Source of the DNA: Sulfurospirillum halorespirans DSM 13726
Lineage (GTDB): Bacteria; Campylobacterota; Campylobacteria; Campylobacterales; Sulfurospirillaceae
Length of the DNA stretch: 64,000 bases
Assembly: GCF_001723605.1 (NCBI RefSeq)
Contig: NZ_CP017111.1
Location: 2,170,001 to 2,234,000 of the forward strand
Direction of reading: 5' to 3'
Below, piece by piece: positions 1 to 64,000 of this stretch (positions are counted from its first letter, which is position 1; each line of letters opens with the position of its first letter). The notes under the pieces are model-generated. The model was not told where the DNA came from. It made no database searches and was given only the letters and a program-made list of their open reading frames with translations. Both the position numbers and the translations under genes were made by a program.

Positions 1-9005: not shown

Positions 9006-9026
9006 AGAAACTCCTTCGTAAGATTT

Positions 9027-9806
9027 TTATTTTCCGATTAAAATGCTACTAGATTTGATGATGGCACAGACTCTTGTTCCCACCGCAAGGCTTAAGGCTC
9101 TGACCGATTCTGCGGTAATGGTGGAGACCACCACATCGTTTTGACCGATGTCAATGCTTACTTGCGCATTGACTTCGCCGATTTTGATGTCTGTGATGAT
9201 GCCTGCAAGCTTGTTACGTGCACTCGTTGCAATGTCAAGGACATTGGAAATCAACACCGAAGAGGCTTTAATGATGCCAACCACTTCATCGCCAATCTCA
9301 AGCCCTAACTCTTCGACCGCGCTGTTGGTAATGGTGGAGACAAGAATAACCCCACTTTTGAGCACAATGCTCACTTCTGCATTGACTTTTGCCTGTTTGA
9401 TTTCGCCGATTTTTCCCATCAGCTGATTACGCGCACTGATCTGCATAGCAATCCTTTGTATGTGTTTTAAACTGTTCATCTCAAAGTCACCTGCCGTCGA
9501 AAGTCGATTTAAAAACCTCTCATACTCTTTTTTTAAAACGCTGTAGTTGGCAACTAGCTTGATACCTACGGAAGTGAGAGTTGTTCCTCCCCCTCCACTA
9601 CCACCTGTAACGCGTGTTACAAGGGGTTGATTGGAGAGGTTATTCATCGTATCAACCGCTTCCCATGTCGCTTTATAACTCTGTCCTATTCTTTTGGCAG
9701 CACTGTTGATGGAACCCGTCTCTGCAATCGCCTCAAGGAGCCTAATGCGCTTTTCTAAGAGAGCTGGCTTATCAAAACTCATCACACCAGAAGTAATTCC
9801 TTCCAT
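9027..9806 (-). CDS. modE: ModE, molybdate-responsive transcriptional regulator
   Basis: The 259-residue protein combines an N-terminal winged helix (residues about 10-95, with ETGSINSAAKRIGQSYKATWEAVD, the LysR-like ModE helix-turn-helix and a TGGSGGGGTTLTSVG wing) with two Mop/TOBE repeats marked by SARNQLMGKI and SARNKLAGII. This is the full-length E. coli-type architecture (262 residues). When molybdate binds to the TOBE domains, ModE represses mod genes. It heads the mod operon on the minus strand, with AAGGAAG before the ATG. Palindromic elements upstream (9830-9899) are candidate operators, so autoregulation is likely. Confidence 0.93.
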   Translation of the reverse strand: MEGITSGVMSFDKPALLEKRIRLLEAIAETGSINSAAKRIGQSYKATWEAVDTMNNLSNQPLVTRVTGGSGGGGTTLTSVGIKLVANYSVLKKEYERFLNRLSTAGDFEMNSLKHIQRIAMQISARNQLMGKIGEIKQAKVNAEVSIVLKSGVILVSTITNSAVEELGLEIGDEVVGIIKASSVLISNVLDIATSARNKLAGIITDIKIGEVNAQVSIDIGQNDVVVSTITAESVRALSLAVGTRVCAIIKSSSILIGK

Positions 9807-9829
9807 ATATCTTCCTTATGTCATTAAAG

Positions 9830-9840
9830 TATATAACGAT
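9830..9840. promoter_or_regulatory. Candidate ModE half-site (TATATAACGAT) upstream of modE
   Basis: TATATAACGAT lies 24 bases before the modE ATG and equals the right half of the ModE box as I recall it from E. coli. The left half is degenerate here. An autoregulatory operator is inference. Confidence 0.4.
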
Positions 9841-9864
9841 AGATCGTGCTTAAACTATTTTGGA

Positions 9865-9899
9865 GCATTATAACGTTATTACCTTAAGCGTTATAATGC
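9865..9899. promoter_or_regulatory. Perfect 11-bp inverted repeat between modE and the carboxypeptidase gene
   Basis: GCATTATAACG (9865-9875) and CGTTATAATGC (9889-9899) are exact inverse complements separated by 13 bases. A second palindrome, ATAACGTTAT, starts inside the left arm. The ATAACG/CGTTAT cores resemble ModE half-sites, so this is probably the mod operator, and it may overlap the modE promoter (TATAAT-like sequences sit in both arms). Confidence 0.5.
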
Positions 9900-9978
9900 A
9901 TTGTGTTTAATTTTTCACCATTTGAGGCAAAGTGGCTATTTTAGCCATTTTAAAAGGAAATTTTTAAGAAACTTTTAC

Positions 9979-9984
9979 TAGAAT
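9979..9984 (+). promoter_or_regulatory. -10 box (TAGAAT) of the carboxypeptidase promoter
   Basis: TAGAAT lies 26 bases before the ATG at 10011, in an AT-rich stretch. Upstream a small hairpin (TGGCTA/TAGCCA, 9933-9947) is also seen, without clear function. Confidence 0.45.
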
Positions 9985-10010
9985 CAAAAATCTATTTTTA
10001 AAAGAGCCTT

Positions 10011-10925
10011 ATGACACACAAACTTTTATCGCTTATCTGTGGCGCATGTATTATCACAAGCTCCCTTAGTGCTGCTTACCTTGATAAAGAGACCGCAGAT
10101 CGTATTAGACGCAACACCGATTCTATTATTGCCAAAGACTTAACGACAAAACAACTTATCTTTGCTAAAGACGAACAAAAAATCAACCAACCTGCCAGTT
10201 TAACCAAAATTATGACCGCCATGCTCGCCATTGAAAGTGGTCGTATGAACGATGTCGTGACGATTACACGTGAAATGATCCAAGTTGAACCGACCAAAGC
10301 CAACCTACGTGTGGGTGAAAAATTCTACTTAAGAGACCTTGTGAAAGCAGCGATGGTCATGTCTGCCAATGATGCAGCGATGAGTATTGGTGTCTTTTTG
10401 GGAGATGGGGACGTCGATAAATTTGTGGTGCAAATGAATAAAAAAGCCAAAGCGATTGGCATGAAAAATACCAACTTTACCAACCCGTGCGGATTTGACA
10501 TCGGAAGTCACTACTCCACCGCACTCGATCTTTTAACGATGAGTGAATATGCGATTAGAAACAACAATTTTAATGAGATGGCAAAACTAAAGCGTCACGA
10601 TTTTAGAGCGCTCAATACCAAACGATCGTATGCCGCGTACACCCACAATAAACTGCTCAATAACTACAAATACGCGGTCGGAATCAAAACAGGCTACACC
10701 CAAAAAGCAGGCCCTTGCTTGATCGCACGTGCCAAAAATGGCAACAAAGACATTTTAGTGGTGATGCTCAACTCCGAACACCGCTGGAATGACATTAAAA
10801 CTATTTTTGAAGATGTTCTCCCTGATATCACCGAACCTAAAGTGATACCCCAACGAGCCGCCGCTCCTTCTAAAAGTAAAAAGAAAACCGCTGCTGGCAA
10901 GAAAAAAGCACAAAAAATTGCATAG
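10011..10925 (+). CDS. D-alanyl-D-alanine carboxypeptidase (penicillin-binding protein, S11 family)
   Basis: The 304-residue protein has a signal peptide (to about residue 22) and the three active-site motifs of the S11 family: S63-L-T-K66, S118-A-N120 and K226-T-G228. It trims the terminal D-alanine from peptidoglycan pentapeptides in the periplasm. The C-terminus ends in a lysine-rich tail (KSKKKTAAGKKKAQKIA) instead of the amphipathic membrane anchor and second domain of DacA/PBP5, so it may be soluble or bind anionic polymers. The alternative is a PbpG-type D,D-endopeptidase of the same family, which cannot be separated by motif. A bidirectional hairpin follows. Confidence 0.88.
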   Translation: MTHKLLSLICGACIITSSLSAAYLDKETADRIRRNTDSIIAKDLTTKQLIFAKDEQKINQPASLTKIMTAMLAIESGRMNDVVTITREMIQVEPTKANLRVGEKFYLRDLVKAAMVMSANDAAMSIGVFLGDGDVDKFVVQMNKKAKAIGMKNTNFTNPCGFDIGSHYSTALDLLTMSEYAIRNNNFNEMAKLKRHDFRALNTKRSYAAYTHNKLLNNYKYAVGIKTGYTQKAGPCLIARAKNGNKDILVVMLNSEHRWNDIKTIFEDVLPDITEPKVIPQRAAAPSKSKKKTAAGKKKAQKIA

Positions 10926-10945
10926 GCTTGTCAACTGACAAGCCT
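10924..10945. terminator. Bidirectional terminator hairpin between the carboxypeptidase gene and proC
   Basis: AGGCTTGTCA and TGACAAGCCT pair perfectly around a 2-base centre between convergent genes. On the minus strand the hairpin is followed by a T-rich run; on the plus strand the T run is weak. It overlaps the carboxypeptidase stop codon. Confidence 0.65.
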
Positions 10946-10954
10946 TAATCGTTT

Positions 10955-11701
10955 CTACTTTGAAAAACTCTTCGCTCTCTCATACGATGCTTCCATCGCT
11001 TTGATAAAACTGTCTCTTACTTTTCCCTCTTCCAGTTTGGCATACCCTGCCGCCGTGGTTCCTGCAGGGGACATCACTTTGTCTTTTAAAAGGGCGGGGT
11101 GTTCACTTTTAAGCACTTCGCCTACGCCTTCAAAAAGCGTTGCGATGTATTGGTAGGTGATCTCTCGCTTCATTCCCAGATTGACCGCGCCATCGCTCAG
11201 CGCTTCTGCAACCAGTGCGATCCACGCAGGAGCGGAACCTGCCAGTCCTGTGGCGATGTCGAGCTCTTTTTCACTCTCTAACCAAAAACAACGACCGATG
11301 GAGCTTAGTACTTCCATCGCTTCATCTTTAAGTGCCACATCCCCGCACAATGACGTCGCAGATTTGCGCACAAGTGCCGCCATATTGGGCATGGATCGAA
11401 TGTAATGTTTTGCCATAATGCCCGATTTCAGTTTTTCCAAACTCACACCCGCCATAATGGAAATGACGCCCTCTGCGATGCCTTTGGTGTGCAGCGTGCT
11501 AAATGATTGAGGTTTGATCGCAAGGATGACCAGATACCCTTCTAAGGAAGGAATTTCACTCACAATGGTAATCGTCGGATAAAGCGTTTGAAGCTCTAGT
11601 ACTCTTGGTGGGTACGCTTCAACAACTGTAATATCGTTTACATGTAAACCTTGAAGCATCGCTCCACCCATATTGCCCGCACCAATTAAAAGTAATTTCA
11701 T
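10955..11701 (-). CDS. proC: Pyrroline-5-carboxylate reductase
   Basis: The 248-residue protein begins MKLLLIGAGNMGGAMLQGL, a dinucleotide-binding motif, and contains LAIKPQSF, ISIMAGVSLEKL, MPNMAALVRKSATSL, AGSAPAWIALVAEALSDGAV and the SPAGTTAAGYAKLEE signature near the C-terminus. It reduces pyrroline-5-carboxylate to proline with NAD(P)H, the last step of proline synthesis, in the cytoplasm. It is slightly shorter than E. coli ProC (269). AGGAAG precedes the ATG. It stands alone between a terminator hairpin and the efflux operon. One exact palindrome copy (11637-11648) is read as LHVN near residue 20. Confidence 0.93.
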   Translation of the reverse strand: MKLLLIGAGNMGGAMLQGLHVNDITVVEAYPPRVLELQTLYPTITIVSEIPSLEGYLVILAIKPQSFSTLHTKGIAEGVISIMAGVSLEKLKSGIMAKHYIRSMPNMAALVRKSATSLCGDVALKDEAMEVLSSIGRCFWLESEKELDIATGLAGSAPAWIALVAEALSDGAVNLGMKREITYQYIATLFEGVGEVLKSEHPALLKDKVMSPAGTTAAGYAKLEEGKVRDSFIKAMEASYERAKSFSK

Positions 11702-11738
11702 TAATCTTCCTATGCTAATTTTGAAGAATTATAGCGCA

Positions 11739-12959
11739 TTATTGGTATCGCAATGCCTCAATTGGCTCTAAGTTGGCCGCTTTTCGCGCGGGGTAAAATC
11801 CAAAAAAGACACCAACCCCTGTTGCAACCAAGAAAGAGATAAGGATGGAATTTTGAGTAATCACCACGCTAATAGGAAAGAAATGCGCCACCGTATAAGC
11901 ACCCCCAACACCCACACAGACGCCAATGAGACAGCCAATGATCGAGATCATCAGTGCTTCAAGCAAAAACTGCACTAAAATATGACGCTGTTTCGCGCCA
12001 ATCGCGATACGAATACCAATCTCTCGGGTGCGCTCGGTTACAGAGACGAGCATAATGTTCATAATGCCAATGCCTCCAACCAAAAGAGAGATCGAAGCAA
12101 TCGCGGCGAGCATCAGTGACATCGCTTTGGTTGTCTCTTGCGCCGTATTGGCAAGGGCAGTGAGGTTGCGAATCGTAAAGTCATCTTCCACACTTTCGCG
12201 CAGTTTATGACGCTGACGCAAAAGCTCGCCCATCTCTTTTTCAGCTTTGTCCATCACGCTATCACCCAGTGCTTCGACCATAATAAACCTCACAACCCCT
12301 TTAAACTGCGTTCCAAAAAGCTTCGTTTGCGCCGTCGTAATAGGCACAATCGCCGTATCGTCTTGGTCTCTGCCATCTAAACTCTGCCCTTTTTTCGCCA
12401 AAACACCCACCACAAGATAGGGGCTGTTTTTAATCCGTATGGTTTTGCCCACAGGGTCTTCATCGCCAAAAAGATTTTGCGCAATCGTTTTGCCGAGAAC
12501 CACGACACGCGTTGCACCTCTGACATCCGAATCCATAAAAGAGTAGCCATTTTCGATCTCCCAATCGCGCACTTCAAAGTACGAAGGGGTTGTCCCTGTC
12601 ACTTGCGTGTACCAGTTCGTGGATTGGTAGATGAGTTGCGCGGAACCTGAAGTCGTGGGAGCTGCGGCTGAAACGGTGTCCATCTCTTCGATGGCGGTCG
12701 CATCCGAAACGGTGAGCGTTTGCACCCCTCCACTTCCCAAACGCACTCCGCCTGAACTCATGGAGCCTGCAAGGACAATGAGCAAATTGCTTCCCATCGA
12801 CGCGATGGAGTCTTTGACTTTGGCTTGCGTACCAGCACCCACTGCGGACATTACGATGACGGCTCCCACGCCGATGACCATGCCAAGCATTGTCAAAAAG
12901 GTTCTGAGTCTGTTGGCTCCCATGGCGCGCCATGCTTCAAATAACATCGCTAAAATCAT
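11739..12959 (-). CDS. macB: MacB-type ABC transporter permease subunit
   Basis: The 406-residue protein has one N-terminal helix (RTFLTMLGMVIGVGAVIVMSAV), a periplasmic MacB_PCD domain of about 220 residues (GATRVVVLGKTIAQNLFGDEDPVGKTIRI) and a C-terminal FtsX block of three helices (ISLLVGGIGIMNIMLVSVTERTREIGIRIAIGA...). This matches the membrane half of E. coli MacB (648 residues with fused ATPase); here the ATPase is a separate gene upstream with a 4-bp overlap. MacB drives extrusion of macrolides, peptides or other periplasmic substrates by mechanotransmission, together with MacA and TolC. The substrate is unknown. It is the last gene of the tolC-macA-ATPase-permease operon. Confidence 0.9.
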   Translation of the reverse strand: MILAMLFEAWRAMGANRLRTFLTMLGMVIGVGAVIVMSAVGAGTQAKVKDSIASMGSNLLIVLAGSMSSGGVRLGSGGVQTLTVSDATAIEEMDTVSAAAPTTSGSAQLIYQSTNWYTQVTGTTPSYFEVRDWEIENGYSFMDSDVRGATRVVVLGKTIAQNLFGDEDPVGKTIRIKNSPYLVVGVLAKKGQSLDGRDQDDTAIVPITTAQTKLFGTQFKGVVRFIMVEALGDSVMDKAEKEMGELLRQRHKLRESVEDDFTIRNLTALANTAQETTKAMSLMLAAIASISLLVGGIGIMNIMLVSVTERTREIGIRIAIGAKQRHILVQFLLEALMISIIGCLIGVCVGVGGAYTVAHFFPISVVITQNSILISFLVATGVGVFFGFYPARKAANLEPIEALRYQ

Positions 12960-13666
12960 GCGATCTCTTTTACATGTAAAGCTGTTGGACCATCGTGCTG
13001 AATCCTGCCATCAACAAAATTGACCAATCGTTTGGCGTAACGTGCGATGTCAGGTTCATGGGTTACGAGCACGATCGTAATGCCCTCTTTTTCATTCAAA
13101 TCGCAAAAAAGTTGCATGATCTCTTCACTGGTTTTGGTATCAAGATTACCCGTTGGCTCATCGGCTAAAATCAGCTTAGGACGATTAACCAAAGCGCGCG
13201 CAATCGCAACGCGTTGCTGTTGTCCACCTGAGATTTGATTGGGCAAGTAGGTTCCAAACGCTTCAAGTCCGACACTTTTGAGGATCTCTTTGGCGCGAAT
13301 TTTACGCTCGTGTGCCTTCATGCCTGCGTAGACCAAAGGCAAAGCCACATTGTCAATCAAGTTTTGTCTTGGAATCAGATTGAAGCCTTGGAAAACAAAG
13401 CCGATCATGTGGTTGCGAAGGTCAGCAAGCTCATCTCTGCTTAGGTTTTTGGTATCTTTACCGCCTAAAACGTAGTTTCCAGAGGTCACTTTATCAAGGC
13501 AACCTAATATGTTCATAAAGGTCGATTTTCCAGAGCCTGAAGGTCCCATAATGGCGACAAATTCACCTTTTTCAATCGTAATATCCACGCCTTTAAGCAC
13601 ATTGACTTCCCCCGCATCGGTGTGGTAGTTTTTGCTTAAATCACGTATCTTAATGATCTCTTCCAT
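12956..13666 (-). CDS. MacB-type ABC transporter ATP-binding subunit
   Basis: The 236-residue ATPase has Walker A GPSGSGKST (40-48), the Q-loop FQGFNLIPR, signature ISGGQQQRVAIARAL, Walker B LILADEPTGNLDTKT and the switch H in THE. The EPTGNLD sequence is typical of the MacB/LolD/FtsE subfamily that partners with FtsX-like permeases. It overlaps macA by one base and the permease gene by 4 bases. Its C-terminus ends in an exact palindrome copy (12969-12980), read as LHVKEIA, in the last residues where there is little constraint. Confidence 0.92.
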   Translation of the reverse strand: MEEIIKIRDLSKNYHTDAGEVNVLKGVDITIEKGEFVAIMGPSGSGKSTFMNILGCLDKVTSGNYVLGGKDTKNLSRDELADLRNHMIGFVFQGFNLIPRQNLIDNVALPLVYAGMKAHERKIRAKEILKSVGLEAFGTYLPNQISGGQQQRVAIARALVNRPKLILADEPTGNLDTKTSEEIMQLFCDLNEKEGITIVLVTHEPDIARYAKRLVNFVDGRIQHDGPTALHVKEIA

Positions 13667-14847
13667 TAGAACGGTCTCATCGGTGGGGGTGAATTTTTAG
13701 AGCTACTAACCGTACTTTTAGCCTCTTCCACAATGATTCTATCGCCAACTTTAAGTTCATCCGTGATGATTTCACTCAAGCGGTTATCGGAGATGCCAAC
13801 ACTCACTTTAACAGGTTTTGGTACGCCATTTTCAAACACAAACAGCGTCGCACTGCCGCTCTCTTTTTTCTCTTTTTTTTGCATAACAGGTTTGGCATCT
13901 TTACTTGGCGGCATCGTTGGTTTATAACGCAAAGCCGCATTGGGAACCAGCAAGACATTTTTCTTCTCAGCAAGAATGACATTGACATACGCCGTCATAC
14001 CAGGAATGAGAATCTCATCGGGATTTTCAACCGTTACGACCACATCGTAGGTCACAACATTGGAAACGGTGGTGGCGTTGAGTCTGACTTGTTTGACCAC
14101 GCCTACAAACGCGTTGTTGGGAAACGCATCAACCGCAAAGGTCACTTTTTGCCCGACTTTGATACGCCCGATATCTGCTTCGGCAAAATTGGAATCGATC
14201 TGCATCTGTCTTAAATCTTGCGCAATTTTAAAAAGAATAGGAGCCGATAAGCTTGCCGCGACTGTTTGTCCTACATCGATCTGACGATCGACCACAACAC
14301 CTGAAACGGGGGAGCGCACAATCGTATAGCCTTGATTGGTGCGATCTTTTTGAGACTGAGCACGGGCAAGATCAAGTGCGGCACGTGCTGCTTTAAGCTC
14401 TTGGACACTCACGTCTAACTCTTGCTTGGAGATGTACTCTTTTGAAAAGAGTTCGCGAGAGCGTTTTTCATTGGCAATGGCAAGCTCCAAAGAGGCTTCG
14501 GCACTTTGAACGCTTGCAGCACTTTGCGCTGCTTGTGCATCCAAAAGCGCAGGATCAAGTTCGGCTAAAATCTGCCCTTGTTCCACACGATCGTTAAAAT
14601 CAACATACAGTTTAATGACTTTTCCTGAGACTTGCGTACCCACCGTAACGAGCACTAAAGGATTGAGTGTGCCATTGGCTGAGACACTTTGCGTGACATC
14701 ACCGAGCTCCAAGGTGTGAAATTTATACTTGGCTTCAAGAGGTGGTTTGGTGTACTCTTCCCAACCATAATACCCACCAACACACACTGCAATCAATGCA
14801 AGGATAATAGTAAATTTATGGAGTAGCATCTTTTTTACAATGTTCAT
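13666..14847 (-). CDS. macA: MacA-like periplasmic membrane-fusion protein
   Basis: The 393-residue protein has an N-terminal membrane anchor (residues about 10-27), a split lipoyl domain (NPLVLVTVGTQVSGKVIKLYVDFNDRV...VRSPVSGVVVDRQIDVGQTV), an alpha-hairpin between about 100 and 160 and a beta-barrel domain (VTFAVDAFPNNAFVGVVKQVRLNATT). This fits the HlyD/RND membrane-fusion family, MacA subgroup. It bridges the MacB pair in the inner membrane and the TolC-like channel. A poly-lysine and proline-rich insert occurs near residues 310-330. It overlaps tolC by 4 bp and the ATPase by 1 bp. Confidence 0.9.
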   Translation of the reverse strand: MNIVKKMLLHKFTIILALIAVCVGGYYGWEEYTKPPLEAKYKFHTLELGDVTQSVSANGTLNPLVLVTVGTQVSGKVIKLYVDFNDRVEQGQILAELDPALLDAQAAQSAASVQSAEASLELAIANEKRSRELFSKEYISKQELDVSVQELKAARAALDLARAQSQKDRTNQGYTIVRSPVSGVVVDRQIDVGQTVAASLSAPILFKIAQDLRQMQIDSNFAEADIGRIKVGQKVTFAVDAFPNNAFVGVVKQVRLNATTVSNVVTYDVVVTVENPDEILIPGMTAYVNVILAEKKNVLLVPNAALRYKPTMPPSKDAKPVMQKKEKKESGSATLFVFENGVPKPVKVSVGISDNRLSEIITDELKVGDRIIVEEAKSTVSSSKNSPPPMRPF

Positions 14848-16202
14848 GGTTGTCCTTTTATCGTTGAGAAATCAAGTGAGCCCATCGCTTTGGCGAGGCT
14901 TGCTTTGGTAATGTACCAGTTGTAAAGTGACTGGATGTGTTGCTGTTTGGCGCTGGCAAGGGCACTTTGAGCGCTTAAAAGATCAAGAATCGTTCCCACC
15001 CCTGCTTTGTAGCGGCCAAGGGCAAGGTCGTACGAAGCTTGCGCACTGGCGACCAAATCATTACTCGTACGCGTGGCTTGGGTTTCGCTAATCAAGGTTT
15101 GGTACGTTTTATAGACGTCTAAGTTCGCATCTTGGGAGAGCTTCTCATACTCTGCTTCGCTGATTTTAAGCTGCTGTTGCGCTGCTTGAACTTTATACTT
15201 CGTATTAAAGCCTGAAAAAATAGGAATGCTCACGTAAAGTCCAATGCTGGAACTTCGCTGGGATGTATTGTAAATGGTATCGGTATTGCCCGATGTTGCA
15301 GAGAGTGAAAAAGAAGGCATGTGATCTGCTTTGGCGGCTTTAAGCCCAGCCTCATACGCTTTGATCTTCGCACTTGCCGCCATCAAATCGGGACGAAGCC
15401 GTTGTGCCTCATCCATTAAAGCTCTGATATTACTCTCAAAAGCGACATCAGGAATAGCAAGCCTAGGATTTTGCAACATAATCGTAGTATCAGGCATCAT
15501 GCCCAAAACACTCGCCAGCCCACCTTGCGCGCTTTTCACGCTCCCTTCGGCTTGAATGCGGTTGAGCATCGCTTGCGAATATGCCGTTTGTGCTTGCAAA
15601 GTATCTGCAGGCGTGGATGTTCCTACCGAGTAGCGTGTTTTAGCAGCATTGAGACTTTCCAGTGCGGAGCGCTCGGCTTCAAGAGTCGCTTCCAGTGAAG
15701 CGTTGGAGCCAAAAAGCGTGTAGTAGGCTTCAACCGCGGAGAGGAAAACGCTTTGAATCGTGTCGTTTTCTGAGAAAAGGGCTGCATCCAAAAGTGCTCT
15801 TGCGTTATCATACGTCGCGTCGCGTTTGCCAAAATCGTAGAGCAAATACGAGAGCGTTACGCTCATGTTCTCTTGATCGCCATTGCGTGTCTCACTGCTT
15901 TCACTCTGCAAAATCGAGCCTGAGGCACTGAGTGTTGGCAGATACGCCGAACGACTTACCCCCACTTGCGCTGCTTGGTAGAGCGATGTTTGCCACGCTA
16001 TTTTTGTTTGCGGATTGTTACACAATGCCGCCATCACGACATCGGACAATTCCAAAGACTTACTCAGATCGGTTGTCGTGCAGGTCACGAACGTCGCTTG
16101 TTGTTTTGGCAAAAGCGCATGCGTACCCAGTGGATCAAAATCCTCCGCTATCAGCACACACGCCACGCCAAGAACCATGCCCCCTATGAATTTCAAACGC
16201 AT
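14844..16202 (-). CDS. TolC-like outer-membrane efflux protein
   Basis: The 452-residue protein starts with a signal peptide (MRLKFIGGMVLGVACVLIA) and shows two structural repeats of the outer-membrane efflux protein family: LSKSLELSDVVMAALCNNPQTKIAWQTSLYQAAQVGVSRS...SYLLYDFGKRDATYDNA in the first half and RPDLMAASAKIKAYEAGLKAAKADHMPS...VSIPIFSGFNTKYKV in the second. It forms the trimeric exit duct for the MacA-MacB pump encoded downstream. It is the first gene of the operon, with AAGGATACCA before the ATG. The 131-base upstream region is shared with a divergent gene and contains one palindrome copy. Confidence 0.9.
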   Translation of the reverse strand: MRLKFIGGMVLGVACVLIAEDFDPLGTHALLPKQQATFVTCTTTDLSKSLELSDVVMAALCNNPQTKIAWQTSLYQAAQVGVSRSAYLPTLSASGSILQSESSETRNGDQENMSVTLSYLLYDFGKRDATYDNARALLDAALFSENDTIQSVFLSAVEAYYTLFGSNASLEATLEAERSALESLNAAKTRYSVGTSTPADTLQAQTAYSQAMLNRIQAEGSVKSAQGGLASVLGMMPDTTIMLQNPRLAIPDVAFESNIRALMDEAQRLRPDLMAASAKIKAYEAGLKAAKADHMPSFSLSATSGNTDTIYNTSQRSSSIGLYVSIPIFSGFNTKYKVQAAQQQLKISEAEYEKLSQDANLDVYKTYQTLISETQATRTSNDLVASAQASYDLALGRYKAGVGTILDLLSAQSALASAKQQHIQSLYNWYITKASLAKAMGSLDFSTIKGQP

Positions 16203-16266
16203 TGGTATCCTTACCTATTTGACTGTTTTTTTCAAGCTAATATTACCAGTAATTTGTTAACACTTC

Positions 16267-16278
16267 TTTACATGTAAT
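16267..16278. repeat. Dispersed palindrome copy in the tolC/DUF155 intergenic region
   Basis: TTTACATGTAAT has one mismatch at the last base. It lies between divergent promoters and is one of about nine intergenic copies. Confidence 0.85.
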
Positions 16279-16333
16279 ACTTTAGTTCTATTTTCGGAGT
16301 ATCATTTGAAAAGAGTTTTCACAAGGAGTTTTT

Positions 16334-17125
16334 ATGGCTACACCTTTTTCACTCATCTCAATCTCGCTTCCGACTCCTTTTACCCGACAAGAGGTGGAAA
16401 CTAGGCTTGATTGTACGTTGAAAAAAGGAATCGAAAAGGCATTCTTCCACCAATACCGCGACACCTTTTTGGTCTATACGCAGTTCCATGTCCTTACCTT
16501 TATCAACTGGAGACAAGAGGCGATGGATGAAGCGCTCATCAAATTGGGGATAAAAGATACCTCTTTTTTGGAACAACGCTACATTTTTCAAGACTATCCG
16601 ATTCTCATTGAGCCCAATTTAGAGTTTACATGTAAAGTCAGCAATGAGCAGATTATCCTTAAAGAGCCTTTGCCACTTTACCTCATCATCATCGCGCTTG
16701 TCATCTCGCAAAGCGTGGGATTGGAAAAGTATGAGCAGGATCTTGATGTGCATTTTGAAAAGAGTCAGCAACTGCTAGATCTCACACAGAGTTATTCACT
16801 GCTTAAACGCTCCAAACTCATCGAATTTGCACGCAATCTCACCGCCATTCAGCACGGTATGGTGAGCGATCTATTTCTCCTTGATAAACCCAATATTCTG
16901 TGGGACAACGAAGAGGCAGAAAAGCTCTACAACCGCCTCTCTTCCATCCTAGAGCTCAAAGACCGCTTCGAGATTGTCGAGCACAAACTCACCAACCTTA
17001 AAGACGACATCAGCATGGCGCTGGATATGTTCAACCACAAACACAGCGAGTTTCTAGAGTGGATCATCATCGGTCTCATCGGTTTTGAAATCGTGATGGG
17101 ACTGATAGAGTTTTTTAAACATTAG
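16334..17125 (+). CDS. RMD1/YagE (DUF155) family membrane-anchored protein
   Basis: The 263-residue protein has the DUF155 layout: a soluble N-terminal domain, then LYLIIIALVISQSVGLEKYEQ, a long helical part with LWDNEEAEKLYNRLSSILELKDRFEIVEHKL, and one C-terminal membrane helix (LEWIIIGLIGFEIVMGLIEFF). Relatives include fungal Rmd1/Sif2 and mitochondrial RMND1, which supports mitochondrial translation; the bacterial role is unknown. AAGGAG precedes the ATG. An exact palindrome copy (16625-16636) is read as FTCK in the N-terminal domain. Its 3' end overlaps a convergent small membrane-protein gene by 11 bp. Confidence 0.82.
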   Translation: MATPFSLISISLPTPFTRQEVETRLDCTLKKGIEKAFFHQYRDTFLVYTQFHVLTFINWRQEAMDEALIKLGIKDTSFLEQRYIFQDYPILIEPNLEFTCKVSNEQIILKEPLPLYLIIIALVISQSVGLEKYEQDLDVHFEKSQQLLDLTQSYSLLKRSKLIEFARNLTAIQHGMVSDLFLLDKPNILWDNEEAEKLYNRLSSILELKDRFEIVEHKLTNLKDDISMALDMFNHKHSEFLEWIIIGLIGFEIVMGLIEFFKH

Positions 17126-17342
17126 CAACTAATTTTTTAACAAGCTTTCGCACAATTGGAACAACGATCAAGATCGCAGGAAATGCGACTATATAAGCTC
17201 TCCAAAAGGCTTTAAACCATTGCAAGAAAAAAGTATCCGTAAAACCTACGTTGATGAGTGTGATAACAAATGACATCAACAAGGTCATAAAAAGCAACAT
17301 AAAAAAGGCAAACGTTATAAACTCATACTTCTTTGGAATCAA
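17115..17342 (-). CDS. Small DUF2798-like membrane protein
   Basis: The product has 75 residues and two hydrophobic helices (about 8-30 and 45-65) ending in a basic tail (RKLVKKLVANV), the pattern of DUF2798 proteins. Function is unknown. The start is TTG at 17342; no ATG exists near, and AGGAG lies about 7 bases upstream inside the end of the mscS gene, which it overlaps by 20 bp. Translation is therefore probably coupled to the channel gene. The 3' end overlaps the DUF155 gene tail to tail. Confidence 0.7.
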   Translation of the reverse strand: MIPKKYEFITFAFFMLLFMTLLMSFVITLINVGFTDTFFLQWFKAFWRAYIVAFPAILIVVPIVRKLVKKLVANV

Positions 17343-18165
17343 ATTTTTCTCCTAAAATTCTTACTTCACGCTGTGGACAAGGAATACTGATATTGTTTAC
17401 ATGTAAAGCGCTATAAAGCGCTAAATTGACCTCATACTGTACCTTAAAATAGCGCTTCGTCGGCACCCAATAGCGAAGCCCAAGTATAATCGCACTCTTA
17501 CCAAATTGGGCAATGCCAATGACGGGTTTATGCTCTTTTGAAACCTCGCTAAAGCCATCCAAAACCTCGTGCATCACGGCAATCGCCTTAGCAGGATCTT
17601 CTTCATACGCCACGCCAATACTGGTCTCCACAACCCTAAACTCAAACGAATTGACCAACACATCGCCGATCATCTTTTTATTGGGAATCGTGATGAGCTC
17701 TTCATCTTCATTGCGAAGCACCGTGTAGGAGAGTTTGATCTCTTCGACCACACCGTAAAAACCACCGATGGAAAGCGTATCGCCGACTTTAAATGGACGC
17801 GAAATGATGAGTAAAACACCTGCCGCGTAGTTGGAAACACTGCCTTGAAGCGCCAAACCAGCCGTCAAAGAAACCGCACCAATCGCCGCAACAAACGGAG
17901 CGATAGAAATGCCAATTTTCCCAAGGGCAATGACGATCATCGCGGTAAAAACCAGCATCTTAACGACACTCGCGACAAACTTAGCCAGCGTACTGTCAAA
18001 ATGGTTGCGCTCAAACAGACGCATCAAAAGCGCATACACATACTTCGCCGCAAACCAACCCAAAACAACGATAATAAGCGCCCCTAAAAGCTGAAAACTG
18101 TAATGCGTCAAAAACTCAATTACAACCGTGTAAAACTTCTGAAGCGTTTGCAACTCTTTGTCCAT
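17323..18165 (-). CDS. Small-conductance mechanosensitive channel, MscS family
   Basis: The 280-residue length equals E. coli MscS (286). Three membrane helices occupy residues about 15-105; the pore helix reads ISIAPFVAAIGAVSLTAGLALQGSVSNYAAGVLLIISRPF, with the Ala/Gly-rich packing and the LQGSVSNYAAG end typical of MscS. The beta domain follows with FKVGDTLSIGGFYGVVEEI and VLRNEDEELITIPNKKM. It opens under membrane tension to protect cells from osmotic downshock. AAGGAG precedes the ATG. One exact palindrome (17396-17407) is read as LHVN in the C-terminal domain. A second, longer MscS-type gene lies at 34716. Confidence 0.92.
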   Translation of the reverse strand: MDKELQTLQKFYTVVIEFLTHYSFQLLGALIIVVLGWFAAKYVYALLMRLFERNHFDSTLAKFVASVVKMLVFTAMIVIALGKIGISIAPFVAAIGAVSLTAGLALQGSVSNYAAGVLLIISRPFKVGDTLSIGGFYGVVEEIKLSYTVLRNEDEELITIPNKKMIGDVLVNSFEFRVVETSIGVAYEEDPAKAIAVMHEVLDGFSEVSKEHKPVIGIAQFGKSAIILGLRYWVPTKRYFKVQYEVNLALYSALHVNNISIPCPQREVRILGEKFDSKEV

Positions 18166-18203
18166 CGCGCACTCCTTAGGAGATTTTTCACATTATAACA
18201 AAA

Positions 18204-18605
18204 CTATTTTTTAATGGAATAAGCACTCTCTTTTGTTCCTGCATAAAAGACAACAATCTCTACGGGTTCATCGCCCTCATTCACACCATAATGCCATCGA
18301 TTTACCACCTCAATCAACGCATCGCCCGCTTTGAGCTGCAACGTTTTGTTCTCATCTGTCACAACTTTGAGTGAGCCTTTGACCATATACCCTGCATTGA
18401 TGATGGGATGCTTATGAAGTGTAAGCTCAGTATGAGCAGGAATTGTAATCTTCAAAACCGAAATCTCAGGCGCCTCTTTGGGGTAAGCGGGCATTACCGA
18501 GCCATCCCAGCTCTTGTCAGACTTCGCAAGCGTCACAGATTCGACGTTTCCAGCGGCAAAAATAGCGCTTGAAAGAAGAAGAAAAAAGCAGAGTAATTTT
18601 TTCAT
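18204..18605 (-). CDS. Periplasmic cupin-domain protein
   Basis: The 133-residue protein has a signal peptide (MKKLLCFFLLLSSAIFAAG) and a single cupin fold: LTLHKHPIINAGYMVKGSLKV gives the first motif (His-x-His...), and LKAGDALIEVVNRWHYGVNEGDEPVEIVVFYAG gives the second with its conserved His. A metal site of two or three histidines is likely, as in small periplasmic cupins that bind a metal or a small ligand. The substrate is not identifiable. The gene is monocistronic, with AAAAAGG upstream of the ATG. The 129-base region upstream contains two exact copies of the dispersed palindrome. Confidence 0.85.
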   Translation of the reverse strand: MKKLLCFFLLLSSAIFAAGNVESVTLAKSDKSWDGSVMPAYPKEAPEISVLKITIPAHTELTLHKHPIINAGYMVKGSLKVVTDENKTLQLKAGDALIEVVNRWHYGVNEGDEPVEIVVFYAGTKESAYSIKK

Positions 18606-18643
18606 AAGTAACCTTTTTGTGGGAGTTTTGAAACCATTTTAGC

Positions 18644-18691
18644 TTTACATGTAAAGGGTTGTCAAGGAAGAGGAAATGGTTTACATGTAAA
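18644..18691. repeat. Two exact palindrome copies in one intergenic region
   Basis: Exact TTTACATGTAAA copies lie at 18644-18655 and 18680-18691, 36 bases apart start to start, between the divergent cupin gene and the amber-interrupted gene. Three to four turns of DNA separate them. The second copy sits about 12 bases before the downstream -10 box, so here a regulatory effect is conceivable. Confidence 0.9.
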
Positions 18692-18702
18692 GTAAATTTG
18701 CG

Positions 18703-18708
18703 TAGAAT
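18703..18708 (+). promoter_or_regulatory. -10 box (TAGAAT) before the amber-interrupted gene
   Basis: TAGAAT lies 26 bases before the ATG at 18735, directly behind a palindrome copy. Confidence 0.4.
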
Positions 18709-18734
18709 AAGGAAAATAAAACAAGCGAGCCAAA

Positions 18735-19949
18735 ATGAATCCTGTAATCTCAATACAAATACAAGATGTGATGGGACATATTGAAAATTTTAATAATCTC
18801 AAAGCTTTAGAAAAGTTCTTAGATCATGAAAAAACATTTTGGACAACTAAAACATCTGGATTGAGAGAGCATTCTTATTTTATGCGAAATAACACACTCA
18901 ATGAAGTTTATCAAAGACTTGGTATTTTATATTCCAATATCGAAAAAGCAGATGAAGCTGCATTCAATCAACATCTTTCTGCTTTGAAAAGTCCTTATTT
19001 GTCTAATTTTCAAGCCTATTAGCTATGGAGTGGACACAGTTTTGTCGAAGCATGGATTGAAGCTTATAAGCTTAATGAAACTACGGGACATGGGTTTATT
19101 GAATATATTAAAACAAAACAAACTCAAAATGTAGCCAATTATTCTTATTTTAAAGGCTATATGCTTGCTTACGAATTTGAGATGCAAGATGAGTCTATTA
19201 TTACCAAAAGACGGATTTCAGAAAAAGCTTCTTTTGCCACTTTACGCAACCGTCTTGGTGAAACTACAAACAAACTGGTTAAAGAAGTTGATGAGTTTCA
19301 AACAAGTTTTACACAATGGTATGGAGAAACTAAAAAATCTCAAATTGAAGAATTTAGTCATGCCCAAAATTCTCGTGAAGGAGAATTCGCTAATAATCAA
19401 ATAGAACGAAATACAGAGTTTGAGCAAACAATGTCAGACTTTAAGGCAAACATTACAGAATTAGAAAACACATATCATGAAAAACTAAGATTGGAAAAAC
19501 CAGCGCAATATTGGCATAAAAAAGCAAGTGAATATAAAACGAATGGCAATAAATGGGCTAGAATTTTAGCAGGTATTTTAATTGGTGGTTTTATATTTTT
19601 TGGTCTTTCATTTCTTTATTGGCTCAATGCAAAGAATATTGGATTAGAACTCAATAGCCTACAAGGTGCTGTTCTTTTTGCAACAATTGTCACAATTTAT
19701 GCGATTGCCATTCAAGCAACTTCAAAAATGGTTTTTAGCTCATATCACTTGCAAAGAGATGCGGAAGAGCGTGAACAACTTGCTTATGTTTATCTTGCTA
19801 TTACACATGAGCAAAAAGAGATTGACGCAGAAAGTCGAAAAATTGTTTTGCAAGCTCTTTTTAGTCGAGCAGATACAGGGCTTTTGAAAGATTCTAGCCC
19901 TACAATGCCAGGAGGGCTTGCCGAACTTATCAAATCAACAAAATCCTAA
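18735..19949 (+). pseudogene. Membrane-anchored coiled-coil protein interrupted by one in-frame TAG (DUF6161-like)
   Basis: The frame runs from ATG 18735 to the stop at 19947-19949 with a single interruption, TAG at 19020-19022 after residue 95. Downstream of the TAG the same frame is open at once (LWSGHSFVEAWIEAYK...) and codes for 309 more residues: a charged, coiled-coil-like stretch (LGETTNKLVKEVDEFQTSFTQWYG...), two membrane helices (about 19557-19620 and 19660-19710) and a soluble tail. The layout reminds me of DUF6161 proteins of unknown function, but this is from memory. The base composition is AT-richer than in neighbours, and no palindrome copy lies in the frame, which suggests transfer. 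It is either a nonsense-mutated pseudogene, a TAG read-through case, or a restart at ATG 19161 giving a 262-residue protein. Confidence 0.75.
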
Positions 19950-19986
19950 TCAAACTTTTACATGTAGTAAAACAAAAAGGAAACCC

Positions 19987-20424
19987 ATGAACCTCTACAC
20001 TCTACATTACACTTGTACTCTTGACGCGAGTGTTGAGGCTGTGTGTGCCTTTCACACCGATACGCACAATCTTCCGCTGATTACGCCGCCGTCGATTAAG
20101 GTGAACATCGTAAAGATGGAGCCAAACAGCGTTATACTCGACATTAAAAAGTTTGGCATCACGACACGGTGGGAGATGGCGCTTGAGAAGAACTGTCCGA
20201 CAAGCATTGTCGATGTGATGATCAAAGGGCCTTTTGCGTCATTTCGACATGAGCGAATTTTTGTCGCAGAAGGCGAAAATCGCACGCGTATGGACGAGAC
20301 GATCACGCTCTCACCTCCCATTCCCCTTTTCCAATCGCTCTTTTTCTGGTTCGTCAAAAGAGATATGGACGCGATGTTTGCCTACCGCCATGCCAAAACC
20401 AAAGCGCATTTTTTAGCGAAATGA
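19987..20424 (+). CDS. SRPBCC (START-like) family protein
   Basis: The product has 145 residues. It shows the helix-grip pattern of polyketide-cyclase/START-like proteins: LHYTCTLDASVEAVCAFHTD at the start, TPPSIKVNIVKMEPNSVILDIKKFGITTRWEM, then RMDETITLSPPIPLFQSLFFWFVKRDMDAMFAYRH, which resembles the COG4276-type subgroup. Such proteins bind hydrophobic ligands; the ligand here is unknown. The ATG at 19987 is chosen over an in-frame upstream codon at 19918, because AAAAAGGAAA lies 7 bases before it and the earlier codon is inside the preceding gene. A palindrome copy follows two bases after the stop. Confidence 0.75.
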   Translation: MNLYTLHYTCTLDASVEAVCAFHTDTHNLPLITPPSIKVNIVKMEPNSVILDIKKFGITTRWEMALEKNCPTSIVDVMIKGPFASFRHERIFVAEGENRTRMDETITLSPPIPLFQSLFFWFVKRDMDAMFAYRHAKTKAHFLAK

Positions 20425-20425
20425 G

Positions 20426-20437
20426 TTTACATGTAAA
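20426..20437. repeat. Dispersed palindrome copy between convergent genes
   Basis: An exact TTTACATGTAAA lies in the 15-base gap between the SRPBCC gene and the Hcp-like gene. It fills almost the whole intergenic space. A 12-bp palindrome without a loop is a poor terminator. Confidence 0.9.
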
Positions 20438-20439
20438 GA

Positions 20440-21123
20440 CTATTGGGCGTAGTAACTGCTCTTAATCTTCTCGTAATTTTTACATCCTGTTTCATCACCC
20501 AGCTCGCACGCCTTTTTGAAAAACAAGATGGCACGCTCTTCATTTTGCTCTACGGCTCCACCCACATAGTACATGCTTCCAAGATGAACGCATTCACTAG
20601 CCCCTCCTGCGTCACAACTGTTTTGGTAGTATGTTACGGCATACTCCATATTGCCATCTTGCTCGTACAAAAGTCCGAGGTGTGCGCAACTACTGCTATC
20701 TCCACCATTGCAAGCGCGATCGTAATAATCAACCGCTTTTTGCATATCTTCGCTGACCCCTTTGCCATTTTCATACAGCATCGCTAGGCTCTCACAACCC
20801 GAAGCATCACCATTGACGCAAGCGCGTTCATACAACTCTGCCGCTTTTGGAAGGTTGGTACCTGCGTGTCCGTTTTCGTACATATAGCCTAAACTGGTGC
20901 ACCCTTTGGAGTTGCCTAAATTGCAGGCTTGCTCGTACAAAGCACGGGCACGGGAAAAGCTTTGCAAAACGCCATCCCCCACATGGTACATGCTTCCAAG
21001 TTCCAAACACGCCTTGCCATCGTTATGATCACATCCATTTTGAAGCTCACTCTCGCGTTCAAAATCCAGCGCAAACAGTGAAGCTGAGATCATCATCATT
21101 GTGATAAAAAAGAGTTTTTTCAT
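20440..21123 (-). CDS. Hcp-like periplasmic Sel1-repeat protein with cysteine pairs
   Basis: The 227-residue protein has a signal peptide (MKKLFFITMMMISASLFA) and about five Sel1-like repeats of 36 residues of the form A-x-x-x-Y-x-x-A-C-x-x-G-x-x-x-x-C-x-x-L-G-x-x-Y. Each repeat carries two cysteines eight residues apart, the disulfide pattern of Helicobacter cysteine-rich proteins (HcpA/HcpC) that are secreted or periplasmic. Some Hcp proteins bind penicillin weakly; the physiological role is not known. AGGAG precedes the ATG. The gene is divergent from the AraC-type regulator, with 46 bases between starts, so the two may be regulated together; this is inference. Confidence 0.88.
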   Translation of the reverse strand: MKKLFFITMMMISASLFALDFERESELQNGCDHNDGKACLELGSMYHVGDGVLQSFSRARALYEQACNLGNSKGCTSLGYMYENGHAGTNLPKAAELYERACVNGDASGCESLAMLYENGKGVSEDMQKAVDYYDRACNGGDSSSCAHLGLLYEQDGNMEYAVTYYQNSCDAGGASECVHLGSMYYVGGAVEQNEERAILFFKKACELGDETGCKNYEKIKSSYYAQ

Positions 21124-21157
21124 GCTCTTCTCCTTGCTAACATTTAAACAATTATAT

Positions 21158-21163
21158 TACAAT
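21158..21163 (+). promoter_or_regulatory. Candidate -10 box (TACAAT) of the AraC-type gene
   Basis: TACAAT ends only 6 bases before the ATG at 21170, and no Shine-Dalgarno is seen. If real, transcription would start at or next to the start codon (leaderless mRNA). Confidence 0.35.
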
Positions 21164-21169
21164 ACTTTT

Positions 21170-21979
21170 ATGAACGAGACAAAAACCAATCTGATTTGCT
21201 ATGAGCAAGCACCTTTTTTGCAGATACGCCAAACGCTCAAAAGCGAGCGTGCCTACGAAAGTCATGCACACCCGACCCTTTCCATCGGTTTTATGCTTGA
21301 AGGTGAGACCACGTTTCAAACGCCCAATGGCTCGTTTTTGCTTCAACACGGCGCGCTTGCGATCATTCCACCCCACATCCAACACACGTGCAATCCTCTG
21401 CCACACACCAAGCGAAGTTACATCATGGTCTTTCTAGACGCAGACGTTTGCGCGCGCATGCAAGCCAAGCACTTTAAAGAAGCCACAACCCTGTTGCCAC
21501 TCACCACGCCACTGGTGTTTCATAAGGCTTTATTTGAGGCGTTTGAGCGCATTATTACCGCACTCATAGAGGGGTTTTCATCTTTACATGTAAAAGAGTT
21601 AGAGGCATGGTTAGAGCACTTTTTTTGGCTTTACACGAAGCAAGGCGTAAGTCAAAAAAAAGGCGATGTGCTCCAAGACGTGGCGCATTTTTTAGAGAGC
21701 CGAATCGATGAATCACCCAGTCTCGATGAACTTGCCAAACGTTTTTCCACCAACTCTTTTGTTCTCGCGCGTCACTTTAAACAGACCTACGGATGTACTC
21801 CAAAACACTACGCACTGGATGTACGCATCGAACATGCAAAGCAGTTGCTTCGCCTTGGCACCCCACTTGCCCTGTGCGCCCAATACTGCGGCTTCGTCGA
21901 CCAAAGCCACTTCCACCGCTTTTTCAAACGTCACACCGCCCTCACCCCCAAAGAGTACCAAGTCAATTTTATACAATAA
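21170..21979 (+). CDS. AraC-family transcriptional regulator with cupin sensor domain
   Basis: The product has 269 residues. The N-terminal part (about 15-100) is an AraC-type cupin: YESHAHPTLSIGFMLEGETTFQTPNG and LQHGALAIIPPHIQHTCNP. The C-terminal 100 residues contain both helix-turn-helix units: SPSLDELAKRFSTNSFVLARHFKQTYGCTPKHY and LALCAQYCGFVDQSHFHRFFKRHTALTPKEYQ. The likely target is the exporter gene just downstream (45 bases) or the divergent Hcp-like gene. ATG 21170 is preferred to an upstream in-frame start at 21101, which would lie inside the Hcp-like gene. One exact palindrome copy (21593-21604) is read as LHVK in the linker. Confidence 0.9.
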   Translation: MNETKTNLICYEQAPFLQIRQTLKSERAYESHAHPTLSIGFMLEGETTFQTPNGSFLLQHGALAIIPPHIQHTCNPLPHTKRSYIMVFLDADVCARMQAKHFKEATTLLPLTTPLVFHKALFEAFERIITALIEGFSSLHVKELEAWLEHFFWLYTKQGVSQKKGDVLQDVAHFLESRIDESPSLDELAKRFSTNSFVLARHFKQTYGCTPKHYALDVRIEHAKQLLRLGTPLALCAQYCGFVDQSHFHRFFKRHTALTPKEYQVNFIQ

Positions 21980-22001
21980 CTTTTTTCGCGTTTGCTTTAT
22001 G

Positions 22002-22013
22002 CTTACATGTAAA
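22002..22013. repeat. Dispersed palindrome copy before the LysE-type gene
   Basis: CTTACATGTAAA has one mismatch at the first base and lies between the AraC-type gene and the exporter gene, next to the AAAAAAGGAA ribosome-binding site. Confidence 0.85.
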
Positions 22014-22024
22014 AAAGGAATGAC

Positions 22025-22633
22025 ATGTTTGAGCCTCAGTTTTTCACCCTGACGTCCATCTATTTTTTAGCGCTTTTAAGCCCAGGGCAGGACTTTTTTC
22101 TCATTATTAAACACGCGCTAAGCCATGGCTATAAAAAAGCGTGGTGTAGTTGTTTGGGGATTGCGAGTGGGAACGCGCTTTACATTGCTTTAGCGTACAT
22201 TGGGTATGAATTTTTAAGTCGCTACCCGGTGATTCTCTCACTCGTTGAAATGGGTGGTGCGGCGTTTTTGTTTTACCTTGGTTGTCTGCTCTTTTTTGCG
22301 CCCAAACCACATCTTGACGCTGCTTTACATGTAAGCGCAAAAATGGCGTTTAAACTCTTTATGCAAGGGCTTTTCTCAGCTCTGCTCAATCCTAAAAATA
22401 TTCTCTTTTATTTCTCGCTACTTTTTACGATCATTCAGCCTGAGACAGCTTTACATGTAAAGATTTTTTACGCGGTGTGGATGATAGCGTTATTACTCGT
22501 GTGGGACATCTTTGTGGCATTTTTGTTTGGCAATCAAAGAGCGTTAAAGCTGCTTCCGTACCTTTATATCGTGCAGAAAATCGTGGGCGTTGGGCTGATA
22601 GGCTTTAGTTTACATCTCGCTTTTACTTTTTAG
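22025..22633 (+). CDS. LysE/RhtB-family amino-acid exporter
   Basis: The 202-residue protein has six hydrophobic helices and the family start: LTSIYFLALLSPGQDFFLIIKHALSHGYKKAWCSCLGIASGNALYI, where PGQDF(x)-(x)-N/K and the G-x-x-x-G pattern are typical of RhtB. The loop with LFMQGLFSALLNPKNILFYFSL is the second signature. It exports amino acids or related small metabolites; the substrate cannot be read. The upstream AraC-type gene is a plausible regulator. Two palindrome copies lie inside (22324-22335 and 22450-22461), both read as LHV(S/K) in loops. The 3' end overlaps the convergent hemerythrin gene by 24 bp. Confidence 0.9.
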   Translation: MFEPQFFTLTSIYFLALLSPGQDFFLIIKHALSHGYKKAWCSCLGIASGNALYIALAYIGYEFLSRYPVILSLVEMGGAAFLFYLGCLLFFAPKPHLDAALHVSAKMAFKLFMQGLFSALLNPKNILFYFSLLFTIIQPETALHVKIFYAVWMIALLLVWDIFVAFLFGNQRALKLLPYLYIVQKIVGVGLIGFSLHLAFTF

Positions 22634-22972
22634 AAACATCGCCAGCTGTGAATCGATGTTGCGAATGTGCAGATCCAACCGATCGCCCACACCGTTTTTG
22701 ATATAGTTTTTGGCAAACAAGGTATTGCCCTGCATCGCCATCGCTAAAAATTGGCTCATTTCGCCAAGAATTTTTTGGTGCTCTTCAAAATGCTCCATGT
22801 AGCCTTGAAAATGAAGCTCTTTCATCAAGCGCTCTTCGTTAGCAAAATGCTCTTTCGTATGGTGAATCAACGCGCTAAACGACTCGGTAAAATGAGTGTA
22901 GTCAAAAGAGCTAAGCAGTTCGTCACACTGAAGATGATAGGCATCGAGTTCGGGGCAGTTCAGGCTGAGCAT
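22610..22972 (-). CDS. Bacteriohemerythrin-like diiron protein
   Basis: The 120-residue single-domain protein carries all seven expected iron ligands with the classical spacing: H13, H42, E46, H61, H65, H102 and D107 (the 29, 4, 15, 4, 37 and 5 spacings are close to those of worm hemerythrin). It should bind O2 or sense it. In microaerophilic Campylobacterota such proteins protect iron-sulfur enzymes or signal oxygen. AAAAGGAG lies 6 bases upstream of the ATG. It stands alone on the minus strand, convergent with the LysE-type gene and followed by the RND exporter on the same strand with 52 bases between. Confidence 0.92.
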   Translation of the reverse strand: MLSLNCPELDAYHLQCDELLSSFDYTHFTESFSALIHHTKEHFANEERLMKELHFQGYMEHFEEHQKILGEMSQFLAMAMQGNTLFAKNYIKNGVGDRLDLHIRNIDSQLAMFLKSKSEM

Positions 22973-23023
22973 CTATCACTCCTTTTTCACACAGTATACC
23001 CAAAAGGAGCGATAGGTGAATGG

Positions 23024-25510
23024 TTATTTTTTGTGCGTCGCGCCTTTGCCAAACGGTTTGAAAAAGACCACCAAAAACGGCGAAAAAAGAAGGTCGGAGA
23101 CAATCGCTGTTATCAGAACGATGACTGTTAAAAGTCCAAAAATCAGTGTTGGAATGAAGTTGGATGTCACCATCACCAAGAAGCCTACGATAGTCGCCAA
23201 CGAGTAGTAAAACATACCAAAAGCAATCGTTCCGTGTGCTCTGTGCATCGAAGCGATGTAGTCGCCATCGATTTGAAGCTCTTCGCGAAAGCGGTAATAG
23301 TAGTGAATCGTATTGTCCACCGTAATGCCCAGTGCAATCGACGCGATGGTGATGCTCATCATATCCAGAGGTATATTGGCAAACCCCATGATGCCAAAGA
23401 TGACACTCACAGGAACCATGTTGACGGTCATCGCCAAAAGTGCAATTTTCAAAGAGCGGAAGAGGAACAAAAACATGGCGCCCAAGGAGAGTACCGCCAA
23501 CCCAAGGGTCGAAATCTGCGAGGAGAAAAGTGACTGAAGCATGTTGTTATACAGCACCATCATCCCCACAAGATGATAATTTTGTGGGTCAAGCCCGACC
23601 TCACTCTGCAACCCTTTTTGAATATTTTCCAACAGCTCAGAACGCCTAAGCTCTGGGTTAGAGTCCACAACACGCACCACAAAACGCGCCTCATCGTGCT
23701 CAATATTGATATACGGAGAGAGCAAAATCTTTTTATATCGCTCAGGCAGTTCATTGTACAAAAGAGCTAGCTCAAAATTGTCAAAATCGTTGCCATTTTT
23801 AAGAATGCGTCCGACTTTTGAAAGCGTTCCAAGCGAGGAGACATTGCCAATTTCGGGTAACGAGAGCAGATAGTCGTGGACGTTTAAGATGGTCTGCATT
23901 TTCTGCGCCGTGAACCAATACTGTGCGTCGTTGTTCATAGCATTGAACTCTTCTTCAAACCCATCGATAGCAGAGGCCGCATCCTCATTGTTTGCTTTCT
24001 GCGCAGGTGCTTTTGGAAATTTAACCACAATTTCTAGAGGAGTCGTTCCACCTAAATTGTTGTCAATCTTCTTCATACCTTTGTAAATCTCAGTACTCTT
24101 TTTAAAGTAGTTGATAAAACTGTTTTCAACCACCAACCGAGATGCACCTACAATGCTAAATAACCCAAGTGCAATGACCACCGTTACAATGATTCTACTG
24201 TGGTGCTCTACAATTTTGGCGAAGGTTTCATTGAGGGTAAAGGCTTTGTCAAACACCAAAACGGGTGGCTCTTTTTTGAAAAGCATCATCATCGCAGGGA
24301 AAAGAGTATAGGTCACGATTAAAGAGATGCTCACACCAATGTTCATCATCGTACCAAGATCGATGATCGGCAAAATACCACACGTCATCAATGAGCCAAA
24401 GCCCGCAATAGAGGTTAAAATGACAAAGATGGAAGGAATACTCATACGCTCAAAGACAATGCCTAAAAGCTCTTTTTGTGACGCATCAGGATAGAGCGCA
24501 TACTCTTCCCTGTAGCAAACGATGAGATGGATGACCAACGAAAGTGTCGTGATAAGCTGCATCGCCACGTAGTTGGAGGAGATAACCGTGACTTCAAGCC
24601 CTAAAAGGGCATTGATGCCCGTGGTAATAACCACAGCGCTGATGGAGACGATAATCGGCAAAACCACAAAGCGAATTTGACGGAAGATAATCCACAAAAT
24701 GGCAATCATAATGACTAAAATAGCAATACCGTAAATCTTGATGTCATCTTTCACAAAGCTGATCATATCATCAGCAATCATGATAACCCCACCCAAGAAA
24801 AGATCACCCTCGCCTTTGTAAGGCTTAAGGGTTGCTCTCACCGTTTCAATCAGACGATGGGTCTCATCACGAGTACTATCACGATACACTTTAAACGCTT
24901 TTTTAGCAGCGTCATACTGGGTTTTTTCGTCTTGCGTTAATGCTCTTTCTTGCTCTAAAAGAAGGTATTTGTTGCGATTCGTGAGTAACTCAGTGTAAGT
25001 GAGATCATCTTTAAGATTAACTACAATCGCCGTTGTTTTAAAATCTTCACTGACAAGATTTTGCGCATACAAAGGGCTACTAGTCAGCTCTTTTTGCACT
25101 AAGGCTTTGTCAATACCCGGCGATTCGAGTGTTTGAACATTGCCAATAATCTCTTGAATCGGTCGAGGGGGACTTTGCAAAAGTGGGACATCTAACAAAG
25201 ATGTGACGCTCTCAACACCTTCAATTTTGAGCAAAGAGGCTTTGAGATTTCGAATGGTGGAGAGCGTAGCATCGGAGAGTAGATACTCTTTAGGACTAAA
25301 CGAGATGACTAAATAATCAGGGCTAATGTAACGAGCGTGTACTTCGCGTGTGAGTTTAAGGTCTTGATCATTTTCAAGCAACAGTGTCTCAGCCGAAGCA
25401 TCAATACTCAAATTCTGTGCGTAATAGCCAAAAATACCCGTAAGAATCGTAACAGTGAGCAGTACGGCTTTAAAGTGCTTTGTAATAAAATGGGTATAGT
25501 GTTTTAACAT
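23024..25510 (-). CDS. RND/MMPL-family exporter
   Basis: The 828-residue protein has the internal duplication of the RND superfamily: an N-terminal helix, a periplasmic domain (residues about 40-250), a five-helix block with IKIYGIAILVIMIAILWIIFRQIRFVVLPIIVSISAVVI, a second single helix and periplasmic domain (about 430-650) and a last five-helix block with ITIASIALGITVDNTIHYYYRFREE. The subgroup is MMPL/COG1033, whose members export lipids, hopanoids or act without a fixed fusion protein. The GITVDNTIHYYYR helix is the energy-coupling helix 4-type motif. The substrate is not identifiable. No fusion-protein gene is adjacent; an LpxR-like outer-membrane gene lies 54 bases upstream, so a lipid role is possible (inference). 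Confidence 0.85.
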   Translation of the reverse strand: MLKHYTHFITKHFKAVLLTVTILTGIFGYYAQNLSIDASAETLLLENDQDLKLTREVHARYISPDYLVISFSPKEYLLSDATLSTIRNLKASLLKIEGVESVTSLLDVPLLQSPPRPIQEIIGNVQTLESPGIDKALVQKELTSSPLYAQNLVSEDFKTTAIVVNLKDDLTYTELLTNRNKYLLLEQERALTQDEKTQYDAAKKAFKVYRDSTRDETHRLIETVRATLKPYKGEGDLFLGGVIMIADDMISFVKDDIKIYGIAILVIMIAILWIIFRQIRFVVLPIIVSISAVVITTGINALLGLEVTVISSNYVAMQLITTLSLVIHLIVCYREEYALYPDASQKELLGIVFERMSIPSIFVILTSIAGFGSLMTCGILPIIDLGTMMNIGVSISLIVTYTLFPAMMMLFKKEPPVLVFDKAFTLNETFAKIVEHHSRIIVTVVIALGLFSIVGASRLVVENSFINYFKKSTEIYKGMKKIDNNLGGTTPLEIVVKFPKAPAQKANNEDAASAIDGFEEEFNAMNNDAQYWFTAQKMQTILNVHDYLLSLPEIGNVSSLGTLSKVGRILKNGNDFDNFELALLYNELPERYKKILLSPYINIEHDEARFVVRVVDSNPELRRSELLENIQKGLQSEVGLDPQNYHLVGMMVLYNNMLQSLFSSQISTLGLAVLSLGAMFLFLFRSLKIALLAMTVNMVPVSVIFGIMGFANIPLDMMSITIASIALGITVDNTIHYYYRFREELQIDGDYIASMHRAHGTIAFGMFYYSLATIVGFLVMVTSNFIPTLIFGLLTVIVLITAIVSDLLFSPFLVVFFKPFGKGATHKK

Positions 25511-25563
25511 TCTGATTCAACTTTCTTCTAAAAATATACATGTAAAGGCAAACGCACAGGCTC

Positions 25564-26511
25564 TCAGTCCCACTTCCAAACAACACTAATGCCACCTGTT
25601 TTTTCATTATTAGAAGAGGTGAGCCCTTTTGTTTCAACATCAATTGATTTAAGATAAAAAGAGACTTTTAACGCATCGTAAAAGAGGTCAAGGGCTAGTT
25701 TTTCACCAACCATGTAGTCTAATTTATCGAGATTATATCCCTCATCAATCGCTTCGTCAATTAAATAATAGGTATTAAATTTATTGTAAAAAACACCAAA
25801 AGATAATGCCCAGTTAAAACTTTTTGTAGGTTCATAATTGAGCAGTGAACTCTCATGCGCCCCTATAAAATTTCCAGTGGTGATAAAACTGCGCATAGGA
25901 ATACTGCTCAGCCTTAAAGAGGTGCCTACTAATGCGCCAGTGTAAAAATTCCCCAGATCAGCTTTGACATGGGTTGTAAGATCTAGGCTTAAATCTTGAA
26001 TCGAAATAGGATCTGTTTTATAACCAACGTTATACGAAATCCCATAGGTAAATTCATCATCCAACTGGTTATCCCAGCCCTTTGGTTCATCAAATCCAAA
26101 CACAGAATGAAAGCTTTTTTGTAAGGTATCCGCTTGTGCAAAAGGACCAACCATGCCTATATTCACACCCACCTCATGAAAGAAATTTGCAGATGATTTG
26201 TAAGCTAACATGTTTAAGGCGACATAACCAGCATAAGGAGAATCATTCAGATCTCTTGTACGGATGTCTTTGTTTTCAGGTGTAAAAATCGCATGTGAGA
26301 TCGAAAAAGCGACATTTTTTTGCTCTAAATCAATAAAAGGTAACAGATCTGGAAACGAAGTATCGCGCTCACTCATCCAAATAAAGTACATCCCATTGGT
26401 ATAATGATGATCTTGCCCAACCATGGCATCATTTTCCAAAACAAGCGATGCGGTGTCCGCATACGCCAAAGAGATTATTAAAAATAAAGAACATTTTTTT
26501 ACAAAACCCAT
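25564..26511 (-). CDS. LpxR-family outer-membrane lipid A deacylase-like protein (DUF2219)
   Basis: With ATG 26511 the product has 315 residues. A signal peptide (MGFVKKCSLFLIISLAYA) precedes SLVLENDAMVGQDHHYTNGM, the LpxR/DUF2219 signature containing the catalytic Asn-Asp and the DrxYTnG motif, and later RDLNDSPYAGYVALNM (family: RPYAG). The rest is barrel-like beta sequence ending in the aromatic W-K-W-D typical of outer-membrane proteins. LpxR removes the 3'-acyloxyacyl group of lipid A. An in-frame GTG at 26517 with GGGGGC upstream is an alternative start. The gene may form an operon with the RND exporter (54 bases between). Confidence 0.85.
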   Translation of the reverse strand: MGFVKKCSLFLIISLAYADTASLVLENDAMVGQDHHYTNGMYFIWMSERDTSFPDLLPFIDLEQKNVAFSISHAIFTPENKDIRTRDLNDSPYAGYVALNMLAYKSSANFFHEVGVNIGMVGPFAQADTLQKSFHSVFGFDEPKGWDNQLDDEFTYGISYNVGYKTDPISIQDLSLDLTTHVKADLGNFYTGALVGTSLRLSSIPMRSFITTGNFIGAHESSLLNYEPTKSFNWALSFGVFYNKFNTYYLIDEAIDEGYNLDKLDYMVGEKLALDLFYDALKVSFYLKSIDVETKGLTSSNNEKTGGISVVWKWD

Positions 26512-26688
26512 TTTCACTGTTGCCCCCAATAATATTAAATCATGCTAAATCGTGTATTATAGCAAAATTGTCCTATTTTAAGAAATTTCTCAGCATTAAA
26601 CACCTTGAAATAGGCATATTAGCGTTTTATCTTCATGGATAGCTATGTCAATGACACTAGAATGAAAAAATGAGGAGGAAATAAAATG

Positions 26689-26778
26689 TGGCGGACAGAG
26701 AGGGATTTGAACCCTCGGTCAGGTTACCCCGACGCATCCTTAGCAGGGATGTGGTTTCAGCCACTCACCCATCTGTCC
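26689..26778 (-). tRNA. tRNA-Ser (anticodon GCU)
   Basis: On the minus strand the acceptor stem GGACAGA pairs with TCTGTCC; the discriminator G and an encoded CCA follow. The anticodon loop reads CUGCUAA, so the anticodon is GCU (serine AGC/AGU). A long variable arm, as expected for tRNA-Ser, and the T-loop GGTTCAAATCC are present. Total 90 nt. Confidence 0.95.
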
Positions 26779-26816
26779 AAGTAAAAAGTAGAGTGCAAGT
26801 ATAGCAAAAGTAACTA

Positions 26817-26852
26817 ATAAACGGCTTAAGAGCGTTTTCTTAAGCCGTTTAT
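26817..26852. terminator. Strong hairpin between the 47-residue gene and tRNA-Ser
   Basis: ATAAACGGCTTAAG and CTTAAGCCGTTTAT are perfect 14-base inverted arms around an 8-base loop. On the minus strand it follows the small gene by 4 bases and lies upstream of the tRNA; a T run in the loop-side and flanks is modest. Confidence 0.8.
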
Positions 26853-26855
26853 CGG

Positions 26856-26999
26856 TTAGATATAAGCAGCATCGGGTGATTTTAAAAGTCTATCAAGCAG
26901 TTTTTGAAGCTTTTGGACGCTTGATTGATCCGTTTTTTTCGCCTCTTCAATTTTGTCTTTAAGCATCACGATAAGCTTAACACCTTCTATAAATTGCAT
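26856..26999 (-). CDS. Small conserved-looking 47-residue helical protein
   Basis: This frame is short but well supported: ATG at 26999 with AAAAGGAG 6 bases upstream, 47 codons, then a stop four bases before a strong terminator. The peptide (MQFIEGVKLIVMLKDKIEEA, then KKTDQSSVQKLQKLLDRLLK) has a heptad-like pattern of hydrophobic residues and looks fully helical, with no membrane segment. I do not recognise it. It stands between asmA, 45 bases upstream of it in transcription order, and tRNA-Ser. It could be the last gene of the EamA-kdsA-...-asmA group, but the 45-base gap and its own ribosome-binding site also allow an independent gene. Confidence 0.7.
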   Translation of the reverse strand: MQFIEGVKLIVMLKDKIEEAKKTDQSSVQKLQKLLDRLLKSPDAAYI

Positions 27000-27044
27000 G
27001 GGTACTCCTTTTAAAGATCAGTTTATGACCTAAAAAAGCAAAAT

Positions 27045-28514
27045 TTATTCCCCTAAAGGCGTTGTCGTTACAACAGGATGTTTAATGACCCCTTCATAAA
27101 AAACTGTACAGTTCTCATCATTTTTTTTCGGTGTGATAGGCGCTGTTTTGGACTTGGTTGAAAAGGAGAGCACCACATTGCTAAGTGCCGTTATCGATGC
27201 GTCATCAACTTTTACAGAAGGTTTGGCAAACGATCCGCTCATTTTTTGCTCAAATGTTGCGCATCCTTTTGCGTCCAAAAGCGCTGTTTTAAGATCGATG
27301 AATTTTTCATCCACCATATTGACAGCCCCTTTCATCGCAACACGATTCGTTGCAGTACTGAGTGCCACGTCGCTGAGTTGGATCTCAGAATAACCTATGT
27401 CGATTTTGGTGTTGATCTCTTTTAAAAGGGTACTGCCGCCTTTTAAGACACCTGTTGCACCAGAGATGAGATTACCAAGTGAGAACCCTTTTGAGCGCTG
27501 ATTAGGGTCAAGCATTAACGCGATTTTATCGACGTCATACCCTTTAAGTGTCACGTCTGTTCCATACAGTTGGACAAAACCGTTTAAGGTGCTCTTAAAT
27601 GCGTGCGAATCACCGACAAAGAAAGAGAGCCTAAGATCGCCGTTGGCACTACCTTCAAGCAACTCTTGATTGAGTAGTTCACGAGAGAGGCTTGCCAATT
27701 TTAATCCAACAATCTTACTCTTAACCGAGATTTTAGGCTGTTTGCCACTCAAGTCAAATTTGCCAGTTCCTTGGATGAGCGTGTCAAAGAGCGTATAATG
27801 AAGGTTTTCGCTGACAGCGATTGCATCTTTCATGTCAAAAGACATCGACAGATCTTTAAGTGCATAACGACCGTATTGAATCTTATCGATATGCGTATCT
27901 GCTGCAAAAGAGAGTGATTGGAGGCGATGTTTTGAAGTATCGTAGTTGATGTGATTGATGTCTAAATCGATCTTATCAAAATCAATTTGGGTATTGCTTT
28001 TTTCATCAGCATAGACGATATTTGCATTACTAAATTTAATTTTTTTAACATTAATAAGTGGAAATCCCTCTTCTTTTTCAAGGGTTATATTTCCCTCTTT
28101 AACCTTCTTGTCAATAATTTTTGGCACGGGAGGCAATTCATAGTTAAATGTCCCCTCTTTAGTCTTTTCAACCAACAAACTGAGGCTATCAATCGCAACG
28201 TGTCTTACTTTTATCTCTTTTTGTAACAAAGCAGAAAGATCAAGCGCCACATCAAAGCTTCCAAGTTTTGCAAAAGGAACTTCAGCATGGTAGGATGGAT
28301 TGGTAATTTCAACATCAAAGATGCTCACCCCAGCAGGTGAGAGCGAAAGCGTGATGTCGCCGCGAATCATCACGTCATAGCCCGTACTCTCTTTAATCGC
28401 TTTTTGAATGCGCGGTTTGTACTCGTTAAAATCAATAACTTTAATAAGCAAGAAAAAAGCAACGATACTGAAGGCAAAAAACAACACGACACTTAACAAT
28501 ATCTTTTGAAACAT
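27045..28514 (-). CDS. AsmA-family inner-membrane/periplasmic protein
   Basis: The 489-residue protein has one N-terminal membrane helix (residues 5-25) and the AsmA opening VIDFNEYKPRIQKAIKESTGYDVMIRGDITLSLSPAGVSIFDVEI, with LSPAG as signature. The central region is beta-rich, the C-terminal part repeats AsmA-type LDLSG and GDLRLSF elements. AsmA-like proteins span the periplasm as hydrophobic grooves and assist lipid transport to the outer membrane. It is shorter than E. coli AsmA (617). AAGAGGGAAG precedes the ATG. It follows pyrF by 16 bases in the same direction. Confidence 0.85.
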   Translation of the reverse strand: MFQKILLSVVLFFAFSIVAFFLLIKVIDFNEYKPRIQKAIKESTGYDVMIRGDITLSLSPAGVSIFDVEITNPSYHAEVPFAKLGSFDVALDLSALLQKEIKVRHVAIDSLSLLVEKTKEGTFNYELPPVPKIIDKKVKEGNITLEKEEGFPLINVKKIKFSNANIVYADEKSNTQIDFDKIDLDINHINYDTSKHRLQSLSFAADTHIDKIQYGRYALKDLSMSFDMKDAIAVSENLHYTLFDTLIQGTGKFDLSGKQPKISVKSKIVGLKLASLSRELLNQELLEGSANGDLRLSFFVGDSHAFKSTLNGFVQLYGTDVTLKGYDVDKIALMLDPNQRSKGFSLGNLISGATGVLKGGSTLLKEINTKIDIGYSEIQLSDVALSTATNRVAMKGAVNMVDEKFIDLKTALLDAKGCATFEQKMSGSFAKPSVKVDDASITALSNVVLSFSTKSKTAPITPKKNDENCTVFYEGVIKHPVVTTTPLGE

Positions 28515-28530
28515 TCTTCCCTCTTAGTGT

Positions 28531-29214
28531 CTAAATATTTTCGATAATTTTCTTTACGATGCCCAGCGGATCTGCGCTGTGATAGATCGGTCGCCCCACC
28601 ACAATAAAATCAGACTGCTGCGCTTTTGCCATCTCCAAATCAGCCACTCTCTCTTGGTCATTACTGCTCTCACCAAAAGGACGAATGCCTGGTGTTAACG
28701 TTAGAAATGAGGTCGCTGTTTGCGCTTTAATCGCTAAGCTCTCATAGACGGAGCAGACCACTCCATGCAAACCACTCTCATACGCATCTTTAGCAAAATC
28801 AACCGCTTTTTGGGCAATGGGCAGATGGTAAATCGCTTCAAAAGAGGCGTTATCAAAACTGGTCAGTGCGGTTACCGCTAAAACAATCGGTGGGTTTGGA
28901 AGCGCATTCACACGCTCCATGACCATACGCATCGCTTTGACGCCGCTAGAAGCATGAACGTTGAACATATCCACACCTAAACTTACCATCGATTCTGCAG
29001 CATCTGCCATTGTGTTGGGGATGTCGTGGATTTTGAGATCTAAAAAGAGTTTAAAATTAGGATTGATCGCCTTGATCTCATGCAAAAGTGCTTCGCCATC
29101 TCGAATAAAAGAGCGAAGCCCCACTTTAAGCCAAACGTCTTCACTTTTGAGCTTTTGAATCAGAGCGATATTTTCAGCCTTACTTGGTAAATCAAGCGCA
29201 ACACAGAGCTTCAT
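28531..29214 (-). CDS. pyrF: Orotidine 5'-phosphate decarboxylase
   Basis: The 227-residue protein begins MKLCVALDLPSKAENIALIQKL and contains the active-site block FLDLKIHDIPNTMADA (Lys-x-x-Asp) and the phosphate-binding LTPGIRPFG...DQERVADLEMA and FIVVGRPIYHSADP motifs. It converts orotidine monophosphate to UMP, the last step of pyrimidine synthesis. The gene begins one base after nusB ends. pyrF, nusB, ribH and kdsA form a conserved run in Campylobacter jejuni as I recall; here the order is kept, with extra genes between kdsA and ribH. Confidence 0.94.
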   Translation of the reverse strand: MKLCVALDLPSKAENIALIQKLKSEDVWLKVGLRSFIRDGEALLHEIKAINPNFKLFLDLKIHDIPNTMADAAESMVSLGVDMFNVHASSGVKAMRMVMERVNALPNPPIVLAVTALTSFDNASFEAIYHLPIAQKAVDFAKDAYESGLHGVVCSVYESLAIKAQTATSFLTLTPGIRPFGESSNDQERVADLEMAKAQQSDFIVVGRPIYHSADPLGIVKKIIENI

Positions 29215-29622
29215 CTATTTGGCTTCTCCATCTTTACAAATCGCGTCTAAAACACCGTTGATAAACTTAGGACTTGTCTCGTTGCACAGCTTTTTCGCCA
29301 GTTCAATCGCTTCGTTGATGATAACCGCGTTATCGAGTTCCGAGTACAAAACTTCATACGCGCCCAGTCTTAAAATGGCACGTTCAAGCGTTCCAATTTC
29401 ACTGAGATTCCACTCTTTCAGATGAAGATTGATCGCTTCATCAATAATGACTAAATGCTCTTTGACGCCATGGTACAACCCAAGGGCAAACTCTTTTTGC
29501 TGATTTCGAATCTTTTTTTCTTCAAAAAGTTCGTCTATAAATTTTTCAATGCCTGCATTACCAATATCTTCTGCGTACAAAAGGGTGATAATGCTCTCTC
29601 GTGCTTGATGTCGTGTTGCCAA
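29215..29622 (-). CDS. nusB: Transcription antitermination factor NusB
   Basis: The 135-residue all-helical protein opens with ATRHQARESIITLLYAEDIG and contains LHLKEWNLSEIGTLERAILRLGAYEVLY and NAVIINEAIELAKKLCNETSPKFINGVLDAI, the standard NusB signatures. It binds boxA RNA with NusE and supports antitermination in rRNA operons. The start codon is TTG at 29622, supported by AAGGAAACGCT and by the conserved N-terminus; no ATG is available. ribH lies 9 bases upstream, pyrF 0 bases downstream. Confidence 0.94.
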   Translation of the reverse strand: MATRHQARESIITLLYAEDIGNAGIEKFIDELFEEKKIRNQQKEFALGLYHGVKEHLVIIDEAINLHLKEWNLSEIGTLERAILRLGAYEVLYSELDNAVIINEAIELAKKLCNETSPKFINGVLDAICKDGEAK

Positions 29623-29631
29623 AGCGTTTCC

Positions 29632-30096
29632 TTATAGGTGTTTGTAAAGGCTAATGAGTTCGATCAAACCTGTCATGGCTTCAAAGCCTTTATTGCCGGC
29701 TTTACTGCCCGCACGCTCGATCGCTTGCTCGATATTATCGGTGGTTAAAACACCAAAGGTGACGGGTTTTTGATACTTAAGTGCCGTATTGGCAACGCCT
29801 TTGGTCGCTTCGGCGGCTACGTAGTCAAAATGAGGCGTACTGCCACGAATAATCGCACCGACACAACAGACCGCATCGTACTTGCCACTGCTTAAGATTT
29901 TATCGAGCGCTAAAGGAATTTCATACGCCCCAGGGACTAAAATAAGGTCTAAATTCTTCTCATCGCCACCGTGACGAATAAACGCATCTTTCGCACCCTC
30001 GACCAAACGATCGGTGATAATATGGTTAAATCGGCTGTTGATAATCGCCACTTTTTCTTTACCATTTAGGGAGAGTTTTCCTTCAATAATATTCAT
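29632..30096 (-). CDS. ribH: 6,7-dimethyl-8-ribityllumazine synthase
   Basis: The 154-residue protein has the lumazine synthase motifs: [33 protein letters not shown] (active site), [23 protein letters not shown] and [27 protein letters not shown]. It makes the last intermediate of riboflavin from 5-amino-6-ribitylaminouracil and dihydroxybutanone phosphate, as an icosahedral or decameric assembly. AAAAAGGAAC precedes the ATG. A 71-base gap upstream separates it from the acetate-transporter-like gene. Confidence 0.95.
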
Positions 30097-30167
30097 AATG
30101 TTCCTTTTTTACTTTCTCTCATAATACACTATTTTTCGTTACACTTTGATTAGAAGAGGTTGAGGAA

Positions 30168-30776
30168 CTATTTAAAGATGCCTAGAGGCTTACCAATCGG
30201 TAAAAATGACTTTCCAAAATGATGATTAAGTAAGATAGCTCCAGAGCCATAAAACGAGAGAAGTGCAATGCCGAGTTCCGCATAAGCGGCTAGCGTATGC
30301 GCGCCATGAAACCATCCAAATGTGTCGCCAATCAGCCCTAAAAATAGAAGATCAATCAAAATAAAAATCGCAAGCAGAACCTTGTTGGTCTCTACCGCAC
30401 CAATGGTCATAAAAAGCGTGAAAACAAGATACCCAATGAACGCAAAACCAAGCTGTTTGCCATCGGCTTGTGACGCAATAACGTCACCAAAGAGACCCAA
30501 CTTAATCATCCACGACAACGCCACGCCAAACCAAAAAAAGGCATACGCGCCAAAGGCAGTCGCCCCAAATGTGTTATTGTGTTTAAAGTCAAAAAAACAG
30601 GCAATGAGCTGAACAAAGGCGCCTAAAAAAATAGCCCAAGGCAAGACGAGCGAAAGCCCCAGCGTCAACCCCAATTTTTGTGATGAAGCGACCAGTGTCA
30701 CCATAGCCAAACCAAAAAGCCCCAGTGGCGTTGGGTCAGCAACAATATGTTTAATGTGTTGAATATCTTGAGTCAC
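30168..30776 (-). CDS. Acetate uptake transporter family protein (GPR1/FUN34/SatP)
   Basis: The 202-residue protein has six hydrophobic helices and the family signature ADPTPLGLFGLAMVTLV (NPAPLGL in SatP), followed by LPWAIFLGAFVQLIACFFDFKHNNTFGATAFGAYAFFWFG, typical of the YaaH/SatP family. These proteins move acetate or succinate with protons. The start is GTG at 30776 with GGGAGAG upstream. The gene sits between ovoA and ribH with gaps of about 70 bases on both sides, inside a run of genes that is uninterrupted in C. jejuni, so it is probably an insertion with its own expression. Confidence 0.88.
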   Translation of the reverse strand: MTQDIQHIKHIVADPTPLGLFGLAMVTLVASSQKLGLTLGLSLVLPWAIFLGAFVQLIACFFDFKHNNTFGATAFGAYAFFWFGVALSWMIKLGLFGDVIASQADGKQLGFAFIGYLVFTLFMTIGAVETNKVLLAIFILIDLLFLGLIGDTFGWFHGAHTLAAYAELGIALLSFYGSGAILLNHHFGKSFLPIGKPLGIFK

Positions 30777-30845
30777 GATGCACTCTCCCTTTATTTAAAA
30801 TAAAGAGAGAATTGTAGTCTAACGTTCTAATAATCGCGTGACAAT

Positions 30846-32936
30846 TTACTTTTTCTTCCACACGCTTACATGTAAAGATTTTACGACCTCTTTTCGCGCA
30901 CTTTCATGGGTACTCAAGCGCATCTCCACAGGCATTACATGTAAATCAAAAAAGGGCGATAAATGCTCGCTTAGTGCATCGAATGTACTGTATTTTTCGC
31001 CATTTTTCTTAACGCCACCGAGCCATTTGGCACGAGGTGTTTTGGCTTCATCCCAGTCGTAACTACTGGCAATGACTAAAAATCCTTGCGGATTGAGACG
31101 CTCTTTGATCTTCTCTAAAAAGAGTGCAGGATCGTACAAGGTATCGAGCATATCATTGGCTAAAATGAGGTCGTAGCCATCAAAATAAGGCTTCATATTG
31201 TGCGGATCAGCCTGCCAAAATTCTACTTTTTGGATCTTTGGAACAATGCCAAAATCGCTCAAATTTTTCTCGATAAAGAGTGCGAGTTCACCCTCTTCCT
31301 TTAAAGTATATTTGAGTTTGCCACTCTCTTTAAAATTGGTCGCAAGTCTGACAACGCGCGCCGTGAATTCAATGCCATGCACCATCTCAAAATGACGCGC
31401 AAGCGCAAAGGTTCCACGCCCTACCCCACAACCAATTTCAAGGGCCTTAGTTTTTTCACCGCCAAGCGCGATGCAAAACTGAGCCATTGTTTCATAATAG
31501 TTGTTCTCAATTTCTCCAAAATGCGCATCACACATTTTGGCAAGTGCAAAGTCTGTCTCGTAAAAGACCGAATGTGTCTCCACGGACTCATTGGATTCAA
31601 TGTAGCGAAAGCCCGCATGTTGGTAAAAATGGCGACGAAACGCGTAACGAGACGCTCGAATGATTTCATTGCCCGTGCTAATCCACGAACCGCCTTTGAT
31701 AATGTTATGCCTGTCATCAAACGTAGGAACGGAAAAATCATCGTAAAGCGGATGTACGGCAAAGCCATCAAACCCATTCATCGGCGTCTCGCTCCACTGC
31801 CACACATTGCCGATGACATCGTAAAAATCACCAAAGGCAAAGGTATCGACAGGCACGCTTGAGGCAAAATACTCTAGGTTGATATTGGCAGGTGCTTTGT
31901 CCCAAAACGGCTCTTCAATCTTTACATGTAAATCCCGAAGAACATACCACTCCTCTTCACTCGGAAGGCGAATCGACCTGCCCGTTTTGGCACTTTTCCA
32001 GTTGCAAAACGCTTTGGCTTCGAGGTAATTGATCTCGACAGGCCAACTCCATGGCATGGGGATTTCTTCTGCCATCAAGCGAAGAAAATAGCCATCATTA
32101 TCTTTACTCCAAAACAGAGGCATTGTCGCATTTTTATACGTTTTCCACTTCCAGCCCTCTTCATTCCAGAAACGCTCATTTTCATAACCAGCATCTTCGA
32201 TAAAGCTCAAAAACTCGGCATTTGAGACAAGATATTTGGACGCTTTGAACTCCTTCACCTCTTTTACATGTAAACCGTATTCGTTATCCCAACCGTACAG
32301 TGCATCGTCTCTTTTTTTCTCCAAACGAAGCGTCGTACCGTTTACATGTAACAACTCATTGTGCACAATTGGCGTGTCCAGTGGGCAGACTTTCCAAAAA
32401 TCGCTCGGCTTTACACGTTCAAGTGGCAATTGGCGAATCAATACCGATGACGTCTCTAAATGAATGCGCTCATGCTCAATCCCCATCATAATCGCCCAAA
32501 ATGGACTTTCCCACGAAATAGGCATCGAAAGTGGCAACGTATCAATCAACTCTAAGATCTTAACTTTAACGGCGTCACGGTAAGCTTGAATTTCAGCAAT
32601 TCTGGGCCATTTGTAGTGCGATTGATTCAGATCATCCCAACTCATCTCGTCCACACCAATCGCAAAAATCGACTCAAATGTGGGGTTAATGCGCTTATCG
32701 ATCAACTTGGCAAGCACCAATTTATTGATAAAAAAGGTTGCGGTATGTCCAAAATAAAAGACAAGCGGATGACGCAGAGGATCGGCCGTGAGGTAATAAC
32801 TCTCATCATCTTTCATCAACTCAAAGAGTTTCTCATAGACCGTATAAGTTTTGAGAAAATACTCCCTGATTTCCTGCCTTTTTTGCTCGCTTGTTCCCTG
32901 ATTGAGAAGAATGTTGCGCGTTGGGATCAGTTGCAT
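30846..32936 (-). CDS. ovoA: OvoA, 5-histidylcysteine sulfoxide synthase / 4-mercaptohistidine N-methyltransferase
   Basis: The 696-residue protein has the three OvoA parts in order: an N-terminal DinB-like domain with the iron-binding H155-x-x-x-H159-x-E161 motif and an upstream H64; a formylglycine-generating-enzyme-like domain (about 210-440, with SNAEFLSFIEDAGY, SIRLPSEEEWYVL, VIGNVWQWSETP, IIKGGSW and RYAFRRHF); and a C-terminal SAM-dependent methyltransferase (ALEIGCGVGRGTFALARHFE). OvoA joins cysteine and histidine through an iron-dependent oxygen reaction, and the last domain makes the N-methyl group of ovothiol A. The partner lyase OvoB is not seen in this window. Five palindrome copies are spread through the gene, all read as LHV. 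kdsA ends one base before its ATG. Confidence 0.93.
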   Translation of the reverse strand: MQLIPTRNILLNQGTSEQKRQEIREYFLKTYTVYEKLFELMKDDESYYLTADPLRHPLVFYFGHTATFFINKLVLAKLIDKRINPTFESIFAIGVDEMSWDDLNQSHYKWPRIAEIQAYRDAVKVKILELIDTLPLSMPISWESPFWAIMMGIEHERIHLETSSVLIRQLPLERVKPSDFWKVCPLDTPIVHNELLHVNGTTLRLEKKRDDALYGWDNEYGLHVKEVKEFKASKYLVSNAEFLSFIEDAGYENERFWNEEGWKWKTYKNATMPLFWSKDNDGYFLRLMAEEIPMPWSWPVEINYLEAKAFCNWKSAKTGRSIRLPSEEEWYVLRDLHVKIEEPFWDKAPANINLEYFASSVPVDTFAFGDFYDVIGNVWQWSETPMNGFDGFAVHPLYDDFSVPTFDDRHNIIKGGSWISTGNEIIRASRYAFRRHFYQHAGFRYIESNESVETHSVFYETDFALAKMCDAHFGEIENNYYETMAQFCIALGGEKTKALEIGCGVGRGTFALARHFEMVHGIEFTARVVRLATNFKESGKLKYTLKEEGELALFIEKNLSDFGIVPKIQKVEFWQADPHNMKPYFDGYDLILANDMLDTLYDPALFLEKIKERLNPQGFLVIASSYDWDEAKTPRAKWLGGVKKNGEKYSTFDALSEHLSPFFDLHVMPVEMRLSTHESARKEVVKSLHVSVWKKK
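30865..32352. repeat. Five copies of the dispersed palindrome inside ovoA
   Basis: Copies lie at 30865-30876, 30934-30945, 31921-31932 (exact), 32263-32274 (exact) and 32341-32352. All are in the reading frame that gives Leu-His-Val on the minus strand. No other gene here has so many. Confidence 0.9.
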
Positions 32937-32937
32937 C

Positions 32938-33738
32938 TTATGCCTTTAAGCTGTCTTGAATCGCTTTAATATCTTTGAGTGCCAAAGCTAAATCTTCTAA
33001 ATCAAGCATATTGGGGCCATCGCAGAGTGCCTCGCATGGATTAAAATGCGTTTCAAAAAAGAAACCATCCACGCCAACAGCTGCAGCTGCGCGTGAAAGC
33101 GGACGGACAAATTCACGTTTTCCACCACTTTTGCCCCCCTCAGTTCCAGGCATTTGCACCGAATGGGTTGCATCAAAAATGACAGGCGCAAATTCACGCA
33201 TAATGCCAAAACTACGAGCATCGACGACTAAATTGCCATAACCAAACGTTGAACCGCGCTCTGTGAGCCACACGCCTGCTTTTTTGGCGGCTTCATAACC
33301 CTCTTCTTTGACACCTCTGGTATCGAGCACTTTTTTAACCGAATAGCGCATATCCGCAGGATTTAAAAATTGTCCTTTTTTAACATTGACTACGCATTTG
33401 GTCTGTGCCGCTGCGACCAAAAGGTCAGTCTGACGACATAAAAACGCTGGGATTTGAAGCACATCAACGACTTCGCCGACGGGTTTGGCTTGCGTATAAT
33501 CGTGAATATCGGTTAACAGTTTATAGCCAAACTGCGTTCTCACCTCATCCAAAAGCTTCAAACCCTCATCCATTCCAGGTCCCCTGAAACTATCGATACT
33601 GGTACGATTGGCTTTATCAAAACTGCTTTTAAAATAAAAATCAATGGTTGGGTCTTCGTGATAACTTACTAATTTTTCTGCAACCCGAAACAGGCTGTCT
33701 CTGCTTTCAATGACACACGGTCCTGCGATTAAAATCAC
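32938..33738 (-). CDS. kdsA: 3-deoxy-D-manno-octulosonate 8-phosphate synthase
   Basis: With the GTG start at 33738 the product has 266 residues, the normal KdsA size. It begins VILIAGPCVIESRD and contains FYFKSSFDKANRTS, GPGMDEGLKLL, DVLQIPAFLCRQTDLLVAA, NVKKGQFLNP, TERGSTFGYGNLVVDAR, IFDATHSVQMPG and GVDGFFFETHFNPCEALCDGPN. It condenses arabinose 5-phosphate with phosphoenolpyruvate for the Kdo of lipopolysaccharide. AAAGGAGA lies 5 bases before the GTG, and its first bases overlap the EamA stop by four (GTGA); a longer open frame upstream is an artefact of the EamA gene. Confidence 0.94.
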   Translation of the reverse strand: MILIAGPCVIESRDSLFRVAEKLVSYHEDPTIDFYFKSSFDKANRTSIDSFRGPGMDEGLKLLDEVRTQFGYKLLTDIHDYTQAKPVGEVVDVLQIPAFLCRQTDLLVAAAQTKCVVNVKKGQFLNPADMRYSVKKVLDTRGVKEEGYEAAKKAGVWLTERGSTFGYGNLVVDARSFGIMREFAPVIFDATHSVQMPGTEGGKSGGKREFVRPLSRAAAAVGVDGFFFETHFNPCEALCDGPNMLDLEDLALALKDIKAIQDSLKA

Positions 33739-34628
33739 TCTTTCTCCTTTGCTACGATAATTCCGCTCATTACGACTAAGAGTATACCAAATAGTCCGAT
33801 AATATCTGGTAAACCATCTCCTAAAACCACGCCGATAATCAGCGAAAAGAAGATAATAGAATACCCAGCCGCCCCTACAATTCCCGCTTTTGTGGTCGCA
33901 AATGCCTTGGTCATGTAGATCTGTCCAATTGCCCCAGACAAGCCCATCAAAAGAATATAAAGCCACTGAATCCCCACAGGAGCAATGAACTTTCCTAACA
34001 TAAAATCAAACATCGGTGTGTGAAAGTATTCACTCAAAACCATAAAAAGTGCAGGAAAAAACGTTCCGGTTGAGACAAAGGCTAAGACAATGACGCGCGT
34101 ATCGTAGACTCTATTAAGCTCTCTCACACTCGTATACGCCAATGCCGCCCCCAAACCGCTGAAAATTCCAAAAAGATCGGTTTTGGAGAGCATGAGTCCG
34201 TTTGGTTTCATCACACAAACAATGCCAATAAAGCCAATAAAAACCGCCACCCATCCTTTCCAACCAATGGTCTCTTTTAAAAAGAAAAATGCCAAAATAG
34301 CGGTGAAAATAGGCGCGGTTCTGGAAAATGTGATCGCATCGGCGAGGGGAATATGCGCGATATTGTAGAAAAAAACCAGCATGGAAGCAAACCCAATGAG
34401 AGCTCGAAAAAGGAGTAACCAAGGCTTTCCACCCACTTGTTTGATGGGAAGTTTGAAGATGCTAAGGGCTACAAAAATCATCGTAACGCCATTACGAAAA
34501 AAGACCACTTCCACCGAATCCATATTTTGACTGAGCACCTTAGCAAAAGCCCCATCAAACGCAAAACTAAACGAGGAGATCAGCATAAACAAAACGCCTC
34601 TGTTTATACCGCCAATAAACTGTCTCAA
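33735..34628 (-). CDS. EamA/DMT-family transporter
   Basis: With a TTG at 34628 the product has 297 residues and ten hydrophobic helices in two EamA repeats. The first repeat has FAFDGAFAKVLSQ and FFRNGVTMIFVAL, with ADAITFSRTAPIFTAILAFFFLKE, the classical end of the repeat. The second has VRELNRVYDTRV and LSGAIGQIYMTKAFATT, GAAGYSIIFFSLIIGVVLGDGLPD. It is a small-molecule permease of unknown substrate. GGAG lies 6 bases upstream of this TTG. A further TTG at 34667 is possible. Campylobacter has an EamA-type gene at the same place beside kdsA. Confidence 0.85.
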   Translation of the reverse strand: MRQFIGGINRGVLFMLISSFSFAFDGAFAKVLSQNMDSVEVVFFRNGVTMIFVALSIFKLPIKQVGGKPWLLLFRALIGFASMLVFFYNIAHIPLADAITFSRTAPIFTAILAFFFLKETIGWKGWVAVFIGFIGIVCVMKPNGLMLSKTDLFGIFSGLGAALAYTSVRELNRVYDTRVIVLAFVSTGTFFPALFMVLSEYFHTPMFDFMLGKFIAPVGIQWLYILLMGLSGAIGQIYMTKAFATTKAGIVGAAGYSIIFFSLIIGVVLGDGLPDIIGLFGILLVVMSGIIVAKEKE

Positions 34629-34715
34629 AATAACTCCGATCGATCCTAAGTGCGTTATCTTAATCAATTCTGTGTTAAAATCCGTTGATTTTTCGATCTT
34701 GATTAGGGAGAGTAG

Positions 34716-35786
34716 ATGAATCTTCAGCCATTTTTAGAGTACACACTGTTAGGACTCCCCGTTGCCCATATCACCATTGCCCTTGCCATTTTTCTCTTTG
34801 CACTTCTTTTTAAAAATATTCTTGCCGCCATCATTCTAAAACCCTTTAAAACCATTGCAAAACGCACCAAAACGACGACCGATGATAAACTGATCCTCGT
34901 CGCTGAAGAGCCTTTAAAATTCTCTATCATTCTTGTTGGTGCCTATATTGCGACGTTGTGGCTTCCTTTTTCTAACTTTGATCGGGTCGTTGATTTGATC
35001 ATTAAATCCTTTATTACGTTTATGATTTTTTGGATTTTGTACCGTATTGTCGATAGCTTTTCCAATATTTTTAATTTTTTCTCTTCTAAATTTGGCAAAG
35101 AACTGAGCGAAGATATTCAACATTTTATGATTAAAACCATGCGCGCACTGATCATTGTGCTGGGGATTATGGCGGTTTTGCAAGAGTGGGGAATCAATGT
35201 GAGTGCGTTTGTCGCCTCGTTAGGTCTTGGAGGTTTAGCCTTTGCACTCGCGGCTAAAGACACCGTTGCCAATCTTTTTGGCTCGTTGGTCATTTTTACA
35301 GACCGCCCTTTTAAAGTCGGTGATTGGATCGAAACGCCCGCCGTTGAGGGGATGATCGAAGAGATTGGTATTCGCTCCACCAAAATTCGTACCTTCGCAC
35401 AAGCGCTGGTAAGCATGCCCAATGCTACCCTTGCCAATACGCCGATTACCAACTGGTCACGCATGGGAAAACGTCGTGTAAAAACGCGTCTGGGGCTGAC
35501 GTACAACACCTCCGTAGAGCAGATGCAGATGATCCTCAAAGAGATTAAAGCGATGCTTAAAAAACATCCTGATGTGCACCAAGAGACGATTTTAGTCAGT
35601 TTTGATGAGTTTGATAACAGCGCTTTGAGTATTTTCCTCTATTTTTTCACCAAGACGACAGTTTGGTTAGAGTATTTACATGTAAGAGAAGATGTCAATT
35701 TTAAAATCATGGAGATAGTCGCGCGTAACGGTGCGCAGTTCGCCTTCCCTTCTCAGACGCTCTATGTCGAGAGTTTACCAAAATAA
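34716..35786 (+). CDS. MscS-family mechanosensitive channel (longer, YnaI-like type)
   Basis: The 356-residue protein has four or five membrane helices, the last being the pore helix WGINVSAFVASLGLGGLAFALAAKDTVANLFGSLVIFTDRPF. The cytosolic beta domain has VGDWIETPAVEGMIEEIGIRSTKIRTFAQALVSMPNATLAN. Two more helices in front and the FVASLGLGGLAFALAAKDT pore distinguish it from the short MscS at 17323. It probably acts as a pressure valve. GGGAGAG lies 5 bases before the ATG. One palindrome copy (35675-35686) is read as LHVR near the C-terminus. It is divergent from the EamA gene. Confidence 0.88.
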   Translation: MNLQPFLEYTLLGLPVAHITIALAIFLFALLFKNILAAIILKPFKTIAKRTKTTTDDKLILVAEEPLKFSIILVGAYIATLWLPFSNFDRVVDLIIKSFITFMIFWILYRIVDSFSNIFNFFSSKFGKELSEDIQHFMIKTMRALIIVLGIMAVLQEWGINVSAFVASLGLGGLAFALAAKDTVANLFGSLVIFTDRPFKVGDWIETPAVEGMIEEIGIRSTKIRTFAQALVSMPNATLANTPITNWSRMGKRRVKTRLGLTYNTSVEQMQMILKEIKAMLKKHPDVHQETILVSFDEFDNSALSIFLYFFTKTTVWLEYLHVREDVNFKIMEIVARNGAQFAFPSQTLYVESLPK

Positions 35787-35833
35787 CAGCAAACACAGGG
35801 TATAATCAAGTCAATTATGTACTAAAGGTTACT

Positions 35834-37288
35834 ATGAAAAAAATTGCCATTATCGGGCTGCCCAATGTGGGAAAAAGCTCTTTATTTAACCGTATCGCGA
35901 AACAACGCATCGCAATTACGTCTGATTTTAGCGGAACAACGCGCGACATCAAATCGCATCAAGTTTATATCACCGAAAAACCATGCCTTCTTTTAGACAC
36001 AGGCGGACTCGACAAATCCACAGAACTCTTTGAAAATGTCCACACGATGTCGATGGAAGCTGCCAAAGTAGCCAACATCATCGTCATGGTGGTCGATGGT
36101 AAAATGCGCCCAAGCGATGAAGAGAAAAAAATCTTTTACGCCCTTCAAGCACGTAAAAAACCGATCGCTTTGGTCATCAATAAAATTGACAATGACAAAG
36201 AGATGGAGCGTGCGTGGGAGTTTGACGAATTTGGAGCCGAATTTGTCTTCCCCATCTCCGTTTCACACAACCGTGGCGTAAGCGCTCTTTTGGAGTGGAT
36301 CGGAGAGCTTCTTCCTGAGGTTGAAGGTGCGACTCCTCCTCCTATCGAAGCAGAAGATGAGAGCGAAGAGGACGATTTGGACGATGAGGATGAATACTGG
36401 GACAATGAAGGCGTCGTTGACGATGAAGAAGAACCCTTACTCGAAGAGATCAAAGAAGAGGTCGAAACCAATCAAATCAATGTTGCGATCATCGGACGTG
36501 TCAATGTCGGTAAAAGCTCCCTTCTTAACGCCCTTGTTGGGAAACAACGAGCCGTCGTGAGCAGTGTTGCGGGTACGACGATTGATCCTGTGGATGAGAG
36601 CATCGAGTATGAAGACAAAGTCATCAACTTTGTCGATACCGCTGGACTTCGTCGTCGTGGCAAGATCGAAGGCATTGAAAAATTTGCTCTGATGCGCACC
36701 AAAGAGATGTTGGAGCGTGCCAACATTGCCCTGCTTGTTTTAGATACGAGTGAGCCTTTTTTAGAACTGGATGAGCGTATTGCAGGATTGGTGGAAGAGA
36801 ACCATTTGGCATGTATCATCGTGCTGAATAAATGGGACAATCCACTCGCCGATTTTGAAAAAATCACTGCAGAAGTGCGAGACCGCTTTAAGTTTCTCTC
36901 TTACGCGCCACTCATTACGGTTTCTGCGAAAAGTAAACAACGTGTTGCAAAAATCAAAGATATGATTTTATCGGTCTATGCGAATTATTCACAACATATT
37001 CCAACGCGTCAGCTCAATGAGATCATCAAAAATGCGACCATTAAGCATCAGATCCCCAGTGATCACTCTAAAATCGTTAAAATTTACTTTGCAACCCAAT
37101 ACCTCACCAAACCGCCTCGCATCGCTTTGGTTATGAATAAACCGCGCTCCTTGCACTTTAGCTACAAACGCTACCTTGCCAATAAATTGCGTGAGAATTT
37201 CAATTTAGAAGGCTCTCCAATTTTGCTTTATCCACGTGCTAAAGGTGAGCGAGATAACGAACAGGAAAATAGCGGTGCTGAATCTTAA
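35834..37288 (+). CDS. der: GTPase Der (EngA), ribosome assembly
   Basis: The 484-residue protein has two tandem GTPase domains: the first with GLPNVGKSS (7-15), DTGG and NKID, the second with GRVNVGKSS (about 219-227), DTAGL and NKWD, then a KH-like C-terminal domain (HIPTRQLNEIIKNAT...PPRIALVMNKPRSLHFSYKRYLANKLRENF). A strongly acidic linker of about 45 residues (E/D-rich, 165-215) joins the two. Der is needed for 50S subunit maturation. It starts the plus-strand run der-aroK-trpS-serS-TPR, conserved with Campylobacter. Confidence 0.95.
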   Translation: MKKIAIIGLPNVGKSSLFNRIAKQRIAITSDFSGTTRDIKSHQVYITEKPCLLLDTGGLDKSTELFENVHTMSMEAAKVANIIVMVVDGKMRPSDEEKKIFYALQARKKPIALVINKIDNDKEMERAWEFDEFGAEFVFPISVSHNRGVSALLEWIGELLPEVEGATPPPIEAEDESEEDDLDDEDEYWDNEGVVDDEEEPLLEEIKEEVETNQINVAIIGRVNVGKSSLLNALVGKQRAVVSSVAGTTIDPVDESIEYEDKVINFVDTAGLRRRGKIEGIEKFALMRTKEMLERANIALLVLDTSEPFLELDERIAGLVEENHLACIIVLNKWDNPLADFEKITAEVRDRFKFLSYAPLITVSAKSKQRVAKIKDMILSVYANYSQHIPTRQLNEIIKNATIKHQIPSDHSKIVKIYFATQYLTKPPRIALVMNKPRSLHFSYKRYLANKLRENFNLEGSPILLYPRAKGERDNEQENSGAES

Positions 37289-37814
37289 GAATAAAAATGT
37301 CGTTTTGATTGGCTTTATGGGTGTGGGCAAAGGTACCATTTCCAGAGCGCTGATCAAAAAAACCAAACGTTTTGGTGTCGATACCGATGATTTGATCGAG
37401 AGTATGGAAAACCGAAAAATCAAAGCTATTTTTGACACGGATGGCGAAGCGTACTTTCGTAAACTTGAGAAGAAAACGGCTAAATGGCTGGAAAAAAATG
37501 TCAAAAATGCCATTATCTCCACAGGTGGCGGTTTTTTCAAGGTCGATAATCTGGATGATATTGGAACGATTGTCTACCTTCGCTCTTCGTTTGATGGCAT
37601 ACTCAAACGTCTTCGTGAACATGAAAATGCCGATCTTAAGCTGGCAAAACGACCTTTGATGAGCGATAAAGCCAAAGCCAGAGCGCTATTTAAAGATCGA
37701 TCAGTGTTGTACGAAGCAAAAGCGGACATCATCATCGATGTTGAAGATCGAACCATTGAAGCGATCATAAAAGAGATCATTGCAGTACTAAAGTTAAAAA
37801 CAGAAAAAGAGTAG
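37275..37814 (+). CDS. aroK: Shikimate kinase
   Basis: With GTG 37275 the product has 179 residues, the usual size. The P-loop reads GFMGVGKGT (13-21), followed by DTDDLIESMENRKIKAIFDTDGEAYFRKLE, ISTGGGFF and KRPLM, which bind shikimate and the lid. It phosphorylates shikimate at the 3-OH in aromatic amino-acid synthesis. The GTG overlaps der by 14 bp and has AGGAAA 7 bases upstream; an ATG at 37236 in the same frame would overlap der by 53 bp and add residues before the conserved start, so I reject it. Confidence 0.92.
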   Translation: MLNLKNKNVVLIGFMGVGKGTISRALIKKTKRFGVDTDDLIESMENRKIKAIFDTDGEAYFRKLEKKTAKWLEKNVKNAIISTGGGFFKVDNLDDIGTIVYLRSSFDGILKRLREHENADLKLAKRPLMSDKAKARALFKDRSVLYEAKADIIIDVEDRTIEAIIKEIIAVLKLKTEKE

Positions 37815-37823
37815 GACAGATTG

Positions 37824-38789
37824 ATGAGAGTATTAACAGGCATTCAACCCTCTGGTGCACTTCACATAGGTAACTATTTTGGTGCGATCAAACAAATGGT
37901 CGATCTTCAAGAAAAAAGCGATCTTTTTATCTTCATCCCTAATTACCACGCGCTCACCTCGCTCAAAGATGGTGTGGCACTCAAAAACAATACCCTTGAT
38001 GCGGCGATTAATTTTATGAGTCTGGGCATTGACCCGACCAAAGCGACGTTATGGGCACAGTCCGATGTCAAAGAGGTGTTGGAGCTTTACTGGGTGCTTT
38101 CAGGCTACACGCCGATGGGTCTATTGGAGCGCGCACACGGCTACAAAGACAAAGTCGCCAAAGGCATTGCAGCCAATCACTCTCTCTTTTCCTATCCTGT
38201 TTTGATGGCAGCGGATATTTTGCTCTACGACGCCGAAGTGATTCCTGTGGGCAAAGATCAAATTCAACACGTTGAGATTACACGCGACATCGCGATTAAA
38301 TTCAATAATGAGTTTGGCGATATTTTTAAAGTGCCTGACTTCAAAGTTGATGACAATGTCGCAACGGTTCCAGGTCTTGATGGTGCTAAAATGAGTAAAA
38401 GCTATGGCAACACGATCGACATCTTCTGCTCCGAAAAAGAGCTCAAAAAAGCGACGTCACGTATTGTGACTGACTCGACGCCAATGGAAGAGCCAAAAGA
38501 TTATCTTACATGTAACGTGTTTGCGTTGGCTAAACTCTTTTTGGAAAAGGACGAAGTAGTTGCATTGCAGGCGCGCTACCAAAAAGGTGGCGAAGGGTAT
38601 GGGCATTTTAAAGCGTATCTTGCCACACTCATTTGGGACTATTTTGCGCAGGCTCGTGAAAAAAGAGCCTATTATGTCGAGCATAAAGACGAAGTATTTG
38701 CTATCTTAGATGAGGGCGCAGCAAAAGCGCGTGCCATTGCCTCTGAGAAAATGCGTGTTGTTCGTGATCTTGTTGGAATTTATCGTTAA
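37824..38789 (+). CDS. trpS: Tryptophan-tRNA ligase
   Basis: The 321-residue class I synthetase has [22 protein letters not shown] (HIGH-like HIGN), the tryptophan-pocket block [43 protein letters not shown] and KMSKS in [13 protein letters not shown]. It charges tRNA-Trp. ATG 37824 is preferred to the TTG three bases before. The gene lies nine bases after aroK. A palindrome copy (38505-38516) is read as LTCN in the middle. Confidence 0.95.
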
Positions 38790-38797
38790 GGGAAACC

Positions 38798-40042
38798 ATG
38801 TTAGATATTAAACTCATACAAAATGATTTTGAAAGCGTTGCGCAAAGCCTCAGAAAGAAAAAAGTCGATGAAAGTCTTTTAGAAGAGCTTCGTGCGATCT
38901 CATTGGAACTTAAAAGTGCACGTCTTGTTTTAGAACCACTTCAAGCAGAGCAAAATTCTAAAAGTAAACTCTTTGGTGTGTATGCGAAAGAGGGAAAAGA
39001 TGTGGGTGCACTTAAAGCGGAACTCTCAGAGAATAAAGCAAAAATAGCTGATGCGCAAGAGATCGTACGTTCATTGGAAGAGAAACTGGAAGCATTAGCG
39101 ACCATCATTCCCAATATGCCCTCCCATTTGGTGCCAGAGGGTGAAGATGAGAATGACAATGTGGAACTCAAACGCGTTCTTGAACCCAAAGTTTTTTCCT
39201 TTACACCCAAAGAGCATTGGGATATAGACAGTGCGCAAAATTGGATCGATTTTGAACGTGGCGTTAAACTGGCTAAGAGTCGTTTCAGTGTGTTAAAAAA
39301 TGAAGCAGCACGACTGGAACGTGCGTTGATTAATTACATGCTCGATTTTAACCGAACGCGAGGCTTTGTCGAAGTCGCCGTTCCTTACATTGTGAATCGT
39401 GAAACGCTTATGGGAACAGGACAACTACCAAAATTTGAAGATGATCTCTTTAAAATTGAGGGTGAAGATCTCTTTTTGATTCCAACGGCGGAAGTGCCTG
39501 TGACCAATCTTTTTAGAGATGAGATTTTAACTAAAGAAGAGTTGCCGCTTAAAATGACCGCCTATTCTGCTTGTTTTAGAAAAGAGGCTGGTAGTGCGGG
39601 TAAAGACACGCGTGGTATGATTCGCCAACACCAATTTGACAAAGTAGAATTGGTCTGCATCACGACACCTGAACAAAGCGAAGCTGTTTTTGATGAGATG
39701 CTTACATGTGCCTCCGATCTTCTCACTTCCCTTGGACTTCCGCACCGTCATTTGATGCTCTGCGGTGGCGACCTTGGCTTTAGTGCCGCCAAAACGGTGG
39801 ATCTTGAAGTCTGGCTTCCGGGTCAAAATAGATACCGTGAAATTAGCTCCGTCTCTAATACGTTTGACTTCCAAGCACGCCGTGCCAAAATCCGTTTTAA
39901 AGACGAGGGTAAAAACCGTTTAGCGCACACACTCAATGGCTCTTCCTTAGCCGTGGGTCGAACGCTTATTGCGATTATGGAAAACTACCAAATGGAAGAT
40001 GGTACTGTCTCCATTCCAGACGTTTTGAAAAAGTACATGTAA
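38798..40042 (+). CDS. serS: Serine-tRNA ligase
   Basis: The 414-residue class II synthetase has an N-terminal two-helix arm (residues 1-105, which contacts the long variable arm of tRNA-Ser), then motif 1 around [23 protein letters not shown], motif 2 in [26 protein letters not shown] and motif 3 in [19 protein letters not shown]. It charges tRNA-Ser. The last codons (aag-tac-atg-taa) form a degenerate copy of the dispersed palindrome in which the TAA is the stop codon. The next gene starts one base after. Confidence 0.95.
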
Positions 40043-40043
40043 G

Positions 40044-42386
40044 ATGGCAGAAGAAGTCGTTATCCTCGAAGCGGATCCCTTAAGCACAAGCGAAGAAGAG
40101 GGATTTGCGCCGATAGCAGAGGAAGGCGCTGAGGAAACAGCCGCCACTTCTGCCCTCCAAAATGAAGAGGATGAGCAAAAAAGCAAATCGAAGAAAAAAT
40201 TGCTGATTTTACTCATTTTGGGATCGATACTACTTCTTGGGATCGTGATTGCCATCGTGATCATCATCCAAAATAAAAACAGAGCTGCCAATATGCCTGT
40301 AGCTGTAGCGCAAGTGGTTGAAAAACCTGTGCTCAAAGAGCAATTTTCCCCTTCAAAATTGGAAGGTATGATCAAAAAAGCGCATCTTCTGTATGAGCAA
40401 GGAAACAAAGATGACGCTCTTAAAATCTATGAAAAAATTGCCACCTTCAATGAAGCCATCTCCTACTACAACATCGGTGTCGCAAAACTCAAAGAACAAA
40501 ATTTTCCAGAAGCCTTAGAAGCGTTTAAAAAAGCGATTCAAAATAAAGAACACCGCACCATTAGCGCTATTAACGCTGCGGTATGCGCACTTGAGATGAA
40601 AGATAACACGCTTTTTACCTATTACATCGATCTTGCATTTGCATACTTGCCTGAGGAGAGTAACGCCCCACTCTACTCCTATTATGTAGGACTGGTGCAT
40701 TACTATAAAGATTTTTACTATGAAGCACTGAGTGCTGTATCGCATCCGAGCAATGATTTTTACAAAGAGGATCAAGAGTACCTCTCGTCTAAAATATTAG
40801 CGTCGCTCAATTACAATGCGTATGCCCTCTCCACGCTTGAAAAAATTGAAAAAATGAGCGATTATTTTACCCTTGGTCTTTTGCAAGCAAAACTAGGCGA
40901 GTTTTCAAAAGCAAAAACGTCCTTGCTAAAAGCACTTCAAAATGACCGCGAAAATCCCAAAATTAAAATGGCATTGGCGATGGTTGAAAATAAAATGGGC
41001 AACCTCGGTAATGTCGCTTCACTGATGGGCGAAGTCTACAAAGTCCGCGACACGGATGCTCAACCCATCTATAAAATGCACGCTATTTTAAAACCGTCTC
41101 TTTTTGATGTGGACAAAGCGCAAATCGAGTTTGAGAAAGAGCTCTTCTTCAATGATGAAAATACCTATAGCCTTATCTTTTACTATGCTCCGTATAAAGT
41201 ATTTGATGCCAAGCAGACGATTGATTACATCCGAAAAGGCAGTATGAATATTTTTATTGATGAGATAGGACCTGCTCTTTCGTATTTAAAAGCGAGCTCT
41301 ACGATCTCTAAAGTCAATATTGCGATCAGCAAAGGGATTAAAAAAGCACTCGATTTTCATGTCTACGAAGCAAATGATATTTTTGCAAAAATGGTAGAAG
41401 AGTATAAAAATCACTCCATTTTGCACTACAATTTAGCCCTCACCTACGCACAAATGGGCGATTATGCCGCAGCGTATAAAAACTTCTCTAAAAGTTACCA
41501 TCTTGACAGCAACAACTACCTTGCCGGTGTTTTTGCTTTAATGAGTGGAAATTTGATCGGCAAAGACATCACCAAACTCTCAGAAGATGTCAAAGAGAGT
41601 ATTAACAAAAATCAGACATTGGAAAAAGATAACCTTTACGCTTCGCTTACGCACCTCACGGATGGAAACCATTTTTCCCTCACGCGTTGGATTGAAAAAG
41701 AGAAAGAAGATAGTCCTCTGAGTCTTATGCTCAACATCATCGCAGCACAAAAGCTCAATAATGAGCGCATCTACCGCTTAAGCACGCAAAAACTTCAAGC
41801 ACTTCTCCCTAAAGATATTATTTCCAATATCATTGCGTTTAATGTAAAGCACCAAAAACAGGACATTAAAAATTATGCTAAAGCGATTCAAATGGAGTTT
41901 AACCGTCTTCCTTTGGATTATGATGCCTTCTATTTTGGTCCTAAAATTGTGAAAGAGCAGTACATCAAACTGCTTCAAATTGGAGGCTTACTGCATCAAA
42001 AACGCGACAGCGTAAGGGTTAAAATGGAAGAAGAGCGCATTGATATTCCATCCATCATGCAAACCCTTGCGTACATGGAAATCTACACGAACAATTTTGA
42101 AGAGGCATTTTCCCTTTACAATAAACTCATTGATGATTACGGCAAAAAAGACACCCATACGATTTTTCTAGCCTCGGTCGCGGCGATTGGTGCAGGGCAC
42201 AGTGAAAATGCGATTGCACTTTTGGAACTCTCAAAGCTAACCGATCCTAGCAATGTGGAGAGTAAATATGCCCTTGGGTTGCTCTACCAAGAAGTGGGAA
42301 ATTTTGAAGCGGCTAATGCGCAGTATCGTAGTATTGGAAATATTGGTTTTATCTCAGATTATTTTAGTTTTGCGATTCAACGATAA
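40044..42386 (+). CDS. Large TPR-repeat protein with one membrane segment
   Basis: The 780-residue protein has an acidic N-terminal cytosolic part (about 1-50), one membrane helix (KLLILLILGSILLLGIVIAIVIII, about 53-76) and about 700 periplasmic residues. TPR-type units are visible: LLYEQGNKDDALKIYEKIA, YYNIGVAKLKEQNFPEALEAFKKA, LHYNLALTYAQMGDYAAAYKNFSKSYHLD and near the end EVGNFEAANAQY. Long helical repeats fill the rest. Such proteins scaffold complexes at the envelope; the function is unknown. In Campylobacter a similar TPR gene follows serS. Two palindrome copies stand immediately after its stop. Confidence 0.85.
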   Translation: MAEEVVILEADPLSTSEEEGFAPIAEEGAEETAATSALQNEEDEQKSKSKKKLLILLILGSILLLGIVIAIVIIIQNKNRAANMPVAVAQVVEKPVLKEQFSPSKLEGMIKKAHLLYEQGNKDDALKIYEKIATFNEAISYYNIGVAKLKEQNFPEALEAFKKAIQNKEHRTISAINAAVCALEMKDNTLFTYYIDLAFAYLPEESNAPLYSYYVGLVHYYKDFYYEALSAVSHPSNDFYKEDQEYLSSKILASLNYNAYALSTLEKIEKMSDYFTLGLLQAKLGEFSKAKTSLLKALQNDRENPKIKMALAMVENKMGNLGNVASLMGEVYKVRDTDAQPIYKMHAILKPSLFDVDKAQIEFEKELFFNDENTYSLIFYYAPYKVFDAKQTIDYIRKGSMNIFIDEIGPALSYLKASSTISKVNIAISKGIKKALDFHVYEANDIFAKMVEEYKNHSILHYNLALTYAQMGDYAAAYKNFSKSYHLDSNNYLAGVFALMSGNLIGKDITKLSEDVKESINKNQTLEKDNLYASLTHLTDGNHFSLTRWIEKEKEDSPLSLMLNIIAAQKLNNERIYRLSTQKLQALLPKDIISNIIAFNVKHQKQDIKNYAKAIQMEFNRLPLDYDAFYFGPKIVKEQYIKLLQIGGLLHQKRDSVRVKMEEERIDIPSIMQTLAYMEIYTNNFEEAFSLYNKLIDDYGKKDTHTIFLASVAAIGAGHSENAIALLELSKLTDPSNVESKYALGLLYQEVGNFEAANAQYRSIGNIGFISDYFSFAIQR

Positions 42387-42387
42387 G

Positions 42388-42421
42388 CTTACATGTAAAG
42401 GAAAAAACCTTTACATGTAAA
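42388..42421. repeat. Two palindrome copies forming a hairpin between convergent genes
   Basis: Copies at 42388-42399 and 42410-42421 (exact) plus flanking GG/CC let 42389-42401 pair with 42408-42420 (13 bp, AAAAAA loop). It lies between the TPR gene and leuA, which converge, so the pair may act as a bidirectional terminator; T runs are weak. Confidence 0.75.
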
Positions 42422-42434
42422 GATTTTCAAGAGG

Positions 42435-43994
42435 CTAAATGCCCTCTTCATTGCCCATTTTAAGGGTTCGTAAGTTATCTCGCATCGAGATGTAACTGTT
42501 GAGTGCGCCAATGTACGCTTTAGCGGTTGCTAGCATCGTATCGACACTTAAACCATGCCCCATAATTGCAGGTTTGCTCTCATCAAAAACCACTTTTACA
42601 AGCACTCTTGCCATCGCATCTTTGCCTTGCGAAACGGCGTCCACTTTATAATCTTTAAGCTCACCACTGACCCCACACACACGATCAATCACTTTAAAAA
42701 TCGCGTCCATCGTGCCATTGCCAATCGCCGCATCGGTGATCTCTTTGCCATCATGCAAAATAGTCACAGCCGCACTCGGAACGCCTCCAGGTGCACAATC
42801 AGAGAGTTGTAAACGTACCAAGTCAAAGACCTGAGGAATTTTTGTGATCTCCTCAGCCACAAGGGCACGCAAGTCATCATCAAAAATCTCTTTTTTCTGA
42901 TCGGCCAAGATTTTAAAGCGATCAAACGCCTCATTGATCTCTTCATCTTTCAGCTCATACCCAAGCGTGCTCAGTTTATCTTTAAACGCATGTCGACCTG
43001 AATGTTTGCCAAGGACGATTGAGTTTTTATCAAGACCAATATCTTTTGCACTCATAATCTCATACGTTTGAGTATGTTTTAACACGCCATCTTGGTGAAT
43101 GCCGCTCTCATGTGAGAAGGCATTTTTACCGACAATCGCTTTGTTAGGCTGAGGCTCAATACCCGTAATGGAAGAGACCAATTTGCTTGTTGGGTAAATC
43201 TCTTTGATGTTAATGTTCGTCTCATAGCCACTAAAATGATCTTTGCGCGTACGAAGCGCCATCACGATCTCTTCTAACGCCGCATTTCCAGCGCGCTCAC
43301 CCAAGCCGTTGATCGTACACTCCACTTGACGTGCACCATTTTCAATACATGCTAAAGAGTTCGCTACAGCCAGACCTAAGTCGTTATGATTGTGCACCGA
43401 GATGATGGCACGATTCCCTACAAACTCGCTCAACGATTTGATGATAGCGCCCATCTCTGTGGGCAAACGGTATCCTACGGTATCGGGGATATTGAGCGTT
43501 GTCGCACCCGCGTTGATGACCGCATCTAACACCTCTTTAAGAAAGCTTACATCGCTGCGTCCTGCATCTTCACAGCTAAACTCGACATCATCGCAAAAGG
43601 TTCTAGCATACTGAACCGCTTCCACCGCTTTTTTGATCACTTGCTCGGGCGTCATTTTGAGTTTGTATTCCATATGAATTGAACTGGTTGCAATAAAGGT
43701 GTGAATTCGGTTCATCTTTGCTTTCGCCACAGCCTCGCCCGCTGCTTTAATGTCACGATCCAGTGCGCGAGCAAGAGAGCAGATACGGCTCTTGGTTACC
43801 GCCTCACTAATGCGCGCAATCGCATCAAAATCACCAGGACTTGCCGCAGCAAACCCAGCTTCGATGACATCCACCCCCAATTTTTGGAGTTGCAATGCAA
43901 TCTGAATCTTCTCTTCGGTATTCATAGAAGCCCCAGGGCTCTGCTCACCATCACGTAAAGTGGTATCAAAAATGATAATTTTAGGGTTACTCAT
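42435..43994 (-). CDS. leuA: 2-isopropylmalate synthase
   Basis: The 519-residue enzyme has the LeuA/homocitrate synthase signatures: [18 protein letters not shown] (start), [54 protein letters not shown] (metal His), [20 protein letters not shown], then a C-terminal regulatory domain (about 390-510) that binds leucine for feedback inhibition. It condenses acetyl-CoA with 2-oxoisovalerate in the first step of leucine synthesis. AAGGAATAACCC precedes the ATG. A candidate leucine-rich leader peptide lies 50 bases upstream. Confidence 0.95.
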
Positions 43995-44044
43995 GGGTTA
44001 TTCCTTAGTAAATTTGTTTGAAAAATGAGAAAAGTAAAAAAGAG

Positions 44045-44140
44045 TTAGAGGAAGAGGAGGTTTTGCAGGAGAGCGTTTTTAATCTCTATCTTGGGTAAAT
44101 TTTTGATCGATTTCATAATGCCAATATCAACGCTGTTCAT
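44045..44140 (-). CDS. Candidate 31-residue leucine-rich leader peptide of leuA
   Basis: A short frame upstream of leuA has a strong ribosome-binding site (AAAGGAG, about 6 bases before ATG 44140) and 31 codons ending in NALLQNLLFL and TAA. Five of the last eight codons are leucine (CTC, CTG, CTC, CTC, CTC), the mark of attenuation leaders. It ends 50 bases before leuA. I see no clear terminator hairpin between the two, so coupling could work by translation or Rho instead of a classical attenuator. A promoter with TATAAT lies upstream. Confidence 0.65.
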   Translation of the reverse strand: MNSVDIGIMKSIKNLPKIEIKNALLQNLLFL

Positions 44141-44164
44141 CGCTTCTCCTTTAAGTAAGATACG

Positions 44165-44187
44165 TGAGGTAAAGTAACTTTACCTCA
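44165..44187. promoter_or_regulatory. Perfect 23-bp palindrome between the leuA promoter and the leader peptide
   Basis: TGAGGTAAAGT and ACTTTACCTCA are exact inverse repeats around a single central base. The element begins about ten bases after the -10 box on the minus strand, so it lies at the very start of the transcript. It is an operator or an RNA stem; no T run follows, so it is unlikely to be a pssA terminator. Confidence 0.6.
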
Positions 44188-44197
44188 AAGTACGCGT

Positions 44198-44203
44198 ATT
44201 ATA
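44198..44203 (-). promoter_or_regulatory. -10 box (TATAAT) of the leuA leader promoter
   Basis: TATAAT on the minus strand lies directly after the pssA stop codon and about 58 bases before the leader ATG. Confidence 0.55.
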
Positions 44204-44938
44204 CTAATTTTTATGAAATTTGGCAACGACGAAGTTATAAATACCGCGCGTCAGACCATACGCTAAATAGGCGGTAATTAAAAATGTTCCGACTTCAATC
44301 GGATAGAGATAAAGCATTGAAAAAACAAGAATCAAATAGACCAAAATTTTGATCAAATGACCTTTATGCATATCGATCTTTTTAAAGCTTGGGTAGCGAA
44401 TATTGCTCACCATTAAAAAAGAGAGAACACCCAAACCAATAAGCATAATCCACTCAATGCCGTGCATAAAAGTATGTTCGCGGTAGAGCAAAATCCACAT
44501 GGAGACAACAACCGCCGCCGTAGGAATGGGAACACCGATAAAAACAGAAGGCTCAGAGACACCAATCATAATGTTAAAACGAGCCAGTCTAATCGCACCA
44601 AACACCACATACATAGCGCACATCAGTGAGCCTAGTTTGCCATACATATGCCCTACGCTAAAGTAAAACAGCATAGCAGGAGCTACGCCAAAAGCAACAA
44701 TGTCGGCTAAAGAGTCAAACTCAGCACCAAATTTACTTGTCGCATTGGTCATACGAGCGACTCTTCCATCCAACCCATCAAAAATGAGAGAGAGCAAAAT
44801 GTAGACCGCAGCTTTTTCAAATTGTCCATTGGCGGAAGCAATAATACTAATCACGCCTAAAAAAGCACTTGCTGCTGTAAAGAGATTGGGGAAAATATAG
44901 ATCAGTTGGAGTTTATTGCCATTGCTATTTTCTATCAT
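44204..44938 (-). CDS. pssA: CDP-diacylglycerol-serine O-phosphatidyltransferase
   Basis: With ATG 44938 the product has 244 residues, with seven to eight hydrophobic helices. The CDP-alcohol phosphotransferase motif D-G-x2-A-R-x8-G-x3-D-x3-D is seen as DGLDGRVARMTNATSKFGAEFDSLAD. It makes phosphatidylserine from CDP-diacylglycerol and serine in the inner membrane. The ATG has AAGGATACCG upstream and overlaps the psd-like gene by 14 bp; a TTG at 44956 is less likely. The psd-like product would be expected to act next. Confidence 0.94.
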   Translation of the reverse strand: MIENSNGNKLQLIYIFPNLFTAASAFLGVISIIASANGQFEKAAVYILLSLIFDGLDGRVARMTNATSKFGAEFDSLADIVAFGVAPAMLFYFSVGHMYGKLGSLMCAMYVVFGAIRLARFNIMIGVSEPSVFIGVPIPTAAVVVSMWILLYREHTFMHGIEWIMLIGLGVLSFLMVSNIRYPSFKKIDMHKGHLIKILVYLILVFSMLYLYPIEVGTFLITAYLAYGLTRGIYNFVVAKFHKN

Positions 44939-45587
44939 CGGTATCCTTGTACGCAAGATAGCCTAATACGCTTGACCCTGCTTTGACTTCATCACTTAAT
45001 GAAACTTTAATGCGCGTATCAAGAGGCAGTAAAAGTGCCACCTCTCCATCGCGTAAAAAGCCCAATCGTTCACCCGCTTTAAAGGCGCCTATTTTGGAGA
45101 AAAGTGTAATCTTTTGGCTCCATAGACCCGCACTCACAATCATTTTGATCGGGGCAAAAGCACTCTTACATGTAAGCCCTTTGCGCTCAGCCATCAAGGC
45201 AAAAAGAGGCGATGTGGAGGGCATAAACAGTCCAAAACGTTTTTTGATCTCTAAAATTTCCATGCCAAGCGGTGCGCGTAAAACACCCACATCCCAAAAG
45301 GATTTTCGAATGACAAGGCGCAATGCTTCACTGCCATCACTCAAACTTATTTTTGAAATGTCAGTGACCTTACCATCCAATGGCGCAATTAAACAGCGCT
45401 CATCGTCTTCTTCAGCAATACGTTCAGGATTGCGGTAGCTATAAAGGGTTCCTGCAAAAATCAGAAAAAACACCCATGATAAAAACGAGAGTGCGTAAAA
45501 AAGGAGGAAAACCATGAACGCTAAAACGACTTGGTTCCATCCCTCTTTTGCAATAATGTGTGTTGAAGTAAACGACCCGTTACGCAT
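44925..45587 (-). CDS. Phosphatidylserine decarboxylase-related membrane protein
   Basis: The 220-residue protein has two hydrophobic helices (about 20-50) and the short-form decarboxylase layout: FRNPER-like YRNPERIAEEDDERCLIAPLDGKVTDI, then VRAPLGMEILEIKKRFG, and the C-terminal GERLGFLRDGEVALLLPLDTRIKV. In active short enzymes the segment that follows G-x-R-x-G-x-I-R reads FGSRVD, where the Ser becomes the pyruvoyl group; here it reads DGEVAL. A GSS occurs 20 residues later but outside that position. The self-cleavage serine therefore seems lost, so it may be non-catalytic. pssA follows with a 14-bp overlap and ftsH precedes with 8 bp. Campylobacter has a similar 'related' gene in this place. 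Confidence 0.75.
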   Translation of the reverse strand: MRNGSFTSTHIIAKEGWNQVVLAFMVFLLFYALSFLSWVFFLIFAGTLYSYRNPERIAEEDDERCLIAPLDGKVTDISKISLSDGSEALRLVIRKSFWDVGVLRAPLGMEILEIKKRFGLFMPSTSPLFALMAERKGLTCKSAFAPIKMIVSAGLWSQKITLFSKIGAFKAGERLGFLRDGEVALLLPLDTRIKVSLSDEVKAGSSVLGYLAYKDTDDRK

Positions 45588-47547
45588 CAGTCTTAGGTTC
45601 TTCTTCAGAAATTTTTGACTCGTGTCTCACGAGGGGAGCTTTGAGCTTTGAAGGAATGTTAAATTCAATTTCAAATGCTTCAATGACCGCACGTAGCTGA
45701 ACGCCATCAATCGTCTCATACTCACTCAGTTTGGACACAATGCGCTCAATACACTCACGATACTCTTCCAAACGCTCCTTCACAATCACGTAGCGCGCTT
45801 GAAGCGTCTCTTTAATGTGCTCATCCAGTTTTTCAGCCATTTTCTCACTGTAATCTTTACTTGTTCCACCATTTAAGAAAACATTACGCTGTTTTTCAAG
45901 AACCATCAATCCTGCCACATCGCTCATTCCGTAAATGCTGACCATCGATTTGATAATATCTGTTGCACGCTCCAAGTCATTGCCAGCACCGGTTGAAATT
46001 TCACCTAAGAAAACCTCTTCCGCCGCACGACCACCCAAAAGCACATCGACTTCAGCAATCAGCTCATGCTTTTGCATTAAAAATTTATTCTCTTCGGGCG
46101 TATTAAGCGTATAGCCAAGGGCTGCCAGTCCTCGTGGGATGATAGAAACCTTCGAAACTCTCTTCGCTCCCTTGGTTGTTTCCGCAACCAAAGCATGGCC
46201 ACTTTCATGATACGCTACGATGCGTTTCTCCTCTGGATTAATGCGTCTACTTTTTTTCTCCAAACCTGCAATGGCTCGTTCAACTGCGTCAACTAAATCA
46301 ATTTGCTCTACATACTCTTTATTTTTACGTCCACCCAAGAGTGCTGCTTCGTTAATAATATTGGCAAGATCAGCACCCGCAAGTCCTGCAGTTAACCGTG
46401 CAATCTCTTCAAGGTCAATATTTTTACCAAGTTTAATGTCCGCACTATGAACTTTTAAAATATCTTTCCTGCCTTGAAAATCGGGCTTATCGACCAATAC
46501 TTGTCTGTCAAAGCGACCAGGTCGTAGAAGTGCAGCATCTAAAACTTCGGGACGATTCGTTGCGGCGAGGACAATCACCGGTGATTTATCGGAGCTAAAA
46601 CCATCCATTTCGGCGAGCAGTTGATTGAGCGTTTGTTCTCTCTCATCATTACCACCCATCATACCGTTCGCAGCTCTACTTTTACCAATCGCATCAATCT
46701 CATCGATAAAGACAATAGCCGGAGCCTCTTTTTTAGCGTTTTCAAAAAGATCCCTCACACGACTTGCACCCACACCTACAAACATCTCGATAAAACTTGA
46801 ACCTGAAACAGAGAAGAAAGGAACACTCGCCTCTCCCGCAACCGCTTTGGCAAGCAGGGTTTTACCCGTACCTGGAGGGCCTACTAACAGCACACCTTTA
46901 GGAATTTTAGCGCCTAAACTCATGTAGCGATCCGGAAACTTGAGGAAATCAACAATCTCTTTCACTTCCTCTTTTGCCTCTTCCACACCTGCGACATCTT
47001 CAAATTTCACTTTTGGTTTTTCTGAATTGACAAGCTTTTTACTGCTTCCCATGCCGAGAATTCCGCCACCCATATTTTTTTGCATTTTGTTTGCCAGAAA
47101 CATCCAAATACCAAAGAAAACAAAGACAGGAAGTACCCATGAAAACAGAATTTCGGTTAAGATATTAGACTCATTGTAACCGCCATAGCCCACTTTTTTC
47201 TCATCCATTAAAGGAATAAGCGTGCTATCTTCGCCGACTTTTTTCACAACATAAACTGTTTTTTGGGCACCTTCAGGAGAAAAGGCTTTGATCGTGGTTT
47301 GACCAATGGCAACATAACTGATTTGATTATTGCGAATAAGCTCTTTGAGCTCATAATAACTAATATTTTTAGTCGCGCTGTTTTGCCCACTAAACGTAGC
47401 ACCCACAGCGGGGTCAGAGACCGTCGTAAAATTTTTAAATAAAACGACGATGACAATGGCAAAAATCGCAAACATTAAGAGTGGATTTTGATTAAAAAAG
47501 TTATTTTTCTTTTCGTTTTTGTTATCGTTTTGATTATTTTGACTCAT
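45580..47547 (-). CDS. ftsH: ATP-dependent zinc metalloprotease FtsH
   Basis: The 655-residue protein has two membrane helices (about 20-40 and 137-157) around a short periplasmic part, an AAA domain with Walker A GPPGTGKT, Walker [12 protein letters not shown] and the second-region-of-homology RPGRFDRQV, and a C-terminal protease domain with the zinc motif HESGH (near residue 445). It degrades membrane and regulatory proteins. The length fits the family (E. coli 644). It lies between prmA and the psd-like gene, as in Campylobacter. Confidence 0.96.
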
Positions 47548-48375
47548 CTAATTCCTTTGTAGCACGAGTGTAAACCACTCTTCTTTTTGATACTTTTCAA
47601 CCAATTTCATCGAAGAAAACTTACTTTCTACTTTATCGACGTATTTATCTAAAATGCCAGAGAGTATCAGTAATCCACCCTCTTTGACTGCTTTTTGTAA
47701 ATCACTGGAAAGCATAATCAGTACATCTGCGATAATATTGGCAACAACAATGTCATACTCTTTTTCACGTTTTTGAACCGAACCTGTCCAAATGCGATGA
47801 AAACTTTCATGATTGAGCTTAAAATTTTCCGTTGCGCTATCGGTCGCTTGGGCATCCGTATCGCACAGATCCACAATGGCACCACACTTTCGTGCCGCAA
47901 TGCTTAAAATGCCACTACCGCACCCAACGTCTAAAAGTTCATTGCCTTCTTTGACATAGTTTTGCAATACCATGAGACAACCGTACGTTGTTTCATGGTG
48001 TCCTGAGCCAAACGCAAGGGCTGGATCAATAATAATATTTTTCTTGTTCGCAATGCCCTCCACCCAGCTTGGATGAATGTAAAAGTCGTTTACATGTAAA
48101 GGTTGTATGGAATTTCGATACTGCTCTATCCAATCTTCATTCTTTTTTACTAAAAGCTTTGTGTCAAGCGTAATCTCTTGACCAAGAGCGTTCGTAAGCT
48201 CTTTGGCAAAGGCTTCCACACCAAAAAGAACTAACTGCAACTCTTCTTCACTGCGTAAAATCAGTGTGCCTTCATTCTCTTCAATAGCCTCATCGCTGAG
48301 GCTCATGATAAAGTCAAGAAAAAGTGGGTATTCACTACTAGGGGTTATTTGAAGTTCGTTATAGGTTTTTTCCAT
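47548..48375 (-). CDS. prmA: Ribosomal protein L11 methyltransferase
   Basis: The 275-residue protein has an N-terminal substrate-binding region and a SAM-binding core with DPALAFGSGHHETTYGCL, ELLDVGCGSGILSIAARKCGA and DIVVANIIADVLIML, the PrmA-type NPPY-equivalent. It trimethylates lysines and the N-terminus of ribosomal protein L11. It directly precedes ftsH, with adjacent stop and start. One exact palindrome copy (48089-48100) is read as LHVN near residue 93, in the linker between domains. Confidence 0.92.
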   Translation of the reverse strand: MEKTYNELQITPSSEYPLFLDFIMSLSDEAIEENEGTLILRSEEELQLVLFGVEAFAKELTNALGQEITLDTKLLVKKNEDWIEQYRNSIQPLHVNDFYIHPSWVEGIANKKNIIIDPALAFGSGHHETTYGCLMVLQNYVKEGNELLDVGCGSGILSIAARKCGAIVDLCDTDAQATDSATENFKLNHESFHRIWTGSVQKREKEYDIVVANIIADVLIMLSSDLQKAVKEGGLLILSGILDKYVDKVESKFSSMKLVEKYQKEEWFTLVLQRN

Positions 48376-48380
48376 TCAAA

Positions 48381-48746
48381 TTAACCTAAAACATCCTCAA
48401 GTTTTTCTTTAAGAACTTGTGGGGTAAAAGGCTTAACGATATAGTTGTTGACACCCGCTTTAAGCGCTGTAATCACTTCTGCCTTACCACCTTCTGTTGT
48501 GACCATGATGATTGGCATACCTTCATATTTTTTTTCAGCTCTAACTTTACGAACCAAATCCAACCCATTCATCTCAGGCATATTCCAATCGGTAATCAGC
48601 ACATTAATATCTGGTGTGCGCTCCATGATCTGCCAGGCTTCCACACCATGTTCTGCTTCCAAAACGTCATCAAATCCTAATCGCTGTAAGGTGTTCTTAA
48701 TAATACGGCGCATTGTCGAGCTATCATCTACTACAAGCAGCTTCAA
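48381..48746 (-). CDS. cheY: Chemotaxis response regulator CheY
   Basis: The 121-residue single receiver domain starts KLLVVDDSSTMRRIIKNTL with the acidic pair at D7/D8, the phosphorylation site D53 in LITDWNMPEMNG, T in MVTTEGG and the invariant lysine in IVKPF. It carries the signal from CheA to the flagellar switch. The start is TTG at 48746, with AAAGGAG 7 bases upstream; an in-frame GTG six bases before would sit too close to that site. It precedes prmA as in Campylobacter. Confidence 0.95.
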   Translation of the reverse strand: MKLLVVDDSSTMRRIIKNTLQRLGFDDVLEAEHGVEAWQIMERTPDINVLITDWNMPEMNGLDLVRKVRAEKKYEGMPIIMVTTEGGKAEVITALKAGVNNYIVKPFTPQVLKEKLEDVLG

Positions 48747-48814
48747 TGTCACTCCTTTTGTCGTTAAGTTATTGCTATGGGTTAAATTCTAACCAAGTTT
48801 AGTTTGAACTTAGT

Positions 48815-49540
48815 TTAAAGCGTTTCTTTAGCGATATACGCAAAAGCTTCACGCAAATCTAAGCTCCCCTCATAAAATGCTTTTCCCACGATGACACCAG
48901 AAACCTTGCGGCTCTGCTTCAACGAGATAATATCGTCTAAATTCTTTAAACCTCCACTCGCAATCGTGGCAATGCCTGAAGCTTCTGCGATGGCAAGTGT
49001 AAAATCAAGATTAACGCCACTGAGCATTCCATCACGCCCGACATCGGTGCAGATGATCGCTTCAACCCCTGCATCGGCAAACGCACGTGCCAAATCCGTC
49101 GCTTTCATCGTGGATTTTTCAGCCCAACCTTCTACGGCGACATACCCATCAATGGCGTCAATACCGACGACCACACGGTATTTTTGCGCCATCTCTTTGA
49201 CAAAAGCGGGGTTTTTCAAGGCGATGGAACCTAAAATGACGCGATCAATGCCTAAATCGACATAGCGACGAATCGTCTCTTCATCGCGGATTCCGCCACC
49301 CAATTCTAGTTTTAAATGACAGTTTTCCCGAATCTTCTCAATTTGCTCAAGGTTTTTAGGCTCACCGGCGAATGCCCCGTTTAAATCAACCAGATGCACC
49401 CATGTTGAGCCCATCTCTTCAAACACTTTTGCCACTTCCCAAGGCTCATTCGAGTAAATTTTGGCACTCTCCATCAGCCCTTTGGTAAGGCGTACGGCTT
49501 TGCCATCTTTCAGGTCTATCGCTGGTAAAATATCCATCAT
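48815..49540 (-). CDS. hisA: Phosphoribosylformimino-5-aminoimidazole carboxamide ribotide isomerase
   Basis: The 241-residue TIM barrel opens with [19 protein letters not shown] (catalytic Asp) and contains [48 protein letters not shown] and [12 protein letters not shown]. It isomerises ProFAR to PRFAR in histidine synthesis. It overlaps hisH by 4 bp. The first and second codon are both ATG; the second has the better Shine-Dalgarno distance. hisA and hisH stand between cheY and pglG, which are neighbours in C. jejuni as I recall, so they seem to be inserted there. Confidence 0.95.
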
Positions 49541-50148
49541 AACTCCACAAAATTCTTTAAAATTGCCAATCCATTGGCATGGGATTTCTCAGGGTGCGGC
49601 TGAAAACCAAAAACATTGTTTTTTTGAACGGCACTGGGAAATTCATAGCCGTACATTGTTTTACCAATGGTGTATTGGTCATCACACTGCGCATGAAAAC
49701 TGTGCACAAAATAGAGGTAAAACGACTCTGGCATCCCTTTAAACAAAGGTGTCTCTTTCTTTACATGTAATTGATTCCAGCCCATGTGTGGTACTTTAAG
49801 GCGCTGATCAAACCGTGAAGTATCAAACTTCACGATCTCTCCTTCAATGAGCCCAAGCCCAGCACAGTCACCAAACTCAACACTGCTTTCAAACAGCAGT
49901 TGCATGCCAAGGCAAATGCCTAAAAGCGGTTTGCCTGAAATAGCAAACGCTCTTACCGCCTCATCAAGATTTCGCTCTTTTAGGCAACCCATCGCATCTT
50001 TAAAAGCACCAACTCCTGGTAAAATGATCTTATCAAATTTCGAAACCGTACCGGCATCTTTGACAATTTCAACCGCAACACCAAGCTTTTCAAACGCATT
50101 GGTAACGCTCCTGAGATTGCCCATATTGTAATCAATCAACCCTATCAT
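49537..50148 (-). CDS. hisH: Imidazole glycerol phosphate synthase glutaminase subunit
   Basis: The 203-residue class I glutaminase has [34 protein letters not shown], the nucleophile block [16 protein letters not shown] (Cys) and the catalytic His/Glu in [11 protein letters not shown]. It supplies ammonia to HisF, which is not encoded in this window. It overlaps pglG and hisA by 4 bp each. A palindrome copy (49760-49771) is read as LHVK near the middle. Confidence 0.95.
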
Positions 50149-51050
50149 GAATCTCTCTTTTGCGGAATAGATTTAAGGTAAAACGCAAGCCCAAAGAGAA
50201 GGAATGTGACACCTCCAAGCAGGTAAACCGCGTATAAAATGTGCGCCGCGTCAATAATTGCAAATTTAAAGACGAGCATTAATGCCTCAATCGCAAGGGC
50301 GATAATGATGGAGCCTAAAAAACGCACCATCGTTTTGTGCATGCCTCCACCTTCATCTTTTTCATTTCGACCTAACACTTCCTCTTCAAAGATCGTTTTC
50401 ACCAGATCAAAAATGGCTAAAGAGAGTGTGACCAAAATGGTTGATTCAAACATCGCTTTAATATCAAGAAGATTAAACTCAAATCCATGCATAAACAAGC
50501 TACGCATCCCATTAAAAAGTAACAGAAGAGCTATCGCCAATAAGCAAAGCGAAAAAACGGTATAGATCACTTGGGAACTTTTTCCAAAAACAGACTGTAA
50601 CGACGAAGGGTGGGCAATTTTTAAAATGTGCTCCAAAGAGACATCGATACAGGCAATAAATTTTAAAATCCCTTGCTCATCATAAATAGGATAAGAGGCT
50701 GTCACTGTTAAATCGTTGGTCAATGTTGAAGGATACGGGTCGCTTAAAACACAACGTTTTTCGCGCACGGCACGGTAATAATAGGACTTGCCACTACGGT
50801 TTTGACCGAGTCCTCCTTTACGGTGTGGATCATCGGTGATGTTATTGATGACCTGATCGCCTTTGTTATCAAGCAAATAAAGGGCTTCAAACTCTTCCAC
50901 TTCGTGGACAATTTTATCTAAACTCGCGCTGATGACATCCAAATTGGGTTCAGGCATACGGTTCGGGATATTGCGCGTAAAGAGATAGCACAAATACGCT
51001 CTTGCTCTGGTTCTAACTTCAGAAAATTGCTGAATCTCACGAATAACCAT
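50145..51050 (-). CDS. pglG: PglG-like membrane sensor protein
   Basis: The 301-residue protein has an N-terminal PDC/Cache-type sensor part (residues about 1-150) with YLLDNKGDQVINNITDDPHRKGGLGQNRSGKSYYYRAV and SDPYPSTLTNDLTVTASYPIYDEQGILKFIACIDVSLEHI, and four C-terminal membrane helices. Position and layout match PglG of Campylobacter (about 297 residues), a member of the pgl locus with no known step in glycan assembly. The periplasmic Cache resembles small-ligand sensors but lacks an output domain. It precedes hisH with a 4-bp overlap and follows pglB by 32 bases. Confidence 0.8.
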   Translation of the reverse strand: MVIREIQQFSEVRTRARAYLCYLFTRNIPNRMPEPNLDVISASLDKIVHEVEEFEALYLLDNKGDQVINNITDDPHRKGGLGQNRSGKSYYYRAVREKRCVLSDPYPSTLTNDLTVTASYPIYDEQGILKFIACIDVSLEHILKIAHPSSLQSVFGKSSQVIYTVFSLCLLAIALLLLFNGMRSLFMHGFEFNLLDIKAMFESTILVTLSLAIFDLVKTIFEEEVLGRNEKDEGGGMHKTMVRFLGSIIIALAIEALMLVFKFAIIDAAHILYAVYLLGGVTFLLFGLAFYLKSIPQKRDS

Positions 51051-51082
51051 ATCGCTTACCTTTTGTTTTTTTCGTATTGTAA

Positions 51083-53245
51083 CTAAATTTTGAGCCGATA
51101 GACTTTAGCGTATGCCTCTAAACTAATCGGTTCAAAAAATCGTTCATCATAATTTTCCAACACAAAGAGTTGAATGTAGCTCGAATGGAACATAGCTTCA
51201 TCAAGAATCAGAAACGTATTGTACGCTTGCATGTAAATAATCGAAAAAAGCCCATCGGGATGGATGATAGTTTGCTCTTTAATGAGTTTAAACTCAGGTG
51301 TATACGCTGTTTGGATGAAGTTTTTAACAGGCACTTCTTGATTGCCAATCTTAAGCATCCCTTTGGCTTTATCTAAGACAACACCGCCGCTAAAATTGAG
51401 CAGAGAACCTGTGTCTTTAAACTGTGAGGTTTGAAAGAAGAAAGGCTGGCGCGTCATCTTTCCGCTCATAAGATCCATACTACTAAATTGCGCGACCGTT
51501 GGAAAAATACTCATCATACGGTATGGCAGGTAGAAATAAATTTCGCGTGTTTTAGCCGGTAACGAAAGAGGCGTTTGAAGCGCATCCAGAAAATCATTGG
51601 CATCTTTAAAACCGTAATCTAATGTCATTTGAGCCGTGTTGTTTATAATTTTAGACTGTTGCTCTTTAGCTTTGGTCTCATTCTCTTCAGCCGTGATAAA
51701 TGCCTTTTCTGTGTATTCTACTTCCAAACGAGCAAGCTTCGCCGCACTTTCTTGATCGTTGGTTAACATAAAACTCACAGGGAAATTGACATCGCCACTA
51801 TGCTTACCACCATCAATCAATGTTTTCGTATCGGCGTAGTAGCGCAAAGGATAGCCATAGTCCCACCACGCAACGATGTAATCGTCTCGACCTGCAATGT
51901 TTCGAAGCGAATCGAGCTGTTCCACTTCCGTTTTATTCATCACCGTCGGCACACGATAATCGATTACATGTAAAAGGTTTGGGTACAAAACCCCAAGGCT
52001 TGAGAGTATCACAAAGCTCGATTTAACCAGCCCTCCAAGCCGCTCATTGATAAACACTCCCGTGATATAAGCGCTACATATAAACAGTAAATACGCCATC
52101 CCCAAGGCACACACCGGCACAGCATAAATCGTAAAACGAAGTCCTCCCCAAAGGGCTAAAAAGCCAAGTCCTAACAGTGGCAAGCCTAAAAGCATCGCAG
52201 GGTATTTTTTGACCATTAAAACGTAGCCAATGAGAGAAAGTATAAACGTGATCGTATGACCACTGATACGCTCTGCAAAAGTGATAAAATCAATTTGACC
52301 TGCTTCGCGTACGGTTTGCATTACGGAGAAAAAATGCAGTGGTAGTACATCTGTACTCAATTCAATTGTATCTTTAAAGACATATCCTTTAAGCTGTCCC
52401 CAAATCGGTGCAAATCCTCCTGTTAGAAAAAAGAGACCTATAGCCAATACAAGAAAGTACCCAATATATTTGTCCCCATACTTCTTTTTAAAACTGATAT
52501 AAACACCAAGAACAATCACAAATCGTACCAAACTTGGCAATCCCATCATCGCAAAAAGCATAATCGTTAAGAGTTTAAAATGAAAAATATTTTTCCGATC
52601 AAAAATCAATGCATATGCTAAAATCAATCCAAAATACGAAAATTCCAACGAATAGCTTTGAGGATACCACCAACGATAGACAATAATTTCTAAGGCTGTA
52701 ATTAAAAGGTATTTTTCTTCTTTCGTCCGTAAGGCTAAAATCAGCGACCATAACAGAAACGTTGGAAAGACAATATTGAGCATATCGGTATCGTAATAGC
52801 CAATCATCGTTCGGTTGTAATAACTCACCGCAATCGAAGCAAGAAGCGCCGCTAAAAATCCCATCTCAATCATTTTAAAATGATGCGCAATCAAAATGAT
52901 GGGTACAACGATCAATGAGCCTAAGAGAGAAGGCATATAAAAAATTGTTGTTTCTAATGAGAACGGAAACAGTTTAACCGCAAGGTAAGTCAACCATGAA
53001 GCCGCTTCATTGACAGGAGAAAGCGCATGTTTTTGCGATATGCCATACAAAAGATCTCTTGCCCCCTCCGCCCAAAAATAGCCATCATTCGTGTTAATCA
53101 TAAATTGCCCAGCAAATTTAAAACTTTCATAGTCGCTAAACTGATAAACCCAAATCAAACGTACGCAAAAACTAAATGCAAAAGCCAGTACAATAAGACT
53201 TGTAATAACATAGGTGCTTTTTTTATCTCTTAAATCTTGATTCAT
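51083..53245 (-). CDS. pglB: PglB, bacterial oligosaccharyltransferase (STT3 family)
   Basis: The 720-residue length equals C. jejuni PglB (713). The N-terminal two thirds hold about 13 membrane helices; the first external loop has the catalytic TNDGYFWAEGARDLL with D54. The C-terminal domain has the WWDYG motif near residue 460 in AWWDYGYPLRYYADTKTLIDGG, and the family's SSMDLMSGKM stretch. It transfers a lipid-linked oligosaccharide to Asn in D/E-x-N-x-S/T sequons in the periplasm. pglF follows 8 bases upstream in the operon. A near-exact palindrome copy (51963-51974) is read as LHVI. Confidence 0.96.
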   Translation of the reverse strand: MNQDLRDKKSTYVITSLIVLAFAFSFCVRLIWVYQFSDYESFKFAGQFMINTNDGYFWAEGARDLLYGISQKHALSPVNEAASWLTYLAVKLFPFSLETTIFYMPSLLGSLIVVPIILIAHHFKMIEMGFLAALLASIAVSYYNRTMIGYYDTDMLNIVFPTFLLWSLILALRTKEEKYLLITALEIIVYRWWYPQSYSLEFSYFGLILAYALIFDRKNIFHFKLLTIMLFAMMGLPSLVRFVIVLGVYISFKKKYGDKYIGYFLVLAIGLFFLTGGFAPIWGQLKGYVFKDTIELSTDVLPLHFFSVMQTVREAGQIDFITFAERISGHTITFILSLIGYVLMVKKYPAMLLGLPLLGLGFLALWGGLRFTIYAVPVCALGMAYLLFICSAYITGVFINERLGGLVKSSFVILSSLGVLYPNLLHVIDYRVPTVMNKTEVEQLDSLRNIAGRDDYIVAWWDYGYPLRYYADTKTLIDGGKHSGDVNFPVSFMLTNDQESAAKLARLEVEYTEKAFITAEENETKAKEQQSKIINNTAQMTLDYGFKDANDFLDALQTPLSLPAKTREIYFYLPYRMMSIFPTVAQFSSMDLMSGKMTRQPFFFQTSQFKDTGSLLNFSGGVVLDKAKGMLKIGNQEVPVKNFIQTAYTPEFKLIKEQTIIHPDGLFSIIYMQAYNTFLILDEAMFHSSYIQLFVLENYDERFFEPISLEAYAKVYRLKI

Positions 53246-53253
53246 ACCGATCC

Positions 53254-54987
53254 CTAGTGTGCATTATGATTAAATTCAGGAACAATCTCTTTTAATTTTG
53301 CTATTTTATCGTTACATGTAAACAGTTCTTCGATATCAGTACAGAGTTTATCAATCGCATACGGTGTTTTGTTTGTGACCATAATTGACTCATAGGCTGT
53401 CTTTTTATCGCTCTCATGGATGAGTAACTCTTCATACAGTTTTTCACCAGGACGAAGCCCTGTAAATTCAATCACAATCTCTTTTTTACCCGAGAGATCG
53501 ATCATTTTTTGTGCCAAATCAGCAATTTTGACAGGCTCTCCCATATCCAAGATAAAAAGCTCTCCGTTCTCGCCGATAGCCCCTGTTTGAAGCACCAATT
53601 CACACGCTTCGGGAATGAGCATAAAATAACGCGTAATTTCAGGATGCGTTACCGTAATAGGTCCGCCTTTTTCAATTTGCGCCTTAAACTTTGGAATCAC
53701 AGAACCGCTACTGCCAAGAACATTGCCAAAACGAACAGCTACGATGTGTGTTTTTTTCGCATCCACATTTTGAGCATAAAGTTCGCAAATGCGTTTGGTC
53801 GTCCCCATAACGTTCGTTGGTCGTACCGCTTTATCGGTAGAGATTAAAATAAATTTTTGAACTCCATGCTTGATCGAAAGATCAATACAAATTTTTGTTC
53901 CTAAGACATTGTTTAAAATGCCCTCTTCCACATTGGATTCGACCAAAGGAACATGTTTGTAAGCAGCTGCATGCACGACAATTTCAGGTTTATACGTATC
54001 AAAAGCTTTATCCATTAAGGATTCATTCAGCACACTTTGCATAATCGGTACCAATTTATCGCTTTGCAACTCTTCCATCAATTGATACAGATTAAATTCA
54101 CTGTGATCAATCAAGATGAGCTTTCTAGCTCCATATTTAAGGCATTGGCGAACAATCTCACTGCCAATACTTCCCCCAGCTCCCGTGATCATAACTGTTT
54201 TACCCTTGATAAACTGCGAAATTTTCATTTTATCAAGATCTTTAGGATGCCTTGCTAAAAGATCCTCAACCGTAATCTCTTTAAGTTGATGGGATAAAAA
54301 AGTATCCGATAAAATCGTATCTAAGGAAGGTAAGATTTTAATCTCATGAAAATAAGGTCTGAGCTCTTCATAAATTGCATTGATGTTTTTTGCAGATGTG
54401 GAAGGGATCGCGATTAAAAGAAGATCGTATTTATTTTCACTCAATTTTTCTTTGAGCTCATCTTTTGAGATAATACGAACACTATCAATGCTACGCTTTT
54501 GAAGCCTTATGTCATCATCCACAAAATAACGCATTTTATACGCTGTATTGCGGTACTCTTCTTCAAGTTTTAAACCTGATTTCCCCGCACCATAAATCAC
54601 CAATGTTTTATCTTTATGTGTATGACTATGATTGACCCAAAAATAGTAAAGGTACATAACAAATGTAATTAAGAAAAGATACAAAAAGAGTTCTGAAAGC
54701 ATCAAAGCTAAACGCACATTCGTATAAAAGACGGGAGCATACACACAAAATGCAGCAATATATACAAGGCTTTTAAGCAAAAAAGTCTTTTGTGTTACTT
54801 TAGACCAAGAAAGTGAATAATCTTTAAAAAGAAGGATAGAAGCAACAACACGAATACTAATCACAACAGCAATAATATCAAATTGGATAGGATTGTGAAA
54901 TATCCAAAATGTCCATGAAAATGTCACGCACGTTAAGGCGATAATGACTAAAATATTTAAAATCCGTTTATCCAGTGCTAATAACAT
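53254..54987 (-). CDS. pglF: UDP-GlcNAc 4,6-dehydratase (PglF-like)
   Basis: The 577-residue protein has four N-terminal membrane helices (to about 135), a CoA-binding-like domain (VIYGAGKSGLKLEEEYRN), and a short-chain dehydrogenase domain with GAGGSIGSEIVRQC and STDKAVRPTNVMGTTKRICELYAQ, the typical dehydratase motif with Met in place of Tyr. PglF converts UDP-GlcNAc to the 4-keto-6-deoxy sugar, the first step of bacillosamine. PglE and PglD needed to finish bacillosamine are not seen in the window. A palindrome copy (53311-53322) is read as FTCN near the end. It overlaps the next gene by one base (TAATG). Confidence 0.93.
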   Translation of the reverse strand: MLLALDKRILNILVIIALTCVTFSWTFWIFHNPIQFDIIAVVISIRVVASILLFKDYSLSWSKVTQKTFLLKSLVYIAAFCVYAPVFYTNVRLALMLSELFLYLFLITFVMYLYYFWVNHSHTHKDKTLVIYGAGKSGLKLEEEYRNTAYKMRYFVDDDIRLQKRSIDSVRIISKDELKEKLSENKYDLLLIAIPSTSAKNINAIYEELRPYFHEIKILPSLDTILSDTFLSHQLKEITVEDLLARHPKDLDKMKISQFIKGKTVMITGAGGSIGSEIVRQCLKYGARKLILIDHSEFNLYQLMEELQSDKLVPIMQSVLNESLMDKAFDTYKPEIVVHAAAYKHVPLVESNVEEGILNNVLGTKICIDLSIKHGVQKFILISTDKAVRPTNVMGTTKRICELYAQNVDAKKTHIVAVRFGNVLGSSGSVIPKFKAQIEKGGPITVTHPEITRYFMLIPEACELVLQTGAIGENGELFILDMGEPVKIADLAQKMIDLSGKKEIVIEFTGLRPGEKLYEELLIHESDKKTAYESIMVTNKTPYAIDKLCTDIEELFTCNDKIAKLKEIVPEFNHNAH

Positions 54988-55958
54988 TATTCAAACTTCT
55001 TTCGTTTATCCACAATTTTCATAGCACCATAAAGCACTAAAACAGCTACCGTAAAATACCCCATTGAACCACTCGGTTGAATGAACGCACTATACCCTAA
55101 AATCAATAAAATGAGATTAATCCCCAGTGCCAAAAAAACAACGCGATCATGCAAAATTCCACTTTGGACTAAACGCTGATAAGCATGTTTGCGGTGAGCC
55201 TGAGAGAGTTTTTCATGATTTTTGTAACGACGTATAAGCGTAAGAGTTGCATCAAACCAAAAAAGCCCAAAAAGAATAATCCAAATAAAAATGGAAAAAC
55301 CACTGTTTTGATAATAAAGGGCAAAAATGGCAACCGTATAGCCTAAAAGCGTACTGCCAACATCTCCCATAAAAATTTTAGCCCTATGCCAATTCCAGAC
55401 TAAAAAGCCCGCAACGGAAGCAATTAAAATTAAGAAATGATCCCCACCAAACAAAAGCCATCCTGAGATAGCTAAAAAGATCGCTTCACTTCCAGCATAG
55501 CCATCAATTCCATCTAAAAAATTATAGAGATTGATAAACCACATGATTCCTAAAAAAGCCAAAGTATTGGTAATGAACTGATTTTCAAAAACCAAAAATC
55601 CAAAATCAATCCTACTGATTCCTCCTAGGGCACACAGTCCTGCAATACTTACTACAGCTTGAACAAAGAGCCTTAGTTTTGGTGATAACTCATAGAGATC
55701 ATCAAAGTAACTTACAAAGGAAAGCAAGCTTCCACACATCAACGAATAAAACAAAGAAGGCTCAATTGCTTTACATGTAAAAAGATAGACAAGCCCTAAA
55801 AACCATGTCACAGCAATGGCAATTCCCCCACCATGCGGTGTTGGTGTCGTATGAGAACTTCGTTCATTTACTTCAGCTAATAACGATTTTTTAATGGCAT
55901 ATCGCATAATAAAATAAGTTAATAAGCATGATAATATGAAAAGCACACCATAAATCAT
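54987..55958 (-). CDS. WecA/WbpL-type undecaprenyl-phosphate sugar phosphate transferase
   Basis: The 323-residue protein has about ten membrane helices and the polyprenyl-phosphate transferase family motifs: PHGGGIAI, SYFDDLYELSPKLR, FINLYNFLDGIDGYAG, WHRAKIFMGDVGST and AHRKHAYQRL (the carbohydrate-recognition loop). It resembles WbpL, which starts O-antigen with FucNAc or a related sugar. In C. jejuni pgl the initiating enzyme is the unrelated small PglC, so this marks a change of initiating sugar or a second pathway. It overlaps pglF by one base. An exact palindrome copy (55770-55781) is read as FTCK. Confidence 0.92.
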   Translation of the reverse strand: MIYGVLFILSCLLTYFIMRYAIKKSLLAEVNERSSHTTPTPHGGGIAIAVTWFLGLVYLFTCKAIEPSLFYSLMCGSLLSFVSYFDDLYELSPKLRLFVQAVVSIAGLCALGGISRIDFGFLVFENQFITNTLAFLGIMWFINLYNFLDGIDGYAGSEAIFLAISGWLLFGGDHFLILIASVAGFLVWNWHRAKIFMGDVGSTLLGYTVAIFALYYQNSGFSIFIWIILFGLFWFDATLTLIRRYKNHEKLSQAHRKHAYQRLVQSGILHDRVVFLALGINLILLILGYSAFIQPSGSMGYFTVAVLVLYGAMKIVDKRKKFE

Positions 55959-55964
55959 TTTTAC

Positions 55965-56969
55965 TTACCTGCAATCAAATACATATTTTAGCCAACGATT
56001 CAAAGAATATTTTTCATACAATTCTTTACTTAAAAACACATAAGGTGTATTCATAAATTTTGAATCTATTATGATTTTTTTTCTATCAATAATCAAGATA
56101 TTTGCCTCATTATAAAAATCATACTTTTTTATATTTACATTTGTTGTTATTAATTTTTTATGCATTCCAAATGCTTCAAAAGTTCTCATTGTCAGACCAT
56201 GTTGGGCAGGATGATTAATATCTAAGATAGTTTTTGATTTGGACATTATAGAGACAACCTCTGCTTGAGTCATTGGGTAAAATGAAAAATCAGATATGTT
56301 TCCATACTGATACCTTTTTAGAAAAATCTTTCGAACCCAATACATTAGCTTACTTGGTAAATATAAAAAACTGAATATTTTGAAGCTAGATTCTTCTAAC
56401 TGATTTTTGATTTGTGTAATAATTTTATATCTGTCACTATGTGCTGTTGCTATTGAACATAAATCATATGTCATAACACCTTTCGATAATACATTTTTAT
56501 AATTTTCGCTATAAAAAAGAGGACAAAAATATAAATTGTATTTTTCAACATCCCTATCATCAAAAGAAAGAACTCTGTCAAACATATTAATAAGATGTAA
56601 ACTATTTTTATTTTTAAATGAATCCCACATATAAAGAATAAATTTCGCTTGAGGTTGCAAACTTTTAATTATTTTCAATTCTTTTTGGCTAAGAGTTTCT
56701 GGTGAAACAATCAAAATATAATCATAAACTTTTTCTTGAATATAATGAAAAATAGCTTCATAGTAGGAATCTATTTTTCGTTTTACAAGTGATTTCAACT
56801 GCAATCTAATAAAGACTTTTGTCCATATATCATTAGAAGGCCTATCATCATAAAAATCTACAGAGGCTCCAAATTCATTTATAAGAGCTTGTTTTATTTC
56901 ATTTTCGTAACCAAAGAATTTTGGAGTAATATATAAAATTCGTTTCCCCAACAATTCACTATTGATCAT
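55965..56969 (-). CDS. Putative glycosyltransferase (CgeB-like GT-B fold)
   Basis: The 334-residue soluble protein is AT-rich and weakly conserved. It starts with RILYITPKFFGYENEIKQAL and has DYILIVSPETLSQKELKIIKS, AKFILYMWDSFKNKNS and, in the second half, MSKSKTILDINHPAQHGLTMRTFEAFGMHKKLITTN, which resembles the acceptor and nucleotide-binding end (the T-x-R-x-F-E motif) of CgeB/GT-B glycosyltransferases. The donor is not identifiable. It overlaps the epimerase gene by 4 bp and lies 6 bases from the WbpL-like gene. Low GC suggests import. Confidence 0.6.
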   Translation of the reverse strand: MINSELLGKRILYITPKFFGYENEIKQALINEFGASVDFYDDRPSNDIWTKVFIRLQLKSLVKRKIDSYYEAIFHYIQEKVYDYILIVSPETLSQKELKIIKSLQPQAKFILYMWDSFKNKNSLHLINMFDRVLSFDDRDVEKYNLYFCPLFYSENYKNVLSKGVMTYDLCSIATAHSDRYKIITQIKNQLEESSFKIFSFLYLPSKLMYWVRKIFLKRYQYGNISDFSFYPMTQAEVVSIMSKSKTILDINHPAQHGLTMRTFEAFGMHKKLITTNVNIKKYDFYNEANILIIDRKKIIIDSKFMNTPYVFLSKELYEKYSLNRWLKYVFDCR

Positions 56970-58096
56970 TTATAAAGCCCTTTTTCTTTCATCTCAACAA
57001 TGCTTTTTTCGTAATTATCTTCCATAATTTCTTGATTCTCAACCCATACCGTAAATCTTTTAATACCCTCTTCAAAAGAGACTTTTGGTTTAAAACCAAG
57101 TTTTTGCTCTATTTTGGTTAAATCCGCATAATTATGTCTAATATCACCTAAACGGTAATTACCTGTTATCGTGACTTTTGAATCACTTTGGTACGCATTA
57201 ATCAACGTCTTTGCAACGGTTAATACATCAATGGCTTCCCCCAGTCCAACGTTAAAGACTTCGCCATTGGCTTCATCTTTTTCAATGCCTAAAATTGTGG
57301 CATCAACAACATCATCAACATAAACAAAATCTCTACTTTCCAACCCATCTTCAAAAATTGCAATATCATTGCCATTTTTAATCCGTGTTGAAAATATTGA
57401 GAGGATACCTGTATATGGATTTGAAAGTGATTGCCCTGCGCCATAGACATTTTGATACCTAAAAGCAACGGCAGGAATGCCTAAGGATTGTCCCATCAGC
57501 ATAAACATCTGCTCTTGGACATGTTTGGTAATGCCATAAATAGAAGTAGGATGAATTTTACTCTCTTCATCGGTTGGCTGTAAAGTAACTTCATGTTTGC
57601 AATAAGGGCACTCAACACCAAAACTCCCACGTGCCATATCATCATCCAATCTCGCAATAGGATAAACCGTACCATGTTCTTTACATGTATACTTTCCCTC
57701 TCCATAAATTGCCCTCGAAGATGCAACAACAATTTTTTTGATACTGTGTGTTTCATTTGCTAAAATATCTAAAAAGATAGAAGAGCCTTTGATATTAACA
57801 TCGGTGTATTTTTCTATCTCATACATGGATTGCCCTGTACCTGTTTCAGCAGCTAAATGCACAACCACATCAATATTTTTCAATGCTTTTTTCCAATCAT
57901 CATAACTTAAAACCGTTCCATGGATAAAATTGACTTTATCTTTAATAGAGTGATATAAAGGAGAATTTTCACTGTGGATTTGAGGTGAAAGATTATCAAG
58001 AACTGTAACGCTATAACCTTTTTCGATCAACTTTAAACTTAAATTTGAACCGATAAAACCTGCTCCACCTGTGATTAGTACATTTTTATATTTCAT
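56966..58096 (-). CDS. NAD-dependent sugar epimerase/dehydratase (dTDP-L-rhamnose 4-epimerase-like)
   Basis: The 376-residue short-chain dehydrogenase has GGAGFIGSNLSLKL (NAD binding), HLAAETGTGQSMYEI, the catalytic IYGITKHVQEQ with Tyr-x-x-x-Lys, RYQNVYGAGQSLSNPYTGI and ESRDFVYVDD. It also has two cysteine motifs (YTCKEHG and VECPYCKH), a zinc-knuckle-like insert seen in WbiB-type epimerases. The sugar nucleotide is unclear; an alternative is a CDP-sugar epimerase that works with the RfbH enzyme at 62850. A copy of the palindrome (57680-57691, with mismatches) is read as YTCK. It overlaps the next gene by 11 bp. Confidence 0.82.
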   Translation of the reverse strand: MKYKNVLITGGAGFIGSNLSLKLIEKGYSVTVLDNLSPQIHSENSPLYHSIKDKVNFIHGTVLSYDDWKKALKNIDVVVHLAAETGTGQSMYEIEKYTDVNIKGSSIFLDILANETHSIKKIVVASSRAIYGEGKYTCKEHGTVYPIARLDDDMARGSFGVECPYCKHEVTLQPTDEESKIHPTSIYGITKHVQEQMFMLMGQSLGIPAVAFRYQNVYGAGQSLSNPYTGILSIFSTRIKNGNDIAIFEDGLESRDFVYVDDVVDATILGIEKDEANGEVFNVGLGEAIDVLTVAKTLINAYQSDSKVTITGNYRLGDIRHNYADLTKIEQKLGFKPKVSFEEGIKRFTVWVENQEIMEDNYEKSIVEMKEKGLYK

Positions 58097-58667
58097 TTAT
58101 AAAGTCTCCGCTACTATTTGTTTGTCTCCACATTCCATTATGCGTATCATACCTTTTTACTATCTTGGCAGGTACGCCAACTATGACACTATAATCAGGA
58201 AAAGTTCCTCTTACTACTGCATTTGCGCCAACAATACATTGTTTACCCAATATAGTACCTGCTTGAATAACTACCCCATATCCTATAAAACAGTTTTCAC
58301 CGATAATTGTGTCTTTAACCATTAATGATTGGTCTAATATATGTTTAGAAATTTCTCTAAATTCATGGTCAATATTTGTGATCAAAACGTTAGCAGAGAT
58401 TGTAGTATTTTTCCCAATTATCAACTCACTGCCTGAAATAATATGAAAGTTTTGCCCTATGGATACATTAGATTCTATCACAATGGAGGCGGTAGGATAA
58501 ATAACTTCCATTCTGGAGTAAGGGAAAATTCTAACTCTTTTTGCTATAAAAATTCTATGAAAGTTTTGAATAAAAACAGGTTTACCAATATAAGAAGGAA
58601 AGCCAAATGAACCAAAAAATGGCTTATATAGGATTGCTCTTAAAATCCAAAATATCTTAAAAAACAT
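58086..58667 (-). CDS. Left-handed beta-helix acyltransferase
   Basis: With ATG 58667 the product has 193 residues and hexapeptide repeats: VIESNVSIGQNFHIISGSELIIGKNTTISANVLITNIDHEF... and IIGENCFIGYGVVIQAGTILGKQCIVGANAVVRGTFPDYSVIVGVPAKIVK, the VGVPAK end being typical of sugar O-acetyltransferases (XAT family). It likely acetylates a residue of the surface glycan. The ATG overlaps the next gene's stop by one base (TAATG); a TTG at 58679 is less likely. Confidence 0.85.
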   Translation of the reverse strand: MFFKIFWILRAILYKPFFGSFGFPSYIGKPVFIQNFHRIFIAKRVRIFPYSRMEVIYPTASIVIESNVSIGQNFHIISGSELIIGKNTTISANVLITNIDHEFREISKHILDQSLMVKDTIIGENCFIGYGVVIQAGTILGKQCIVGANAVVRGTFPDYSVIVGVPAKIVKRYDTHNGMWRQTNSSGDFINEI

Positions 58668-59902
58668 TATATTTTCCAAAGCTTTATATTTAATCTATAA
58701 CTCGAAAGGAATACAAGAAGTCGTGAAATATTTGCAAATTGATTTGGTCCAATGATATATAATAGAATCCTAAAAAGCTTATTAACTAAATAAAATTTTA
58801 ATTTATTATTATCTACATTTTCGATACCAAGCGGCGTATATCCAATAGATTTTTTGCTCAAAAGAAAATTCTTTTTAGCGAATATGCCAACACTGCCACT
58901 TATATCAAATGGATTATGTTCTTTAGAAAATTGACCCGATGGAAGTATACTTGCATATGCTCGTCGTAATGATGGAGATATAAAGGAACCATCATTCATA
59001 AAATCATATGAATATTTTTTATCTAGATTTACTAGAAGTTTTTTATATTTCTCTAATATATCATTATATTTTTGTATCACTTTATGCAATAAAATATCTT
59101 TGGAAATATCAATACCTAAAGTTTTTTTTATGAGTTTGAGTGGTTCTTTTTCATTAAATGAACTGAAATGAAAAAATATTAATTTAAATTCATCATTAAC
59201 AGTAAATTTGTCTATTTGCTCACTCATTTTTATTTTCCTTTCGTGCAGATTCCAAAAAGCAACATTGAGACCTAAATCAAATGAAATATGTAAAGTAGGG
59301 AAAAAAGATGGAGCAACTGTAATCCATTTTTGATCTGTTGCTAAACCAAACTGAATCTCAACATAGCACAAATCTTGACATCTTTCATCCCACCATTTCA
59401 AGAAACGCATTGATTCATCAGACTTTTTAATTGCAAAAAAACCTAAATTAAATGCACCAAATCTCATCAAAGCAACATCACTTTGAGATAGCTCAGTCCC
59501 TCTTTCTTGAGGTGTTATATAATGAGGGGTAATAACTATCTCTTCTTCATCCAAAAGTACTAATATTGAATTAATTTTATCATACAAAAAAGTATCAGGA
59601 TCAAAAAAGATAACTTTTTCATATGTTTGCAATAAGTACATCGCTAAAAAAGGTTTTAAGCTTGTAGAAAATTCTATAATGTCATATTTAAATGCTAGTT
59701 GCTCTAAATTCTTGATATTTAAATCTTCAATCCAAAAAATATTTGCCAAATCAGATAAAAATCCTAATTCTCTTTTTTTATCAAATAAAAAAATATTTAT
59801 TTTTTCGCCCACATTTACATAATATGACTCTGCTAATGATAACGCTTTATGCAAATATGCTACATTACATACGGTAAAACTACAAAAATTTAATTGATTC
59901 AT
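58667..59902 (-). CDS. Putative glycosyltransferase with GT-A fold (DxD motif)
   Basis: The 411-residue protein starts with FCSFTVCNVAYLHKALSLAESYYV and has KPFLAMYLLQTYEKVIFFDPDTFLYDKI, where D-P-D fits the metal-binding DxD of GT8-like enzymes, then FGAFNLGFFAIKKSDESMRFLKWWDERC with a typical acceptor-side pattern. The last 100 residues are hydrophobic and Tyr/Lys rich. It lies between two acetyltransferase genes with one-base overlaps on both sides. The donor and linkage cannot be assigned. Confidence 0.7.
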   Translation of the reverse strand: MNQLNFCSFTVCNVAYLHKALSLAESYYVNVGEKINIFLFDKKRELGFLSDLANIFWIEDLNIKNLEQLAFKYDIIEFSTSLKPFLAMYLLQTYEKVIFFDPDTFLYDKINSILVLLDEEEIVITPHYITPQERGTELSQSDVALMRFGAFNLGFFAIKKSDESMRFLKWWDERCQDLCYVEIQFGLATDQKWITVAPSFFPTLHISFDLGLNVAFWNLHERKIKMSEQIDKFTVNDEFKLIFFHFSSFNEKEPLKLIKKTLGIDISKDILLHKVIQKYNDILEKYKKLLVNLDKKYSYDFMNDGSFISPSLRRAYASILPSGQFSKEHNPFDISGSVGIFAKKNFLLSKKSIGYTPLGIENVDNNKLKFYLVNKLFRILLYIIGPNQFANISRLLVFLSSYRLNIKLWKI

Positions 59903-60546
59903 TAATTATTCTCCTCTATTAAATACCTAATGATTCTCGCTGGAACTCCACCAACTACACAATTAGCTGGAATATTTTTCGTGACTACTGAATTAGCTCC
60001 AACAATTGAATTTACCCCTATATGAATATTAGGCATTATCGATACTCTCTCACCTATCCAAACGTTATCTTCAATAACAATAGAACCTTTGGAAACTATT
60101 TTTCTTTGAGCGGGTGGAATATTTAAGGATAGTGCATCAATATTCCCGTGAAAATGATCTGTTATATACACATTACTCGCTATTAAAACATTATTTCCTA
60201 TATCCACACTATTTATACATCCAATATGGCAATTTTGACCAATAAAAACATTGTTTCCAATAGTGATTTTTGGTATAAAAGAATCATTAAAATACCTATC
60301 TATTGCTTCTATACGTAAGCCTGAAGATACATTAAAATTATCTCCAACAGTTATGTATTTTCCTCCTTTTACACTAGCTGGGAAATATATAACTGGACGT
60401 TTTCCACATTTCTTAAATAATTTAAATATGTATTCTGAAGTGATGTAAATTAAAATTATTTGTATTCCGCGAACAAAATAATAACTAATTGGAAAAGCTA
60501 TAACTTTTGCAACCATTCTTATTGTATCTTTAATAAATAGTATCAT
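59902..60546 (-). CDS. Left-handed beta-helix O-acetyltransferase (XAT family)
   Basis: The 214-residue protein has hexapeptide repeats (ITIGNNVFIGQNCHIGCINSVDIGNNVLIASNVYITDHFHGN, then VIEDNVWIGERVSIMPNIHIGVNSIVGANSVVTKNIPANCVVGGVPARII). A hydrophobic N-terminal stretch (about 15-40) could anchor it. It is a second acetyltransferase of the cluster, distinct from the one at 58086 by its ends. It overlaps the GT2 gene by 4 bp (ATGA). Confidence 0.85.
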   Translation of the reverse strand: MILFIKDTIRMVAKVIAFPISYYFVRGIQIILIYITSEYIFKLFKKCGKRPVIYFPASVKGGKYITVGDNFNVSSGLRIEAIDRYFNDSFIPKITIGNNVFIGQNCHIGCINSVDIGNNVLIASNVYITDHFHGNIDALSLNIPPAQRKIVSKGSIVIEDNVWIGERVSIMPNIHIGVNSIVGANSVVTKNIPANCVVGGVPARIIRYLIEENN

Positions 60547-61544
60547 CGTTTTTCCAGAAATAAAGTTTTAAATATTTTTAGATTCTTTCGTCTTAATAAT
60601 ATAATCGATATAAATATAATGACTTTTAAAATATTTTTTGGAATTAAGACTAATCCATAAATCAAAATCTTAGGGAAGTCAATTGTAAAAGCTAATAAAT
60701 AATCAAATCTCTTTAATGAATTTATATTTAAAATACCAAGCGCACGAAGTAAAATTAAATTTCTCAATGTAAATAATCCTGAAACTTTACCAAATTCCAT
60801 AATGCACTTAGTTTTAGCTTGAACCGTATAAGAAATTGGTAAAGAAAAAATAAAATTTGCCCATTTTTCACATCCAATTTCAAGTGCATATGGTGTGTGA
60901 CTCCAATTAGTTTTTTGTAATGTTAGATGATTTAATGAATTAACAGAATAGTCTTGTATCCATTGGATATGGAAATTTCTGTTAGAAATTGACTCAAATA
61001 TAATTCCTGTTTGGATAAAATTACTATTATAATATCTTGGGAAATCGGCGTTCGAAATAAGTTTTTTATTATATACATTTATAGCAGCACATGTCATTAC
61101 TGCGCCCAAATCAGTTAATAAATCATTCTGATTTTGATAATTTCTAGTAGGAATTTTTATTTTTTCGACTAAATTGAAAACTACAACATCATAATCTTGA
61201 TCTGTATTATTAATAATTTTGAATAAATACTCAATGCCACCTCTTGGTATTTGATATGTATCGCTCAGTAACCAAACATAATTTGTATCTGGATATTTTA
61301 AAGCTCTTTCAAAGTTTGCATCTGGACCTATATTTATCTCACTACCAGAATACGATAGATATGGATATTCTAACATCCATTTTTCAATAACCTCTTTAGT
61401 ATTGTCTGTAGACGCGTTATCAAAAATAAATATCTGTATATTCTTCTCTTTGCATAATGGGATATGTACCTCAAGGCTATAATCTAAAAATGCAGCACGA
61501 TTGTATGTCGGGATGACTATTGATAATTGTTTATTTGGTTCCAT
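60543..61544 (-). CDS. Family 2 glycosyltransferase
   Basis: The 333-residue protein has a GT2 domain in the first 220 residues: LSIVIPTYNRAAFLDYSLEV, FDNASTDNTKEVIEKW and GPDANFERALKYPDTNYVWLLSDTYQIP, where S-D replaces the usual D-x-D region. The C-terminal part has one or two hydrophobic helices (about 265-320). It is a glycan-chain transferase of unknown donor. AT-rich composition is shared with neighbours. It starts just after the flippase gene and overlaps the acetyltransferase gene by 4 bp. Confidence 0.8.
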   Translation of the reverse strand: MEPNKQLSIVIPTYNRAAFLDYSLEVHIPLCKEKNIQIFIFDNASTDNTKEVIEKWMLEYPYLSYSGSEINIGPDANFERALKYPDTNYVWLLSDTYQIPRGGIEYLFKIINNTDQDYDVVVFNLVEKIKIPTRNYQNQNDLLTDLGAVMTCAAINVYNKKLISNADFPRYYNSNFIQTGIIFESISNRNFHIQWIQDYSVNSLNHLTLQKTNWSHTPYALEIGCEKWANFIFSLPISYTVQAKTKCIMEFGKVSGLFTLRNLILLRALGILNINSLKRFDYLLAFTIDFPKILIYGLVLIPKNILKVIIFISIILLRRKNLKIFKTLFLEKR

Positions 61545-61548
61545 AAGA

Positions 61549-62856
61549 TTAAAGACTACCTTTTTTATATCTTTTAAATATCGCTATTACCCATGGCATT
61601 CCCCATAAATAACTACTCAAAAATCCTAAGAAAAAATACTCAAATGGTAAATACTTAGCAATGAATAAAGTTGCAATAGTTATATAAACTCCACTTACAA
61701 ACGATGGAATCATTAATGGTTCTTCTTTATGTGCTCGCATATAGACGGCATAACCATTTATGATGATTTGTAGCAACCAACTTAAAACTAGGATAGCAAG
61801 TGAAAATGGACTTACAAGTCTATCGGAAAAGGGGAGAGTATCTCTAAAAAATATCACTATAATAAATAACGCGCTGGCTCCTAAGAGATAAGTAAAAACC
61901 GCTAGTACGAGATGTGTTTTAAATATTGTATTTAATGTTTCATAGTCTTTACGAGCTACATATATATTAATTTTTGGAATAATGATAGTCATCCAGATAT
62001 TTGCTATACCAAAAATTGCAGTACATATGGCAATACTAAATCCAATTTGGCCTGCTTCAACGATTCCATAATAATGAAATGCAATAGGTGTAAAAATAGA
62101 AAATATGAAATAACCACTTATCCAGCTAACTGCATACCGACCGATAAGTGGCAAAGTATCTTTTTCCCAGGTATGTTCTATTTCTCCACCTAAAATAAAA
62201 AATTGCTTAAACATATGTTTATATCTATAAAAAATAATTATCGTACCACTTAATGCACCTATGAATAAAGAGATAGCCAAAGCATACAATTCTGTATCAA
62301 GCATAAGAAGTATTCCTGTTAAAACGACTGTTACAAAAGAAATATAAAAGCGAATTTTTTGAACTTCTCCTACGCTATTACATCCTTCTATAAAAGAAAG
62401 TAGCATACTATTTATAAATGCAACAATAGAAGCAATACCATAGATTATCCATGGAATTATCCAGATTACGTCTGTCTGTTTTTTATTGAGTACAACAAAA
62501 CCAACGGCTAAAATAATTGGAAATGCTAGAATTCCCATGCCACTAGACCATTTCATAGCAAATCTTAACAGTGTAGCTAATCTCTCTAAATTCTGTTGAC
62601 TACCTGCTAATGTTTTGTCTGATTCAAACCTTAGATGGGCAAACTCATGAGCAGAAAACTGAAGTAATATCGTAGAAAATCCCATATCAGCGAAAACAGC
62701 CAAAGCAGCAAGGCTCACAAATGTGTACCAATATCCTTGTGCTTCTGAGCTTAGGTAAAGTGGTATGAGAACAAGTAATACTGGACCAGAAAAAAGCTTC
62801 CATAGTTGATTTACTGCAGTATGGCGAAAATCATGACTCAATATAGCTTTTAGCAA
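61549..62856 (-). CDS. Wzx-type oligosaccharide flippase (MATE-like/PST family)
   Basis: The 435-residue protein has about twelve membrane helices and the Wzx pattern: an N-terminal RHTAVNQLWKLFSGPVLLVLIPLYLSSEAQGYWYTFVSLAALAVFADMGFST, and later GQIGFSIAICTAIFGIANIWMTIIIPKINIYVARKDYETLN. It moves lipid-linked oligosaccharide across the inner membrane. The pgl flippase of Campylobacter is the unrelated ABC protein PglK, which is not in the window, so this may serve O-antigen or replace PglK. The start is TTG 62856 with a weak ribosome-binding site; it overlaps the dehydrase gene by 7 bp. Confidence 0.85.
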   Translation of the reverse strand: MLKAILSHDFRHTAVNQLWKLFSGPVLLVLIPLYLSSEAQGYWYTFVSLAALAVFADMGFSTILLQFSAHEFAHLRFESDKTLAGSQQNLERLATLLRFAMKWSSGMGILAFPIILAVGFVVLNKKQTDVIWIIPWIIYGIASIVAFINSMLLSFIEGCNSVGEVQKIRFYISFVTVVLTGILLMLDTELYALAISLFIGALSGTIIIFYRYKHMFKQFFILGGEIEHTWEKDTLPLIGRYAVSWISGYFIFSIFTPIAFHYYGIVEAGQIGFSIAICTAIFGIANIWMTIIIPKINIYVARKDYETLNTIFKTHLVLAVFTYLLGASALFIIVIFFRDTLPFSDRLVSPFSLAILVLSWLLQIIINGYAVYMRAHKEEPLMIPSFVSGVYITIATLFIAKYLPFEYFFLGFLSSYLWGMPWVIAIFKRYKKGSL

Positions 62857-64000
62857 TTTTTACTCAAAAATTCTCTAATTTTCTGAATCATATACGCTAT
62901 AGCTTCATCTCCCATACCAGGATAGAGTCCAATCCAAAAGCTATCGTTCATGATCTTATCCGTATTGGGAAAGGTCCCTACAACCCTATAGTCTGTATCT
63001 TGTGTAAGAGCCTCAAACAGTGGGTGTCTAAGCATATTGCCAGCAAACAGATTGCGTGTTTGAATATTATTGTTTTCTAAATATTCGACAAGGTCATTTC
63101 TTGTAAATTTTGCGTCTCTAGTCAGCGTCATCATAAAACCAAACCAACTTGGATCACTCAGTGGTTGTGTCTCAACCAAGGTTAATTCGTGAACATCTTT
63201 AAGACCCTCATAGAGTTTTTTGAAATTCTCTTTTCGTTTTTCCACGAAGCTTGGAAATTTCTTTAGTTGCGCACATCCAACGGCGGCTTGCATATCCGTT
63301 GCTTTAAGGTTAAAGCCAAAATGGCTATAAACATATTTATGATCGTACCCTTTAGGCAAAGTTCCAAATTTTTGGGTAAATCTACATCCACAGGTATTAT
63401 CGACACCGCTCTCACACCAGCAGTCTCTTCCCCAATCACGCATTGAGAGCATAATCTTTTTAAGAAGCGGATTATCAGTATAAGTAGCGCCGCCCTCTCC
63501 CATCGTCATGTGGTGTGGAGGATAAAAACTACTCGTTCCAATATCACCCCACGTACCGGTTAGTTTGCCTTCATACGTTGAGCCAAGAGCATCGCAGTTA
63601 TCTTCAATGAGCCATAGATTGTGTTTATCACAAAATGCTTTGACCGCTTTAATATCAAAAGGATTACCAAGGGTATGGGCTATCATCACCGCTTTTGTTT
63701 TGGGGCTAAGTGCTTGTTCTAATTGGGTCACATCAATGTTAAAATGTTTAAGTTCCATATCGACAAAAACAGGCACTGCACCATATTGGACAATAGGTGC
63801 TACGGTCGTTGGAAAACCTGCTGCTACTGTGATGACTTCATCACCATGTTTGACTTGTCGCTCTTTTAAAAGAGGTGAAGTTAAAGCGTAAAACGCCAAT
63901 AAATTGGCAGAACTCCCACTGTTAACTAAGAATGCCCATCTTACATGTAAAAACGTTGCTAACTCTTTTTCAAACTTTTTAGAGTAATCTCCATACGTCA
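62850..64000 (-). CDS. rfbH: RfbH-like CDP-4-keto-6-deoxy-D-glucose-3-dehydrase, 5' end outside the window
   Basis: The frame is open to the window edge, so the N-terminus is missing; about 383 codons are visible. It has the DegT/DnrJ aminotransferase fold (LVNSGSSANLL, VDMELKHFNID, EDNCDALGSTYEGKLTGTWGDIGTSSFYPPHHMTMGEGGATYT). In place of the usual PLP lysine there is a histidine (HHMTMG), and a cysteine cluster reads DCWCESGVDNTCGCRF: both are marks of the [2Fe-2S] PMP enzyme RfbH/E1, which makes 3,6-dideoxyhexoses with a reductase partner. An exact-core palindrome copy (63943-63954) lies near the edge, read as LHVR. The presence of E1 means 3,6-dideoxy or related sugars. Confidence 0.9.
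   Translation of the reverse strand, partial: TYGDYSKKFEKELATFLHVRWAFLVNSGSSANLLAFYALTSPLLKERQVKHGDEVITVAAGFPTTVAPIVQYGAVPVFVDMELKHFNIDVTQLEQALSPKTKAVMIAHTLGNPFDIKAVKAFCDKHNLWLIEDNCDALGSTYEGKLTGTWGDIGTSSFYPPHHMTMGEGGATYTDNPLLKKIMLSMRDWGRDCWCESGVDNTCGCRFTQKFGTLPKGYDHKYVYSHFGFNLKATDMQAAVGCAQLKKFPSFVEKRKENFKKLYEGLKDVHELTLVETQPLSDPSWFGFMMTLTRDAKFTRNDLVEYLENNNIQTRNLFAGNMLRHPLFEALTQDTDYRVVGTFPNTDKIMNDSFWIGLYPGMGDEAIAYMIQKIREFLSKNC

Follow-up and report, generated by a model that had tools for sequence, protein, structure and literature searches.

Leader peptides encoded before leuA are already known in Epsilonproteobacteria, and the kind of element described here is not new. In Campylobacter jejuni, dRNA-seq revealed LeuL as a peptide of 28 aa with five rare Leu codons, and the leuL RNA ends shortly 3' of the stop codon; the main text of that study reports LeuL orthologs for the majority of Epsilonproteobacteria that have leucine genes and proposes attenuation for C. 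jejuni leuL, Rho not being named there (Porcelli et al., 2013; PMC3847290). Translation of C. jejuni LeuL was indicated in 2025 by a start-site signal in Ribo-seq/TIS data, and the tBLASTn searches with LeuL, as described in the main text of that report, generally returned Campylobacter only (PMC11955535). An earlier note on the locus analysed here had taken such a leader to be undescribed for Campylobacterota leuA, a view that does not hold given the first of these reports (PMC3847290) and the translation data of the second (PMC11955535). The LPKIEIKN core, the SD:Leu-codon helix, the C-rich spacer and the Rho hypothesis presented below are not mentioned in the main text of either paper.

The locus lies in a 64,000-nt stretch of the Sulfurospirillum halorespirans DSM 13726 genome, the whole of which is called the window. 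The genome is 3.03 Mb in size and its nearest relatives are Sulfurospirillum. The locus shares with Campylobacterota LeuL a small ORF of 20-35 aa before leuA, C-terminal CUA/CUC/CUG Leu codons and the phylum itself, and its ORF, equipped with SD and promoter, stands directly 5' of leuA. The following features were recognized:

44221..44226, minus strand: -35 box TTGCCA (promoter scan, 11/12 together with the -10 box)
44198..44203, minus strand: -10 box TATAAT (promoter scan; same position in Sulfurospirillum relatives)
44166..44186, minus strand: 5' hairpin GAGGTAAAG-TTA-CTTTACCTC, directly 3' of the expected transcript start (sequence)
44141..44150, minus strand: leader SD and helix 5' arm AGGAGA(A)GCG (MFE pairing with 44067-44075; complementarity z -5 in 36 representatives)
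44045..44140, minus strand: leuL, 31-aa leader ORF with the class I core KSIKxLPKIEIKNALL (ORF list; alignment; pN/pS 0.024 in LPKIEIKN)
44067..44075, minus strand: helix 3' arm CGCTCTCCT, holding Leu codons 24-25, CTC CTG (CTN always in 83 sequences; helix tests)
44013..44071, minus strand: C/U-rich, G-poor tract, candidate Rho-loading region (composition, 19 C and 1 G in 59 nt)
44002..44006, minus strand: leuA SD AAGGA (sequence)
42435..43994, minus strand: leuA, 2-isopropylmalate synthase, 519 aa, the putative regulated gene (ORF; leuA lies 3' of class I leaders)

The leuL ORF comprises 31 codons (44140-44045, minus strand), encodes MNSVDIGIMKSIKNLPKIEIKNALLQNLLFL and is preceded by a strong SD, AAAGGAGA, a few nt 5' of the ATG. 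The promoter TTGCCA-17-TATAAT (44226..44198), with 11/12 matches, ranked top of the region in the promoter scan. The span 44045-44203 covers the ORF and the -10 box, and the -35 box (44221-44226) lies just beyond it. ORF, SD and promoter were thus located as in the earlier note, which had described a 31-residue peptide with a strong ribosome-binding site between a TATAAT promoter and leuA. Its five Leu codons in the last eight were also found: the C-terminus LLQNLLFL has five Leu in eight residues, encoded by CTC CTG CTC CTC CTC. From the end of the ORF to the leuA start there are 50 nt. In the ORF list, leuL is followed by leuA and then by a gene on the opposite strand, and the ORF upstream of leuL (44204-44956) is presumably pssA. 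The 9-bp hairpin at 44166-44186 has paired arms with compensating changes in several Sulfurospirillum and is missing in others. The LeuL peptide has no match in Pfam or NCBIfam, and an Rfam scan returned no family above its cut-off; its matches were all at chance level and were rejected, a preQ1-II candidate (22.8 bits against a cut-off of 47) being one of them.

With a probability of about 0.6, we interpret leuL as the leader of a leucine-responsive leuA attenuator that combines an SD:Leu-codon helix, Rho-type termination and a stall tuned by the peptide core. When leucine is plentiful, ribosomes would pass the Leu codons, the helix would close and leader translation would stop; the untranslated C-rich RNA would then be terminated before leuA, most likely by Rho. 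When charged CUN tRNA-Leu is short, a ribosome would stall at the Leu codons, keep the helix open and shield the first part of the C-rich tract, and transcription would continue into leuA. In the class I leaders defined below, the conserved residues would occupy the upper exit tunnel at the Leu pair and may help determine how strong or how specific the stall is.

Orthologs were sought with LeuA as the query in 60 relatives and in 397 genomes of the phylum, and leuA upstream regions were compared for about 115 of them. Most of these regions contain a small, SD-preceded ORF whose C-terminus carries a Leu run, and counterparts of leuL lie 5' of leuA in 34 Campylobacterota genera. The ORF is not a chance one: its peptide recurs at the equivalent position in its own genus and far beyond. 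The earlier note had stated that a lack of conservation of the peptide or its Leu codons in close relatives would speak against it; this conservation instead supports its proposal of a leucine leader peptide before leuA well. LeuL is a genuine leader peptide, its kind is known, and the conserved body and the leader-SD helix set this variant apart. In family f16, leaders were not found in the upstream regions despite the presence of leuA. Seven genomes without a strong LeuA match were searched for a weaker match, and none was found.

Several upstream regions show features of their own. In L026 no leader was found; leuA starts almost immediately after a TATAAT, as might result from a deletion of the leader. 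In L028 and L031, which belong to two genera, similar stretches (CGTGCTT.AGT..CGAGGAATTTTT) occur before leuA and are perhaps a dispersed repeat. In family f9, 7/7 sampled leaders (L047, L106, L112, L113, L116, L118 and L119) are followed by a TATAAT at 31-33 nt from the start of leuA, and f9 leuA seems from this sequence to have a second promoter 3' of the leader. One genus of family f6 (L066, L069-L072, L076, L092 and L094) has in its spacers a stretch resembling GGTAAAATTAGA, located 55-137 nt 5' of leuA, a possible inner promoter or conserved element.

Alignment of the leaders revealed a core, G..K(S/A).K.LPKIEIKN.LL, which defines what we label class I; leuL of the window belongs to it. 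Leaders with a Leu run and no such core are labelled class II. Class I was found in the families f1, f4, f10, f11, f19 and f22, covering Sulfurospirillum and at least five other families, and its records include some named Sulfurospirillum, Nitratiruptor, Hydrogenimonas and Campylobacter. LPKIEIKN was sought in 84,980 species genomes as a single exact pattern, which diverged forms elsewhere would escape, and 53 loci were confirmed. All are named as Campylobacterota or as unplaced Proteobacteria MAGs that share this gene order. leuA follows directly 3' in 49/49 class I loci with a continuing contig, and the remaining four are at a contig edge. The class I leader L029 (leader start near 1351) has an early TAA where its relatives have CAA, leaving two Leu codons after the core.

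Attenuator leader peptides are commonly assumed to be free to vary outside their regulatory codons. Across 83 distinct class I sequences, the LPKIEIKN core has a pN/pS of 0.024 with a pS of 0.84, synonymous sites being near saturation, and its mismatches at codon positions 1, 2 and 3 are 0.04, 0.01 and 0.46. Synonymous usage in the core is free: all four Pro codons occur, all three Ile codons are found at each Ile, and the Leu that precedes Pro is UUA, UUG or CUN. Amino-acid change is thus rare and synonymous change free in the class I body, so that selection acts on amino acids. For leuA itself pN/pS is 0.02-0.09, and for class II leader bodies it is 0.63 in one f6 genus and 0.34 in family f9; the seven f9 leaders have their own, less constrained body motif, KIF.F.NN.FIKSVN, before LLLL. 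The conservation of the class I body would be superfluous for a pure codon-counting attenuator. The conserved residues are those that would lie inside the exit tunnel of the stalled ribosome, as in arrest peptides, and the conserved core suggests a stall modulated by the nascent chain.

The Leu pair after the core is always CTN and never UUR in the 83 class I sequences. Its first Leu is CUC in 69 of the 83, and its second is CUG or CUA in 82. CTC or CTG accounts for 127/204 Leu codons in leaders without the core, versus 44/664 at the beginning of leuA in those genomes. The long tRNA genes of the S. halorespirans genome include one tRNA-Leu gene each with the anticodons UAA, CAA, UAG and GAG, so the Leu pair is presumably read by CUN-specific tRNAs. 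In the 52 ORFs of the window, CTC makes up 16% of Leu codons and CTC plus CTG 26%. CTC is therefore not rare here, which weakens an argument from rare codons and leaves the exclusion of UUR at the conserved pair unaffected. The Leu counts of leaders with and without the core (4.2 vs 5.3) were set aside, because the counted segments are not equivalent.

The run of Leu codons would equally suit a classical codon-counting attenuator, in which the Leu codons alone matter and the stalled ribosome picks between RNA structures that include a terminator missed here. The C. jejuni leuL RNA, reported to end just behind the stop codon (PMC3847290), and T-runs after the stop in several Sulfurospirillum are in line with this reading. 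However, the T-runs are not conserved, the conservation of LPKIEIKN is left unexplained, and no intrinsic terminator was found between leuL and leuA in the window, where the spacer is nearly unstructured (-1.3 kcal/mol), or in 34 of the 36 genus representatives. We regard this explanation as unlikely. The earlier remark that no obvious terminator is present agrees with these results, a hairpin of the terminator type occurring in 2/36 representatives.

Between the Leu codons and the leuA SD, the 36 representatives average 21% C and 7% G (25% and 6% in class I), compared with 14.5% C and 13.5% G in the leader body. A C-over-G excess like that of 44013..44071 occurs in about 0.03% of the 59-nt stretches on that strand of the window. 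This RNA is C-rich, G-poor and unstructured, as in Rho-dependent attenuators. Given that a Rho gene is present in the genome and a terminator is absent, Rho-dependent attenuation appears to be the simplest reading, although a C-rich composition does not prove Rho loading.

In the MFE structure of the leader in the window (-15.6 kcal/mol), AGGAGA(A)GCG pairs with CGCTCTCCT, which takes in the final Asn22 base, Ala23 and the run's first two Leu codons. The SD is purine-rich and CUC-CUG is pyrimidine-rich anyway, and the complementarity was therefore tested for being locus-specific by reassigning SD arms to the Leu arms of other genera among the 36 representatives. Native SD x Leu-arm duplexes had a mean of -10.1 kcal/mol versus -8.7 kcal/mol for permuted ones (z -5.0, 0/20,000 permutations), relatedness being controlled in part in these permutation tests. 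Among 28 region pairs tested, locus-specific complementarity was seen in leader SD x Leu arm only. With one sequence per family the median p was 0.008; within class II the signal was retained (z -4.9), and within class I it was weak (z -1.8, median p 0.04). Counting pairs without gaps beyond the SD core gave a z of 2.5 for the in-register alignment; with the arms shifted, z did not exceed 1.5. Pairing was kept despite sequence changes in L106 (GGAGAGTA/TACTCTTC), L070 (GGAGTGTA/TACACTTC), L102 (AGGATAGAAG/CTTCTATCCT) and L033 (GGAGAGT/ACTCTCC). The helix is not predicted in all genera, being near zero in L038, L044 and L058.

Masking the Leu codons, as a ribosome would, raised the mean openness of the leader SD in the predicted folds from 0.25 to 0.47. 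The effect in the window was modest, from 0.51 to 0.64. Folding of the leader RNA, which the earlier note had named as a check, thus yields the SD:Leu-codon helix in the MFE structure, with the qualification that the SD of the window is already half open in free RNA. The non-classical mechanism it had envisaged is partly borne out, by the absent terminator and by this helix.

CUCCU Leu codons are complementary to any SD, and in a translational attenuator the Leu tract would hide the SD of leuA until a stalled ribosome released it, an arrangement akin to the base stem that has been suggested for the LEU element of actinobacteria. The leuA SD does open on masking of the Leu codons at L040, L078, L087 and L102, but its mean openness changes little (0.36 to 0.45), and no locus-specific complementarity was detected between the Leu arm and the leuA SD (z -0.19, p 0.42), which makes this alternative quite improbable. 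We likewise give little credence to a class I peptide acting in trans as a small protein, with a conservation unrelated to stalling, for which the core, constrained like an enzyme while its synonymous sites vary freely, and the known trans function of the Sinorhizobium (S.) meliloti leader peptide peTrpL (PMC7298713) can be cited, since leuL is single-copy (no paralog of the peptide was found in the same genome) and always directly 5' of leuA, the core is absent from many relatives that retain a Leu-run leader, and the conserved residues immediately precede the Leu pair, as a tunnel effect would predict.

Within the preferred reading of a Rho-type attenuator with an SD:Leu-codon helix, a more specific version is conceivable on the sequence evidence, though we hold it only tentatively and think it somewhat doubtful. 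Class I LeuL could be a hybrid sensor, in which arrest programmed by the core at the CUC-CUR pair is joined to codon attenuation, to a helix that shuts leader translation after unstalled passage, and to Rho. If the interpretation is correct, a leader body constrained like the downstream enzyme suggests that the nascent chain participates, and relatives with and without the core in the same families offer a natural comparison. The leader-SD:Leu-codon helix would be a simple route for the codons of a scarce tRNA to control initiation on their own message, with no terminator hairpin needed.

The leu attenuator of Escherichia coli and Salmonella has Leu codons in its leader, a terminator/antiterminator switch and no conserved peptide body. 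The Leu codons of the leader peptide before leuA are shared with the present locus, whereas here there is no terminator and the pairing partner of the Leu codons is the SD upstream of them, that of the leader itself; of the marks of a classical three-hairpin attenuator, neither an intrinsic terminator nor an Rfam leader family was found. Rho involvement is known for tna. Like class I leaders, TnaC (PMC8429421) and CruR (PMC9426467) have a conserved nascent peptide, which in their case controls downstream transcription, with Rho involvement shown for CruR (PMC9426467). TnaC and CruR sense free tryptophan or copper via the peptide, whereas the class I leader has Leu codons and its arrest is a proposal. 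The actinobacterial LEU element (PMC1262725) also combines a Leu-run leader, the lack of an obvious terminator and pairing of Leu codons with an SD; in that element they pair with the SD of leuA, at a pseudoknot base, whereas at the present locus the partner is the SD of the leader.
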